From assembly GCA_032358255.1 (NCBI GenBank), contig JAULBX010025796.1:1-55719 (forward strand): 55,719 nucleotides of DNA, read 5' to 3'. The notes beneath the pieces are model-generated. The model was not told the origin of the DNA. It worked only from the letters and a program-made list of their open reading frames with translations, and ran no database searches. The number at the start of each line of letters is the position of its first letter. Position 1 is the stretch's first letter. Made by a program: the position numbers and the translations under genes. Source of the stretch: Heterotrichella gracilis. Lineage: Eukaryota > Sar > Xanthophyceae > Tribonematales > Xanthonemataceae. Shown here one piece after another: positions 1-55,719 of this stretch.

Positions 1-267
1 TTCGTGCTCCCCATTTTATCCCGTCGCAAAGTTCAGGGAAATTCGAAAAATATCGCTACCCTTAGGATTCGAACCTGGGGGGTATGCGGTGGGTATGCGG
101 TAGATGACCCAAAAGCCTTACATGTGCCGTGCTGTTGCATATGCTCCTGGGTCACCTCCCTGCTAGAAAGAACACACTGCCCAAAGCACGACTGTGCACT
201 CCCACCGCCGCGCCCTGCTGGTATACATGCGGTGCTTGCAGTGACGGTACCCCACACCCTTGCGCAG
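1..267. other. Left edge, intron or upstream of amidase
   Basis: I see no convincing exon here. The amidase family has about 75-80 residues before the first readable exon, so one or more upstream exons must lie left of the window and this stretch is probably an intron. It ends in a pyrimidine-containing CAG acceptor at 265-267. Confidence 0.4.
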
Positions 268-2818
268 GGTTTCCACCCCGACAAGTGGGACCAGCTGACC
301 ACCAGCCTGGATGGACCCGAGGTGGCCATCTTCAAGGCGGCCTGCAAGGAGGCAGGGGTGTACGGCATTTTCAGCCTCACGGGGGAGTACCACCCTGAAG
401 GTGCGTAGTTACTGTGAATTACACAGTAACAGTGGCCTATGGCGAGAAATTGCTGCTGCGGCGGACATTCATCCTTTTTTTTGGTTGTCATTATCATTTA
501 TTGTATTCTGAACGTGCTTGCTGCACACCTTGCTGTGAGGCTGCATGCACTGGCCTGGCACGTCAAGGCAGTTGCAGTTGGCCCTCTTTCCTGCTACCTA
601 CCATCAATCCCTGTGCAACCCTGCTGCAGGCAAGAACCCTTACAACACCCTCATCATGATCACCGACCAGGGCGAGATCAACCACGTGTACCGCAAGATC
701 TTCCCATGGGTGCCCAAGGAGCCGTGGACTGCTGGCCATGAGACATCCGTGGCGGTGGGACCAAAGGTGGGAAAACCCTCTTAGGGTGTGCGCTGGGCTG
801 GGATGGCACTGCGCCCATGTGTAGCTACCACTGGCACCTGAATATGTAACGGAATATTGAGGAAAAGCCCGCCGCAGTTCGTGGCCATGCGCTACTCAAT
901 TTACCCCCTCCAAACACTCCCCTCGTACGCAATCCTGTTGGCTCCCCTCGCATGGGTCCATGTGCCCTGCCATCACACGCATCCCTGTACACTGTGCCAT
1001 CGAGTGTGTGGAGCGTGCACAAATTCCCCCTTACATGCGCCTTAAGCGCCCTGTAAATGAGCGCCGCATTGCCACCCACGTGGTCCCCATGACTTTGATG
1101 CTATTATTAGGCTTGGGTGGTAACGTTAGTGACCCCTTCTACCTTCTTCCAGGGCCTCATCATCGCTGGCTCCATCTGCTACGACTCCAACATGCCTGAG
1201 ATGGTGCGCGACCTGGTGTTCAAGGGGGCGGAGCTGGTGGTGCGCATCCAGGGCTACATGTACCCCGCCAAGGAGCAGCAGCGCATGGTGGCGCAGGTGT
1301 GTGTCAGGCAGGGCGACCAAAACCCTGATTTCAAAAATACTTCTTAATCAGGCAAGAAGCAGGGCGCATGGTGGCACAGGTGTGTGTGGACCATTCAACA
1401 GCCTGAAGATGTGGGCATAAATCCTCACCCTTCCGCAGCCCTGCAACCCTAATCCTGCACAATGTCCTGCACAGCCGCACCAAACCAACCCCATCCCACG
1501 CACCGCAGGTCCGTGCATGGGAAAATAATTGTTACTTTGCAGTTGCCAACATGGCTGGCCGCGACCTGGTGTACTCCTACTTTGGCCACTCCAACATCGT
1601 GGACTTTGACGGCAGCGTGCTGGCGGAGTGCGGCACCAGCCCTGACGAGGTCACATACGCAACCCTGTCACTCACTGCACTAAGGTAAGGAGGGGGGGAA
1701 TAGTGGACAGGAGGGCAATGCGGTACCTCATTGGTTTCTTTTTGGTTCTATTTCTCGATCAGCGTTCCTGGTCAAGGACGGCAGGGGAGTATGTATTACT
1801 CCCTTTGAGGGGACAAGTGGGGCCAGGTTGCCCATGGTAGCTTCAAATTCCTTATGCGCAGCTGGCATACGTGTGTTTCCAAATTACCGCCAATGTTTAA
1901 TTTAGTGTGCCTTTTGCTGCTGACTTGGCACCAGCTGGGTAAGGAAGAGGAGATACATTTTTAAATGCCTGGCAGGGGATTTCCCTTGCTTTCAGGAGGG
2001 CGCTGATCATCTGCACCTGCATGAATTACTGGACCTAGCCTCATCCCCAAACCCTGATTTGCCTCCTTGCATCCCAGGGACGCGCGCCGCAACTGGAGCG
2101 CCGAGAACCACCTGTACAACCTGCTGCACCGTGGCTACACCTCGGAGCCAAGGGGCCACGCTGCATGCCCATTTGACTTCTACAAGTGAGTGTGGGGTAG
2201 ACAAGGGGTAAAATGAAATTTACACATGGGGCATGGGCAGAAATGACTTTGGCAGCGGCTACCATTGCATAAAAAACATGTACTACATTGCACAGAAACG
2301 CGTTTTAATCCTACTCGGCCAATTGCCCTGTGCGCCCGATGGGACACACATGGTCAATGAAGTAAACATCATGTGATGAGAACATGTTTAGAAAGGGAAA
2401 AGAATATTTGTTTGTGTTTCTGGGTTGTGTTTTGTGCTCAATTGTTTTGTCTTACAATGTTGGGAGTCATTTTTTGCCTCCAATTGCTTTGAAATGGTGG
2501 GTGCAATCCTCACCGTGTTGAGGATATTTCATCCCGTTATATCATCTCCTTTTCAACATGCACCATCCCCCGTGTCGCAGGACTTGGGTCAACGAGCCTG
2601 AGAAGGCCAAGGCAATTTCCGAAGCCCTGACGCGCGATGCCGACGATTCCCAGGACGCCTCGGGCCCGATGGTGGTGCCCCCTCCCCCCTCCAAATTTGT
2701 GATGGAGAATGTGCTCACCGCGAAGGCCCCAAAAATCACCGCCAATGGACACGCCAACGGTCATGCGAATGGCTATGCCAACGGTCACGCCAACGGTCAT
2801 ACCAACGGCCATGCTTAG
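268..2818 (+). CDS. Aliphatic amidase (AmiE type, nitrilase superfamily), 5' partial
   Basis: Exons: 268-400, 630-766, 1153-1296, 1509-1684, 2078-2185, 2581-2818, with all junction phases agreeing. The product matches bacterial AmiE amidases, which hydrolyse short aliphatic amides to the acid and ammonia. Visible landmarks are the substrate-side Glu in [10 protein letters not shown], the Lys-containing NPYNTL...YRKIFPW block, the catalytic Cys in [11 protein letters not shown], the block [15 protein letters not shown], then [13 protein letters not shown] and [21 protein letters not shown]. The Glu-Lys-Cys triad of the nitrilase fold therefore appears intact. The N-terminal region (about 75-80 residues in the family) lies off the left edge. 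The C-terminus is extended past the usual AmiE end by a Pro-rich stretch and an (N-G-H-A)-type repeat. No organelle signal can be judged without the start. The likely role is nitrogen scavenging from amides. Confidence 0.9.
1354..1392 (+). repeat. Intronic copy of amidase exon 3 end and donor
   Basis: This stretch repeats, with a few changes, the last 26 or so bases of exon 3 and its GTGTGTGT donor (original around 1271-1304, offset 83 bases). A stop lies between the copies, so it is probably not used. It is one of many such junction copies in the window. Confidence 0.7.
2735..2815 (+). repeat. In-frame short tandem repeat coding (N-G-H-A)n
   Basis: Degenerate 12-base units at the end of the last amidase exon encode repeated Asn-Gly-His-Ala with Tyr and Thr variants (about six units) right up to the stop. 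It lies outside the catalytic core. Confidence 0.85.
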
Positions 2819-3858
2819 TGCAAACATGTAGATCTTGCCATGCTGGGCGATGGTGGGTGTGAGGTTGGCTGCCAGTGCCACCCGGTACTTGGCAGGTAGT
2901 CATGCGGAGAGAAGTACATGGTGAACAGTATTGAGGCATGATCAAGCACGTCTGTACTTGGCGCTCTGCCGTGGCCCCCCGGGGGCTTTCTGTCATTCAT
3001 CCTCCTACATATTTAGTACTGACAATTGCAGTGTACACCTGGTTGAACCTGGTGAGTAAATATCATTGATATCGTGTACGTTCTGAGCACTTGATTCCTC
3101 ATTTCTGCGTTGCATTCTTACAATTAGTTTAGTACATTACTGTCAAGAACTAGTCAGACGCTTAATTGCATCTTTGCGATAATCTGCCAATCGTGGTTTC
3201 TTCTGGCCTTTGCGCTTACCCTTGCATTCATGGGGAATGTGACCCAGGTCCTTCTGATACATGTGTGATGCATCAATGATAGAGACGCATGGAGGCATTG
3301 CCAAAGTTTAATCGTGATTGCGTTAACAATTCTGAAAGTAAAATTGTGCCCAAAGTATTGCCGGCAATTAATGCAGTGACTGGACAGTCTTGGAGCCCAG
3401 CCCAGTACAGGCATCGTAGGCTAGGCATGCAAGCAAAATAAGCTAGGCATCTGAGCAGAATTGAGCACAAAGTGAAGCTAAGAAAGAAAGAAAGAAAGTA
3501 AGGGAACGCACAGAGGCGTAGTTAGGGGGCCACTGGCTCGCACCAGGGCACCACACCAGCCAGAACGGCTGGTCAAGTATAGGCCTGGAGGCTTAATTAG
3601 CCAATGCCCGCAGGCATGGCATGCAGAAGGGTTTGGCGTTTAGTGTACACAGCATAAGAGCCAATATAGTAAAATTAGATGCAGTCATTGAATGCGATGA
3701 CTTTAAAATTCAGAATGCCTAAAGTTGAATGTAAGGCGTCTTATAGGTAGCATCCCGAATCCACCTCCTATGATGAGGCTAGGATCAGAAACCAGACAAA
3801 TATCCAATTGGAGGACAGTATCTCTGACCGACTCTACGCATGTCCGCCAAGGGGTGCA
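2819..3858. other. Convergent intergenic region
   Basis: This lies between the 3' ends of the amidase (+) and the SPOC-like gene (-). No reading frame here resembles a known family. Around 3484-3512 there is an AGAAAG-rich run followed by a short motif that recurs near 5600-5628, so the tandem duplication of the SPOC-like genes seems to include downstream flanking DNA. Confidence 0.5.
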
Positions 3859-5330
3859 TCATACACCTGTATAGCCATGCTTTGCATCTGCCAGTGCTGA
3901 CTCCAGGCTCGCGCGCTGATCCTGCAATCGTAGGGTGAGGGTAAGGGTCTAAGACTTGCATGGAAACCCAAGAAACACCATGCACAGATGACTGCACTCC
4001 TCAGCAACACTTGTATTCTGGTTTAAATTTGCGGTGATTATACATCAGAATGTGTGCATAAAAAGAGCAAAGCGCAGTCAGCCTACCTCAGTCAGCCAGG
4101 CCTTGACAGCTCCCGCCAGACCCTTGTCAGGGTGGAACAGCAGCAGGCGAGATGGCCCCTCCAGGTCCCCCACCACTGCCACCTTGCGCATGACAGACAG
4201 CTGCTTGGCCCGATGTGACATCCATGGCGTATTGGAGTGGGTGCGCTCTATAATAAACAGACCGCCTGCCCAGCACCTGAACAGCTCGCTGGGGTCAAAT
4301 TCACTCTCATGCAAATGTGAGGAGATCTGTAGGTGGGGCGGCAGGCAGAACAACCCCTCCTGCACTGCCCAGCACCGCATGGTGCATGGCACCACCGCTG
4401 GGAGGGGGTGCAGGGTGATGTTCCCCTGCCACATATGCTGCCCCGGCTGGTCAGGGTGCACTGCCGTACCCTTGCTAGGGTTTGAACCACCACCCTGGTC
4501 GTGTGCTACTGGCTGGAAGACCGGCTTAGGGTTTGGAGCCGGTGGTGCAGGTTCATCTGGTCTGCGAGGGCCAGCAGCTTGTGGCTGGCTGGCTGCAATG
4601 GCAGGTTGCAAGAGCGGGGAAGGTGCTGGCAGCATGAAAGATGTTACCAGTAGATGCTGCTGCGCGAGAGGCTGCTGCTGCTGCATCCAAGTGGAGGTGC
4701 CACACTGGGTCTGGCAATGCGTGACCCCAGGTGGTTCCTGCAACAGGCCTTGGCGCAGCAGGTCCTGTAGGAGAGCTTGCAGGCCCTATTCCAAAAACAA
4801 GCAGGGACGAGTTTGATGTGTATCAGGATCAAGCTGGCTCTCCAGCTAGAGCTCTGCTCACAACTCAACCACAGTGGGGTGAGACAATGACCGCTGGGCA
4901 ATTGCATTGTAATGCAAAACCAATTTGTGTAACAGGTTATGTCCAGTTACCATGAACCATTTAATAAATTGTGATGCAAGGGCTATGCTATGTAGCCGTC
5001 TGCCACCGCATCTGCCACCTGTGTAGGGGCATGCGGTTAGACAAGGATGGTGCTTGAGCAGGCAACATTTCCGCGCACCTGCTCTGGTGGTGGCAGTGGG
5101 GGTGGAGAGGCAGGAAGCAATGGATTTGGCAATGGACCCTGCATCCCCAGCTGCTGCTGTTGTGTCCAAGGGTGGGTGGCCAATTTGGGGGCCATGATTC
5201 CTTGCACAAATGCTTGGCTTCTAAACGGCAGTGAACGCTGTAACACCAGTCGCTGCGGTTGCTTCTGCTGGGGCCAAGGCAAGGGGGCATTTCTTAGTGA
5301 AGAGCGCATGCATGACTGAGTCAAACCCAT
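3859..5330 (-). CDS. Gln/Pro-rich protein with SPOC-like C-terminal domain (tandem paralogue)
   Basis: Three exons, 5079-5330, 4087-4764 and 3859-3921, all phase 0, give a complete 330-residue product starting at an ATG (5330). Residues 1-160 are rich in Gln and Pro (for example WMQQQQPLAQQHLL). Residues of about 200-310 form a domain with MWQGNITLH near its start, then LPPHLQISSHLHESEFDP, WAGGLFIIERTHSNTPWM and the end LLLFHPDKGLAGAVKAWL. This pattern (W-x-G-x-I, a Cys strand, a long acidic loop, then a hydrophobic LLLF strand) resembles SPOC domains of Spen/PHF3-type regulators, but the assignment is by eye. The domain and the last exon (DQRASLESALA) are clearly paralogous to the 3' end of the adjacent gene at 6185-19966. 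A short indel in the last exon shifts the frame so the tail ends differently. It could be a functional short regulator or a recent truncated duplicate. Confidence 0.7.
4087..4437 (-). other. SPOC-like domain of the short paralogue
   Basis: This is the region of exon 2 coding the conserved domain shared with 6504-6880. Conserved positions include W-x-G-x-I at the start, a C-x-M-R-x-W strand, P-P-x-L, the D-F/S-D-P turn, W-x-G-G, W-M-x-H-R and F-H-P-D-x-G-L-A-G-A-V-K-A-W. Where the two copies differ, most differences are conservative. Confidence 0.6.
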
Positions 5331-6184
5331 TAAATATTATCGGCATTATTGGAAAGCAACTGTTGCCCCGCCATCCCATGCACTATGGTGGGGCAACCCT
5401 GGGCAATCAGTGGAGGTTTTGAAAGATGTGGAGAACGGTGAAGCATGAGATTTTGCACTGCAGTTCACATGTGTATCTATACTGGGCATGCAAGAGACAT
5501 CCCAAGCCTTTGACTCCACTTTGTTTCTCCTTCCATTTCTAGAGCTTTTACAGAAAGTCCTGTAGTGACTAGCCTAACACGGGTACCATTGCTTCAGAAA
5601 GGAAGGAAGCAAGGGAACGCACAGGGCTTCAAGGTAGGCCTGACCAACAAGCAGTTGAGGCGGGGCGGGATACTTGCCTCGAGCAAGTTCAAACCCACCC
5701 ATGTGAGGGAGTTACGCCATGTTGAAGCTGGACCTGATAAACGTGTTCAACAACCCAACTCCTGTCAACAAGCAAAGAGGTTGAAACATAGGAAATGAGA
5801 AGTCACGGCGTGCTGAACCTGGCACTGGGACTGAATCCATGGACACAAGTATCCAATATACTGCACTCCAAGTTTTCGGAAAGTGGCATGCATAGTATCA
5901 TGGCTTGTACAACCAGAAGTGTTTGTTAAGCAAGAACCCTCCAGGGAACAAAGAAAGCACCGAAAGTTAGACTAACAAAGTGGACGTAGACAGGTGGTAC
6001 ATTAGTAGATAGTGTTGGTAGCAAAGGCAGCATATTGGTAATATACAGGAGCACTGTAGTGCATTTACTTCACATTTTTAAACTAGACATAAAATCACCA
6101 CCCAATGGGCACCCATCCAAAGGGCACCCATCCAGATACCCGAGGCCGCTTGCTTGAATTGTTTCACGAGCTTTACTTGGCCAC
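5331..6184. other. Intergenic between the two SPOC-like genes
   Basis: This is the presumed promoter of the short paralogue plus the 3' flank of the large gene, both transcribed leftward. A short motif at about 5600-5628 resembles one at 3484-3512, which supports a tandem duplication of roughly 2.1-2.4 kb. I see no gene. Confidence 0.5.
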
Positions 6185-9100
6185 TCAGCCAAGGGGTGCA
6201 TCATAAAGCTGTATTGCCAGGATGGCATGCTGTGCGCCTGCCAGTGCTGACTCCAGGCTGGCGCGCTGATCCTGCAAGGGGAAGGTGTTGGTTAGGGTTT
6301 GGTGAGGGGTTTGCAAGTTAGGCGATGGTTGCTTTGCAGTGTGCAGGAGCGCAACGGCAAGGCAAATCACACTTGCAGCTCATGAGTGGTCACCAACATC
6401 AGTGCACAGCAATGCACAATGCTGCACGTAGGCCAGCCCGCATCGCATACACCCTCGCCGGGGTTACAATCTTCACAAGGCGGCATAAAATCACCAGCCG
6501 CACCTCAGGCAGCCAGGCCTTGACAGCTCCCGCCAAACCCCTATCAGGATGGAACAGCAGCAGGCAGGCAGGATTGCAGCCTCCAGGCCCAGTAGCCGCA
6601 CCCACCCCCTCCACCACAGCCACCTTCTTCTGAATCCGGAGGGTGGTGGTGCGATGCGCCATCCAGAGGGCGCCAGCTGAGTCATCCTGGTTGCGGCTGA
6701 CCATGTACACCCCCCCTGTCCAGCGCGCCGCCAGGTCTCTGGGGTCAAAATCGCGCTCTGGGGAGTGGGCGGAAACCACCAGATTTGGTGGCAAATGCAG
6801 GGGTCCTAGCTGTGCCCCCCAGCTGCGCATTGCACACCCCACAGTGCCTTGGTCGAGGGTGATGCTACCCTGCCACACCTCCTCCCCACCCAGATTAGCG
6901 TCCATGGGCGCTGCAATACCCTCATTAGGGTCTTGAGCATCAGCCTGGGCCATGGCTGGTGGTGGGTCTGGTGCTGCTGGCTGAGGCTGCGGGGTGGGTG
7001 CGGGCGATGCTGGCGGGGTCTCCAGGGGTATGAAGTCCAAGGACGTTGCAACGCCCTCATCATCCTCCTTGGGTGCGGGCGATGGCGGGGGGGACTCTAG
7101 GGGGATGTAATCCTGCAGAATGAATGGGGGGGAAGTTGGTGGCAATCCCAGGGGGGTGTAGTCCTGCAACAAGGTGAGTAATTGTGATGGATACGGATAA
7201 AATATGAGGACTTGTTGATGGTGGTATCCTTGTGACCTTGAGTGGGCATATATGATGGGTATAACTCTATTGTAAATGAAGCCATCACTGGCCAACTGTA
7301 CTGCAGCATGATTATACGCCTGGTGCGTTCAGATGTGATAGACCTGGGGTAGAGCCACGCATGGCACGTTAGAGTAGCCTGGTGGGTGTGCACTTCAATG
7401 AGGTAAATGTAGCCTGGAAGGGCGAGTGGCTCACGGGCACTAGAAACCTTTTCACACGTGCTTATGTTGCCTACCTGCGATGAATCCTCGTCGTTATGTG
7501 GGCACATCTGCATTGCCTCATCGCCAGCTCCATCATCTTCACCACTGCCAGTGCCATGACCCATCAGGTGAGGCGGCAGGCACTCCATGGCAGATCTGCC
7601 ACCTTTCTCCTCCCCTGCCCTCACCGCCCCTTGGCTGCCCTGCTGCACTCCCCGTTCCTCCATTTGATCATTCCCCCCTTGCACACCAGGCACAGCTGTC
7701 ACTGCTGCCAGTGTGATGGGAGGAATACCACCTGGAGGGTCAACCGCTGCATTGCTGGCATCCTCTTTCGCAGGCTGACTGCCGCCAGCGCCTCCCTTGT
7801 CCCCAGCAAGCTTCTCCACCTGGTTTCCCTCCCCAGACGCTGCCGTATACCTTCTCTTCCCTGATGAACCCGGATGTGATCCACCCGTCAGGCAGCTGTC
7901 CCCAAAATGCCCTCTCAGTGATGGTGATGGGGATCGTGGCCGTTTTCCCCTGCTGTCCCTGTCATCCCGCGAGCTTGACCTCCTCCTGCCCCTGCCATTC
8001 CCCACCCAATGATCCACAGCAGACAACTCCAAGGCCCCAGGTAGTGATTTCCCATCCCCAGAATTCTGCTTCCCATTCCCAGCCGACTGATTTTCATCCC
8101 TGGCTGCCTGATTGTGATCCCTGGGTGCCAGGTTTGCATCCCCATGTCCCAGGCATTGCTGTGGCTGGGGATCATCACAGCACACTTCAGCCAGTGCAAT
8201 ACACTGTTTTGCCTCATCCACAAGATGCTGGGGAGGGCTGAGTAGGGCTGCTAGGAGGGTATCGTGCCCATCGCCACGCAGCACTTCCAAAGTTTGTGAT
8301 GCCATTGAAAACCCCCCCTTGACAGACAGGCGAGCCATTGCCAGTACCGATGCCAGCGCCTGCAACAGCATAATCAGGTGCAATTAGATGGGCCAGGATT
8401 GATACAGCCAGCAATTAGGTGAAAGGAGGTGTCAGCACCAATACCAGGTACCAAATACCGGCCAGGGATCAGGTGCAAGTGGGTGCAATCATCAAGCCAG
8501 TGTCAACGCAAGTGCCTGCAACTGCTTGACAGCAATCCTCTTTCAATAGGAATGTATTTCCAAGGCCCTATTCCATGCAAATATCCTGGACTTATCATCA
8601 AATGATCATCATCAACATCAGGGCAATGCACAGTGTCTCTCCCTGCCCAGAGGCCCCAGCACCCCTACCTGTCGCCTGGCCAAGCCGTATGTTGCCTCCC
8701 CCAGCGTGATCCTCTCTGCATTCCCCCCCTGGCGCTGCCGCTCGCACAGCGCTGACTGGTGAGGTGTGGGAGCATCTGACAGGTGGCACAGAGATACACG
8801 GTAGCCTTCCTGGGTGGGAGAAAAAACAGTGGGATTAGAAAATGGGCAACCGCAATGTATCACCAGCACAGCTCAGGGGCCTTGTAAGGCACTGTCATTC
8901 TAGGGATTAGGGTCCTATAGCCCATGATACCAGGTACTAGCAAAAGTAATTCTGCAGGATGTTAAAGAGCACAGCTTTGAGTAAGCGTAGCTTTGGATGA
9001 AAGGTAGAGTATGGCGCGAATGATGGTGCGGGGTGCTCGGGAGAGGACTTGGCTTGCATTGGCTTGTAAGGTGTGTGCTTGTACAGTAGAAAGAATTTGA

Positions 9101-12100
9101 TGGGAGAGTTGCAAGGGTGCCATGGCCAGCGATGCATTGGCTGCAAAATCGCCCCACAGACAGTGAACATTTGGCAATACAAGAATGCCCGACATATCAT
9201 AGAAGCGACCATCAATAATACAGCACTCACCAGGACTGCCCTCTTGGGCCTGGCACCCGACCACATTCGCTGCATGCAACCAACTATTGACCGCCCTGTC
9301 CCCCTCTCACCTCTAGTTCCAGTTTCACCCCCTGCAGTCCCGCTCCGCCCTGCCCAAACACCACCCCCCTGACCTTGAGCAGGCGGGGGGCGCCACCTGG
9401 CATCACCACCTCAACCACATGCCCACACACAAGTGACAGCTGGCAGCCCCAGGGGAGGCATCTGGCAGCCAGGCGCTGGCAATCTGTGGCAAGGGAATGG
9501 GGAGGGGTGAAGCAGGGGAAAGCAATCTGTGTCAAGCGGAAAGGAAGTAAATACAGTGGAGTGCAATATATGTAAAACTACAGACAAAAATAAAACAGGG
9601 GATGGCAAGGATCTTGCATATGTGCACACAAATGCACAGCAGACGCCCATTATATAAACATGCGCGGCAGAATTCACTCCAAACCCTCCGTCAGGGTTTG
9701 CACGTACCCTGCATCACTTTCTCCGCCACCAGCAGCCCCTGCATCCCTCCCCGGGACAGGTACAGCCGCCGCAGCACAGCCTGAGATTCCACAACAGCCA
9801 CATCCCCCCATCGAGGCGCAACGGGTTCGCTGCCCACACCGCCTCCATTGCCCCCTCCCTTGCTGCCATTGGCAGGTGCCTGGCTGTGAAGCTGTGCGCC
9901 AGGGGGGTTAGACGCGCGCATGTGCGCGGGGGCGTCAGGGGGCCCGCCATTGGCTGCCGCAGCGGTCGGCTTGGGCAGAGGTGCGCTAGGGCGGGGTGGG
10001 GATGGATGGGGAGCCTGGAAGCACATGGTGCCTTTGGCTGCAGCAGGCTCTGCTGCGGGGGCCAATTTCGCGCCATCTGGCGCCTCCCGGACATTGCCAC
10101 CTGTCCCAGCTGGTTCTGAAGAAGCCCCTGGAGGGATCCTACGCTGCGCTGAGCTGGCGACACTGTGTTCGGGCGCGCTGCTTGGAGGCACGCCACGCGG
10201 CTTGAACGCGGCAGCGGTGGGCCCTGACGCAGGGCCCACGCAGTCGCCAGAAGGCGCCGTTTTGGGCCGCGCAGCAGGGGCGCCATCGCTTTTACCAGGT
10301 GGCGCCGTTTTGGGCCGCGCAGCGGAGGTGCCTTTACCCTTACCAGGGTTCAGCAGGTACATCTTCTTGGCGATGATGGCACCCTGTTTGCCCACCACAG
10401 ATGGGCTGGTGTCCCCTGGCGAACATAGTCGCCCCACAGCGCCAGCTGGCACCGGAGTGGTGGGGGCTGGGGAGGAGGCACCCCCCGCCGCTGCGTCCTC
10501 CCCTTGCGTGGTGATGGCGCGCGTGGCGGTGAAGGTGGTGGTGACTGGGGCTGATGCCTTCATGCGCGGTTTGGGGGCTGCGTGGGGCAATGGTGGGGGT
10601 GCAGGGCGAGGGGGGACAGCTGGCGACTGCTTGACCTCCCCACTGGGGGTTTTGTGATGTGTCCCCTTGACGGACAGGCCTGCTATGGTGTCGCAGCTGG
10701 CTGGTGGGGTAGCATCGGCCAAGGGGAAGATTGGCATGGGGCATTCTGGAGGGGGGATGCCTGTTGTCAGGCGGGGGCTGGCCCGGGTGCCTGGACGTGG
10801 GATTTTTCGGGGGAGGCCAGCTGGCTTGTTCCCGGTGGGGATGGGTTTGGTGGCGATCCCCTTGCCAGGCAGGTGCAGTGGGTTGAACACGCGCTGCTCC
10901 CCGTTGGTCGCGCCCTTTGCATCCCCCTTGAGCTTGAGCGCGGTTTGCTGTTGGGTGGCTGTGGGCTGGCCAGCTGGCGGTGCTGCTCCCTCACTGGCTG
11001 ATGGGGCAGTGCATCTGCCACTGCTGGCTGGTCGCTCCTCATTGCCCACCTCAACACCTGGGGCACAAATGAATATGAAGAAAATGTCAATCCTGGCAAA
11101 TGGTAAACTGGGCAATATCAACAACAATATTGGACACCTGGGGCCCAGATCGATCAGGCTGCCACAGGTCAGTTCCAGACCCTGCAATTGGGGTTCCCAT
11201 CACACATCGAAACCACATGTGTAACAGGATAGAGCTCCTCGGCGCCGCATTTCAAAGGTTGACGGCTGATCTGGCGGCATTGCTGGAATGCATGCCAAAT
11301 CATTCACATTTCCTCCCATTGCATACATATGCACACTCACATGAATCTTGTCCAAGCCTGTTTTATATATACAAACACCCTGGCAGAAGCCCTAGGCTGC
11401 ACTTAAAGGATTCAACTAATAGATAACTACATCTAATGACGAAAGCGCGTCGCACTCACCAGCACCAGGGTGTGTGATTCCCCCCTTGGCAGATGATGGC
11501 TTTGGGTTCCTCCCCTGGCAGTGGGCCTGTAGCCTCAGGAGTGCCTCGGGGCCAAACTGCATGCAAGGGGTGTTATATAAGCAACATATATTTGCTTTGG
11601 TTTGGGGGAGTGATACAACAATCACATTTAAGTGTCAGCGATGTACATGTATTTCAAGCGCCCTGGGATTGAACCAAGTACGCGCCCAGGAAATTAAAAG
11701 TGCGTAAGTGCAAGCTGTGGTGGACACCAGGCAGTGCGCAGGGTCGCGCATTGCACCACACACCCAGTTGACAGACAGATTCTATTACAAGATAAACATA
11801 ATCTATAAACTGCAATGGGCCAATCTATGTTCCCGCCAGCCCCAATGGTACGCAGGCCAAAACCCTGTCAACCCTGCAAGCTCAAATCCTATATACCCTT
11901 ATTAATGGCCACAGACCCCACCTTGGCTTCCAATCGCTCCTTTGCCTGGCGCACAGCCAGCCTCACCCGCGTGGCTGCTTGGGCAGGCCCTGGGACCTCC
12001 CCGTGCCATCCCCGGGCCTGGGCTGCTTGGTAGAAATCGCACAGTGCGCGCTGGGCAAGGGGCTGGGACACGCCGGTGGGGCAGCTAAACACAATGGCCT

Positions 12101-13757
12101 TGCCCTGCAGGTACAAGGGCAGTGGTTCAGCTGGGCGTGGGGTTGACACACAGTGGCCTTGCACGTTTTGCACACTGTATTCCCCCCTTGCGCTGAGGGT
12201 TTGTGGTTCAGTGCGGGCAGGTGAACACAAGGGCCTCCCCAATGCAACGAAGAGGTACAGGGTGTTACAGTCGCACACTGTAACACCAAATGCGCGCTGG
12301 GCTAGGGTTTAGGATTAACTGTGCTGGGGAAGTCTATTGTGATGAGGGTGGTTGAGTGTAGGGCAACCAGAGTGGCTTGCCGGGAAGCATTTCGGCCACT
12401 TGGCCATTCCGGCATTCCACTCACCATGCAGATCATCTCCAGCTCGTCTCGAGCCACAGCCGCCTCCACTGGGTTGGCAAACCCACACACACTGACTTGC
12501 ACGCGGCTGGGGCGGCCGACTGACCCGAGGCCAGCAGGTGCGCCGTCCAGCCCCACGCCGTTAACCATCATCCTGCACATCCACGAGACGCCACCCTCCT
12601 TGGGTACCTGGTAGACGTTCCTACGCGGATGGCAACGACCCTAAGTTAGGGTAAGGTTGTGCAAGGGCCCATGTGCAGGATGGTTGTGCGGTGGTTTCTG
12701 TGCAGCTTGCACCGCCACGCATTGACTGCCAATCTGGCTGAATTGCTATAATCCATGTAACTACATGATTGAACACCCAGACGGAATAGCACATTTATTT
12801 TATCTAGCCACAACCATACCACATGTCCACTTACTTGTATGTGAAGGCCTCAGGCACATGCTCCTTCAGCAGCGGCGCCAGCTCCACACCCTCAGTGGCC
12901 ACACCTGGGCTGCCAGACCCCACTCCTGACCCACCCCCTTGGACCGCTTTGCCCTCTGCCGATCCTGGCCTTGCGTTGGCACCTGTGGTTGCCACCTGTT
13001 GGCTAGCTTTGCATCCTGCCAGCCCTTGGTTAGCATTGCCCTTTGCCACCCCTTGACTTGCCCTTCCCCCTGGCCCCTCTGCCGGTGCGCTTCTACAGAT
13101 CGCCTCCATCCCATACTTCACCACCTGCAGGATAAAATTAAAATAAAAACGAGAATGGCTAGCACTCGGGTACATTTGTAGGGATTCTGAGTGTGAGGTT
13201 TGTTTGACCTTCCTACGCATGCATGCATGGTACTTGCTTTTCCTCCCCTGGGAATGGCTTGTGGTCCATAAAGTTTGGGGCAGACAACCAAACCATTATA
13301 TAATTGCCCCTGCTGTCAATGTGTGTAAGGGGCATTTCGGATAAGCCGTCATGTTGCATGTCCACCGTCGGCCCCCTCCCTCCCCCACTGCCACACCACT
13401 TTTTACCCATTGGCCACCGACACCACCGCCATTCCCAGAGGAAAACAAAGCTTGGATAAAAACTGAATATCGATAACCATCACCTGTTTTGGGGGTGCTG
13501 GCGCCACTTCCCCGGCCATCCCAGCTGGCGGGTACCTTTCGTCTGTCTTGGCAATGACAGCTGCCACCCGCGCATGTGCCTCTTCAAGGGAAATGACACA
13601 GGGGAGGAGGAACTGCTGCAGGGCAGCTGCCGCTGCTGAGGTGTCAATGGCGTGGCCCCCTGCGGGGAAGTACAGCGCCTCCACCTGCAATGAGCAATTA
13701 AGGTTAATGCTTTAGGCTTTAGGGTTTTGCGTGCCACCTTGCGTGCCCCCCTACACA

Positions 13758-13795
<38 letters not shown>

Positions 13796-16700
13796 ACAAA
13801 ACTACAGTGCCCTCCACTTGGACAAGTCAATTTCTCGAGTCTTCATACCCCCCATGACTGCAGCGATTCCCCCAAAAGTAAGCAGCAGATATTTGGCAAA
13901 TCCCCACACAAAAGCTCCGACTACAATCCCGAAGGCAATTCCATGTTTCCTGCCTTATAATTTATAAGTTATGAACGAAACGCTCAAATGAAGATCAGCA
14001 GGACTGGTTTGCTAGAAAACAATTTGTTGTCTATGTGATCCATTTCACAAGCATATTACCGACCACTGCTACCTCCACCATCAACAACGGTAGCTCAAAG
14101 GCAGACTGTCTCACCTGGACATCACAGATGGGCCTGTTCAGTTAGCGCTGCTGCATATTTTTAGGACTTCCTTATCGATGCCCCCAACTCTACACCACAA
14201 GCGCAGCGGGTGCACCACACACGCCTCCACAGTGCTAGGGTTTTGGGTGTAGGGTTTCCTTACCCGCGGCTCCACTCTGCAGTGCAGCGCATCCGCCGCC
14301 ACACACGCTTCCACAGGAGTGGCCAGTCCAGCCACATTCATGTCCCGCCCCTCCCGGTGTACCCGCGCGTAGCAGTTCTTTGCCCTCCACGACACACACC
14401 TGCACCAAGGGGCGACAAACAGCTGAAGGGGGGTATGGAAGGACCAAGCACTGGACCGTAAACCCTAAACCCTGTCCCTCTATGACAACCTGGACAGAGC
14501 GGTGGATTCTCGGCGGGAGGGATGAAGCGATCAGTAATGCAGAACTGTAACCCCACAGAGTGTACTTTCCAGTGACAGCTGGGGTTGTATGCAGCAACCA
14601 AGCATCAGCCCTTACTCGTGCACCATGCCTTAAAGAATTAGGGTATCCCCAGCCGAGTGCCTGGGGTAGCCTTGCAGACAGTTGTGCCATTGGTCACTAA
14701 TGTCCATTTTCCTAAACATGCAGTGCTTGATTACTGCGTGGCGCTGCTAGAAAGGCACGCGTGGCAGTGCTAGCAACCCATGCAGTGGCCAACCCCGTGC
14801 CATTGAATGCAAGGTCTCCTTTTCCAGGGGCTGACCTCGGTGAGGGTGTTTAGGGTATAGGGTGCGCACCTGAGCCCATATTTGCTGCCTCCGGAAGAGC
14901 GTACACCCTTTTTCTTTTCCCGAGCAGCATTCTCTGCCAGCTGGCGAAGGATTGCCAGAGCCTCCTGGGAGCAACCCACCCTCTCATCCACACACTGCCC
15001 CTCCTCACTCCCCCTGACAGAAGCACCACAGTAGCTGTCGTCACTTTCTGCCTCAGAGCTGCTTTCCTTCCCTCCCCCCTCCTCCCAGTACCCATCATCT
15101 GCAGCGCCCCCCTTGCCACCAACTGCGGGTAAAGCACCCCCGCCCCATTCCTCCTCCCGGCCCCCCCAATCTGCATCTGCCCCCTTGTCACCACCCTCTG
15201 GAAGCACACCACCACCCCCATGCTGTCGCTGCTCCCTCTCAGCTTTCCTCCTCAGGTACGTTTCTGCCCTTCCGATCGCCCCCTGTATGCGCCCCTGCGC
15301 CTCCTTGTGGCTCAGATGCTGATTCGCCTCCATGCGGCAGTACTTGATCAGGCTGTGGGTGGCGGTGGCGACGTCGATGGGGCTGGGGCCCTTGCTGGGG
15401 AAATTTGGCGGGGTGTCCTGCAGGGGAGGGCATATTATGATGAATGACGCAAGCAGAATTCACCAGGTTGTGGATGGCAGTGGCAATGTCAATGGGGCTG
15501 TGGCGCTTGCTGGGGAAATATGACAAAGATCCTAGGGGTACCTTGCTGGGGAGCATTTTCAGCTGGAATTTCACCAAAGATTCAGAGAGAACCACATATC
15601 ATTTAATTAATATGCATCATGAATGCGGCAGTACTTCACCCGGAGGTGGGTAGCCATATTGGTGGGGCTGCAGTGACCTTGCTGGAATAGGCCAGACGGC
15701 AGGCGACAACTATATCCAAATTGGATGGCCTAATTTTCCAGCATAGATGCGACCTTGCACCATACCCCACTGTTAAGTCAGCACTGTGCCATTGACCACC
15801 GCATTGACCATCTCACATCTCCCCCTCCCAGCACATCGAAACCACTCACCTTGTCCCCTGACACCCCTAGCAGCACATCATATGCCACTGCCGCCTCTAC
15901 AGGGGTGTCCAGCCCTACTGCGGTCCATGTGACACCAGATCGCACAAGCGTCGCAGCGAAGCCAACCCCTGACCTCTTCACACCCCTGCAGGCAGGCAGC
16001 GGAGTTGGCCATGCTGTGGGTGGTGATGCTGGTGATAGTTATGGTGGGCTTAACGCGCAGTAGAGTAGCAATGCAACATGTTGACCAATCATGACGCTGC
16101 AAGAGATGATGATGATGATGGTGGTGGTGCTCTGTGCAAAGGGTTAACCAAACGTTGTAGCAGGGCTGTTAATACTACAAATCAGATGTTAGTACTATAT
16201 ATCATTCCTGGTGTATAGTGCTATCACCCCTGGCTGCAGCGATCCTGGGCTTCACGTTAAAGTGGATGGGAATGATGCTGACTGGATGGGGTTCAAAGTA
16301 ACAGATCAAGAAAGGTGCACACCACTGAATTAACCAACGAACTACCGCTTGCGTACGGTCATTTCATCACAACAGGGCAGCAAACGTCACCAGGAGCAGG
16401 GGCCTGTCATCTGGGGTGTGGGTTACAGCAACGCACCGATAGCCATGTTTGAACTGGGGTAGTCTGGAATCCTCATCCACTTCCATCATCTGTTTGGAAG
16501 CATCCACAGTGGGAATTCCCTCCCCTCGTTCCTCCTCCTCCTCATCATCATCCGATTCCAGCAGAACCACTCGCTGCCGCCTCTTTATGCTGGCTCCCTG
16601 GGGACCACTGCCTCCCTTTGGGATGAGCTTTGGTGCAGCTGGGGATGCACCATTGCCTCCCTTGGGGATTGCCGCTGGTGCACTTGGGGACGCCGCACTC

Positions 16701-19700
16701 CGCCCGGTCCCGTTGGCACGGCGAGCAGCTTTCTCCACCAGGTAGCTCTCTGCCCTGTGCACCGCCCGCTGCACGCGCTGTTTCGCCTGTGCGAGGCTCA
16801 GCTCCTGGCCTGCCTTGCCGCAGTGCAGCACCAGGTCCCTCACAGCAGCATGCGAATTAATCTCCCCTTGGTATTTGCTGGGGAAGTTCTGTAGCGCTTC
16901 AGGGTCCTGCATCCGCCAAGCGGCAAAAGGGTCTGGGTATTGGGCCAAGGGTCTGGGGTTTAGGGTTTGGGGTCACAGAGGAAGTTGTGTCGCACATCCT
17001 GCACCCGCCACGTGGCCGCCAAGATATAAAAGCCCCAAAAATTGCTGACGTATTGAGATAACCCCCAAAGGAAAATGCTAGCATGCACACAATTATATCA
17101 AGGCTATACCAGCGACACATCGTTGCTCAGGTTTAACTTACCGCAAAAAAATATAACAATGGACATGGCCGTGGTTGATTGTCTAGAAGAACCTTCCCAG
17201 GCAACATGGGCTGACCCAGCTATTCTGGCCCTTCAAGCGCGCAAATTCAGTAGCAGTACAAGCAGTGTTTGCCAGACCTGCCTGGCGCCGCATGTATAGG
17301 GGGTTGACTGCTAACCTTCGGCTTTAGCGGGAATGCATGATTTTACACACATAAAAGCAGTATGCATTACTCTTTCTTTAAATCATGATCATGTGTTGAT
17401 TTTATCAACATTGAAACCCATTATGTTCCTCTGCCACCCACCCACCTTCCTCCCAGACTGCTGCAGCAACACATCATGCACCACAGCAGCCTCCACAGGC
17501 GAAGCCATCCCCACCACAATCCACATGCCGCCGTTGACTCTGATGTAGGCTGAAAAGCGCTCCTCGCCCACCTCTTTCAGTTGCTTGCTGCTGTAGGTTT
17601 TGACTCCCCTGCATGGCATGGGAGTCCAGGAGGTGCAGGAGCGTGTTGTGCTGTAAGCAGATTTTAAGCAGGGTTTTAACACTTCACCTTATGCGATGTG
17701 CTGTAAGCAGAGTGTAAGGGATGGATGGCAGAGGGCGCGAAGTTGGCCGAGGTCCACCAGCATAGGGTAGCAATATGGGGTTAACCCTCCACACATGAAA
17801 ATGAACTCACCACAGAAGTGATATTTCCCCCTTGACAATGGGGGTGCCAGGGTGGCAACAGTAGAGGGCCCTTGGCTTTCTACCTTAAACCCTAATATAA
17901 TTCATTATTCGATTGATTAATTGAAATAAGCTGGTATTCACCCTCCTCGTACATGTCCACGACTTCTACTGTTTAGGGTTTAGGGTTTAAGGATCGAGTG
18001 TGCATGCTAGCCATAGCTGGCTGTCAAAATTCTCAAAGGAACTGAACCGATGACACATTTAAAAACCAGGCCTGATCCACATGGCATGGCTTTATATTAC
18101 CTTTGAAACAGACTCTTGGTGGAAATGGGCGATGCTTGCTGTACAACACCTGCTTAAGCTTATGCTTGCTGTACAACACCTGGGGAGGCAAGTCAAGGCG
18201 TAGGGATTCTGTAACCCACCTGTAGCCATGCTTGTTCCTTGAGGGCTTGTCCCCGGTGGCCTTGGGTAGTAGTGATGCCACACCATGAAGACCATCCCCT
18301 GGCACTCCTGCATCAGAATCCCCCCCTGCGTTGCTGCCCCTGACCGCATCCCCCTCCATGTGTGCCTCATCACCATCGCCCCCTTGGTCAGCATTTGCTC
18401 CCCCCCGCGACCCACCACCACTGCCCCTCTGCCTCGCTTTGCTGCTGGCCATGTCTCCACCCATGTGTGGCCCATCATCGTTGCTCCCTTGGTCAGCATT
18501 TGCTCCCCCTCTGGGCTCAAGAACTGTGCCCCCCTGGATGTTGACGGCTGTCATCAATCGTCTGCTGCCAGCTGGCTGGTGGTGAGAGATGCCCTCAAGA
18601 TCACGATCAGGCTCAACCAGGCGTAGTGCACTGGCAACTGGCTTGTGGTGAGAGATGTCATGGAGAGTCCGGCCAGGCTCATGATCAGCCAGGCGCAGTT
18701 GCCGGGCGGCAGCTGGTTTCTTGTGAGGGGTGTCACCAGAGCCATGACCATGCTGATGATGCGCTGGGGACGGTCCCTTGACTGCTGATTTGGGGTCCAA
18801 GATGGCATAAAAATCACGATCAGGCTCGATATCAGCCAGGCATTGCCCCTTGACAGCTGGCTTGTGGGAAGAGATGACATTGCAATCAGCATCCGGCACA
18901 GGATCAGCCAGGAGTGGGAGTGGCTCTGGGGGATCCCTGGCAGCCGGCTTGGGATCAGCAATTCCATCGGAATCAGCATGAGGCTTGGCGCAGCCTGCTG
19001 CATCGGCGCTTGGTGATCCCTGGAGTCGGCAGCAATCATGATCATCATCATCATCTGCGCTGGAAGAGTCACTGGATGATGAGGAGCTGCTGCTGTCATC
19101 GTCGCTGGATGATGAGGAGCTGCTGCTGTCATCGTCGCTGGATGATGAGGGGACACTGATGGCTGGTGGCAAAGCCTCCTGTGGTGGTACATCCTCCCCT
19201 GTTTTAGCCGTAGAACACGCGCTCAAATGATGGATGAAAGTGCAAAAGTTTATTCGAGCAAAACAAGTGAGACTAAGTGATTTTGAAAAATGCTTACACC
19301 CTAAACCCTATCAGTTTAAACTGCTTAGTATATTGTTTGGATGGATTTTACTACTTCTACCCGTGAACCCCATGCAAGATTCCTGGCACCGTTGTCCCAC
19401 ATGTTTATCACACCTGCCACCGATGACCTAGGTGACTCAGGCGGCTTCAGCCAGCTCCCCTCCCCATCCAGATACTCCGCCGCCCTCCATATCGCTTCAT
19501 TGATGCGCCGCTTGGCCTGCTTATCGGTGATATCTTCCCCATGAAGCTGCTGGTACTCTGGCCGCAGGTGTAAGATGGCAGTTGCCGTCACCTCGTTTGC
19601 GTTGCCGGTGAAGTTGTCGATCCAGTCCTCCTGAGTGTGGTACGCAGCAGAGGCAAAGGGTTTTAGTACTTACCCGACTTACCAAATAAAGGGGGGGAAA

Positions 19701-19966
19701 TTGCCAAACGGTTTTCGTGTTTGACAATAAAAAATCTTGCAAAAATCTTGTAAGGTTCAGGAGCATATGCCTCCCCTCCCATCCAGTATTAACTCACGTC
19801 ATCCGGTTCGACTCCTGCCTGTTGCATGATGAGGTCCCGAGCCATGGCTGCTTCCACGTCGGTGGAGAAGCCCCCTAGCTCCCATTCCCTCCCTTGGTGG
19901 CGACCGCTGGCGAGGAAAGTGGTGGCGCCACCTGGCTCTTGCACCAGCTGCACCCCCTGCCAGGGT
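6185..19966 (-). CDS. Giant modular protein: five AP2-like domains, H modules, RS-rich region, SPOC-like domain
   Basis: Exons in transcript order: 19798-19966, 19414-19630, 18220-19198, 17811-17879, 17446-17608, 16437-16906, 16055-16096, 15850-15985, 14870-15417, 14552-14578, 14264-14399, 13484-13684, 12835-13124, 12425-12620, 11922-12104, 11460-11556, 9708-11057, 9311-9483, 9231-9269, 8669-8809, 7475-8359, 6504-7163, 6185-6271. All phases agree over about 2,418 codons. The first exon begins in phase 2, so at least one 5' exon is missing. The small exons 16055-16096 and 14552-14578 are the least certain. The layout is AP2-like plus helical module plus disordered acidic or Ser/Pro-rich linker, five times; then a 450-residue Pro/Ala-rich exon, a basic RS-like nuclear-type segment, three D-(Y/F)-(T/I)-P-L repeats and a SPOC-like domain. 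I infer a nuclear DNA- or chromatin-associated regulator. It could instead be two genes, but unbroken phasing argues for one. Confidence 0.65.
6504..6880 (-). other. SPOC-like domain of the giant gene
   Basis: This is the 3' part of exon 6504-7163. Landmarks are VWQGSITLD, CAMRSWGAQ, LPPNLVVSAHSPERDFDP, WTGGVYMVSRNQ, WMAHRTTTLRIQKKVAVVEG and LLLFHPDRGLAGAVKAWLPE. Upstream in the same exon lie three D-(Y/F)-(T/I)-P-L-x-x-P-P repeats. A final 28-residue exon (6185-6271) follows. The family call is by pattern only. Confidence 0.5.
7475..8359 (-). other. RS-like basic and linker exon
   Basis: An 885-base exon in phase 0 on both sides. It starts with helical sequence (ALASVLAMARLSVKGG; LVDEAKQCIALAEV), then a basic Arg/Ser stretch (GRGRRRSSSRDDRDSRGKR) that resembles an RS region and a nuclear localisation signal, then Gly/Ser/Glu-rich linker. 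Confidence 0.65.
9708..11057 (-). other. 450-residue Pro/Ala/Gly-rich disordered exon
   Basis: A single 1,350-base exon, phase 1 to phase 1, coding mostly Pro, Ala, Gly, Ser and Lys with a repeated A-R-P-K-T-A-P-(P/S)-G motif. Its last 50 or so residues become structured (VAVVESQAVLRRLYLSRGG) and continue into exon 9311-9483 (GHVVEVVMPGGAPRLLKVRG), which I cannot assign to a family. Confidence 0.65.
11922..12104 (-). other. Helical module H5 (exon)
   Basis: It codes GVSQPLAQRALCDFYQAAQA and AATRVRLAVRQAKERLEAK, a divergent copy of the H module lacking the F-P-S-K lead. Decayed partial copies of its 5' edge lie at about 12141-12165 and 12205-12235 in the preceding intron. Confidence 0.55.
12425..12620 (-). 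other. AP2-like domain 5 (exon)
   Basis: It reads VPKEGGVSWMCRMMVNGVG, then an inserted Gly/Pro/Ala loop, then VQVSVCGFANPVEAAVARDE. The loop between strands is longer than in the other copies. It runs from phase 2 to phase 0. Confidence 0.6.
13484..13684 (-). other. Helical module H4 (exon)
   Basis: The exon codes ALYFPAGGHAIDTSAAAAAL and ISLEEAHARVAAVIAKTDER, aligning with the F-P-S-K...I-D and L-S-x-x-x-A-x-x-R-V pattern of the other modules. It runs from phase 0 to phase 0. The linker follows as a separate exon at 12835-13124, rich in Gly, Ala and Gln. Confidence 0.6.
13751..13790. repeat. (AC)n microsatellite
   Basis: A near-perfect AC dinucleotide run lies in the intron before module H4. 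Confidence 0.95.
14264..14578 (-). other. AP2-like domain 4 (two exons)
   Basis: Exons 14552-14578 (27 bases, tentative) and 14264-14399. Together they read KVHSVGCVSWRAKNCYARV, then DMNVAGLATPVEACVAADAL, close to the AP2/ERF pattern G-V-S-W-x-x-x-x-x-x-W-x-A-R. The intron after it begins with telomere-like CCCTA-type sequence just past the donor. Confidence 0.6.
14870..15417 (-). other. Helical module H3 plus Gly/Glu/Ser linker (exon)
   Basis: The exon begins DTPPNFPSKGPSPIDVATAT, continues with LSHKEAQGRIQGAIGRAETYL, a long Gly/Asp/Glu/Ser linker, and ends S-K-Y-G-L plus a phase-2 split codon. It is homologous to exon 16437-16906. Confidence 0.7.
15461..15541 (-). repeat. Decayed intronic copies of the H3 exon start
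   Basis: The first 75 or so bases of exon 14870-15417 (original 15345-15422) recur at 15461-15541 about 116 bases upstream in the transcript sense, still coding F-P-S-K...P-I-D-I-A-T-A. A third, more decayed copy lies at about 15644-15690. All are within the intron between AP2-like domain 3 and module H3. Confidence 0.7.
15850..16096 (-). other. AP2-like domain 3 (two exons)
   Basis: Exons 16055-16096 (tentative) and 15850-15985. The second codes GVKRSGVGFAATLVRSG, then TAVGLDTPVEAAVAYDVLL, the clearest AP2-like signature in the gene because it keeps the A-Y-D of the helix. Confidence 0.65.
16437..16906 (-). other. Helical module H2 plus acidic linker (exon)
   Basis: The exon begins DPEALQNFPSKYQGEINSH, continues with the helix ELSLAQAKQRVQRAVHRAE, then has Ala/Pro/Gly-rich sequence, a basic patch (KRRQR), an Asp/Glu run and F-K-H-G-Y-R at the exon end. 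It runs from phase 0 to phase 2. Confidence 0.65.
17446..17879 (-). other. AP2-like domain 2 (two exons)
   Basis: Exons 17811-17879 and 17446-17608. The best-preserved part reads ERFSAYIRVNGGMWIVVGM then SPVEAAVVHDVLLQQSG, closely following the AP2/ERF second and third strands and helix. The intron falls at G-V-K in phase 2. Confidence 0.6.
18220..19198 (-). other. Ser/Asp-rich acidic linker exon with 39-base coding repeat
   Basis: This exon codes about 325 residues of low complexity. At 19053-19152 a 39-base unit repeats about 2.5 times and codes alternating Ser and Asp runs. Downstream there are repeated His-Lys-Pro-Ala and His-Gln-Pro-Ala blocks. The exon ends in K-H-G-Y-R split at phase 2, the same boundary used by linker exons 16437-16906 and 14870-15417. 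Confidence 0.7.
19414..19630 (-). other. Helical module H1 (exon)
   Basis: This is the first copy of a module found after every AP2-like domain: a short N-F-containing lead, a helix (ATAILHLRPEYQQLH), then I-T-D-K-Q-A-K-R-R-I-N-E-A-I-W-R-A-A-E-Y-L. The shared pattern is (L/I)(S/T)xxxAxxR(V/I)xxA(I/V)xRAExYL. I do not recognise a named family. Confidence 0.55.
19798..19966 (-). other. AP2-like domain 1 (exon)
   Basis: The exon codes a three-strand plus helix pattern: WQGVQLV, ATTFLASGR, EWELGGFST, then the helix DVEAAMARDLIMQQAG. The G-F/L-x-T-x-x-E-A-A-x-A-x-D signature is that of AP2/ERF domains. The start of the domain lies in an unidentified upstream exon. It ends in phase 0, as do all the other AP2-like exons here. 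Confidence 0.6.
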
Positions 19967-22143
19967 CTGTACAAGGGGGGAAGGGTGAGGAAATGGTCGG
20001 AATGGGGAGGTTGCAGTGGCTGCCAGTGGCTGGAAGGGTGTATCAGGGTTTGCAAGAGGGGTTCAATGGCAGACGCAGGCCTTAGGAGTGGTTCAAGATG
20101 TGTCAAGGGTGCAAATAGAACAACACTGAAGTGCACGTTTTCTTGCGGTGGTCATCCAGCTTTGCACGGAAGGTCAATGCTATTGAAAGAATAAATTGGG
20201 GACCTCTAAGGACGTCAATTTCGTTGCAGTTCATATGTCAATGCTGTGCAAGTAGGGTGGGTGACATGTCTTGCAACACCCTAAACTGAACCCTACACAG
20301 TGGTGAGTGCACCTGTCTTGTGCCATAGCTGGCAGGCGCCTGCAGCCTACTCAGTGGTCGACCATGCTGGCGTTACATCCACCTGAGTACCACGTAAAGC
20401 GACAGAGTGGGCCTCCTTGCTGGTTGCCCAGTGTCCGAGTGATGCAGGCATGCATATACGTGCAAGGTAGTAGGGCAAGGGAGGTGTGACAATGGCAAGC
20501 TTTGACACCACAGGCACTCGATGGTTTTCCAAGCAGCACAGAGAAGACGGGAATGGAAGTTCAAAGTGCAGGGGAGCCAAGGCAGGTGGGAGCGAGGACA
20601 CTCTGACTACTGCCACCAGCAAACGGTGGGGACCCAGCATTCATGGCCTGGGTCACATGTCGTTAGGTAGCTCGGTGCTCAACAGTGCAGCTGTGTTGTT
20701 TGTTGACGTTGAAAGTACCTGTGTCTTGCCTGGTTTCTCGGGTAGGACCGTATTGGTCCTCGGCTAGGGGTCTAGCTGCTCAGTTGGTTCTGAGTGGCTC
20801 GCCCTGCACAAGCCACTGGCTTGCAGACTTGTTCAAAATACGAATACAAAGCCGAATACCTTACAGCGGAAGTTACAGGTGTCTATAGCGCCAAAGGTCA
20901 ACGTTTTGGCCAAGTTCCCAGTGGAACTCGCCAGAAAAAGTCGCACATACCGGTGAGCTTGCACGCCCAACGCAGCAAACAGTGTGAACTACTGGCTATA
21001 ACTGCAACTGGGATATCAACCGGCAATCAATAAGGGCTAAAGTCTTGCTACGCTGCAATTTGTTGCCTGCAAACTTCTCAGAAGGCTTCGAAGTGTCCCC
21101 GTCAGATAGCTGTATCATATCACCCTGTTTGTCATGACTTGCAAGTCTAGTTTGCAGGCTGCAGCTGGCAATAAAGCTGCCAAGACGCGGTCTCGCCGTG
21201 TTTGTAGGAAAGGCTGCGTCCTTGCTGTGTTATTAAAGCGCTGTGGGGCTGACACCGAGCTCCCGGTTACTACATACATGATTGGGATGGTTTGATTGGT
21301 GTCCCCACCCTCCGGGCGAAGTAGCCTTCGCTGAGCACACTTTTGAAGCGGTACTAGATTAAAAACGTCTTTGCTAACTGGAACACTGTGACTTATCAAG
21401 AGGGACCGTGGGGTTCGTTGCAGGTCCCCACCACCCACCACCCAGCTGGGTAGGATGTCTCCCACTTCGTGCCCTGTCGAATGTCTTCTTGGTTGTTCCT
21501 TATGACTTTTCTAAAGCGCTGAGGGAGACTTTGCTTACCGTGCGTGAGGTGAGCTGCAACGCATATCATGCACTTGGCCACCCGTGCTCTATGTACTGCC
21601 CCTTGATCCAGCTCGAACAGGGTCCTGGTAACAGGATCCGACAACTATCACTCTGTAGGCTGCTGATCCAAAACCCGTGTATGCCACATCTATTGCCCAT
21701 GTCACACCATGTGGTACCCAACCACCTGTGCGCACCCTAGCACCTATATCTGTAGGTAGCCTAGGGCTGTACTGTGGTCCTGTTTACACCCTACAGCCTT
21801 AACCCTAGCACATGTACCCTGTGATAGCCTGCCTGTGCACACACCACTTCGCACACTAAGTGCAGGCCACTGGGCGCTTGTATCCTATCAAGGTACCTAG
21901 GGGCGGAACCTATCGCACCATACGCCATGGCCTGCCCAACATTGCTGCCCTGATTTGGCTTTGGTCACAGGTAGCCCCTACCACCACCACCACACACCAC
22001 CACCACCGCCACCACCATTGCCACCACCACCATCACCACCGCCATCACCACCACCACCGCCACCACCACCACCGCCACCACCACCACTGGGCCGCCCATG
22101 GTCCCAGGCCGCTCATAGCCACAACCACTGTACCTCCTCACCA
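19967..22143. other. Divergent intergenic region, missing 5' exon(s) of the giant gene
   Basis: This should contain at least one upstream exon of the giant gene (ending in phase 2) and both promoters. I could not pick the exon out with confidence. The reading frame upstream of 19966 stays open only to about 20151 and has no ATG. No other family is recognisable. Confidence 0.45.
21978..22090. repeat. CAC/CCG-rich trinucleotide repeat
   Basis: An imperfect CCA/CAC/CCG trinucleotide run lies about 50-160 bases upstream of the start of the Cys-rich membrane protein. It gives spurious His- or Pro-only frames, which I do not count as coding. Confidence 0.9.
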
Positions 22144-24371
22144 ATGGTACACCGCACTGGCACCTGGTTGCTGGCACCCCTCCTGGCATGCCTGGCCCTG
22201 GCTCTTATCCGAGGCTCTTATGCAGCAACAGCAGCAAGCAAATCAGGTACCAAACCTCTCACACCCCACTGCACTGGCAGCGTGTCTTGCCGCTGTTTTG
22301 CTGTTTTCCCAGGTTGCACCACGCAGCATTCTTGACCTCTACCGTCCATCTTCCACTACATCGAATGTATTCAAAGAGCAATGAACCCACGTTGAAAGCT
22401 AGACCTTTCGCACCCGTTGGCCATCAAACCCACCCCTCCCACTTCGCCCCAGGCACCTGCATCTTCCTGAATGCGGCGGGCGCCGAGCTAAAAACCCTAG
22501 CCAAGGTCAACGTGTGTGAATGCTACGATGAGTGCAACGCTGACCTGGCGTGTGCTGGCCGCAAGTTCTGCGATGCATGCTGGGCGAACAAGGAGGCGGG
22601 TGCCTGTGCCGCCTCAGGCAGCGTGCCTGTGTTCCCCATGAACCGAGACAATGACTGCCTAGGTAAGGGTGTAGGGTTTATGAACAGGGACAATGACTGC
22701 CTAGGCAAGGGTTATGCATCAGTATGTGCCCCAAACCCTCATCGGATTCTGAAACCTCGCGCCGCCGAAACCGTGTTTCCAAGAACAGGAACGATGGCTG
22801 GCAAGAGCAATGCATCTGGGTGGCCAAATCTTTGACACGGAGAATGCACAGTATTCCATTCACACCTAGGGCCTGCAGGCTGAAAACCACGTCACTGAAG
22901 TAGCAGTATGTCATTGGGAGCTGTCCTTGCCAGACATTTCCTAACCGCACTCCCCACACCCATATGGCACACCACGCTCGTGATCACCCTCCCACACACA
23001 CCCCTCCTTGCAGATTGGCAGGTGCAGCTGTACCACCCCGCCTGCCCCACCACCCTGGCCTCGCAGTTCGTGACGCGCCCCTTGGACCAGGCGCTGGCAA
23101 CCGAGGCAGCAATCATTGGTGCGGCGCATGTGACCTGCACAATGCATGCTGCTGCCGGTTCATTGTGGCGCATGTATCTGTGAACTGAACGATGCATGCT
23201 GCCGGCGGTGACCAAACCCTTGTCAGAGTTGAACTGGTGGATGCTTTAACTCCTTGTTACGGCATCGACTCGAACCCTTGGTATAACAATGTCTCAAACC
23301 TTTGTTGGGGTACTGCTCCAAACCCTTGTTGCGGAGGTGTGCCACATAGCATTACGCATGCTGCCGGTCGTGCACATCACCCATGATCCCGGTAGGCTGT
23401 ATATCCTTGCATCTATCATGCTGATAAAGCAAAATGACCTGCATCGTTCATGCTGCAAATTGTGTGCGCATGCGCGCACCAGTGTACATTGCCGCGACTG
23501 ATCATCGCATGATGCTGCACCAGCTCATGCTGCTGATCGTATTCATCTGGGACACAGGATTCAGTTGGATGAAAGAAGAGCATACATCATTTGCAGCTAC
23601 GTCCCTTGATAAGTTTTACATCCTTTGCAAGCCCAAAAAAATTGCAAGGATTGGACTCTGACCTGCTGCTTGTGTGCCCTGCAGAGGCGCCTCCAGCACC
23701 CACCCGCAAGTTCAGCTTGTAAGTGCACCTGCATGTGGCTGTCTGTGTGCATGCAGTCGTTGGCCACTTGCACATGCTGCCAAGGGCTGGGTTACCATTG
23801 TTTGTTTGGCAAGTGCTGCATATACACACACGTGTGTGGGCATGGAATGCACTGCCAATTGGCCAGGCATTCTAGACATTGCTTGTAATCAGGGTGTGAA
23901 ATGCATACAGATACCAGTGGTGTACTATTAATAGTGCACTAATCATTGCTTTGTTCATGCCGACCACCACCTTCCAGCCTTTCCACCCAATTCCAGTCTG
24001 CCCACCGTGTATCCTATGAGCAGTGCATGGCATGTTCAAGTGTTCACTTATCACCATGCACGCGCACCCGATTTATCACGCTGCAATCATCTCCATAAAC
24101 CCTCCCCTCCCCTCCCCGCAGCTTCCCCAGCGGCCACACACCCTGGCAAGGACAGAACTACTTTTACAACCCCGACACCGGGGGCCTGACGGTGGGTGGC
24201 ATCATCGGCATCGTGGTGGCGGCAGTGACCCTGATGCTGTTTGTGGCGTCGGTGGTGTATGTGTACAAGGGCAGGAAGTCGCGTAAGAGCGGGGGGGGCC
24301 TGTCGGGTTTTGACAGGGAGATAGAGGCAACCACGCTGCGCGTGGGGCCCAGGTCGGATGACATCGACTAG
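22144..24371 (+). CDS. Cys-rich single-pass (type I) membrane protein, unknown function
   Basis: Five exons, 22144-22246, 22453-22662, 23014-23118, 23685-23718 and 24122-24371, with every junction in phase, give a complete 233-residue protein. Residues 1 to about 27 are a signal peptide (positive start, then WLLAPLLACLALALI, then SYA). The ectodomain holds ten Cys, most in a cluster reading NVCECYDECNADLACAGRKF followed by C-x-x-C spacing. A Phe/Tyr/Asn-rich stalk follows, then the transmembrane segment (GIIGIVVAAVTLMLFVASVV), a Y-K-G-R-K-S-R-K stop-transfer and a 35-residue tail. The even Cys count suggests disulfides. The function is not recognised; a small surface receptor or adhesion-type protein is possible. 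A TGTAA at about 24586, the usual green-algal poly(A) signal, lies 215 bases past the stop. Confidence 0.8.
22680..22711 (+). repeat. In-frame copy of exon 2 end with GC-type donor
   Basis: This repeats the last 25 bases of exon 2 and its donor at a 42-base offset (14 codons). The copied donor starts GCAAGG instead of GTAAGG. TGTAGGGTTT lies between the copies. The frame is open across both, so use of the second site would insert 14 residues. Confidence 0.8.
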
Positions 24372-24846
24372 GGCAAAATCTACGAATTTCTGAGGGCTAA
24401 CGATTACAGTACGCCTTAGGTAGCTCAAGGGCTTGGCAAAGAGCACCAGCTTATGCAACATCCTTGTCATTGACAATCTAATTATTGAATCTCAAAACTG
24501 CAGCAAAAGAATATTTTGCATTGAAATGGCAGCTATCTAAGGTAGTAGGAAAGTATTGGTATGAGGAACTCAAAACTGTCTTGTATTGTAAGTGGTTTGG
24601 TTAGCCATGGCAGCCCAGAACACTATGGCATCAATTATGGGCAATGCGGAGCAGTCAATAAAATTTTAGAGTGGAAGTTGGAACGCATGTGATTAACTTA
24701 TTAACTGCCTTGGGCAATTGTGATAATTAGTGCGCTCTTTCAGCCAATGATCCCTCCATGGATGGATGCTCCAGCATGGAAATGACGGTACCCTTGCCCA
24801 CCACAGCCTCCACTATTTCTCATGGCTTGAGCTCTTGTGCGCCCTT
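24372..24846. other. Convergent intergenic region
   Basis: These are the 3' flanks of the Cys-rich protein (+) and the fibrillin (-). I see no gene. Confidence 0.6.
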
Positions 24847-26461
24847 TCAGCCGCTGGTCCCTGCCACCCTGCGCGCCGCAATGTTGCTGTCCAGGGGAGG
24901 GAACTTGAACACCACCAGGTCCTGGTCAAGGTAGAGCACAGGGAAGGTGGCAAACTGGGGGAGGAATGCCGCACGCCCTGCTGCCTGCACTGCCTTGTCT
25001 ACCAAGCTGGCCTCGCCCTCTGCTTCGGAAGCAGTGCCTGCAGCAATGGAACAACCTTGAGTGCACTCTCTTCCATGAAGCAGTGCCTTCAGCATTAAGG
25101 GCCTGGCGCCGAAGCCCACCAAGGCATGACACCTTGGTACCATACCGTATGCATGCGTAACGCATGCATGACCAATTTCTTACTTTTATTGTACTTTTTT
25201 ACATTACAAGTTCAATACATTAATTTGTGCTGTTTTAACTTGGCATTTAAAATTTTAAATGCTTGGCATGTTCGCGTGCCACTTTTGAAAAAGCCTCGTC
25301 ACCTGTTGGTTGCACTGCCCCCAGCACCGGCCGCAGCGCATCCGCACCCGCATCCCACCAGAAGCGGTCAAACAGCACCTTCACCGCCCCCTCCCCTGAC
25401 ACCTGCAGCTGCCCCGAGGAGCTCAGCCAGCCCTTGCCCAGCAGGGGGGCATCATAGGCAACGTTGCTGACAAGGGCGGTGCCGGTCAAGGTGTAGCGTA
25501 TGGGGGCAAAGCGGCTGCCTAGTGACGCTGACAGGGAGGCGATGTGGGGTGCGTAAAACACCTGCAGGGAGCAAGGCCGCAGCTCAGGTTATTTTCATTT
25601 GGAGTTGCTCGGTGACAGCAGCAATCTTCTCCATGGTTCTTGGGCTGTATGCAGCTTGAATCAGCCTTGTATGCAAATGCGACTGTCTTCCTTAACATTC
25701 TTCCCCATTCAGGCAACTCATTATATGGAAAACACCGAGATCCATTGTGCATCCGTATCCAGCAGTTGATAACTCAGCAAGCCCGCTTGCCGCCCACCAG
25801 TGTTTGCCTGATGGCTACACCCATGAACTTGTCAGTACAGTGGCATAAAACCCTTGCACCCACCTCCCATGTCCCTTGACCAAGCTTGAATGATTCGGTG
25901 GCAGCGTTGGTGTTGGTTTCAATGAGGCGTGCAACAGCTGGCCCCAGCTCAGCCCCTGGCTGGTAGAAGCTGGCACCCTGGTCGAGCAGGGTTAGCACCT
26001 GGCAGGTCACAATAGCAAGGTAAGTTAGGTACCGTGCCCTTCAGCAAAGCAAGAATTGTACTCAGGCTTACACGAGGCCAATGCTGGTACCACTTGCCAA
26101 GTGCAAACCATTGAAATCGGTGACCCACGAGCTCTGTTACCTTAGTCTTGGCTGACAAGTTTGTTGACTGGCCCACTGCCGTTTCCAAGCCCCCTCTTTG
26201 AGCGCTGCTGCCCAGCACCAGTAGCCTGTTGCTGACCCTGTGGGTGGTAAGCTGGAGCTTGCCAGTGCCTGCCACTCCACTGTACAACCTGTTTGCGCTG
26301 CTGATCGTACTCTGTTTCGCACCCACAAGCTGATCCGCTGCGCCAGCTTGGTAAAACAGCTGTGGGGCCATGTGGAAGGCTCTAGTACTGGTGGGCTGTG
26401 TGCAGAGGTGTGTGGTCAGGGAGGCATGATGAGAGGGAGGCTGGAACTCGACAGGGATCAT
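24847..26461 (-). CDS. Plastid lipid-associated protein / fibrillin family
   Basis: Exons 26141-26461, 25864-25998, 25303-25561 and 24847-25037, phases agreeing, give 301 residues from the first ATG (26461); a second ATG at 26371 would give 271. The mature part carries the PAP/fibrillin pattern: a helical N-terminus (RLLVLGSSAQRGGLETAV), GQGTWEVFYAPHI, YTLTGTALVSNVAYD, GWLSSSGQLQVSG, VLFDRFWWD, and the closing FPVLYLDQDLVVFKFPP. Fibrillins are lipocalin-like proteins that bind lipids in plastoglobules and thylakoids. The Ser/Thr/Ala-rich start with few acids fits a chloroplast transit peptide. The C-terminal D-Q-D-L strand replaces the usual D-E-D-L. The subfamily cannot be set by eye. It is divergent from VPS2 on the right. 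Confidence 0.85.
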
Positions 26462-27138
26462 TTGTCCTCAATTGAAGTAATTCCTGTTCGACAAAGCCTT
26501 AGTGCTCACGATAGGCTGATCATACTCGGGTGGGGCGACGCATGTACTGTTCACTTTGGGGTTGTGCCTAGGTTCGTGCTCTCACATGCCACGTCATGCC
26601 ACTGCCAGCAAAGTCATTGCTCACCTCCTGCAAAGGGATGGCAAGCTGCACCAACACGGCTTGGGAGGGACTATTGCAGCAACACTTTGCCTTTGCAGGT
26701 TCAGCACGTATTGACTTGAGCTAGCGCCCAGTCCTTGGCCTTGTGGGTAACTGCTACTTTTAGGGCAACGGGCAGGAACGAGGGCGCACGCGAGTACCTG
26801 CTGAAGTGGCTTCATAGGCTCTAGGTGTTGTGAAATACACGCTGTTGGTGTACTCTTTTATCTTGCATTCTATCGCACGCCCACTCCACAACCGCTAGCC
26901 TACGCTGCTACCCCATCGTGTTGTCCTCGCAGCTACCATTTGCATGCATATAGACACATAACCTCCACGACTTTCGACTTGAACAAAGCCCAAGCTCATA
27001 AACTCAACTCGAAACCATCTTGCAACTGGGTAGTGCTCCTACGTAACCCAAGAACGGTATCACTTACAGTTGGTCGAGAGATCAAAATCTCCGACAGGCA
27101 GCAAATTGCTTATTGAGACTCAGCACACACCCGCCAAG
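26462..27138. promoter_or_regulatory. Shared divergent promoter region of fibrillin and VPS2
   Basis: These 677 bases separate two start codons on opposite strands. No conserved element could be identified by eye. A short additional 5' exon of the fibrillin could lie here, but I found none I could support. Confidence 0.4.
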
Positions 27139-29641
27139 ATGAGTTGGCTTTTCGGCAAGAAGAAGACACCGGCAGGTATGTTCTACACACCACTGCTTGT
27201 GGACGGTTGGTGGAGAGTGGTGTTGCTGAGTTTGTGCAACCCCGCCCACAGAGCTCCTCCGGGAGAACAAGCGCATGCTTGACAAAGCCATTCGAGACCT
27301 GGACCGGGAACGGACGGGCCTGCAAAACCAGGAGAAGAAAGTGGTGATGGAGATAAAGAAGATGGCAAAGGAGGGGCAGATGGTACGCTGTGGGTTGGTG
27401 GGGGTTGGTCATGGCACCCACTGGGCACCTCCTCAACCCTAGGTGGTCAAGTGCCCTCTTGCTAAGGCCTGCTTGAACTCCCATACTCCATGTGTGTAAT
27501 ATTCGGTAGATGACCATCTGTTCACTGCCTTGCTATGAGCAAGGTTCTGCATGCCATGTGGCGCATGTGTGCGGGTGCCCGCTCACTCCCTGCTGCCTTC
27601 CACAGGATGCTGTCAAGGTCATGGCGAAGTCGCTGGTGCGCAACCGGCATGCGGTCACGAAGCTATACGGGCTCAAGTCGCAGCTGCAAGCTATATCACT
27701 TCGCCTGGCGGTGCGCATCAAACCCTGCCTTGTGCATGAACCTGCTGAAAATGTCACACAGCAGCGAGCCCTGCAGTGGCAAACACCGCCATAGTGATGT
27801 GGGCAGCCAAGCACTGCCAAGTGTGCTCGTGGATGAGCTGCGCTGAAAACTGCTTGCCCGGATAACCCGTGGTCCTAGGGTGTTTCAATTTCATCGCATG
27901 CTCTAGAGTGGTCAGCGTTTAGAACCACGAGCTGCCGCCTTGCCAGGCACCTTGCACCTGCACTCTCTTGGGGTGATGCAACTTGTAGTTGAACCTACCT
28001 CCCTTTACATTATCCCCTCGCCTTGGACTCCCCTCCCAGCACATACACCTTTACGCACCTGGCATGGGTGCATGGCGTCCGGTCGCCACTAGCGGGCAGC
28101 ATGCCTGCCTGCCCCCAGCCCCACCCCTCGTTCGTGCCGCCCCTCTACTGAAATGGGACCCGCTTGCTGCTGTAGCTTTACATGCCTCCCCCCCCCTTGC
28201 AGACGCTCAAGTCCACCGCTGCCATGGCTGACGCCATGAAGGGCGCCACCAAGGCCATGGGCATGATGAGCAAGCAGCTCAACATGCCCGCCCTGCAGAA
28301 GATCATGCGCGAGTTTGAGATGCAGAATGAGAAGATGGAGATGACCAGCGAGATGATGGGAGACGCGGTGGACGACGCATTCGAGGTGGGTGGGGCAGGC
28401 ACCTAGGGACTAGGGTTTAGTGAGAGGGTTTTAGAGCACACTGTAGAGAGGCATGTATGGGCCGACGCGGTGGACAATGCATCCAAAATGGGCGGGGAAG
28501 GTGAGCATGGCGACCTCCATGGACCCCCAGTGCCAGCGGTTAAAGGTTTTGCCAAGGGTCTGATGGGCGTGTGTATCAGAGATGGGTTTGGGCAGGCAAA
28601 GGTAGGGCAGGTGGGTGTAGGTTTTGTCATGGGATTTTACTGGTGGCACGGGCAGCGTGGTGGATGGGAAGCATGTTGTGTTTGCAAGATTGGCGTTGAT
28701 GTATGCGGGGGGGCTGTGTGCAATCGATCATTCAGGTGAATCGGCATCACTTGTTCAGTTGAAGCATTGAAGCCCAATTCATCCATGTCCTGCGCCTTTA
28801 GTGGTATGCATTGCACACGCTGCACCAAAGCAAAGCATTCACCTTTGCTTACATATAAATGCCTGACATCTAATCTGACCTCCACTATTCTTCCCAATTG
28901 ACCCTTTATCCGTGTGCATATCTACCCAAATGCCTACATCTTTGGTACGCCTGCAGAACGAGGGCGAGGAGGAGGAGTCTGACGAGCTGGTGAGCCAGGT
29001 GCTTGATGAGATAGGCATCAACCTGGACATATCCATGGCAAAGGTGCCGGGACAGGCACAGGCGCAGGCGCAGGCGGCGCCCGCAGCGCCGGTGGCGGAG
29101 CCTGCAATGGGGGCGGACGCAGGGCTAGAGGACGACCTGCAGGTGGGTAGCTGGACCTCGCCTGCGTGCATAGATTGCTGGGGTGGTTGCTGCTTGGCTT
29201 GGCTGTTTGGGACGCAGGGGTTGGGACGGTCTGCATGTGGGTGGTGCTGGGGTGGCTTGAGGAATGCTGGAGGGGTTGTCTCTATGGTTAGGGTTTAGGG
29301 GTAGGGTTCAGGGTGATGCAAACGCGTAGGTTGCCTGGGGCAGGGTGCGCCTTGGCCTCAAAGGGGCCACAAGGTGTGGAAAGGGTCACCGCGGCTGGGT
29401 TGGTCATGAGGGGCATGCAGTTTGCATGTGCATGCTTCAGTTGCATTGCCGTGGCTGCCGAGTCGGGTGAGCAAGACGGGAAGGAAACATGAGCATGCTA
29501 GTTTAGAGTTTGGGGTTGGATTTGGCTTGCATGCCATGCCAAAGCTTGCGATCTGCATGTGGATGTGGGAGCTGAGTTGTGAGCCTGAGGAATGGCTGTG
29601 TGTGGTTGCAGGCGCGGTTGAATAACCTACGGAAGCAGTAA
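27139..29641 (+). CDS. VPS2: ESCRT-III subunit VPS2 / CHMP2
   Basis: Six exons, 27139-27175, 27252-27382, 27606-27710, 28203-28385, 28957-29142 and 29612-29641, all in phase, give a complete 223-residue protein, the usual length. It starts MSWLFGKKKTPAELLREN, as VPS2 proteins do. It continues with the basic helix 1 (RMLDKAIRDLDRERTGLQ), helix 2 (MAKEGQM...LVRNRHAV), QLNMPALQKIMREFEMQNEK, and the acidic C-terminal half. The end LEDDLQARLNNLRKQ matches the MIT-interacting motif (D/E-x-x-L-x-x-R-L-x-x-L-R/K) that recruits VPS4. It is cytosolic and assembles on endosomal membranes for multivesicular body sorting and membrane scission. A Gln/Ala repeat (QAQAQAQA) sits before the MIM. Confidence 0.97.
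28463..28500 (+). repeat. Intronic copy of VPS2 exon 4 end
   Basis: This repeats GACGCGGTGGACGACGCAT-type sequence and donor context of exon 4 (original 28362-28397) at a 101-base offset. A tract containing TAGGGTTTAG lies between the copies. The copied donor is changed (ATGGGC), so it is probably dead. Confidence 0.75.
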
Positions 29642-30386
29642 ATCGGTCAGCGCTGACAGTCGCAGAATGTTTTGGGTCCGACAGCTCAACAGTGGAACCC
29701 TAGCAGGCAACAATGATTTTTAGGAGGTCAAACCAACTCCTGGGAGGCCACATGGCAACATGCAGCTTGAGCGTAATTCAGCATGAGCCTGCTGGGCGCA
29801 TTCGCACGCTTACATCGTTCTATCTTCCACTTGTCAACTGTCAACCAGATGGGCAGCAGGAGTTTGGCTGCTAGCCAAAAGCAAACACGACTGTGCAGTT
29901 GTAGAAAGGGGGGCAGCTGGGGGGTTGCGTGATGCTGTGCCCACAGCAGCTATTGCGTTATGTACAATACAGTACCAGTTTTCTCAGCACCCATGTTGTA
30001 GCCTGGGCCATGCGGGTCTACCTGCCCTTGCTAAGGCTTGGTGTTGGAACCATTGAACAAAGGCGTGCAGATCGATGGGCACTGTGCGTCCGTATGCTTG
30101 TTTGTTTTGTAAGAGCCCAGATTATAGTATTTTCCATCCTCTATACGCTACTGCACATGGCATGGAGTGGACTGAAACAGACCTGCTTTCAGTTTAGGGT
30201 TTAGAAAACCCCAAAGCCTCTAAATTGTAGGGTCTCAGAAAACCCTAAGCAGGCAGCCGAGTAACTCCGAAACTGGCTCCGAAACGGTTCGTATACAAAG
30301 GCTGGGCAACAGACGACGTAACAACACTCGATACAGCGCTACTGTTGGCAGCCCTGGTTCCAATCGGGCCAGTCCCCCCCACCCTG
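29642..30386. other. Intergenic between VPS2 and Psb27
   Basis: This is the 3' flank of VPS2 and the promoter of Psb27, both rightward. At 30190-30250 telomere-like TTTAGGGTTTAG and CCCTAA tracts occur in opposite orientation about 40 bases apart. I see no gene. Confidence 0.55.
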
Positions 30387-31684
30387 ATGCATGCCACACA
30401 CACATCGCTGAGTGGGTGCGCACGAGTGAACCCCCTACCCCGCCACGCAATGTTCGCTGGGGTGGTCCACCCTCCCATCTCAGTTCCCATCCGTACCACC
30501 GAGCGCCCCCAAGACAAGCCCTTCAAACTCAGCGCCAGCCCCCGCCAGGTGCACGACTTCGCCAAGGAGGTTGCAACCTCTCCCGAGGATGGGGCCAGTC
30601 GTCGCGAGGTGCTCGCCATCGCCATGTGCGTGGCAGCAGCTGCAGTGGCAGCACCTGAACCCGCCTCTGCCACATCCGACAGGGAGCTGATGAAGAACTA
30701 CCCGGTGGTGACCTCCAGGCTCCACGGGATGCTGGAGGACATGCTGAGCATGGAGGTTGGCCCGGAGAGGACGGCGATGGTGGGGGAGCTCAAGACCATG
30801 AGCAACCAGTGAGTGGGGGTGTCGCGACTAGGGCAAGGGATTGATGCTGGTGATCTGCCTCGCAGCCTAGGGGTGGGACGGGTTTAGGAGTTGGGTATTG
30901 CCTCCTTTGTTGCTTTGAACCTTTCCTGGTCGCCCTGTGTGTGTGAGGCTTCTGCCGGTTGAAAATTGTTTGCGGTTTGCATTTGCTGGCGTGGCATGTC
31001 GTGGTTTGGGTGCACGAGCTCAGGGCTGACCTTGTGTGCTGCCGAAAGTCTCGCCTCTGAGTTCCTTGTTCCTGAACGAGCTTACTTTCGGTGCAATTGC
31101 AGTTTCAAGTGTGCCCATCACAGGTGACCTTGTCACGCAGCACTGCAGCACTTGCATCGTTGCATGGTCAGTCACTCCAATGTTGCTGTGCCGCAGGTGG
31201 GTCGCTGACTACCGCCGGCTGATCTCGATGAAGCGAAGAAGCTTTTCGGAGACCTACGGTGAGAACCCAGATCACGGGCACTGCGTTTGGTCCAGTCACG
31301 CCATCCACACCGATTGGAACCTTGGCCACAAGCCCTTGTCCTTGTGTATGACCACCCACCTATGAGGGGCCACTGCATGCACTATCCCAAGTCTCTTACT
31401 CCAGCAAGGTCAAGCACTTGGCATTGCAAGCGTTGAGGTGCCACGCATCTTTGTACTATTGGCAAGTCAGCCTACTGTGCAGTGCATTCAACTCAGGATT
31501 CAGCAGCCCTTGCACCAGGATCCTGCAGGATTCAACAACCCGTTTCCCCCCTGCAGCCGTTGTGAACAGCCTGACTGGCCACATGGCCACCTTTGGACCT
31601 GACCGCGCGCTGCCACCCAAGCTCACTGCCTCCATCCACAAGCGCCTGGCCTCCGCTGAGCTGGCGCTGAAGAGGGAGGCCTGA
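30387..31684 (+). CDS. PSB27: Photosystem II assembly/repair factor Psb27
   Basis: Exons 30387-30808, 31197-31258 and 31557-31684, phases agreeing, give 203 residues. I chose the ATG at 30387. The first 100 or so residues are a bipartite transit sequence: a chloroplast-type start, then twin Arg (ASRREV), a hydrophobic core (VLAIAMCVAAAAVAA) and an Ala-x-Ala site (PASA), typical of Tat-dependent thylakoid lumen import. The mature part shows the Psb27 four-helix pattern with MSNQWVADYRRLISM, AVVNSLTGHMATFGP and the end LASAELALKREA. Psb27 binds CP43 on the lumenal side during PSII assembly and repair. I cannot decide between the H1 and H2 (LPA19) forms by eye. Confidence 0.88.
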
Positions 31685-33000
31685 GCCACCAAATTTTCGC
31701 TTTCAACAGCGGCCTGGAGGGAGGTGTGAGCCAATGCATTGCGCTTGAAACAGCGGTCTGGAGGGAGGCATGGGCCTGGAGGGACGCGTGGGCCTGGAGG
31801 GAAGCGTGGGCCTGGAGGGAAGCGTGGGCCTGGAGGGAAGCGTGGGCCAATGGAGACTGTGAGCACGGTGGGCAGGGCTATGGCAGTGTGACCCTCCCAA
31901 ATGAAACGGTATTGTACTATGATGGGAAAATGTAGTATATGGGGTGGAATCAACCGCGTGCAGCTGTTACCAACCCCAGTTCTGGCTGACGTTGCTGGGG
32001 AGGCAGCTGAATGCACTACTGTACGAGAAGAAAACCGAGACAGGCCGTATTTTGCTTTGAATCCGATGTTGCTGCGCATAGGCAGTGTTTCTGCAGCACA
32101 GTTTCAGAACGCTGTATCAAAACTTTAGTCTTTTCAAGCGTGGTGGTTGGGTCACGCTGGCTCAGCAACTCGCGATTCCATCCGTGAGAACTAACAGTAC
32201 TTGGCAGTGCTGTGGATGCATACTAGCTTTGGTGGGTTCCAGCAACCTGGTAACTGAAGAACTGTACTCAGCTGTTGTGCGGCTTGTAGAAAAGGTATGA
32301 GTGAACCATGGTGCAGCACCCTTGTGTTTTGGCAACCCGCACCGGCTGAGCTGAGTTGTGTACGCAATGTACTATAATATATTTTTACTGAAGGTAATTG
32401 TCGGCAGAATGCACATTATGCATGCAAGCTGTCAACACTGCAGCCTGCGGGTAACCCGTTGCTGGTACGATTGTAGACCACAATTGGATGTGGAACAATT
32501 GCTGAAAATTTACAATCATCCAGGACCTGCAATGCACACTCAGTCTGACGTGTAAACTGTGACAGTCGAGAATGTTTCAGCAGCCTGCGGCAGCATGGCA
32601 CTGAGTTGCCATACCAGCCATGCGGTGGCAGTCAGACCCGGCAGTGACTGGGCCAGGCGCCACTGCAGCATGCTGCAATGGCCTCCAAGGAACAATTGTT
32701 ACAGCCACTTGTTGTTGAAGCAAGTTGTGGAATCCCTGGACCTGGACCTGGTGTGGCCCTGTAGCAACTGGCAGCGCCAAATTGGCAATGGTACACCATG
32801 TTCCAAGAAGTTCCAATCCCCCAAAAGTGTGGCGGGAGTGCAGGCCGCCTAGGGGCGGCCTCTGGCAGCCTGCATATTCCATGCGCGCCTGTGCATACCA
32901 AACACTGCGCCACCAACTAATCTACCATACCCTAGGGTACCCGCCCAGTACAAAGCTCAGCACCAGTGGCGCGCCAGCCCCTGTGTTAGGGTAACCCCGC
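31685..33000. other. Convergent intergenic region
   Basis: This lies between Psb27 (+) and Tim21 (-). It contains an 18-base minisatellite near its left end, and otherwise only short frames that I consider non-coding. Confidence 0.55.
31708..31848. repeat. 18-base minisatellite just after the Psb27 stop
   Basis: About five tandem copies of GCGTGGGCCTGGAGGGAA with variants, preceded by a larger decayed duplication of the GCGGYCTGGAGGGAGG-type unit. It starts within 25-70 bases of the Psb27 stop, so it is probably part of its 3' UTR. Confidence 0.9.
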
Positions 33001-34975
33001 TCAGTACCCGTATCGCGGCAGGCCCTGTGTGTTTGGGCTGACCACCTCCACCCGCTGCGTGCCCCTTGGCCCCTGCACGTCCACAAACAGCGCCAGGTAG
33101 CGCCACTCCTTGCCCTCCTGCCACATGTCCGCGGTCACCACTGCCACCTCAGCGGGGCCACGCGCGTGGAACTGGACCTGCAGGGGGGTGAGACATGGTT
33201 TCAACCCATGATTTATGACGCAAACATTAATGGCACTGGCCACTCAATTGCAATACTTTTACAAATTCAATTACAATAAGACGATTTTTTTGCCTTTTTT
33301 CTTTTCACTCTAATTGCAATGCCATTTTACTGCATGCACTCTCGCCCGCATGCTCCTCACCGGCATATCCCTCACCATTTCCCCTCTACCTGCACTTGCA
33401 GATGCCCCCGCCCCTGGTCCTCCGTGTAGGGGCTGTGTGGGATGCGCACCCAACACTAAACCCTAAATCCTCAAGCCAAACCCTACGCACGCACCTGTAT
33501 GTGCTCCCGCCCCTAATTGTCAGTGCAAGTAGTGCGCGGGATGCAGTGCCACGCCGAACACATCCCCACGATTCAAACCCGTACCTTCACAGGGGCGACG
33601 ATAGGTGCACCACCATGCACAGGTTCTCCTGGTTTCACGCCAAGCCCAAAACCCTAAAACCCTACACACGCACCTGTGTGTGCTCCCGCCCCTGGTCGTT
33701 GGTGTAGGTGCTGTGCAAATGCTGACCTACTTACACATATCGGCTAAAATGCACATGGACTCCACACCCTGCACCCCATTATTTGTTTTTGTCACTTTCG
33801 CACACACCTGTATGTGCTCCCGCCCCTGGTCATCGGTGTAGGTGCTGTGTGGGATGCGGTGCCGCGCCGAGCGGTTGCGCGACTCGATCCCGTACCCGGA
33901 CAGCGGGGATCCCAGGCGCACCGACACCCGCGGGTCCTCCTGGATTCGCTCGAGCGCTGCGCTGAAGGCCTGCTGCTCCTTGGGCTGCAAAAAGAGCTCG
34001 TTCACTGCAGCCCACAGGACCGCGGCGGCCAGCTGCGGGTGTGGGGTGTGGGGGGTGAGTGGGGTGGTGGGTGAATAGGTAGGGGGTAGGTGGGTGGTTG
34101 CAATGCAGCGCTGCATGCAGATGGCGTGGTGTACAGATGTGTGTGTGGATGTGGAATAAGCCAGGTGCTCCTTTTGGCTGCCGGGTCAGCTTGTCCTCAG
34201 CCGCCCACAGCACCGCGTCGGCCAACTCAGTGGTGGGGATTGGGGGGTTGTGTGGGGAATGGCAGTTGGCTAAATGCGTGCACGGCACCATGCAGGCAGA
34301 TGGGGATATGTGCAGCCGGGAATTTACCCAGTACTGAAACACTTCATCCTTTACATTACGTCATGCTACACCAATCCATATTTGCTAGGCTTTCAAGGGT
34401 CCAGGGCTGCTACCCTATGCCTCACCCCCAGAGCTCCCAGAATGAGCACCGAGTATGACGCCCCCTCAGCCACGCTCACTGGCCGCTGGGGTATCTTGTC
34501 CGTGATTGCATCAAACTCCTCCCTGGCGGCCTCAAGCTCGTTGCGGGAGTCCTGCACGTGAGGAGGGTGTGTGGTGGTGGTGATGGTTGCACACAGGAGG
34601 GGGGTGGCGGTGTTGCCCGCATGCGAAGGAGGTTTGACATGGGATCTTGGGATGGGTGATGGCGGTTCGGGGCTGGTATGCACACATGCACGGGGTGGCG
34701 TCATGCATGTGGGGACTGGCACGTATGCATGCAGGACAGCAAGGCAATGTTGTCATGCATTTGGGGCCATAACTGTCCTCCTTTGAATGTACCTCCACAC
34801 ATACTTATTGCTCAATGCACACGGGCTTGACTACAGCGCGCACTGTAGCATGCTGTGAGTGCAGCTCCTGTGGATGCAATTGTACCTTTGTCTCGCCTGT
34901 AACATTATCCCTTGTGCTGCGCTCCGGGGCTGAGGACAGGCTGCGGGCAGCTGCACCAAACGGGTCCCATCGCAC
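33001..34975 (-). CDS. TIM21: Mitochondrial import protein Tim21 (first exon unresolved)
   Basis: Exons 34886-34975, 34426-34551, 33808-34032 and 33001-33177, all phase 0, give 205 readable residues. Landmarks are a presequence-like AAARSLSSAPERSTRDN, then the transmembrane region (GASYSVLILGALGLAAAVLW), AALERIQEDPRVSVRLGSPL, GYGIESRNRSARHRI, and VQFHARGPAEVAVVTADMWQ followed by a C-terminal strand. This is the Tim21 fold of the inner membrane TIM23 complex; the C-terminal domain faces the intermembrane space and binds Tom22. No in-frame ATG exists in the first exon listed. An upstream exon is therefore missing, or the start is an ATG at 34704 by reading into exon 34426-34551 without that intron. 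A TATATAAA lies at about 34998-35006 on this strand. Confidence 0.85.
33388..33714 (-). repeat. Three decayed copies of a Tim21 exon end in the next intron
   Basis: The end of exon 33808-34032 with its donor (original about 33800-33870) recurs at 33666-33714, 33486-33560 and 33388-33452. Each copy still codes parts of T-Y-T-D-D-Q-G-R-E-H-I-Q followed by GTGYGT or a decayed donor. ACCCTAAAACCCTA- and CACTAAACCCTAAA-like tracts separate them. Confidence 0.85.
34164..34250 (-). repeat. Decayed copy of a Tim21 exon start
   Basis: This is a copy of the 5' edge of exon 33808-34032, still reading L-A-D-A-V-L-W-A-A-E-D-K-L where the real exon has L-A-A-A-V-L-W-A-A-V-N-E-L. It lies about 170-190 bases upstream in the transcript sense, within the same intron. 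Confidence 0.8.
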
Positions 34976-37353
34976 CTACAACGCACGTTAGCGCGCTTTA
35001 TATAGTTACATTTTAATGGTGAATTAGTTGCTTGCCTCCATGCATTCTCATCGTCATACATGGTTGAAATTTCATAGGGCTTCAGTGGGTAGCTGTGTTT
35101 TGTTGAAGTTAATGATGCAAACAAGCAGCTGCCGCCACTAATGCCAACTAATACGGCAGGGAAAGAGGTATACATCTACATATACAACCTGCACCAATGG
35201 ATGCGCACATGGAAGTTCCCAGTGCGAAGGATTAACACGGACAAAATAATGCAAATGCATGCGAGGGTTTCCAAGCCGTGCACCCCGGAGGTTTGACCAG
35301 GTTCCCGCCACGCAGGCAAGCCATGCCCTACATTGTGCATCACATGACCCACGCGATGACGCTGTGCATGGAAGCAGGAAGAAGCACAGTGGAGGTGCCC
35401 AAAGCTTGCTTACACTGGTGTGATGTAGTTTTCAGGTATGTGGCTGTAAGCAGGAGGGCCGTTTGCAAACGCGTGTGTCCTAGGGAGTGTGCATGGAGGA
35501 GCGGGTGTCGGTGGCTGCACAGTTGGTAATTGTACTAATTCATGACACTTGTTTCCAGGTATTGTCTTCATAGTAGGGTGTGGCGCGTGCGGTGTGTGGT
35601 GGGTGCGGCGTGTGTGGTGGGTGGAGTGTGTGTGGTTGGTGCCGGGCTTACCAGTAGGTTGTTCTGCGGTGTGAAGGGCAGCGAGGAGCGGGGGAGGGAG
35701 AAGAACGTGCGTGCGGGGATGAGGAATGGAGACACCACTGCACTTGGGCCTGGACAGGGTTGAGAGGCAAGAGTCGAGGGAGGGTCAGTGTCAATGGGCA
35801 TGGATACAACCATTGACTGGGTAGCGATGCACAACATGCGGGATGGAAGGAACAGACAAAGGGAGGGCGATTGTTTGAGGTGGCGTGCAGTTGTTGGTGC
35901 ATGCCTGGCACAAGGCACGTCGCTGCACGTCACCTGCGCATGCATGCATATGCACCACAAATGATGGCATATCATTTATGGTGCCCACATTGGCATAGGG
36001 ATGATGACGTAGAACCCTCACCGGGCTGGTGAGCCTCACTTCAATATGCAAGTGGCTCAATTTCACAGTAATACTCGTCAATGACGAAACAACGAGCCAA
36101 GATGCCGGTTTGGTGTGGTGGGCAGTATTGCTATGTGGCCTGCATGCATCCAATACCTTGCATTGCCCAAGCCTTCTGCAACAGCCTACTCAAGCTCACA
36201 GAACCTCGAAAACGAGACATCTGGTAGCGCTGCTGGTGCCTCTAGCGTGCTGGTTCCTCTCGAGACTCTTGAGCTCAAAGTTAGTGTGCTGATGCTGGTG
36301 TTACTGACGACCGGACTTGCATCACAGGACCATATGGGGCAAAAGGACTCCGTCACCGAGCCATACTGACTCTATCAGCAGGTAGTGCCGTCAGGTGTCA
36401 AGGACTACAGGCTAAGGCTGCTTACTGGCCAGATGTGTTGCAATGTGTGTCCTGTCAATGGCACGCCCTAGTTCACCAGTGAAGTCACTTCTTGGGGCGA
36501 GGGCGTTTCCACAACACGTACAAGGCAACACGCAGCCTATTTAACCAAGCGTTGACAGCAAACTACTTTGAGCACGCCTTGTAAAAGGAGTCAGCAAAGT
36601 CAGACCTTGCAAACAAATCGGTGAATTAAAAAAGAAGCTTATTTATTGGGCAAGAAAAGCAAATTATAAAAGTGACTATTCATGTCATGCCATTTCCCAA
36701 CTTGTCCCCTGAGCAAGATTTGTTGTCCTAAGCACCTTCCTACTTATCGTTCCTCTCTTTTTCATTCTAAGCACGTGCTAGCGTCAACTAAATGATGGAA
36801 ATAATTTGCTTAAATTGCACACGCATGGTCAGGGAGCACACGCGCAAGCCAGAAGGCTCGCACAGTTGAGGAGAATAGTGTCTTTCGAAGAATATGTCCC
36901 ATGACCTAGTTGCCTGAATGCTGCGCCATCCATTGCTTGAGGCAGTAATCATCCATTGGGTCTAAGGCCCAGGACATGCGTTGGGTTGAGCTTACTACCA
37001 ACGGGAGCAAACGCCTGGCTGTATTGTTCAATCACTTCAAGAACTGCCAGTCTGGCTGCTTGTGCATACCCAGGAGAGTCCTGCTGTGGTAGGTTGCTGC
37101 AAGGGTGACCATGAATGGCAGCCAATACCATGGTATTGCCAGGAAGGATTTGACTGTTTCCCGCTAGATTGTAGGCCTGCAGGTTTCAACGCCAATGGAT
37201 TCTACCAGGAATTCATGCTGACATCAATTGGTCATCTGTTGCAGAAATGGCTTGCAGGCCGCACGCCTCTTAACCCGGTCACAGCTGAAGCCCACTAGCA
37301 CATCCTGTTCTGATCTCTGATCCTATCTGATCCTATTCGATCATCTGATTTGA
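34976..37353. other. Intergenic between Tim21 and the lactate permease
   Basis: 2.4 kb holding the unresolved Tim21 start and the 3' flank of the permease. A 60-codon frame on the minus strand (36949-37131, ending VGSKLNPTHVLGLRPNG) looks protein-like but has no recognisable relative. It may be a gene relic. I see nothing else. Confidence 0.45.
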
Positions 37354-40300
37354 TCACAGCAAGAATATGAGGCCCACCAGCGTTGCCAGGATGCAGAACG
37401 CCAGGCCCACCAGTGCCGTGCGGCGTATGAATACCCCTTCATGCACGTTGGTCAGGTTCATCACTGCCCTGGCACTGAGGATGTGGTGGATGCACACTGC
37501 GAGAAAAAGAGATAAACAAATAAATAAATAAAATACATAAATATATAAATGAGGATTGTTTTTGGGTGGATACACACAGCATGAAGCAACAACCAGTAGT
37601 CAGCCTGAGATCACCAAAATATAAGGTAAACATACATGCAAGAAAGCCTAAACCCTGCATGCGCTGCCTCACCTGTGTTTCCAATTGTCCCGCCAGCGAC
37701 TTGCATGGCCAGCATGGATGTGACTGGCTTGCCAATGTTGATTGCAGCTACCTTTTGCACGTTGGCAAAGGTCAGGTTGCTCACGGTTGTTGACCCCTGC
37801 AGGCAAAACAAATGTCAGGAGCTGCAGCGGGAAACATCGGTCTGTGATGCTCATTGGGACAGATGCATCATTTGGCAAACTACTGATAAGAAGTACACAG
37901 TGTGGCTAAATTGGGCTGGGCGGGGGTGCTGGGTTGCAAGATAGCAGACGCATTTAAAAATCAAAGAAATTTTCAGTGCACAGTAAACATGCAATGCTTA
38001 CTACGTGCACTCACTGTGAAAAAGCTTCCCAATGCTCCCAGGGGTATAGAGATGGCAATGAACCCCACCCCCAACCACTTTGACAGGTAGAACCCTATGA
38101 TGTACGCTGGTGACTCGGTGCCGCCATTCCTGATGAGGTCAACCAGCATCAGTGCTCCCACATACGCAAGATACACCTCTGCAGGGTGTCCAAATCATGG
38201 CTAATTCAATTGCATGTGAGAGTGTGATGATGCGTGGATCAGAATCATAAACGCCAAGCAGTAATATATTGCCTTTTTGTTGCAGATGCCCAGCATTTCA
38301 AATAAACCCCTCAAAACATCAGCGACTTTGTAAATGCACGTGTGGCAGCTCTGTTTGAAGGGTTCCTGTGCTCATGTGTAAGTGGGGAGCGCCGCAACTG
38401 TTTTTATATTCGCACAATTTTATTTTATTTCATTTAAGTGGAGCTAGTGGAGCGCTGCAACTTACTTTGCACTCGCTCAAAGGCATCTGCAAAGGGCGTG
38501 TACCACCTGACCCCTGCATCCAGCTCCTTGCGCCAAATCAAGATGGTGATGGCAGATACTACTGTGAATGGCAGGAAGCCAGGCACGTACAGGAACTCGT
38601 ATTTCCACTCTGCTGTGGTCCCCAGGATTTGTTGCAGGCGCAGCACCAGGGAGGGCGTGATGACAAAGGTGCCCAGGGTGCGCAAGTGGGCGTGGAAGGC
38701 TGACTTTAGGCTGCAAATAGTAAATTGAACTATTTAAAAAAAAATGTAAAAACTATTTATGGTGCAACCTGTCCAGCTGGATAGGCATTAAGGAAGGGAA
38801 CGATAGCAAAGAGTCGGCGTTGGCCATTCGTTCAGGTAAATAACAGAATGTATGTTATTTCGAGAGGTCTTTAGAATTTGGAAAATGCCAAGTACCCAAC
38901 CTGAAATAGATCATCTCTGATTCAAAGACAAGTATAAAATGAGGATGCGCATTTCAATTGATCCAAAATTCAGTGTGACACAATTTCTTGAACTGGTCAC
39001 ATGCCCATGTTAAACATACCTTCGAATGAGTCCATTGATCTTGAATTGCTGCACGCGTGTGAGGATGAGTATGAGCACCACCCCCCACACAGGGAACGTC
39101 CTGGCAGCCACAATGCCAACATCGCCCCATCTGCTCCCACTCTGCGTCACCGCTGCCACCGACTTCTTCTCCCCAGATACCAGACCATGGTGCTCGTGAT
39201 GATCGGTATGATGATCGTGGTGATCAGTGTGATGATCATGGTGGTGACTTTCACCTCCATGCTCCACATCTCCCCCTGCTGATGTTAGTACAGTACAGGT
39301 GGCTGCCAGGTTGATGCTGGTGGCAGCCAGCTTGGCACCACTTTTACCACCACTACTTGCAGCTGTAGGTTCACAGGTACAGTTGCCACACACATCTGTG
39401 TTGGGGTTGGTTTCTGCAGTGGGTGGGTTGGTGTCCATGGCGGTGTAGTCGGTGGGTGATGTGGGTTCAACGTATGCACTGGGGTGGTGGTGGTGTGGGT
39501 CCAGGCCACTGGGGCAGGGCCCCTTGGGCTGCTGCATTGCCGCCCACTCCCTTGCGCAGTGGTAGGACCCCTCCACGGAAGCTGCAGGGGGAACACAAGA
39601 AGGGAGTCACGGCAGTAGTGCATTGCCCATGGAGTGGTTGAAAAGTGCAGGAGGAGCAATAGGTGTACATGAGGAGTAATTAAGTGTCTGCTGTCTGCAT
39701 TAAGAATATGTGTCAATAAAATCATAAATACTAGAAAATCATAGAAATATGCAACAATATGTCAGCAGTTTGGGCGCAGTCAGTGGCTGTGCCACCCAGC
39801 ACCATAAATTTGGTGCTTAAGTATATATTGAGTAATATGATGAATATGCATTGATGAAATTAGCCTAGCACGGTGCATGTTTACTGGACTACACGTGACT
39901 CGTAATCGTCCCTGGCTCAGGGACCTTTGAAAGGTTGGCACTCACCGGCCACTACTGTGACATTGTTGTTGGACAGCTGCTTGATGGGACACATCTGCAC
40001 CTCAGCAGGTGGCACGTGGTCAGGATCAGAGGAATGCTGCTGCAGGGCATCGGGGATGCCACCTCCAGTGTGTTCCTCTGGCTTCAGCCCAATCTTGAAT
40101 TTGCTGAGAATAGCCGTACAGATGATGCAGACAATGCCAGCTGTACAGAGTACACCAGCAGATCTCAGCAAATCAACCCTAAACCCTAAACAGTTGAAAC
40201 AGCTGGGTGAGTACTGAACAGAGCTGCGCTCATGATTGCTGCACAGCCAAAGCAATAGCTGTGCAATGCAAATACGCACCGTCCTTGGCAGCATTCCATT

Positions 40301-42425
40301 GTGTACAACTTGAATTAACAGGCTACTCATGGCATAATGGCCATGCAATTTCCAATCATGCAAGTGCCATGACTTGCCTGTAATTGACGGGAACTCGTAC
40401 GCCCCCAGAGACACCGATATGAAGGGAACCACCGCCGAGCTGATTGACAGGAAAATAAAGACAATATTGCGGTAAATCTGCCTCCATGTGAGGATTGCTT
40501 TGGCTGCAAGCAATGGGATGAAGTAAGAGCATACACCAATGATGACAGCTGTCTTGAACCCCACTGTCATCATCTCCTTGTGTGTAAGCTGGGCCCCACT
40601 CAACCCAAACCAGATTGGCGTCCCAACCGCTCCTGCATTGTGGAGTGAGTACTGTTGATGTGTGGCCATCATCTGTTATGAATCCAAAAATATGTATGCA
40701 TGCATGCACTTGCACAGGTTGACATGCCTCACACACAAAGTGCTGTGCAGCATGCGCATGCACGCATATGCGCAACTCAACATCATGTGAGAATGCCATT
40801 GAATTAACGCGCTGTGAGACATTTATGTCAGGGTACAGCTACAGGCATGCTGCATCAGCTTCAACTACAATTTCAGGCTCAGGCTCACCAAACGGCGTCT
40901 GGAGCGTGTTCTGTATCAGTGCCACAACTACACAGCTGATCTTGTCATGCCCAAGTGATGCCAACATGGGTGCAGACAAAGCAACGGGCGTCCCAAAGCC
41001 ACAGGCACCCTCCAATAGAAATTCAAAGCCCCAAGTGACCATAAATACCTGCTTGCAAGGCACATGCAGACTGAACAATTTTGCGGACCATTCCCCAAGT
41101 GCAGCAGGGTTCAAAGTATGTATATACATAAAAGACGAAAATTAGATAAAACAAGACACGAACCTGTCAACAACCTCATGGCGATTCAGCATGTGCACAG
41201 TGCAAGCTGGCAGTTTTGCCAGCTTTTGACATTCAATGGATGCAGGCAGCCTGACACACATGCAAAGTACGCTGGATTTGGCAGCCATGTTTCTCCCCAA
41301 CATGTGCATGTGAAAACCATCCCACCTCGACAACAGGATGGCCCCCACTCAATTGTTTAATCTTCTGCATGATCCAGGGCAGGATTTGCAAGAAACGTGA
41401 CACATTTAAATTAAATTAAGTGCGCTTCAATCTCCCCAGCTCCTTAATGCGTCCTTGCCGGTACGCCACTGCGGGTTCAGGTTGCGAGCCCGTCTGGCCT
41501 GCAGCATGCATACCGCATACTACCATCATGTTGCACGGCTGACTGATTCAGAGCTGATAAGGATTGCACTACGAAATAGCAATTGGCAATTTTGTCATTT
41601 CCATCCCAATAAGAAAAGATAAGAAAGAAAAGAAAACAGACGCCAAAGGCGTGCATAAGGCGGCATAGCAATTATGCACAGCCCCCACCAAGAATGATTC
41701 AGTCAGGAAAGCGGGGGGAAATTGCCAATACCCTAAACCCCAAACCCCAAACCCACCTTGGTGTGCTGCATGGTCTGGAACAACAAAATTGCTCCAAACA
41801 CGATACTAATGGGCGTCGCCACATCCAGGGCGCCAGCAATCAGTGATGCATTCACCAGGTTGGCGGGTGACCCCAGGTATGCCAGCCGGATGAACCACAG
41901 CATTGCAGCGGCGGCTGGGAGCGACACGTTTGTGTGGAGGGCAAAGCGCCTGCTGACTGTGACCAGGACCACAAAGAGCAGCGGCAGCAGGCACAGCACC
42001 ACGTCAAATCCCGATCCCCAGGGCCCTGTTGGGGATGGAGCGAGCGTTAGCATGGGTAAGCTCACGTCCCTATAATGGACTTGCAAGCCAGGCTGTGGCG
42101 TGGTGTTTGCAGTTTCAAGTTACACAGGTTGTCAGGCAACACAGTCAGGGTTTAATGTTTGGGGTTTATAGCTGGGGGCAGTGCATCGGTTGTTGGCATG
42201 CATGTAACGGCTGTTTAGCAGGTAAGATGAGATGCAACTGTAAATGAGAACCTTGGCAATGACTTTTGGCAGTCGCAAAGCATTGTTAGTGGAGAAGTGC
42301 TTGTCAGGGGGCGGGCAGCATGTCTGCACCAGGACAGGTGCACGGGACAAACCATACTGCCAACAATGCAAGTAGCCACTACAATTACCTCCATTGGGCT
42401 CTGGTAGTGTGGCTGTCGCCACCAT
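37354..42425 (-). CDS. L-lactate/glycolate permease (LctP family) with His/Cys-rich loop
   Basis: Eleven exons: 42389-42425, 41757-42025, 41326-41364, 40889-41048, 40378-40632, 39946-40140, 39020-39581, 38466-38710, 38015-38178, 37673-37796, 37354-37496. All phases agree, giving 730 residues from ATG 42425. Family blocks include FEFLLEGACGFGTPVALSAP, NTLQTPFGAVGTPIWFGLSG, LGALGSFFTGSTTVSNLTF, MQVAGGTIGN and EGVFIRRTAL near the C-terminus. LctP proteins are multi-pass proton-coupled carriers of lactate and glycolate at the plasma or an organelle membrane. Bacterial members have about 550 residues; the excess is mainly a hydrophilic loop in exon 39020-39581. The 39-base exon 41326-41364 is the least certain, since a longer form would fit the family better but has no AG acceptor. 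The intron after 40378 uses a GC donor (CAG|GCAAGT). Direction of transport is not shown by sequence. Confidence 0.88.
39080..39570 (-). other. His/Cys-rich hydrophilic loop inside the permease
   Basis: This loop runs from G-P-C-P-S-G-L-D-P-H-H-H-H through CGNCTCEPTAASS to the His/Asp repeat SHHHDHHTDHHDHHTDHHEH. It is absent from typical LctP proteins and sits between membrane segments. The nucleotide basis of the His run is a repeated GATGATCAC-type unit at about 39195-39245. Metal binding is plausible but inferred. Confidence 0.7.
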
Positions 42426-45032
42426 GCTGGTTGTGTATCGGTGTTGACTGCTCGCGCGGTGCCACTGGCCAAGACAACCGCTTGGCTGTAGAACCTCAAG
42501 TTAGCACCTTCGCTATCACACAACAGTGTCAGTGATGAATACTGTAAGGTAGTATTTATGCAGTCAATGGGTAGCAAACATGCTGCGATTGGCCTGGCCC
42601 AAACCCTGTCTGCAGGGCCACCACCTTGGCCAAGATAAGGGCTGAACACAGGCATTTTCTACAGCGACATCCACACTGTGAAACCTTCCTTGTCCGGGTG
42701 ATCCACGGGTCGAACGGAGTTCTATACAAGGTTCAGGTACCCACAAACGTTGGTGAGTCTGGCCCATGTCACGTACCCAGTGCACTGACATGTCCCCGGC
42801 ATGTGTCCACCTGACACAAAGCTTGGCAGAGATTTCGCACACTTCCTTATGCATGGTTACAAACCAGGCGTGGAGGGCACCATATGACTTTGTTAACACC
42901 GTTCGTCCACCTATATTTCGTTGCTAAACCTGACGAGTTATAGCCTAGCTGTGAGGATGTGCTCGTCCCAAAGCGTCCACCAGACCCCACAGCTTAAACC
43001 CCAAAACAGGCAGGTTGAACCCAGTGTCAGTTGTACCTTTGAATGTACTTGCGATTGGAGTTGAGTTTAGTAAGCTCCTTGCTGGTAATGGGCTCCAAAT
43101 CAACTAAGTACTAGGGTTTTTGGGATTTTAAAAGCGACAAGTGGGCGATAGGAAGGAGAAACTTGCACAACAGACGGCATATATAAGCGTTGGCGTCAGA
43201 TGCTGAAAATTTGCCTAGATAAGTCCGCACCATGGTGGGCACCAATTTCTAAAGCACTCGTTGAAAGTGCCCAATGCAGTACCCTGCCTTGTTGAACTTC
43301 AACTCTTTGTGGGCCATATGACCCATTGCGGCCTGTTTCGTTGATACAACAAGCGCAAGGGTTCACTGTTTTGTCTTTCAGTGAAGTGCTGCAAGCACTG
43401 TGCCTGTTGCTGGAAAACTGCTGCTTGTAACGCTCCCTCGTTAGGCTACGTCACCCAAAACCGGTTGGTGGGCACCCTAGCCTAGGTGACTGTAGACAAG
43501 GACAGGCCAGAAAGGCTGACAAACGCCGCTACACTTCCACATCTCTAGTCCTTGTAGCTCTTCACTTTCTTCACTAATGGGATGCCTAATGCCTGGGTCA
43601 AACGGTGTTAACAATGGCATCCTCTGTTGGCACTGCTTTAGCTGGGGCAGGCGAGGCCCATGGTAGGCTGAACTGAGCAGTTTAGCCCCGCACCATTGAG
43701 GGTTGAACAGGCCCAGCCTACTTTTTCCCTGGCATGCATCGTTGCCATAGCATCGCTGGCGAGTGCACAGGCAAGGTGAGGAGCCAGATGGACTTGGTGA
43801 TGCCCTTCAGTGCCACTGCCCACCTTGGGGTTTGCGCTGAGCCACTTAGCGCTGAGCAGTATCTCAGTGCCAGCAGTCATGGCAAGCACTGGGTAGGCCT
43901 GACTTGACTGCCAAGGGCTTACGCCGTTCAAACCAACTCACAGCAGGGATCAAAGGTGGTCACCATGATACAGCGTGGTATCGTTCCTGTTTACAACTCC
44001 AAGTTCAACGTGGTTGATAAGGATACTGTTGGTGGCTGGTTTAGGTAAACACAGCAACTCTAAACCCATTTACTTTCCTATCGACTGTTGAATAATATAC
44101 ATGCCGCTCTGGGCAACCATACTTGCATCCGTTAAGGTTCAATTGTTGGGACCACCAACACTGGTAAAAGGGGTACAGCAGTCATATCTGCCTTTCTTGA
44201 AAAACCCCAGGGAATAGTGTACAGAAAAAGCCCAAAACCACAAACTGTGCTTGTTGCCTATTTGAACGTGAGAAACAAGTGCACACGTGATGATAATACA
44301 AAATCTCGCCGGAAGCAAAATAGACAAGCAGTCCAAAATCCCAAAATTTATCTTCTTGCCAAAGTAACAGTTCACAATCTTCAACGCTGAGGGTCGAAAC
44401 CCCTGCCATGGTAGTTGCCGCATGTGACAGCCTGTTGTGAGTACAGTAGTACGCATGTGGACATGCGGACACAAGGAAAAACACACCTTGTGCTAAACAG
44501 GCAGCAAGCTTCATATGCGCTCCCGCTGCAGCAGCAAAATCCATGTGCAGACATGCAACCCTTCTTTGCGAGAATGTTATTCCCAAGCGAAGGCCAAGTA
44601 TCGATAGTATTGCGAAAACCAAAATAGTTTTTGCCAAACCCGCCTAACCCCATTCATCGCCTGGCCCAAAATACATATCTACTTTGTTGAGGCTGATGCG
44701 CATACTATGTACCACCTGATCCCCAAATGCAAAGGCAGCATCTCACTGGGCAGCACTGAGATCCTTGTGGCACAATAGGCGTATCAGCCCCAACAACTAG
44801 ATATGATTTTGAACCTGCACAACCCTACCACAACCCGAAAACCGAAAACACCCTTGAAAATGGGGCACAAACTATCGTCAGCACCTCCACATATCCCACA
44901 CCAACTGAGCTGGGCAAGCATGGCTCCACCAGATTTACTTGGGAGACCCCGCACGCAGCCAGGCCCACCCTGCTGGTCAAACCACCTTGCCTGTTGCCAA
45001 AGCACCCAAGCGACGCCGCGGTGGCCAGTCGC
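42426..45032. other. 2.6 kb intergenic region
   Basis: This is the promoter of the permease on the left and the 3' flank of the next minus-strand gene on the right. It is AT-richer in its right half. Several frames of 90-150 codons exist on the minus strand near 44139-44653, but their composition (Cys, His and Phe scattered, no family pattern) looks random. I see no gene. Confidence 0.5.
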
Positions 45033-46506
45033 TTATGCTGATTTGGAGGTAAAGGGAGCATAGTACTTCAGATCCTCCAAAAGCCCACCACGGAACCAGT
45101 CACGAGGCACCATCTGCAGCAGCATGCCACTCATCAGTGAAACAGTCAAGGGCCAGTGTAAGTGGAGTTCCAACTTTTAACTGCGCACAGAGTGGTCAGA
45201 CTGGCAGGGTTTCTAAAGCTTTGCAAGCGCACCTGCTCAACCTGGAAGCAGGGATGCAGGCAGTGCAAGGCTTGGTGCACTGGCAGGGTTACAACTAGGT
45301 GGTGCCCATCTAGCCAGTGGTGGCCACCACTAGCCATGGCACCAACAATCTGTGCACCCCTGAAGGTGGGTTTGCTGTGTGCTGGCCCCAAAAACTGGAG
45401 CAAAAACTCACCGTGTCATCTGGGTGGTACCACGAGAGGCGAGCCTTCTTCCTCGTCTTCGAGTCTTCTGCGATGAAGGTGTCTTGGAAGGTCTTGCTCT
45501 GTGCGGCCCTGCACCGGAAACAGAGGGGGTTTCAGGTCGCCAGACAACTTTTGACAGATGGGCGACGGCCTTTTCTCACAGCACAGCAAAAACCAAGGCG
45601 GCTTTGTACGGATGGACTCACCAGCGTGAGAACGGGAGGAAGTGTGGCACGGCCGGGACAGGGAGTGGCTGGGCAATTTGAACTGTGCCCCCAGTCGCGC
45701 GCTTGGCCTTGAGCTGTTCCAAGCGTATCTGCTCGTACGCTGGCATCACACGCTCGCCCAGCGACTCTGCCCAGGCTTGCAAAGGCAGGCCGTCAAACGG
45801 ATCCGTCCCCTCTTGCTGCTCTTGCTGTGGCTCGTTGTCGCCAAACATATGGACGTCCTTGTTGTCGGCTGTGGGCACTTTGAGGGTGCCACCGATATGG
45901 AAATCAAAGGTCTGCAAGGGACCAAACCGGGTCAGTGGGCACAGAGAGACACCTAAAAAAAACTGAGCACGCCAGTTTGTGCACAGCGCACGCATACACC
46001 ACGCGATCAAGGTTTTCCTGGGCAACAGCAACACACTCTGACGTGGCATTCCAACCATGGTCACCGGCACCTTATCCAACGCAAAGAACGAGTGCGAGCA
46101 CCCACCACCGGCATGAAAAAGAAGAAACCCCCAAAACTAGACCCCTGCCGTGGTTACAGACACTCAGACCGCCTCGTTCACACACACATGGCGGTCATGG
46201 CTCAACACCCTGACGTGGAATGTCGCTCCCACCTTTCGGACTTTGTGAACTGGCCGGGGCTTGGGCAGCTCTGCCTGCGAGGCCTTGACCCGTCCGTCGA
46301 GGGCATCCTCCTCCAACAACAGCGTGATGCGGGTAGCCGGAGCCTGCACACACGTTGCACACGCTCAATTTGGACGTTCCGGAAGTTGGTTCCGGAAGCC
46401 TGCTGAGCTGTACATGTAGTCCACCCCCTACCTGGGTGAATGAGGCGGCAGCCGGGCTGCGAGAGAGGGCCGAGAGGCCCAGACGGTACATCGCGGGCTT
46501 AGACAT
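45033..46506 (-). CDS. Unrecognised protein, possibly mitochondrial
   Basis: Exons 46432-46506, 46233-46343, 45622-45911, 45412-45508 and 45033-45113, phases agreeing, give a complete 217-residue protein. The start MSKPAMYRLGLSALSRSPAA has Arg, Ser, Ala and no acid, as in mitochondrial presequences. The body has a basic stretch (ELPKPRPVHKVRK), an acidic Gln-rich loop, LERVMPAYEQ-like helix text (GERVMPAYEQIRLEQLKAKR) and a conserved-looking aromatic C-terminus (SWYHPDDTMVPRDWFRGGLL then K-Y-Y-A-P-F). There is no membrane span. I do not recognise the family; a lineage-specific subunit of a respiratory complex or ATP synthase is one idea among several. An alternative donor after the second exon would add six residues. 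Confidence 0.75.
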
Positions 46507-47206
46507 CGTGGCGAGGTGGTGGGTTGAGGAGGTTGCAACGACGAACAGCGCAAAGTGTCATTTTAGGACCTTGGCCAGGTCTTATCTTAGTCTGCCGTTT
46601 GAGTCGGACTTTGCAGTTTACAGGGGGTGGAATGTGAAGTGAAACGGGGATAGCAAATCTGGGCCATATCTTGGAGCCCAAAACCCTTGCAAGGGTGGTT
46701 GAGTTGGCAACTTTCCACAGTGACCAAGCCCTGGGCAGCCCTGGGAGCAAATGGCAGAGTGCTGCAAGCATACAGCCCTATCACTAGGGAGTGCATGCAA
46801 AGGGAGCACATACCAACGGCGACAAGCAATGAATGTCACAGCGCTGGCCCAAACATTCATACAAAACATATCTGAAAGCGTGTGTGATCCCTTGCTGTTT
46901 CTTTCTGTAAGGAATGACCGTGTTGTTGGTCGCCTGGTGCAACATTCACAGGAATGTCCTCCACTCACTACATGTACCACCTAAAGTAATCCATGTGGTA
47001 TGGCAGGACTGGGAGCTGAAACAAAGACAGAAAACCCCCACTTGCTGTAATTGCCAGCCCACTCCTCCCCCCAGAGAAAGCAACACTATCTGTTTGAACC
47101 AGGCTGGAGCAGGCAAATCCAATTTCAACAACAACAATGATCGTTGAAAGCACCTGCCCGCCTTGCTCCGGAGATGGATCCAATCAACTGAATAGACTGT
47201 GACATT
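46507..47206. other. Intergenic between the possible mitochondrial protein and the SOUL gene
   Basis: Both neighbours are transcribed leftward. A frame at 46968-47183 on the minus strand could be a further 3' exon of the SOUL gene if the donor near 47323 is used, but I cannot support it. Confidence 0.45.
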
Positions 47207-48739
47207 TTACTCAGTGGCTGGAAAAAGCAGGGATTCCACGTAAAGCAGACTACATGCAACACAAATCCACCCTGCTAACTGTAGAAGCACCTCAACTAAT
47301 CTGAAACAGAAATGCTCACCCTGCAAGTTGTCCCCTGACCAGCTGCTGTTGCTCTCCAACACAAACCACACCTCGTTGTACTGCCCCCCAGCAGGCTGGT
47401 CGTAGTGCGCCACAAGGAACACCCTGGAGTCAAACTGCGCGCCCTGGGAGGACAGAACCCCAGCCAGGGTTTTCGCCTCCCGCAGCACGTGGGCTTCAGT
47501 GGGGGGCTGTTTGAAGGCTGCAGCAGCCACGTGCAAGGGGGGGCAGCGCTGCAGCTGGACGCGGGGGCCGGTGGGGTGGGGAGGCGACTTCTGCAACAGA
47601 AACCAGACAGCCGACTCAGCTGTTGAGCGCAGAGAAGATTTGATTCCCTCGTAATGGAGCGTGGCTCAGACTGCATAACTATTATTAACATCATAAAAAC
47701 AATAAACCCTTCCTGTGGACTGTCCCCATAATTTGGTAGGTACATGCATCCAGGGGCACAACCAGTGCCTGCGGCATGCCTCGACTGTTGGCGCCATCTT
47801 CCTACGTCTTGTCGACAAGCCCACTTCCATTCATTTATTCTGTCGTGCAAAAACCCTAAAACCCTATGCGCACCTGTTTGCTCAAGGGGAGGAAGAAAGC
47901 GGTGGTGTAGTCAAGAATGGTGGTTTGGAAGTCAAATAGGGCCTCCACCCGTGTCAGTATAGGGTTGGTTGAGGACAATACCACCCCCTTGTCGTTCTCC
48001 CCTCTATAATACCCCACCAACTCCTACAAAATCGGCATGCCCAGGTCAAAACCTGATGATAAACACAAACACTCACTAGGCAGGGTTTTGACAGCTGTGA
48101 CTGACAAGTGCACAGAAGTAAACTGGCAAGCATCAGCAACTGAGGGTGTACGTGGTGGAGCGGCGGAAGAAAGTGAGGACTCCAAAGTGTGCTCAAGAGT
48201 GTCTAGGGTAAGCTCTAGGGTGTCCCACACAGGCAGGTGCACAGCGATGCCCAGTAGTGCGCTGTTGACAATTTACGGCCTTAAGTAGCCGTGGTGAAAT
48301 GAAGTACATGGCTTAAAAGGTCTCGCAGTGAATGGTGGAGTGTACTTGCGTCGTCAAGACAAATGCATGCATGCTTTGGTCTCGCACCCCAACGTTTCTC
48401 ATCACCGCCTGCTGGTACGCAACCTCCTTGGTGTTTGACATCGCCCAAAAATCTACGGTCAAAGTTAAAGACGTGTCACCTGCCAAACTGCACCAATAAG
48501 ACCGGCACTGTGGCACACAACAATGCATGCACTTATGAATGCATGGCCATACCTGTGTGTACATACTGACGTTCCTCGTAGGCTGTCTCCTTGTGTACGA
48601 CGTCGTACTGTGGGCAGTCCAGGTGACCACAGAACCAAGCAGGGTCCCTGGCTTGCTGCTTCGAAGCAGTCACCGACCATAGCGTGCCCAGCAGCAGCAG
48701 CACTCGCCTGGTGGTCAGGGTCTGGTGCGTGGGATGCAT
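47207..48739 (-). CDS. SOUL haem-binding family protein, secretory signal
   Basis: Exons 48553-48739, 48388-48479, 47874-48023 and 47207-47590, phases agreeing, give 270 residues from ATG 48739. Residues 1-25 form a signal peptide (RRVLLLLGTLWSVTAS). The SOUL/HBP pattern follows: CPQYDVVHKETAYEERQY, DFWAMSNTKEVAYQQAVMRN, GYYRGENDKG, NPILTRVEALFDF, FFLPLSKQKSPP, VAAAAFKQPPTEAHVLREAK and YDQPAGGQYNEVWFVLE. SOUL proteins bind haem or tetrapyrroles; in plants and algae they occur in plastids, eyespots and the cytosol. Past the usual C-terminus the exon reads on 37 residues into a hydrophobic tail (LLQLAGWICVACSLLY). Either this is a membrane or anchor segment, or a donor near 47323 splices it away. 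The predicted secretory route is unusual for the family. Confidence 0.85.
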
Positions 48740-49414
48740 GGCTGTGTGGGACAGCAGTAGCCATCACATGGCCTGCTCAAAACGCCTGTGGCGCTATTGC
48801 TGAGACGGACACGCGAGATGGGGAGTTATTGACGCCATTTTGGCAAAAGTCCAGGCGTTTTTGCTCCTCAACTATCCGGCATTGCCAATCCCCGCAACCA
48901 ATCCTCTGTCCCCAAACAGGTTGGCTCTCTATGAGCAAAAGCTTCCATAGGGCAAAATACGTAGACGCTCTTCCAAACACCCACAACTGGCGATAACAGC
49001 GCTTCCCTGCTGTTGTTAATAGCTGGCTTCTGTACCAAAGGCTGAGCCAGCAGATCCTTATTGCCCTGGTCCACACAACTGTCTGGCGCAACACTCTATT
49101 CCCCAGAGGCTTCTTCACTGCTTAGGCAACCCTCTTAGCTGAAAAGAAGTTTGATATCGATACCTACTGCACACCAATATCAGCCTGGCAACTCTTCGCA
49201 GATTGACCAGCAACAGGGGTTTGGCGCCATGCCATCCCCCACCAAACAGTACTGACGCTGAAGCCCGGGTTGTTGCACGTTAAATACACAGCCCTCAACA
49301 TAGCATGTTGGGTTGAAAAGCGTGATTCTGGCGCCTAGATGTTGATCGGGTGCTAGCGCCCCACCAGGCAAGGGCCTGGGGGTTCAAACGGTGGTGTGGC
49401 GGGATGCCAGCCTG
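48740..49414. promoter_or_regulatory. Shared divergent promoter region of SOUL and GT77-like genes
   Basis: 675 bases between start codons on opposite strands. I saw no recognisable element and no gene. Confidence 0.4.
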
Positions 49415-52400
49415 ATGGGCCCCATACCACGCAGGGCAGGAGGGATGCTAGGCACGCCTTTAAGTATCCTGCTATCTGCAACAGTGGTAAGTGCTTGCGT
49501 GCGCAAAGCAAGGGATTGTAGGTGGTGTCCGACCGGTGTAAAGCATGCATGCATTGATGCATGCATGCATTAGAGTGGGTGTTTTGGACTACAACAAACT
49601 CCACCTTGGCCACAGGCTTGCAGTGTAACGCGTACCGTGTTCAGCTGTTTTCTATAACCCACCACTTGACCACTACCCCAAGTTGAGAAAGACTGAACTC
49701 AAGAACCCGTGACCCCACATTGCTCACCGCGCCCAGTACCCTATTCCCCACCCACTACATCCCACTACCCTGCACCCACCCCACACCCCAATCATTCCCC
49801 GCTACCCTACACCCCTTCCCACCCACCACCCAGGTACTCCTGCTGCTGGCGGGCGGGACGCAAGGGGAGCCAGTCAATGAAACCGACCTGGTGCCGCTAC
49901 GCACCATCCACCTCACCTCGCAGCTGCACCAGCAACAGGAGAAGGCGCTGGCCAGTGACCCACAGTACGTGTGCCCAACTGCAGTTGGGCAGTGACATGT
50001 ATTTGTATGGTTTAGGGTTTAGGGTTTAAGACAACTGGGTCCTAAAGGCCATCAGCTCCCCCTTTCTATCGAGCCTTTATCCCTCCCTTTCCCACCCCCC
50101 TGCCCCAGTGTCCAGCGCCACAAGCTGATCCGCCAGGTGTCGCTTGGCCTGAATCCACTCCAGCGCCTGCCGCACTACCAGCCACAGCCGGTGGACTACC
50201 TGACACAGGAGGTGGGTGGTGGGGGTGGTTGTGATGGTGGTTGTTGTTGGTGGTGGTGGTGGTGGTGATGGTGCGGGATGGGTAGGTGGAAGTGATGACT
50301 AGGGTCACAGCATGTTCTGGTGGGCTTGTGCGAGTGGCAGATTTGCCCTTCCATGGAAATGCCAAGCAGTACTCTCAGCCCACCCTAGCCTCCTGTACTC
50401 CCTACCCCTAACCTGAACACCATCCCCTCACCTCACCCCCACCCTCCCTTACCCGCAGGAGCATGTTGCCTACCAGCGGTGGGTGGAGTGGTGCGAGCGC
50501 CCCCTGGGCCTGTCCCACCTTGCCCCCTCCCGCACCCACTTCAGTTTGGACAAGACCCGGCATTGGGTGGGGGATGTGTGGGAGGGGGCAAGGCTCAAGG
50601 ACATGCTCAAGGTGGGTGGTGGTGGTGGTGGTGGTGGTGCGGTGGTGGTGTTGTGTGGGGCATATGGGGGTGGCACAAGATGGGGTGTGTGGGAGGATGG
50701 GGGTGTTCAAATTGGGTGGTGAGGGGGAAGGTGAGGGATGCTCAACGACATGGGCAATGTCATTTGATAGGGGTAAACGTTGGTAATGGGATTCAAGTAC
50801 TGTATGGATTGTAATAATTTTATGACCGGCCACCCACTACAAATACGTACCATTCCACATATTCCTTCACATGCCTGTTCAAAGACTAGCCGCATTTTTG
50901 GGGTCTCTTTGGGTCGTTCTGGCCCCCTCCTCGCGCCCCTTCCAGGCCCGGTCCGACAAGAAAGAGGTCACAATCAAACCCTAATCCCTAAACCCTAAAC
51001 CCCATGCAGGCCCGGTCCTACAAGCGGGAGATCATCCACATCATGTGCGACTCGGTTGCCTGCCTGCCCTACGCCCTCAACCTGCTGTTCACTTTCCGTG
51101 ACCTGGGCTATGACCACTGGGTGCTGTTCACTGAGGACAAGGCAACGTGTGACGTGCTGGACAAGATGATGCCGGGGGCAGGTGGGTGCTGTGGTTTAGG
51201 GTTTAGGGTTTGGGGGAAAGCAGGGAGGGAGTGGTAATGGTGCTGGCGGCGGCGGCGGTGGTGGTGGTGGTCCTGGTGGTGGTAGTGGTGGTAGTATACA
51301 CCGACTAGGTGCTGTTCACATTCCGGGACCTGGGGTATGACCACTGGGTGCTGTTTCACTGAGGACAAGGGAACCTGCGACGTGCTGGACAAGATGATGC
51401 CGGGGGCAGGTGGGGTGTATGGAGGCAGCGACGGCCGTGGTGGCAGTGGCACTGGTAGTGGTGGTGGTGGTGGTTTGCATCTTGCAGCGCTCACCTCGTG
51501 TGTGCGAATTTCATCAAGCACCAGGCGCCAATTACTTTGTATTACAACCTGGCACCCGGCAAAGCGCATCACCCCCACCCCCACCACCCCACACCCACAG
51601 GCTGTGCCTGGGACAGCATCACCCGCCAGCCCGGCGCACCCCCCGCCCTTCGTTCCTGGCGGGGGGGCATGCTGTTCAACACATGGGCGCAGTACAACAC
51701 GGCCCGCATGGCCCGCCTGGGGTACAACGTGCTGTACATGGATATGGATACCTCACTGCATGATGACCTCTACAAGTACTTCAAGGCAGAGCCCTTCCAG
51801 GACTGGAAGATGATCTTCCAGGTAGGGCCAATGGATGTATGTATTCTTTCCTGGTGTGAACACTTCTAGTTTAATGTGTAAACACTTTTGTCTTCTGAAA
51901 TGGGAGGAGGTGGGATGTGGGATGTATTGCACCCTGTCTCGTGTCCAATCATTCCTGTGCTATGGGGCAAAAATCACAGCGAAATGAATTCATGGCAGTT
52001 GGAGGAGGCCTTGAGACCCAAGTAATAAATATCAGCATGAATAATATTTGCATGATTCGTAAATCAGAATTCATGGCTTGTTTCTGCTTTCCAGGATGAG
52101 AGCGCTGGCTCTTGGCCCAATCCCAATTCTGGGGTTGTATACGTACAAGGGGTGGACGATCCTAATGGGCCGGTAGGGAGGATGATGCTGGAGTATGCAG
52201 ACCAGGTGGGGGGGTGGGTATGATTGTGGCTGTGGGTATGGTTGTGGCTGTGGGTATGGTTGTGGCTGTGGATATGGATGTGGGACTTTGCACCACACCC
52301 CTTACTGGCCCATGCGTACCGATCTCGGCACAGAGCCTGCTCAAGCGCTGCATGGAATCGGGACTATTGGCTTGGCCACACCAAAATCCCTGCACTTAGC

Positions 52401-55400
52401 AGAACATCCACCCCCTGTAGGCCACGCTGTGGCTGCAAAATGGTCATGAACCATACAAAAATCAATCTGCAACCAAACAGAATAGAATGCGGCATTTTTG
52501 GTCGGGAAATGCGGCGCCTGGTCATGCCACTGTCAGGGCCTGCTCAAAGAAACCATCACATGGGCACTGGTTGCGCTAAACCCTAAATTCATCAATCATA
52601 CCCTACCACCCCGCAGGCCATGCGCTGGCTTAAAGATGGCGACACCTCGGTGCAAAAAATGCTTGAACCCTAAACTCACTAAAAATACTCTAACACCCTG
52701 CAGACCATGCGCTGGTTGGAGGATGGCGGCAAGTCCATGCAAAAATTCCGCCCCGACGAGCAACCAATGGTCTTGCTGTCCCAGCTGCTGTTCACCCAAA
52801 GCCTGCTCAAGGACTGCATCACCTCGGGACTCATTGGCAGCCGCAGCAGCCCTGGGGTTATGAACAACAGGGTGGATCGGAATGAGTCGGAGAGCCTGCG
52901 CATTCAGCAGGAGATTCAAACGGTGAGGAGGATGGGGGAAAAAATGAAACAAAAGTGTGTAAAAATGGTGAGATGTGTGGGACTGCATATGTGGGGGAGT
53001 TTGTTGGAAAGTTTGTGTATGGGCTTATTGGCAGCCGCAGCAGCCCGGGGGGTTATGAACAACCGGGTGGATCGGAGTGAGGCTGAGAACCAGCAGATCC
53101 AGCGGGAGATCCAAACGGTGAGGGGAAAAGGTGGAAAATGAACTTTAAATTATGATGATCCTATAATGGGCCCCATTGCATCGATCCTATTCCGCCACCT
53201 CCAACCTGCTCCTACAGTGATCGAATTTTGCCCCATATTCTTACAGGCTGCCAGTGCCAATGTTCACCATGAGACGTGGGACAACCCGCCAGAGTACCGG
53301 GAAAGGTTCCACATGGACCAGAGTAAGTGGAGGACGGGAGGGGCAAGATCTATGAATCACAATGGCATGACACCTGCAAGCACAATTTGTAAATTATATA
53401 CAACACCGATATTAAAAGGCACTGCAATCAGATGAAGTACACTAGTACTACCCAATGTACTGTGGCACAACACATTTTCAAATGGTTTATAACATTGCTA
53501 ATCTGGCTATTCGAGTACAACACCATTTTCTGTAATGACATCCATCAACATTTTGTATCTGTGTACCTGCAGCTCGCCTGCTGTGGAGTGAGATAAAGAT
53601 GATCAAGGATGGCAACGGGGAGGAACGGTTCGGGGGCATGGAGCTGCCCCCGCGGGGCCCCTGGGCCACCAAGATTTGGAAGAAATTCGAGGAGGAGACG
53701 GGGGTGAAAGTGCCCCCTGTCGACCCGGCAGACAACCGCACTGAGAAGGCTGGCAAGCCCTGGCAATTTGACTTTGCCATCCAGATGTGGCACGGGTTGG
53801 GTGAGTGGGGTTGGGGTTGGGGCATTCATGCACACATGGGATAGGCGCATGCATGGGGTAGGCGTCAGAGCACGCATTTGGAGGGGATTTGAGGATGAGA
53901 CGGGGGCACAAGTACCCCTCTCGACCTGGCACACAGCTGCAGTGGGAAGGCTGGGAAGCTCTGGCAAGACCAACTTTGCCATCCAGATGTGGCGCGGGTT
54001 GGGTGAGGGGGGTGGGGCTGCTCATTGCACGGCCGGCTGGGATCTTGGAGTTTTGCATGTGTAGGTATGGTACAGCAGTGTTCACCAAATGACCCCCAAT
54101 CTCATTACCAACGACCTTCCTAAATCCCACCAAATGCCGCCTTGCCCCTCCATAAAAAAGGGGCAGCCTCCACGAGCAAAAGGCCCCGCAACCACTTGCT
54201 GTTGTCCTGATGGCGCCCCGAACCCTCCCCCCTTTACCAGCCAGCCTCTTGCCCACCCACCACGTGCCCAACCCCCCATTATGCTGATGCCTCCCCCTCC
54301 TCCCACACACACACACTTCCACCTGCCCCCCCTTGATGCAGATGCGGACAACAATTGGTGGGGCCACCAGCCCCCGCGTGTGCTCATCTCACACTTTGTG
54401 ACTGTGCCTGGTCCGGGTGCGCGGTCAATGGCCATCAGGCTGCTGGGATGGTGGCACTGGAAGGTGAGGAACGCTTATATTAAACATTTTCATTATGTTT
54501 TCCATGATAATATTGAGACTTTAATTTACCACCCACCGCCACACCACCGCCTACCACCTCCTCGCTGCTTAAAGCACTATTAAAATCTCATTTAAAATTG
54601 CAATGCACCAGACAGAAAGTAAATTGATGCTGCTGGTGGCACTGGAAAATGAGGGAGTTCCTGTATGATTTACGATAATGTTTTGAAGTGCTTTGCGACC
54701 TTCTGGCATTTCGGACCTAAATTGTCACCCGCCGCCACACTCGTCCACACAACAACCCCACAGCCGTCACTCAGCACCACTGTATCCCACCCGCATACCC
54801 CTGCGCCTGCAATCTCCCAGGTGGATGAGATGATGGCACGCGAGTTTGGTCTGGAACGCCTCTACGGGGTAGAGGGCGTGGCCTCGGTGGAAAACCTAAG
54901 GGTTGTTGCCGTGCACCCAGGCCTGGTCAATGTGTACCCCCTGTACAGTAAAGAGCATCAGCTGCTGCTGATGACCCTTGCGCTGGTAAGCCAAAACCCT
55001 AAACCCTACCACCTAAACCCCAAACCCTAATTAGCAAAGAGCACCGGCTGCTGCTGATGACCCTTGGGCTGGTAAGCCTAAACAATAAACCCTTATCCAC
55101 CGCCATCTGCCCATGTGTCTGGCTGAACCCCCTGGTCCCAGTGCAAGCATGGTAACCTTGTGATTACCCTAACAAAACCCTTCCCCTGTCAGGTTCCGCA
55201 GGTGTCTGGCCGTACCCCCCTGCTCCCCCTGGTCCAGTGCAATGAGCGCAAACCTACACACCCTTACAATTACCCTAACAACACCCTAATTCCCTCCCCT
55301 TTCAGGTGGCGCATGTGTCTGGCCGCATCCCCTTGCTCCCCTTGGTCCAGTGCAACGACGGCAACCCCCCCATCCTCTCCACCCTCCCGCACCTCATCAA

Positions 55401-55485
55401 GCTCCCCGTGGTGGATGAGTATTACTCCCCGCAGGACGAAGCTTGCTGCCTCACTAGATACCTGGACGATGGATGCAGGACAAAG
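49415..55485 (+). CDS. GT77-like glycosyltransferase (nucleotide-diphospho-sugar transferase fold), 3' end open
   Basis: Exons: 49415-49486, 49834-49964, 50109-50211, 50459-50611, 51010-51181, 51601-51821, 52095-52205, 52704-52922, 53247-53322, 53573-53800, 54342-54463, 54821-54985, 55306-55485. All phases agree (651 codons). The start MGPIPRRAGGMLGTPLSILL continues into VVLLLLAGG, a signal anchor for a type II Golgi protein. The catalytic part shows HIMCDSVACLPYALNLLFTF, VLFTEDKATCDVLDKMMPG, then ARLGYNVLYMDMDTSLHDDL with the D-x-D metal and sugar-nucleotide motif, and DESAGSWPNPNSGVVYVQG. This matches the Nucleotid_trans family (CAZy GT77: plant and algal arabinosyl- and xylosyltransferases of cell-wall glycoproteins). 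The sugar specificity cannot be read. The exon at 55306-55485 ends at a donor, so the gene probably continues right of the window. Confidence 0.88.
50945..50969 (+). repeat. Copy of GT77 exon 5 start
   Basis: It repeats CCAG|GCCCGGTCC-type acceptor and exon start (original at 51007-51030) about 64 bases upstream, with AACCCTAATCCCTAAACCCT between the two. Confidence 0.75.
51309..51411 (+). repeat. Copy of GT77 exon 5 end and donor
   Basis: A 100-base copy of the 3' part of exon 5 (original around 51081-51183), offset 228. A one-base insertion in the VLF-T-E-D-K segment breaks the frame. TTTAGGGTTTAGGGTTTGGG lies just past the original donor, between the copies. Confidence 0.9.
52617..52661 (+). 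repeat. Copy of GT77 exon 8 start
   Basis: It repeats the acceptor and first 45 bases of exon 8 (T/A-M-R-W-L-K/E-D-G), 87-88 bases upstream. AACCCTAAACTCACT-like sequence lies between the copies and CTAAACCCTAAATTC lies upstream of the copy. Confidence 0.85.
53022..53123 (+). repeat. In-frame copy of GT77 exon 8 end and donor
   Basis: A 102-base copy of the end of exon 8 (MNNRVDR...IQREIQT plus GTGAGG donor), offset exactly 195 bases or 65 codons. The reading frame stays open between the two donors, so the copy offers an in-frame alternative 5' splice site. Confidence 0.9.
53876..54009 (+). repeat. Copy of GT77 exon 10 end and donor
   Basis: A 130-base decayed copy of the 3' part of exon 10 (original about 53675-53807), offset 202, ending in an intact GTGAGG-like donor. 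Confidence 0.85.
55032..55079 (+). repeat. Copy of GT77 exon 12 end and donor
   Basis: It repeats S-K-E-H-x-L-L-L-M-T-L-x-L and the GTAAGCC donor at an offset of 86. Three CCCTAAACC-like tracts lie between the copies. Confidence 0.9.
55193..55255 (+). repeat. Copy of GT77 exon 13 start
   Basis: It repeats the acceptor and first 50 or so bases of exon 13 (V-x-x-V-S-G-R-x-P-L-L-P-L-V-Q-C-N) about 114 bases upstream. Confidence 0.85.
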
Positions 55486-55719
55486 GTGCGGCGGAAACCC
55501 CCAAACCCTAAAACAAAAGCCCTGGGGCTTAAAACCCCAGACAGTCTTACTTGCCCTAGATGAAGCCTGCTGCCTCACAAAACATGGTAGAGTGTGGATG
55601 CCGGGCAAATGTGCGGAGATACCCCTCAAGCATGAACATTATTCCACATGCATCCACCATCCACCACCCACCACATGGCACATGGCACCGCTCCCACCTC
55701 ACACATATGCACACGCTGC
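55486..55719. other. Right edge, intron of the GT77-like gene
   Basis: It begins GTGCGG, followed within 15 bases by CCCCCAAACCCTAAAAC. At 55559-55616 there is a decayed copy of the end of exon 13 (D-E-A-C-C-L-T and its GTGCGG donor). I see no further exon before the window end. Confidence 0.6.

Follow-up and report, generated by a model that had tools for sequence, protein, structure and literature searches.

AP2 domains are DNA-binding domains of plants and apicomplexans, and in Myzozoa they also bind rRNA. Arrays of them have been described: the available part of one report gives seven AP2 domains for CsuAP2-007 of Coccomyxa subellipsoidea (PMC4982375), and that of another gives green algal arrays of three and seven domains (PMC7811268). 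In the accessible portion of a third, the mtAP2 proteins of Myzozoa bind mitochondrial rRNA, which is fragmented, and are described as among the smallest ApiAP2s (PMC11652630). A second domain of interest here is SPOC, which in PHF3 and SHARP reads phosphorylated polymerase tails (PMC8526623, PMC9834408) and anchors phosphoserine through an arginine, R1248 of PHF3 and R3552 of SHARP (PMC9834408), again as given in the available parts of these sources.

The window, the whole stretch of 55,719 nucleotides analysed here, is one contig (C328) of a 68.5 Mb genome whose 43 exon-level matches to the chlorophyll a/b-binding family point to a photosynthetic eukaryote, and the word chlorophyte used in the earlier note fits this. 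The best reading of its sequence is that the locus is a member of an expanded gene family of the alga, encoding putative lineage-restricted nucleic-acid-binding arrays with a conserved C-terminal part. The earlier note had held AP2 arrays of such length, fused to SPOC, to be unfamiliar. For array length this is only partly right, given the seven-AP2 Coccomyxa gene and two canonical AP2 arrays of the same genome, one at C599 with five exon matches at E<=0.001 and one at C699 with six (by eye, about ten in either), but the unit in which each AP2-like domain is followed by a helical module (H), and its C-terminal fusion, do stand out. Neither the composite AP2-H unit nor its fusion to a SPOC-like end was found in the open-licence literature. 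What is unusual here is thus a degenerate AP2 domain paired with a helical unit, fused to C-terminal parts and forming a gene family. The canonical arrays occupy about 5500-15100 (C599) and about 5600-12900 (C699), and no H module was seen in them.

The exon chain

The chain runs on the minus strand from 19966 to a stop at 6185, through 20 exons with GT-AG introns and 2,372 codons, in phase throughout (Table 1). E16 is doubtful, since it would follow an intron of only 41 nt; without it the chain has 19 exons and 2,359 codons and is stop-free. The phase-consistent chain proposed earlier could therefore be rebuilt with an open frame, and with it the five AP2-like exons, each followed by an exon opening with a helical module, the long low-complexity linkers and, near the C-terminus, an RS-like basic stretch and a compact domain; the earlier size of at least 23 exons and about 2,418 codons was not reproduced. 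GC content by codon position is 0.695/0.554/0.629 in the exons, and 0.489 in the introns. E1 lacks a start codon; at least one exon is therefore missing and the gene must begin upstream of 19966. A read-through version of the other end, with a stop at 6399-6401, was dropped because related genes elsewhere in the genome keep the last exon, 6271-6185. Several short CCCTAAA-type (plant telomere-like) stretches occur in the introns of 6185-20000, for example near 17980, 16970, 14240 and 12310.

Table 1. Exons read on the minus strand of the window, with their content and what each assignment rests on.
Exon	Content	Position	Strand	Basis
E1	AP2-like unit 1	19798..19966	-	0/1,813 reported shuffles (2,000 made) reach score against canonical AP2 profile
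E2	Helical module H1	19414..19630	-	Exon chain, H alignment; no paralogue match
E3	Long acidic/Ser-rich linker; end KHGY(R) gives first residues of AP2 unit 2	18220..19198	-	Exon chain
E4	AP2-like unit 2	17446..17608	-	0/1,811 shuffles reach score against canonical AP2 profile
E5	NFP motif and helical module H2, then linker with end KHGY(R)	16437..16906	-	Exon chain, H alignment, paralogue matches
E6	AP2-like unit 3, fold predicted	15850..15985	-	0/1,590 shuffles reach score; AlphaFold2 model
E7	NFP motif and helical module H3, linker with end KYGL(R)	14870..15417	-	Exon chain, H alignment, paralogue matches
E8	AP2-like unit 4	14264..14399	-	10/1,745 reported shuffles reach score; counterparts at C542 and C608
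E9	Helical module H4	13484..13684	-	Exon chain, paralogue counterparts
E10	Linker with end AFTY(K)	12835..13124	-	Exon chain
E11	AP2-like unit 5, with insertion	12425..12620	-	4/1,329 reported shuffles reach score
E12	Helical module H5, divergent	11922..12104	-	Exon chain, H alignment
E13	Short linker exon	11460..11556	-	Exon chain
E14	Pro-rich linker; last ~30 codons start the conserved C-terminal region	9708..11057	-	Exon chain, paralogue comparison
E15	Conserved C-terminal region	9311..9483	-	Paralogue comparison
E16	Doubtful 13-codon exon, preceding intron 41 nt	9231..9269	-	Exon chain
E17	Conserved C-terminal region	8669..8809	-	Paralogue comparison
E18	End of conserved C-terminal region, then RS-like basic stretch	7475..8359	-	Exon chain, paralogue counterparts
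E19	Pro-rich stretch and most of SPOC-like domain	6504..7163	-	Paralogue comparison
E20	Last exon, end of SPOC-like domain and stop; kept in both C542 paralogues	6185..6271	-	Paralogue comparison

The repeated AP2-H unit

A profile of the repeats had only three matches in the PDB up to E=10, all of them AP2/ERF sequences, and against the canonical AP2 domains of the same genome it scored above 200/200 column shuffles. The AlphaFold2 model of unit 3 has the order strand-strand-strand-helix at a pLDDT of 92.5, and the structures nearest to it are plant AP2 domains. The Pfam AP2 model (PF00847) matches 0/15 family units at E<=1, and in a search of the genome at E<=0.001 the window's contig is missing among the 19 matches. 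The AP2-like identity claimed earlier is thus one on which profile tests and predicted fold agree, though the Pfam model matches none of the repeats, and together they support reading the five as AP2-derived domains that are invisible to Pfam. Pfam-based AP2 annotation can miss such proteins altogether.

The sequence elements of the AP2/ERF domain give a mixed picture. The YRG element is present in units 2 and 3 of the window's five, where it spans the splice junction, and the NFP motif follows the helix in the same two units. Of the RAYD element, D187 and A182 are kept in 15/15 family units and tyrosine 186 in 1/15, in a numbering that we rest on the presumed position of AtERF1 D187. At the columns of AtERF1 R170 and W172, which we take to be DNA-contacting strand residues, the 15 units have no conserved residue; 12 canonical units also vary there. 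The window units are like AP2/ERF domains in their predicted three strands and helix, in the helix core EAA..D, in NFP after the helix (units 2 and 3) and in forming many-domain arrays. They differ in lacking a Pfam match, in a hypervariable third strand, in the undescribed helical module that follows each and in being fused to a SPOC-like domain and the conserved region before it.

The recurrence of a helical module after each AP2-like unit, also claimed earlier, was borne out: 17 copies from five arrays could be aligned (five from the window, four each from C542a and C608, two from C542b and two, found by motif, from C133). Three of their columns (F, A and A) are invariant, and an L column is almost so. 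No meaningful relative of H was found in Pfam with the 17 copies (five families matched by one member each, E 0.029-0.15) or in the PDB with the five window copies (6 matches, best E 0.084). Since H shares an exon with NFP, the AP2-like domain and H are read as one composite domain. Within the intron between E6 and E7 (15598-15242, minus strand; about 15515-15440) there is a partial duplicate of the start of H3 (28 residues at 54% identity), which may be an alternative exon or a dead one.

The C-terminal parts and a possible mode of action

The region before the SPOC-like domain (the end of E14, E15, E17 and the start of E18) is the best-kept part of the genes compared. A Plus3 domain (PF03126) looked good there by eye but was not borne out: Pfam gave no match to Plus3, and 7/200 column shuffles reached the score of the profile comparison with four Plus3 sequences and 161/200 that with two, a comparison of low power because the profiles are thin (Neff 1.3).

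The SPOC-like domain is common to four copies, at 49 to 54% identity to that of the window. Their profile aligns with SPOC over 105 columns (E 0.003; score 23.9 against a best null of 22.7, 0/200 shuffles), and in alignments of 104-105 columns the N-terminal W-x-G strand, the LP motif and a late hydrophobic strand fall into register, as in the SPOC proteins FPA, PHF3, SHARP/SPEN and RBM15 (PF07744). Against six SPOC sequences the profile scored 24.6, with a best null of 21.4 and 0/400 column shuffles reaching it, but at a probability of 12% and with only the first 36 columns aligned; against SHARP and RBM15 alone, 14/300 shuffles reached the score. PF07744 matches 0/4 paralogous copies at E<=10, the window's contig is missing among its matches in the genome at E<=1, and the paralogue profile has 0 matches in the PDB. 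As a single sequence, the window's domain drew no support from Pfam, the PDB, BLASTP against the SPOC domain of its own genome or a shuffle test, the Pfam and BLASTP queries carrying the read-through end. The single-sequence SPOC comparison (probability 0.4; score reached by 49/698 reported shuffles of 1,000 made) and an AlphaFold model (pLDDT 29.8, unusable) were likewise made with the unspliced end. A true FPA-like SPOC domain lies at C8 and has no BLASTP similarity to the window's domain, queried with its read-through end. Finally, at the place of the phosphoserine-anchoring arginine (PHF3 R1248, SHARP R3552), conserved in SPOC proteins, 4/4 copies have histidine, in a register set by eye. 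Because the profile signal is weak, Pfam and PDB matches are lacking and the arginine is replaced, we name the domain SPOC-like without assigning it to SPOC. The earlier proposal of a SPOC-like C-terminus is therefore weakly supported, by the shuffle tests of the profile, and is tempered by the low probability, the short alignment and the histidine. With the arginine replaced, the polymerase-tail function of PHF3 and SHARP cannot simply be carried over.

Our preferred explanation, to which we give a probability of about one half, is that this is one large family gene whose product binds DNA in the nucleus through five AP2-H units and recruits transcription or RNA-processing machinery through its conserved C-terminus. 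We infer a single transcript. The protein would consist of five composite units, each a divergent three-strand-plus-helix AP2 domain with H after the usual place of NFP, joined by long disordered linkers and followed by the conserved C-terminal region, the RS-like stretch and the compact SPOC-like domain. The array most likely binds DNA in the nucleus, each unit making a short contact, and the C-terminal parts, better conserved among the paralogues than the array is, would act as the effector and bring in transcription or RNA-processing machinery. With its basic AP2-fold array and its RS-like and SPOC-like stretches, the protein probably anchors a conserved effector at several short sites simultaneously. 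Nucleic-acid binding by an AP2-fold array with basic faces is the firmest step of this mechanism; a nuclear location and contact with transcription or RNA processing are less firm and are suggested by the RS-like and SPOC-like parts.

DNA would be favoured over RNA as the ligand, and a less likely reading is that the array belongs to an RNA-binding protein, perhaps an organellar one, in which the AP2 fold was turned from DNA to RNA as in the Myzozoan mitochondrial AP2 proteins. These show the fold in use beyond DNA-contacting transcription factors, and a mitoribosomal chain of T. gondii is among the best structural matches to the unit 3 model. In contrast to the small mtAP2 proteins, the window gene encodes a giant array with RS-like and SPOC-like parts.

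Paralogous loci and their divergence

A search with the C-terminal exon found relatives at C542 (two) and on the window's own contig, immediately downstream of the gene. At C542 there are two arrays in tandem (C542a and C542b), C608 carries one more on a contig that ends before any SPOC-like exon, and C420 has two AP2-like and two H exons within the 3 kb examined. Sequence similarity links these four arrays and that of the window. C133 is a probable sixth, linked by motif only: its AP2-like and H exons were recognised in this way, it has 0 matches at E<=1e-3 to C328, C542 and C608, and its H query retrieves only itself. Two to five AP2-like units were seen per paralogue, some loci having been read only in part. 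Three further units, a third at C133 (about 46790), a first at C608 (about 8300) and another at C542 (6932-7105), are not in the 15-unit alignment; C420 is in no alignment, and the C133 rows (two AP2-like, two H) were picked by motif. Protein searches for homologues elsewhere gave 5,894, 61 and 2,978 candidates, none at E<=1, in a database whose eukaryote share is uncertain, so that this is no proof of absence. C196 and C429 are not included among the relatives, because their matches lie in the Pro-rich stretch that precedes the SPOC-like domain.

These loci bear on a quite improbable alternative, that the chain joins several genes or is a partly decayed locus read as one. It was read from genomic sequence alone, one-to-one counterparts are missing for units 1-3 and the linkers, and decayed or partial copies do exist (one at 4785-3862 with its last exon out of frame, and a fragment at C414 with reversed exons). 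Against this, E8, E9, the end of E14, E15, E17 and E18 have ordered one-to-one counterparts at both C542 and C608 (BLASTP, best 6e-27), 2,359 codons run without a stop and the paralogues are under purifying selection. E19 and E20 also have ordered counterparts, at C542. Units 1-3, H2 and H3 match paralogue AP2-like and H exons, though not one to one, the unit exons all best-matching the same paralogue unit; searched singly, units 1 and 2 did not retrieve the paralogues. For E2, E3, E10-E13 and E16 there is no match at E<=1e-3 at C542 or C608, and these exons therefore rest on open frame, splice sites and phase. By these comparisons, the AP2 and H parts appear to diverge fast and the C-terminal region less, the latter being 62 to 91% identical between C542 and C608 exons.

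Paralogue exons are under purifying selection, with a dN/dS of 0.41 between C542a and C608 (95% bootstrap 0.32-0.52, 483 codons) and of 0.44 and 0.45 between the window gene and C542 and C608 (NG86, 183 codons each). The end of E14, a separate piece of 32 codons, has dN 0.30 and dS 0.26 against C542. By class, the C542a-C608 ratio is 0.55 (0.36-0.84) for AP2-like, 0.34 (0.22-0.52) for H and 0.31 (0.19-0.49) for C-terminal exons, and faster evolution of the AP2-like units is a trend only, since the intervals overlap. Exon-level dS against the window gene ranges from 0.19 to 2.2, which makes single-exon ratios unsafe and suggests gene conversion or mixed ages.

Within the units, E181, A182 and D187 are invariant in all 15, and V180 and A185 nearly so. 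The strand-3 columns 169 to 174 carry 2.7 to 3.3 bits in the 15 family units against 0 to 2.5 bits in the 12 canonical ones, and position 186 is free, at 3.0 bits against 0.65 (tyrosine or phenylalanine), a contrast that is descriptive only because the two sets differ in size and relatedness. Mean net charge of the strand part is +4.1 (range -1 to +9) in the family and +3.8 (+1 to +5) in canonical units. Most of the changes are thus on the putative DNA- or RNA-contacting face. Diversifying nucleic-acid recognition would be expected to preserve the scaffold and to leave this face variable but basic, as seen here; relaxed constraint is the alternative. The latter belongs to a further reading, in our view rather improbable, in which nucleic-acid binding by the AP2-like units has been lost and they act as a scaffold for protein-protein contacts. 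The family has indeed lost strand residues 173 and 174, which hardly vary in canonical units, and the AP2-like exons have the highest dN/dS of the three classes (with overlapping intervals), but their interval stays below 1, the helix core is invariant in 15/15 units and the strand part is, on average, no less basic than that of canonical AP2.

To return to the nucleic-acid-binding array, a bolder form of that reading, which we consider doubtful, is that of a fast-evolving, lineage-restricted family of sequence-reading AP2-fold proteins. In these, a hypervariable but basic nucleic-acid face would sit on an invariant helix core, the number of units would differ among paralogues, and a conserved effector at the C-terminus would link recognition to RNA polymerase II or to RNA processing. 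If true, the family would parallel in an alga the logic of the animal KRAB zinc-finger families, possibly with mobile elements as targets. Those families combine expanded paralogues, variable nucleic-acid-facing residues, an invariant scaffold and a conserved effector part; the likeness is one of logic only, the domains being unrelated. Such a family would allow a test of whether expandable sets of sequence-reading proteins exist in algae. An AP2 scaffold that is kept while its face diversifies, with a new helical module per copy, would be another evolutionary route for the fold.

Three smaller observations concern the family's copies. The one directly downstream of the gene, at 4785-3862 on the minus strand, is a second SPOC-like copy with 45% identity to the window's domain and 64-66% to those of C542; since its last exon does not keep the reading frame of the paralogues, it resembles a partial duplicate that has decayed. 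For the same gene pair, dS can be several-fold apart between exons (window against C542/C608: 0.19-0.46 for E15/E17 against 1.1-2.2 for H4/U4), which may reflect gene conversion or the shuffling of exons. The family fragment at C414:27584-27995 has two C-terminal exons in reversed order, a rearranged remnant.
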